Part shown: one piece after another, positions 1-5,771 of the stretch
Layout: each line of letters starts with the position of its first letter
Numbering within the stretch: position 1 is the first letter of the stretch
Assembly: GCA_001829505.1 (NCBI GenBank)
Contig: MIBK01000097.1
Span: forward strand, 6,049 to 11,819
Reading direction: 5' to 3'
Source: Spirochaetes bacterium RBG_16_67_19
Lineage (GTDB): Bacteria > Spirochaetota > Spirochaetia > SZUA-6 > DRHE01
DNA: 5,771 nt
Notes under the pieces: model-generated
What the model was told of the DNA's origin: nothing
Database searches by the model: none
What the model saw: the letters and a program-made list of their open reading frames with translations, nothing else
Program-made: the position numbers and the translations under genes

Positions 1-1225
1 GCCCGGCCGCAGGCAGGAAGGAGAACTCCACCTCGCTCTGCCCGCAAGCCGACTCCAACCGCCCCTCCAGGTCCCGGGTGGTTTCCTCCGGCAGCAGGCC
101 GCAGCCGGCCAGCCGGTCGAGCTTCCGCCGGTAAGCCTCCAGCAGCCGCCTCCTGGCCCGCGCGGGCAGCGGCGCCCGCACCTCGCGATACAGCTCGACC
201 GGACGGCCCGCGAAAAGGTCCCGCATCCCCTCCAGCACGTCCAGATCGCGGGCCAGCAGCGGCCGGCCCCAGGCCAGGCTCTGCAGGAATAGGTAGCCGA
301 AGCCCTCCTGCACGCTGGCCGAAAGGACCAGGTCGCTGGCGCGGAACAGGTCCTCCAGGTGCAGGCCCCGCGTTTGCAGGAGCGCCCCGGCGCCGAACAC
401 CCCCGGGGCCCAGCCCCGGGCGAACGCCCTCTGCACGCAGCGGGAATACCCCCTCTCCTCCGCGGAGATCCCGGGCAGGGTCACCGCCAGCCCGGCGGGC
501 TCAGACAGCAGGAGGCAGAGAAGGGCGGCTTCTATCACGTTCTTGCGCCGGATGCAGCGCACCGGGTACAGCAGCAGGGGCCGGTCCGCCAGGCCCAGCG
601 CCCTCCGCACCTCGGCGGCCGGAGCCGCGGCCCGGCCGCCGTCCGGCTCCAGCGGGTTCTCCAGCAAGTGCAGGTGCTCCCCCGGGATCCCCGCCTCCCG
701 GAGCACGGCCAGGTCGCGGCGGTTGATCAGGGCATAGCGCACGGAAGGCCCGATCGGGTACGGCGGGGCGGTTAGCGAGCGCCGCAGGCGGCCCAGGTTG
801 TCGTAACGCCCGCATTCCGGGAAGTCGTGGATCTGCAGGATCAGCCTCTGCTTCCCGGAGCGGGCGACCTCCAGCAGGGCCTGGGTGAAAGCCGGGTTTC
901 GGCCCAGATGATGGTTGTGCACCCACCAGATTGCGTCATCGGAGCCGAAGCTGCGGAGCAGCGACTCGCCCAGCCGGCGGCCCTCGGCCGCCACGGCGGC
1001 GGGCAACGGGTCGCGGCCGTCCCGGTAGCCCAGCTCGGGGCAGACCCGGACCGCCGGCTCATCGCCCTGCCGGCCCGACGTCCCCCCCTCCGGAAAGGCG
1101 GCCCCCACCAGGGTGACCTTGCGGATGCCGGCGCCGTGATCGCGCAGGGCCCGCAGCGCCGACCGCACCACGCTGGAAACGCCGCCGGGCAGGAAGTGAT
1201 AGTGGAAGACGACCAGGTCAGTCAC
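1..1225 (-). CDS. GT-B fold glycosyltransferase (GT4-like), partial, 3' end outside window
   Basis: The minus-strand frame is open from a GTG at 1225 to the window edge (408 codons, no stop), so the C-terminus is missing. It reads as a cytoplasmic retaining GT-B glycosyltransferase using a nucleotide sugar. The N-terminus has the glycine-rich acceptor-domain loop FLPGGVSSVV (about residues 11-20), followed by HNHHLG and LQIHDFPE. The donor domain has YPVRCIRRKN, where R223 and K228 match the Arg/Lys pair of GT4 enzymes, and QEGFGYLFLQ with E307. The second Glu of the usual E-x7-E motif is Gln here (Q315). Two starts are possible: GTG 1225 with GAAGG 8 nt upstream, or in-frame TTG 1240 (five residues longer, MKVRT) with GGGGAG 4 nt upstream. 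It lies about 65 bp downstream of the regulator on the same strand and may be co-transcribed with it. Similar enzymes occur, from memory, beside YcjM-type phosphorylases, so a role in glycosylglycerate metabolism is possible. Donor and acceptor are not identifiable. Confidence 0.8.
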   Translation of the reverse strand, partial: MTDLVVFHYHFLPGGVSSVVRSALRALRDHGAGIRKVTLVGAAFPEGGTSGRQGDEPAVRVCPELGYRDGRDPLPAAVAAEGRRLGESLLRSFGSDDAIWWVHNHHLGRNPAFTQALLEVARSGKQRLILQIHDFPECGRYDNLGRLRRSLTAPPYPIGPSVRYALINRRDLAVLREAGIPGEHLHLLENPLEPDGGRAAAPAAEVRRALGLADRPLLLYPVRCIRRKNVIEAALLCLLLSEPAGLAVTLPGISAEERGYSRCVQRAFARGWAPGVFGAGALLQTRGLHLEDLFRASDLVLSASVQEGFGYLFLQSLAWGRPLLARDLDVLEGMRDLFAGRPVELYREVRAPLPARARRRLLEAYRRKLDRLAGCGLLPEETTRDLEGRLESACGQSEVEFSFLPAAG

Positions 1226-1291
1226 GGTTCTGACCTTCAACCTACTCCCCCGGCTCGCCGTTCGGCAACCGCACCCGAGGCCGTTCAACAG

Positions 1292-2320
1292 TCACGATTT
1301 CCTATTGTCAAGGACATGGCGGATCACGGCGTCAAGCGCAGGATCCACGTTTACGCGCCTTAATACCACCTCCGGATGGGCATTGGCGAAAACCCGAAAC
1401 ACTTCGTCCGCAAAGGCCTGCCCGATGGAGCGAACTCCCTTAAAATCAAGAACAACCTCCCGGAACCTCTCCAAGCGGGCGATCAGGCGCCGTGCTTCGG
1501 AGCGCGAAAGATAGTCACCGGCCGAGAACCTGATTGAGACCACCGTCTTTTCGAAACGGAAGTCGTATTCTTCGGGGGCGAATGCGGAAAAAACCTTCTC
1601 CAGCTCTCTCCTGGCTGAACGGCTGATCCCCATGGTCACCTCCGTTCCGCGAATCGGCTTGCGGACGCTCACCGCCATTTCCCTGCCGCCCGCCGAAACC
1701 GTCAGCTCTATGCGATGCGAGCGAAGCACGAACATGTCGCAGGCCTTGGAAGTGAAGAAAATCCCTTCGCCGGAATGTCGCTCAGGCGCGGTGGTCGCCT
1801 TTCCCTTCAGCAGCTCTCCTACTGCGTCATTCTCATCCCTGAGCCGCAGGCGACTGGCGATGGAGTGAAAGGCGCCAATGCCTTGATCCCTGATCGCTGC
1901 CCGCACCTCGCGAGCCGCCAGCCTCACTTCCACACGGCAGGAGTGAGAATGGGAATGCTCGATGGCATTATTCAGCATCTCCGAGAGCGCGTAAGTGAAG
2001 ATTCTTTGAGCCGCGGCGCTTAGGATCTTCTTTGGATTCAGCCACAGCAGCACTTCGGCGACCACGGCATCTTCCTGCAATCCCGCGATTGTATAGATCC
2101 GGCGGAATGGGGGGCGAGGCCGGCGAGGGATAGACGATCCCGCCAGGCGGTATTCGGCGCCCCGGGTTCTCCCCTCGGTTTCCAGCTTGCCCTCCTCCAC
2201 AAGGCGGGCAAGGTGACGGTGAACGGCCTGCCTGGATAGTCCCAAGGCAGCCGCGAGCCGCGCGCCTGAGGTTTTTCCCAGTTCACGTATCAGACCAAGG
2301 ATCTCCTGACGCGTGTCCAT
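1292..2320 (-). CDS. wHTH - GHKL ATPase - STAS-like (DUF4325) signalling regulator
   Basis: A 342-residue cytoplasmic protein, numbered from ATG 2320. Residues 1-60 form a winged helix-turn-helix (GARLAAALGLSRQAVHRHL as recognition region), a DeoR/ArsR-like DNA-binding fold. Residues about 85-235 are a GHKL/anti-sigma-factor-like ATPase: N-box LSEMLNNAIEH (E114, N117, N118, E121), G1 DQGIG (D145-G149) and G2 HSGEGIFF (G184-G186). There is no DHp phosphoacceptor domain, so it is not an ordinary sensor histidine kinase. Residues about 250-335 match STAS-like DUF4325 (YLSRSEARRL, then VVLDFKGVRSIGQAFADEVF). The serine that SpoIIAA-type STAS proteins have phosphorylated appears replaced (Gln/Ala). 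A TTG at 2344 would add eight residues, but it overlaps a repeat. ATG 2320 abuts the wHTH, although no good Shine-Dalgarno precedes it. GC is lower than in flanking genes. Likely binds the upstream TTGACA repeats (inference). Family confident, regulated process unknown. Confidence 0.85.
   Translation of the reverse strand: MDTRQEILGLIRELGKTSGARLAAALGLSRQAVHRHLARLVEEGKLETEGRTRGAEYRLAGSSIPRRPRPPFRRIYTIAGLQEDAVVAEVLLWLNPKKILSAAAQRIFTYALSEMLNNAIEHSHSHSCRVEVRLAAREVRAAIRDQGIGAFHSIASRLRLRDENDAVGELLKGKATTAPERHSGEGIFFTSKACDMFVLRSHRIELTVSAGGREMAVSVRKPIRGTEVTMGISRSARRELEKVFSAFAPEEYDFRFEKTVVSIRFSAGDYLSRSEARRLIARLERFREVVLDFKGVRSIGQAFADEVFRVFANAHPEVVLRRVNVDPALDAVIRHVLDNRKS
1301..1311 (-). repeat. 11-bp copy of TTGACAATAGG at the regulator's 3' end
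   Basis: The plus-strand word CCTATTGTCAA occurs here and, identically, at 2345-2355 upstream of the same gene. Here it lies inside the last codons of the regulator (encoding LDNR) and reads TTGACAATAGG on the minus strand. TTGACA is a perfect sigma-70 -35 hexamer. With 17-bp spacing the -10 would be TTGAAC (3 of 6 matches), pointing at the glycosyltransferase. It could be an operator or promoter for that gene, a boundary repeat, or chance. Confidence 0.5.
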
Positions 2321-2326
2321 GGATTC

Positions 2327-2355
2327 AGAATGAGCCAATGTCAACCTATTGTCAA
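2327..2355 (-). promoter_or_regulatory. possible promoter of the regulator gene (near-leaderless)
   Basis: On the minus strand a perfect -35 TTGACA (2355-2350) is followed after 17 bp by CATTCT (2332-2327), a weak -10 with 3 of 6 matches. Transcription would begin about 2320, at the ATG itself, which fits the absence of a Shine-Dalgarno sequence. The -35 lies inside the inner repeat, so binding there would block the promoter (autorepression). The weak -10 keeps confidence low. Confidence 0.3.
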
Positions 2356-2380
2356 CGTTGGTAATAATCTATTGTCAACG
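2335..2380. repeat. TTGACA-type tandem sites (13-bp direct repeat plus third half-site)
   Basis: On the plus strand CTATTGTCAACGT is repeated perfectly at 2346-2358 and 2369-2381, a 23-bp period. A third related site, TGTCAAC, lies at 2339-2345. Read on the minus strand, GTTGACA begins at 2379, 2356 and 2345, so copies are 23 and 11 bp apart, roughly two turns and one turn of the helix. The first two carry the longer CGTTGACAATAG. The palindrome CAACGTTG (2353-2360) overlaps the inner copy. This arrangement suits cooperative binding of a dimeric or oligomeric regulator, most simply the wHTH protein encoded next to it. That last step is inference. Confidence 0.75.
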
Positions 2381-2383
2381 TGC

Positions 2384-2412
2384 TTGTCCGTCTCCGCCCG
2401 CCTTTTTATATT
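2384..2412 (+). promoter_or_regulatory. predicted sigma-70-type promoter of the histidine phosphatase gene
   Basis: TTGTCC (2384-2389, 4 of 6 matches to TTGACA) is separated by exactly 17 bp from TATATT (2407-2412, 5 of 6 matches to TATAAT). The expected start of transcription is near 2419, giving a leader of about 23 nt that still contains the AAGGAGGT ribosome binding site. The outer repeat copy (2369-2381) ends just upstream of the -35 and is centred about 44 bp before the expected start, a typical activator position. Confidence 0.55.
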
Positions 2413-2428
2413 TGCCTCAGCGGAAACG

Positions 2429-2436
2429 AAGGAGGT
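2429..2436 (+). promoter_or_regulatory. Shine-Dalgarno AAGGAGGT deciding the TTG start at 2442
   Basis: AAGGAGGT is an almost perfect anti-16S match, placed 5 nt before TTG 2442. It selects this codon over the earlier in-frame TTG at 2349, which lies within the repeat region and upstream of the predicted promoter. Confidence 0.8.
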
Positions 2437-2441
2437 CTGAA

Positions 2442-3017
2442 TTGCCTTTTCGGCGTGCTCTTCTGCTGCTGGCCCTGGCGGGAAGGCTGGCCTGGCCGGC
2501 CGCCGGCAGGGCGGCCGATGAGGAGCAACTCTGGCGGCTGCTGGCCGGCGGCGGACAGGTCGTGCTGGTGCGACACGCCGTCACCACCCCTGGAGTCGGC
2601 GATCCGCCGGGCATGCGGCTGGAAGATTGCGCCACCCAGCGCAACCTCAGCGACGAGGGACGCGCCGAGGCCCGCCGCCTGGGCGCCGCCTTTCGAGCCC
2701 GCGGCATTCCCGTCCAGCGCCTGCTTTCCAGCCCCTGGTGCCGCTGCCTGGAGACCGCCCGGCTGGCCTTCGGCTCCCCGGAGGTCTGGACGCCGCTGGG
2801 CAACCTGTTCGGGCGCCCGGAAAACCGGGAGGAGCAGGTCCGACGTATGCGCGAGCTGGTGGGCGAAAAAGTTATGGGCGGGAACCTGGTCCTGGTATCG
2901 CACGGCTCCACCATCTCCGCGCTCACCGGCGTGAGCCCGGGCACGGCGGAGATGGTCATCCTCACCCCGCGGGGCGCGGGGAGCTTCATCGTAGCCGGAA
3001 CGCTGACAGCGCCTTGA
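2442..3017 (+). CDS. exported histidine phosphatase family protein (phosphoglycerate mutase-like)
   Basis: 191 residues from TTG 2442. Residues 1-25 are a Sec-type signal peptide: MPFRR, a leucine/alanine core, and a likely cut after AGRAA. The mature protein is therefore probably periplasmic or extracellular. The catalytic histidine lies in VVLVRHAVT (R44, H45), where the family's RHG is RHA. A second conserved part, SSPWCRCLETA, holds the phosphate-binding Arg. VSHGS (H154) is the second active-site histidine. DCATQRNLSDEGRAEA is typical of the small exported branch of this superfamily. The reaction is hydrolysis of a phosphomonoester via phosphohistidine; the substrate cannot be named. Length fits a single-domain member. 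It diverges from the regulator gene and converges on the amidohydrolase. The adjacent repeats suggest control by the regulator (inference). Confidence 0.85.
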   Translation: MPFRRALLLLALAGRLAWPAAGRAADEEQLWRLLAGGGQVVLVRHAVTTPGVGDPPGMRLEDCATQRNLSDEGRAEARRLGAAFRARGIPVQRLLSSPWCRCLETARLAFGSPEVWTPLGNLFGRPENREEQVRRMRELVGEKVMGGNLVLVSHGSTISALTGVSPGTAEMVILTPRGAGSFIVAGTLTAP

Positions 3018-3062
3018 GTCCCGGATGCGGCCCCGGGTGCGCCGCGGGAAGTCCCTCAAGGG
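3011..3062. terminator. possible bidirectional terminator between convergent genes
   Basis: An inverted repeat pairs CCTTGAG (3012-3018) with CTCAAGG (3055-3061). It continues inward as TCCCG (3019-3023) with CGGGA (3045-3049), leaving a 5-nt bulge on one side. Both stop codons, TGA 3015-3017 and the complement of TCA 3056-3058, lie in the outer arms. Only 38 bp separate the two convergent genes. No T-tract follows on either strand, so intrinsic termination is uncertain. Confidence 0.4.
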
Positions 3063-3889
3063 GCCGGCGGGAACAGGGCCTCCCCGTTGCGCCAGGCGAT
3101 CTTCTCGCCGACCTCCACGGGGAGCTGCCGCAGCCACCCCCGGTTGAAGCGGGCGGTCTCCTCCAGCGATTCCCAACGGGAGACGATCCAGGTGTCGGTG
3201 CCTACCAGGAAGCGGTCGGGAAAGGCCAGGAACAGCCCGCGCCACTCCGGGTCCAGACTCCCGCCAGGGGCCACGTCGTAGCGCAGGGACAGCTCGACCC
3301 AGAGGTTGGGGTGGCCTTCCAGCAGGCGGCGGGCTGCTGCTGCCGGCGAGCCCAGGCCCGAGTGAGCCCACAGGAAGCGGGCCCGCGGGTAGCGGACCAG
3401 CAGGGCCTGCATCCCCTCCTCCCCCGTGTGCACCTGCACGGGCAGGCCGCGCTGGACGGCCAGCCGCACCGCCCGGTCCACCACCGGCGCCTCCGCGTCG
3501 CCGGCCTCCAGGTGCACCTCCCCGACGCCCCGGTAGGCGCGACGCCCCAGCTCCCGCTCCAGGACTTCCAGCAGCGAGGCGTCGCGATGCCAGCCGGAGG
3601 AATCCCCGGCTTCCCGGTACAGCCGCAGCAAAGGCACCACCCGCTCCGGGGCTTCCGTGTGCAGCCGCCAAGTCCCCTCGTCCGGCGTGCTGGAGACCAG
3701 GGCGCGGCGGATGCCGGCCCGGTCCATCAGGCGGATGATCTCCCCGGGCGGATACCGCTCCCAGGCCTCCCGGCTGTAGTGGATGTGGGCGTCGAAGAGC
3801 GGAAGCTCCTGGGCACCGACCGCTGGCGGGAGAAGGATCGGCAGGAAGGCCAGAAGCAAAAGGCCCCACGGGGCCGGTCGTGTTCTCAT
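3056..3889 (-). CDS. exported amidohydrolase family protein (amidohydrolase_2-type TIM barrel)
   Basis: 277 residues from ATG 3889, preceded by AGGAG about 6 nt upstream. Residues 1-26 are a signal peptide (basic MRTR, hydrophobic leucine core, likely cut after AVGA), so the enzyme acts outside the cytoplasm. The mature protein opens with LFDAHIHY (H35, H37), the HxH metal site of strand 1. It continues with VGEVHLE (E124), VQVHTGE (H154), FLWAHSG (H176) and FLVGTDTW (D232), the usual order of metal ligands and catalytic Asp in metal-dependent hydrolases. Length is normal for an amidohydrolase_2-like single domain. Members hydrolyse or decarboxylate varied small molecules, and substrate cannot be inferred. 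It converges on the histidine phosphatase and diverges from the sugar phosphorylase with a 95-bp gap. An exported location is uncommon in this family. Confidence 0.85.
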   Translation of the reverse strand: MRTRPAPWGLLLLAFLPILLPPAVGAQELPLFDAHIHYSREAWERYPPGEIIRLMDRAGIRRALVSSTPDEGTWRLHTEAPERVVPLLRLYREAGDSSGWHRDASLLEVLERELGRRAYRGVGEVHLEAGDAEAPVVDRAVRLAVQRGLPVQVHTGEEGMQALLVRYPRARFLWAHSGLGSPAAAARRLLEGHPNLWVELSLRYDVAPGGSLDPEWRGLFLAFPDRFLVGTDTWIVSRWESLEETARFNRGWLRQLPVEVGEKIAWRNGEALFPPAP

Positions 3890-3946
3890 TGGGTTCTCCT
3901 GCTGCAGAAAATACTGCGCCTGCGGGGCAGGGGGAAGGCGCGGCGC

Positions 3947-3975
3947 TTGTCGGCCAGGGGGCGGAGCCTTACACT
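3947..3975 (+). promoter_or_regulatory. predicted promoter of the sugar phosphorylase gene
   Basis: TTGTCG (3947-3952, 4 of 6) and TACACT (3970-3975, 4 of 6) are spaced by exactly 17 bp. Transcription would start near 3982, leaving only about 3 nt before ATG 3985. That would exclude the GGGGA (3976-3980) that otherwise looks like its ribosome binding site, so either the mRNA is almost leaderless or the real promoter lies further upstream. Confidence 0.35.
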
Positions 3976-3984
3976 GGGGAAGTC

Positions 3985-5771
3985 ATGCGCCCGCCCCTGG
4001 CCCGCATCCGCGAAGAGCTGGCCTTCCTGTACGGCCGCGCCGCCGCCGCGGGGATCGCCAAGCAGATCGGCGATCTGCTGGAACGTTGGGAGGGTAAGCT
4101 GCGCCCGCCGGAGGGAGTGGACCCGCGGGAATGGTTTCGCCGTCGCCTCCGGCTGGACCAGAGCGCCTGCCTGCTCATCGCCTACGGCGACCAGTTCCGG
4201 GAGCCCGGCGCCACTGCCCTGGATACGCTGCAGCGGGCCATGACCCTGCTGTTCCACGACCTGCCGGCCGGCGTCCACATCCTGCCGTTCTTCCCCTGGT
4301 CCTCCGACGACGGTTTCTCGGTCCTGGACTTCCGGGCGGTGGACCCGGAGTTGGGGGGCTGGGAGCAGATCCGGCGCATTGCCGGACGGGGCCTGCTGAT
4401 GGTGGACCTGGTCCTGAACCACGCCTCCGCGCAGGGCGAGTGGTTCCGGGGCTACCTGCGAGGCGATCCGCGCTACCGCGACTTCTTCATCGAAGTACCC
4501 GAGGGAGCCGACCTGTCCGGGGTGTTCCGCCCCCGCGCCCTGCCCCTGGCCACCGAGTTCCGGACGGCCGCCGGACCGCGGCGACTGTGGACGACATTTG
4601 GGACGGATCAGGTGGACCTGAATTACGCCAATCCCGCCGTGCTGCTGGAGATGCTGGACGTCCTTTTGGCCTACGTGTCCGCGGGGACGCGGTTGGTGCG
4701 CCTGGACGCAGTGGCCTACGTCTGGAAGCAGCCCGGCACCTCCTGCCTGCACCACCCCCGGGCGCACGGCCTGGTGCGCCTCTTGCGCGCCGTGCTGGAC
4801 GCCGCCGCCCCCTGGGTGCTCCTGCTCACGGAGACCAACGTGCCCCAGCGGGAGAACCTGAGCTATTTCGGCAATGGGCGCGAGGAAGCGCAGCTGGTGT
4901 ACCAGTTCCCTCTGCCTCCCCTGGTCCTGGACGCGTTCCTGCAGGAAGAGGCTTCCAGCCTGCGGGCCTGGGCCGCGGCCCTTCCAGTCTGCGGCCCCCA
5001 TACCGCGTTCTTCAACTTCCTGGCCTCGCACGACGGCATTGGCCTGCTGCCCGCCGCCGGCCTCCTGCCGCCGGAGCGCATCCAGGCTCTGGCTGAGGCG
5101 GCGCTCGAGCGCGGCGGGCGGGTTTCCTTCAAGAGCAGCCCGGCAGGAGAGGTTCCCTACGAGCTGAACATCTCCTACCTGGACGCCGTGGCCCGCCCCG
5201 GCGAGCCGGAGCCGCGCCGCGCCGCGGCCTTCCTGACCTCGCAGGCCATCCTCCTGGCCCTGGCCGGCGTGCCCGCCATCTACGCCCACAGCTTGCTGGG
5301 CACTCCCGGCGACCGGGAAGCGGTGCAGCGGACCGGGCAGAACCGGGCCATCAACCGGCGCAAGCTGGAATATCGGGAGGCGGAGGCGCTGCTGGAAGAG
5401 GCCGAGCGCTCGGTGGCGGGCCGCGTCCTGGCCGGCATGCGGCGCCTGCTGGCCGCCCGCTCCGGCCACCCGGCGTTCCACCCCCATGGGGCCCAGCGGG
5501 TCATGGGCAGCTCGGGTGGCGGGAGCGCCCTGTTCTGCCTGGAGCGCGCCTCGCCGGACGGCCGGGAGAAGGTGCTGTGCCTGCACAATGTCAGCGGGAA
5601 GCCGGAGGCGTTTCAAGCGGCAAGCGCGCCGCCGGCCGGGTGGGTCGACCTGATCAGCGGCCGGCGGGTTGTTCCCGGGCGGGACGAAGGCGGCCGGCCC
5701 CTGATCACGGTCGGCCCCTGGGAGGCGCTGTGGCTGGCCGTACGAGCGCTGGATGCGGTCCCGGCCATCGC
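3985..5771 (+). CDS. ycjM: GH13_18 sugar phosphorylase, glucosylglycerate phosphorylase-like (YcjM type), 3' end outside window
   Basis: Open from ATG 3985 to the window end (595 codons, no stop). It is a cytoplasmic (beta/alpha)8 retaining phosphorylase that splits an alpha-glucoside with phosphate to alpha-glucose 1-phosphate. Motifs in order: FPWSSDDGFSV (residues 103-113), DLVLNH (D141-H146, region I), RPRALPL, LWTTFGTDQVDLNY, VRLDAVAY with nucleophile D241, TETNVP with acid/base E283, and FLASHDGIG with transition-state stabiliser D350. These blocks, PGTSC, and an N-terminal extension of about 60 residues resemble, from memory, E. coli YcjM (glucosylglycerate phosphorylase) more than classical sucrose phosphorylase. 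Sucrose, sucrose-6-phosphate or glucosylglycerol phosphorylase activity remain alternatives. The final VGPWEALWL aligns with the YcjM C-terminus, so only a few codons are likely missing. No signal peptide. GGGGA lies 4 nt before the start. Confidence 0.88.
   Translation, partial: MRPPLARIREELAFLYGRAAAAGIAKQIGDLLERWEGKLRPPEGVDPREWFRRRLRLDQSACLLIAYGDQFREPGATALDTLQRAMTLLFHDLPAGVHILPFFPWSSDDGFSVLDFRAVDPELGGWEQIRRIAGRGLLMVDLVLNHASAQGEWFRGYLRGDPRYRDFFIEVPEGADLSGVFRPRALPLATEFRTAAGPRRLWTTFGTDQVDLNYANPAVLLEMLDVLLAYVSAGTRLVRLDAVAYVWKQPGTSCLHHPRAHGLVRLLRAVLDAAAPWVLLLTETNVPQRENLSYFGNGREEAQLVYQFPLPPLVLDAFLQEEASSLRAWAAALPVCGPHTAFFNFLASHDGIGLLPAAGLLPPERIQALAEAALERGGRVSFKSSPAGEVPYELNISYLDAVARPGEPEPRRAAAFLTSQAILLALAGVPAIYAHSLLGTPGDREAVQRTGQNRAINRRKLEYREAEALLEEAERSVAGRVLAGMRRLLAARSGHPAFHPHGAQRVMGSSGGGSALFCLERASPDGREKVLCLHNVSGKPEAFQAASAPPAGWVDLISGRRVVPGRDEGGRPLITVGPWEALWLAVRALDAVPAI

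Follow-up and report, generated by a model that had tools for sequence, protein, structure and literature searches.

Of the systems described so far, CapK/CapS comes closest to the regulator analysed here: its two proteins, a GHKL kinase and a STAS-wHTH repressor, work at two places within their own region (Chambers et al. 2026, PMC13373217, in the accessible part of that article). Both systems bring together a wHTH, a GHKL domain of the anti-sigma-kinase-like kind and a STAS-type domain, and CapK/CapS autoregulates through sites in the gene region, with two binding places, an arrangement that in our case is predicted from sequence. Within the same part of the source (PMC13373217) several differences are evident: CapK and CapS are two proteins (HTH-STAS-GHKL and STAS-wHTH), whereas here a single chain carries the wHTH, GHKL and STAS-like domains; the CapS sites are TTAA palindromes, whereas here they are direct GTTGACAAT repeats; CapS has a conserved phosphorylated STAS serine, whereas the serine at the loop aligned with it by eye is not conserved here; and CapKS is found beside immune operons, unlike the regulator gene of our stretch. 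By analogy, the regulator plausibly works like CapK/CapS. DUF4325 (STAS-like) proteins are mentioned by two papers of the literature searched, a single time in either, in table-like gene lists, and the parts of it available to us held no described operator for them; a similarly partial view of that literature held no description of an array-gene-array layout.

The regulator gene and the repeats around it

The window, that is, the whole stretch of 5,771 nt analysed here, contains the regulator gene and four neighbours (glycosyltransferase-like, phosphatase, amidohydrolase, and alpha-amylase). A glycosyltransferase-like gene (2-1288) and an alpha-amylase-family gene (3880-5769) flank the region, and no link between either of these and the regulator was seen in the window. 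The features are the following:

1292..2320, minus strand: regulator gene, 342 aa, with wHTH, GHKL ATPase/anti-sigma-kinase-like domain and DUF4325 (STAS-like)
2371..2378, minus strand: R1, outer site TTGACAAT of the upstream array (sequence match)
2348..2355, minus strand: R2, middle site TTGACAAT, likely -35 hexamer of the regulator promoter (sequence and family pattern)
2337..2344, minus strand: R3, inner site TTGACATT, inside the -35/-10 spacer (sequence match)
2327..2332, minus strand: candidate -10, CATTCT (3/6), 17 bp after R2 and 6 bp before the ATG, with a leaderless start predicted from it (predicted; family pattern)
1304..1311, minus strand: R1', first site of the 3' array (TTGACAAT), within the last codons (LDNRKS) (sequence match)
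1281..1288, minus strand: decayed R2' (TTGAACGG, 4/8), exactly 23 bp after R1' (sequence comparison)
1270..1277, minus strand: position of R3', where the site is not recognisable
2384..2412, plus strand: promoter-like site TTGTCC-17-TATATT facing the phosphatase (consensus match only)

The preliminary description had reported a perfect 13-bp repeat with a 23-bp period, a third site 11 bp away and an AT-rich divergent gap, and we find all three in place. The repeat CTATTGTCAACGT lies at 2346-2358 and 2369-2381 (plus strand, perfect, period 23 bp), the third site CCAATGTCAACCT at 2335-2347 (3 mismatches, step 11 bp), and the 121-bp gap (2321-2441) has a GC content of 45.5% compared to 69.4% for the window. 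With up to 3 mismatches allowed, the 13-mer has five matches in the window against 0.28 expected, a number that none of 200 shuffles reached. What goes beyond that description is a fourth copy, CTATTGTCAAGGA (1302-1314, 2 mismatches), within the last codons of the regulator gene, a second array at the 3' end of the gene, and an empty site with a single array in another genome (see below). In the source genome (3.8 Mb, 83.67% complete) CTATTGTCAANG has three occurrences, all at the regulator gene, and the reversed-pattern control gave one. The 3' array of the window is reduced to its first site (1304-1311), so the window's copy of the unit is probably fixed.

The regulator is a single chain with the domain order wHTH-GHKL-DUF4325, its ATG being placed at 2318-2320 by comparison with relatives. 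Among 105 aligned proteins the nucleotide-binding motifs of the GHKL domain are intact, with E114 kept in 104, D145 in 102, and N117, N118, H122, G147, G149, G184, and G186 in all. PDB fold matches barely cover the STAS-like part. Here S272 and S274 are nearly invariant in the same alignment, and position 298, whose equivalence to the CapS serine was judged by eye, is Ser in 35 and Thr in 17 of the 105; a conserved phospho-serine in the family is doubtful. The regulator, sole gene of the array-gene-array unit, showed no recombinase domain.

Conservation, promoter reading and confinement of the arrays

Relatives came from a profile scan, of which we took the best 80 of 477 confirmed loci, spread over many phyla, and from 98 relatives of the window's genome, where 12 loci matched and eight were used; with one duplicate removed (L017 = L005) the scored set amounts to 87 loci. 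L010 and L012 (one upstream site, none downstream) and the short matches L014 and L015 were left out of the scoring. Upstream DNA is missing at two loci and downstream DNA at two, hence the denominators of 85. We called an array strong when it had at least 20 of 24 matches at 22-25/10-12 spacing, and scored 3' arrays within -45 to +90 of the stop.

A conserved three-site array of GTTGACAAT, with steps of 23 and 11 bp, is found upstream of the regulator gene, strong in 52/85 relatives (a set mostly made of the best 80 of 477), while 0/522 control windows of the scored loci reach 20/24 (maximum 17). The preliminary description had proposed phased sites and named their conservation upstream of homologues as the check, and both are borne out by this count and by the 23/11 geometry. 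Scores of 17-19 were obtained for 19 of the remaining upstream regions and lower ones for 14, and several of these regions contain by eye related motifs (TTTACAAT, CTTACAAT, or two GTTGACAAC plus an inverted one). Of the 52 relatives whose upstream array is strong, 30 have R1 at 57-59 bp ahead of the gene start (or match start). The DUF4325 family thereby gains a concrete, conserved candidate DNA target.

A strong 3' array in the same direction was detected in 23/85 relatives; the other 62, which include Nitrospira and several Gammaproteobacteria, have none in the scored window. The 3' arrays of L026 and L029 fall outside this fixed window and were found later, and the second array of L055 lies outside it too, 3.4 kb downstream. 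A tree of 108 proteins shows clustering of the 3' array (9 changes versus 21.9 after shuffling), mainly within a single clade whose members come from many phyla, with L064 labelled "no" despite its missing 3' flank and L026 and L029 labelled "no" before their arrays appeared.

Some loci have other site plans. Two or more tandem arrays or array-like triples precede the gene in L028, L042, L051, and L052. A sister subfamily (L011, L013, L070, L072, L073, L078, and others) has different recognition-helix residues and, by eye, a pair of direct GTTGACAAC-like sites together with an inverted copy; in the second operator copy of L073 (see below) the half-sites carry matching changes (TTGGCAAC, TTGCCAAC), as if an inverted symmetry were kept.

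The promoter reading was examined in the 23/11 arrays (29 upstream, 16 downstream), requiring A2 and T6 in the hexamer and a spacer of 13-19. A -10-like hexamer follows R2 in 29/29 upstream arrays, a count that has no composition control and in which eight hexamers have just the two required letters. This agrees with the earlier placement of the inner copy of the repeat at the regulator -35. In many upstream arrays the start codon comes close behind the hexamer, so the transcripts are probably leaderless, from a predicted promoter whose -35 is R2 and whose spacer contains R3. As promoters the downstream arrays were rejected, the hexamer being absent in 9/16 and present in 7/16.

The predicted sites thus overlap the gene's own predicted promoter, with R2 at the -35, R3 in the spacer and the -10-like hexamer next, and because R2 doubles as the likely -35, autorepression, with the array as autoregulatory operator of the regulator gene, is the best reading. 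Judging from position and conservation, the wHTH domain would bind the array sites, and binding across R2 and R3 would block RNA polymerase; the GHKL and STAS-like domains may switch binding, as in CapK/CapS, and the regulator may also bridge both arrays. The switch originally suggested had a second half, activation of the neighbouring phosphatase, and this finds no support. No neighbour family recurs beside flanked relatives except a kinase-like one in two loci, so the phosphatase is not a conserved partner, and a switch activating it was rejected. The outer copy does adjoin the predicted phosphatase promoter, as had been described: the promoter-like site (one found versus 0.3 expected, by consensus match) begins 3 bp beyond it, and an effect of the array on the phosphatase is possible.

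In 22 elements with both arrays scored (L038, L171, L026, L029, and L055 not included) we compared the spacers. Their likeness is 0.589 within and 0.450 between elements (permutation p=5e-5, ignoring relatedness). The first steps of upstream and downstream arrays are 23/23 in 17 elements, 24/24 in four and 23/24 in one, and the second steps 11/11 in 20, 12/12 in one and 10/10 in one, uncommon steps tending to occur in both arrays of an element. An array's own partner is its best match in 6/22 elements and among the weaker matches in others. In L007 both arrays have 45 identical bases in common, ending at the third site.

The arrays are largely confined to the gene. The triple pattern was found in 27 of 40 gene-bearing genomes (two of them apparently the same genome) and the strict pattern had no match in the other 13; of the 44 matches, against 0 for the reversed-pattern control, 43 lie within about 160 bp of the regulator gene. 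A global regulator was rejected on this account, the pattern having no second home in these genomes except one phage contig, in the bin of L035, with a tape-measure protein. The full-length gene is single-copy in 39/39 genomes, and each of 30 hosts among 389 Desulfobacterales gave one match (E up to 1e-40, some partial). In 392 genomes of the window's phylum nine other array matches were found, all with three mismatches, a class of rows left uninterpreted; the reversed-pattern control was positive in 2/392 and 9/389 genomes.

The phage contig binned with the L035 host (L168, G116:C97) has a zero-mismatch solo array at 13863-13902, which matches the 3' array of the host at 85% identity over 53 bp and adjoins what we call a small membrane-protein-like gene; such a phage may make use of the host regulator or titrate it. 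Plasmid and phage collections contained no record matching the regulator protein, and 19 viral contigs from another collection encode distant relatives of it. In 18 of these (L155 left out) no 23/11 array on both sides was seen by eye, and a strict-pattern scan of the viral contigs gave 0. A looser scan gave 27 matches, most of which look like coding coincidences recurring in a few phage families, with no relative of the regulator near them in the stretches examined. Array-like triples (24/11 or 23/12) directly precede phage genes in L275 and L270/L271, and no regulator relative was found in the stretches concerned.

The empty site and the genomic setting

Among the 389 Desulfobacterales the array is matched in 37 genomes, in only eight of them with up to 2 mismatches (control positive in nine). 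The regulator gene is present in G102, G103, G118, and G699; arrays without a full gene occur in G606, G769, and G745, and G699 has a further solo array. This last one (G699:C1:304957) and the occupied site of G102 are orthologous, with both flanks conserved: the flanking genes have 89% (left) and 83% (right) protein identity, and the flanking DNA agrees at 105/120 and 107/120 positions compared with 25/120 and 44/120 for the gene ends. The G102 site is array-gene-array and the G699 site a single hybrid array, which before R2 is of the upstream type (4 positions up, 0 down) and after R2 of the downstream type (0 up and 15 down, the count running on into the right flank). This places the switch in GGTTGACAATAA, the middle site; three bases of the array resemble neither type. 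The hybrid array at an orthologous site means that the arrays bound a unit of about 1.07 kb that was lost or gained precisely, shown once, and G102 versus G699 is the one case of a repeat-bounded empty site with a single array copy. Here, then, a regulator gene is packed between two copies of its own putative operator and is absent at one paired site. A separate difference of about 0.6 kb in the left flank of the G699 site is unrelated to the array switch. The second place in G699, 55 kb away, is an open gene with arrays, the upstream one without a clear third site.

The other solo arrays are less complete. G606 has the left flank of G103's element and not the right, and G769 has 75 bp in common with G699's element, on the left side only. 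G745:C132 and G745:C49 (L230, L231) are two decayed 3' gene remnants, each with an array; this genome gives the only sign of two gene places in one genome, both broken. The right sides of G003 and G005 are not collinear and offer no clean empty site, and G604, a candidate for two solo arrays, was rejected because its two contigs hold parts of a single gene. Inspection of the printed flanks by eye gave no sign of a target-site duplication. From these sequence comparisons, recombination between arrays likely removes or moves the gene.

Flanking DNA was compared in the 60 most similar pairs listed. None of seven flanked pairs with proteins 73-87% identical has flanking DNA in common (blastn; some flanks short or missing), versus 8/8 of the Nitrospira and Syntrophorhabdus-type pairs at 73-90%. 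Little or no common flank is also found in the unflanked L177/L179/L186/L190 and L086/L089/L093, and a changing context limited to the flanked type was rejected because several unflanked groups behave in this way. Insertion into a gene at L005 was rejected as well, the flanking genes matching overlapping parts of one protein, kinase-like in our own reading.

The neighbour survey covered 75 simple ORFs of at least 110 aa at 22 loci of the flanked type or its clade. Defence models listed at E up to 1e-8 gave 25 families (LmuA-like and AriA-like among them), 23 of them represented by one member and the other two by two members, with no background set; the 25 of 129 Pfam families listed are mostly housekeeping. 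The four neighbours in the window have no defence-model match except a generic GlgB-type one of the alpha-amylase gene. At L055 (6001-10504) the regulator, an AIPR/AbiU-like gene and an opposite-strand gene of no assigned function all lie between two arrays, which are 96% identical over 74 bp, with an LmuB-like ATPase gene upstream; this is possibly defence cargo inside an array-bounded unit. L073 is set among AbiE, Fic, and methylase genes, and at 4501-4590 and 5930-6012 it has a second operator copy, followed by the gene's first codons and a stop, at a distance of 1.4 kb upstream from the intact gene.

Competing explanations and comparison with known systems

With moderate confidence, we favour an array-gene-array unit in which the upstream array is likely a leaderless promoter/operator and the 3' copy likely a second binding platform and a junction for loss or gain of about 1.07 kb. 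The unit would be lost by recombination between arrays, passive or aided by a host enzyme; the protein may play a part in the loss, but passive deletion between direct repeats would suffice. Should the arrays act as switch and junction at once, a unit of about 1 kb, present in many bacterial phyla, would tie the control of a gene to its loss. Several points count against this reading: both flanks are conserved at only one empty site, G606 and G769 having the left side alone; direct repeats of about 46 bp delete without dedicated machinery; there is a single full-length copy per genome, unlike most transposons; and at L055 and L073 the second array runs on toward the start codon or beyond it, as expected of a gene duplication followed by deletion and not of a defined end. 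A quite possible alternative, which we put somewhat short of an even chance, is that both arrays are plain operators, the 3' one auxiliary, the protein looping the gene of about 1.06 kb, and the single-array sites accidental deletions. The 3' array keeps orientation and spacing, lacks a -10 in 9/16, and array matches are almost solely beside the gene, all as plain operators would have it; by itself, however, this explains neither the spacer identity within one element nor the 0/7 flanked pairs (73-87%) with common flanking DNA.

Mobility would account for the hybrid single array at the G102/G699 site, the solo arrays of G606 and G769, the two 3' remnants of G745 and a main flanked clade drawn from many phyla. 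In one form, which we hold to be rather unlikely, a circle of gene plus one array enters or leaves an array by R2 crossover, through a host recombinase or the protein itself. Against such a cassette stand the missing recombinase domain, the one full-length copy per genome, the 392 genomes of the phylum without a match of fewer than three mismatches besides the window's own, and plasmid and phage records without matches, although 19 viral contigs encode distant relatives. A bolder form, still less probable, is a one-gene mobile unit without recombinase, in which an ATP-binding repressor would hold both promoter-operator ends and an R2 crossover would free a resettling circle with an intact promoter. 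That the regulator acts locally on neighbouring immune genes, in the manner of CapK/CapS, we also regard as improbable. That idea draws on the AIPR/AbiU-like gene between the arrays of L055 with its LmuB-like gene next door, on the AbiE, Fic, and methylase surroundings of L073, and on the defence-model matches (LmuA-like, AriA-like) of some of the 75 neighbours, besides the CapK/CapS precedent itself (PMC13373217, accessible part); it runs against the single-member status of 23/25 defence families (no background set), the mostly housekeeping Pfam families listed, and the window's own neighbours, without a defence match bar the generic GlgB-type one. Chance TTGACA repeats serving as mere -35 boxes of ordinary divergent promoters, for regulator and phosphatase, have hardly any likelihood: TTGACA is the -35 consensus and the promoter-like site of the phosphatase adjoins R1, but three sites and their spacing are kept in unrelated contexts, also in a 3' copy often without a -10, and the array scoring (52/85 upstream, 0/522 controls) refutes this as a full account.

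Returning to the array-gene-array unit, some of its traits have counterparts elsewhere. RAYT genes are tied to their own repeats, the REPINs, as the regulator is to its arrays, and LacI, GalR, and lambda CI have a second operator distant from the promoter. In the latter comparison, the second putative operator here is a full 3' copy with common spacer sequence. REPs are palindromic and of high copy according to the parts of the literature available, whereas here the repeats are direct and almost only at the gene, and the protein is no transposase. Integrative elements with att direct repeats encode a site-specific recombinase, whereas the unit here encodes the regulator only. The dif modules of Acinetobacter plasmids, in the accessible descriptions, are likewise gene units bounded by short recombination sites; they use Xer sites, whereas the boundary sites here are the gene's own predicted promoter/operator. 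Finally, compared with the anti-sigma kinase/STAS switches SpoIIAB/SpoIIAA and RsbW/RsbV, the GHKL domain is here fused to DNA-binding and STAS-like domains.
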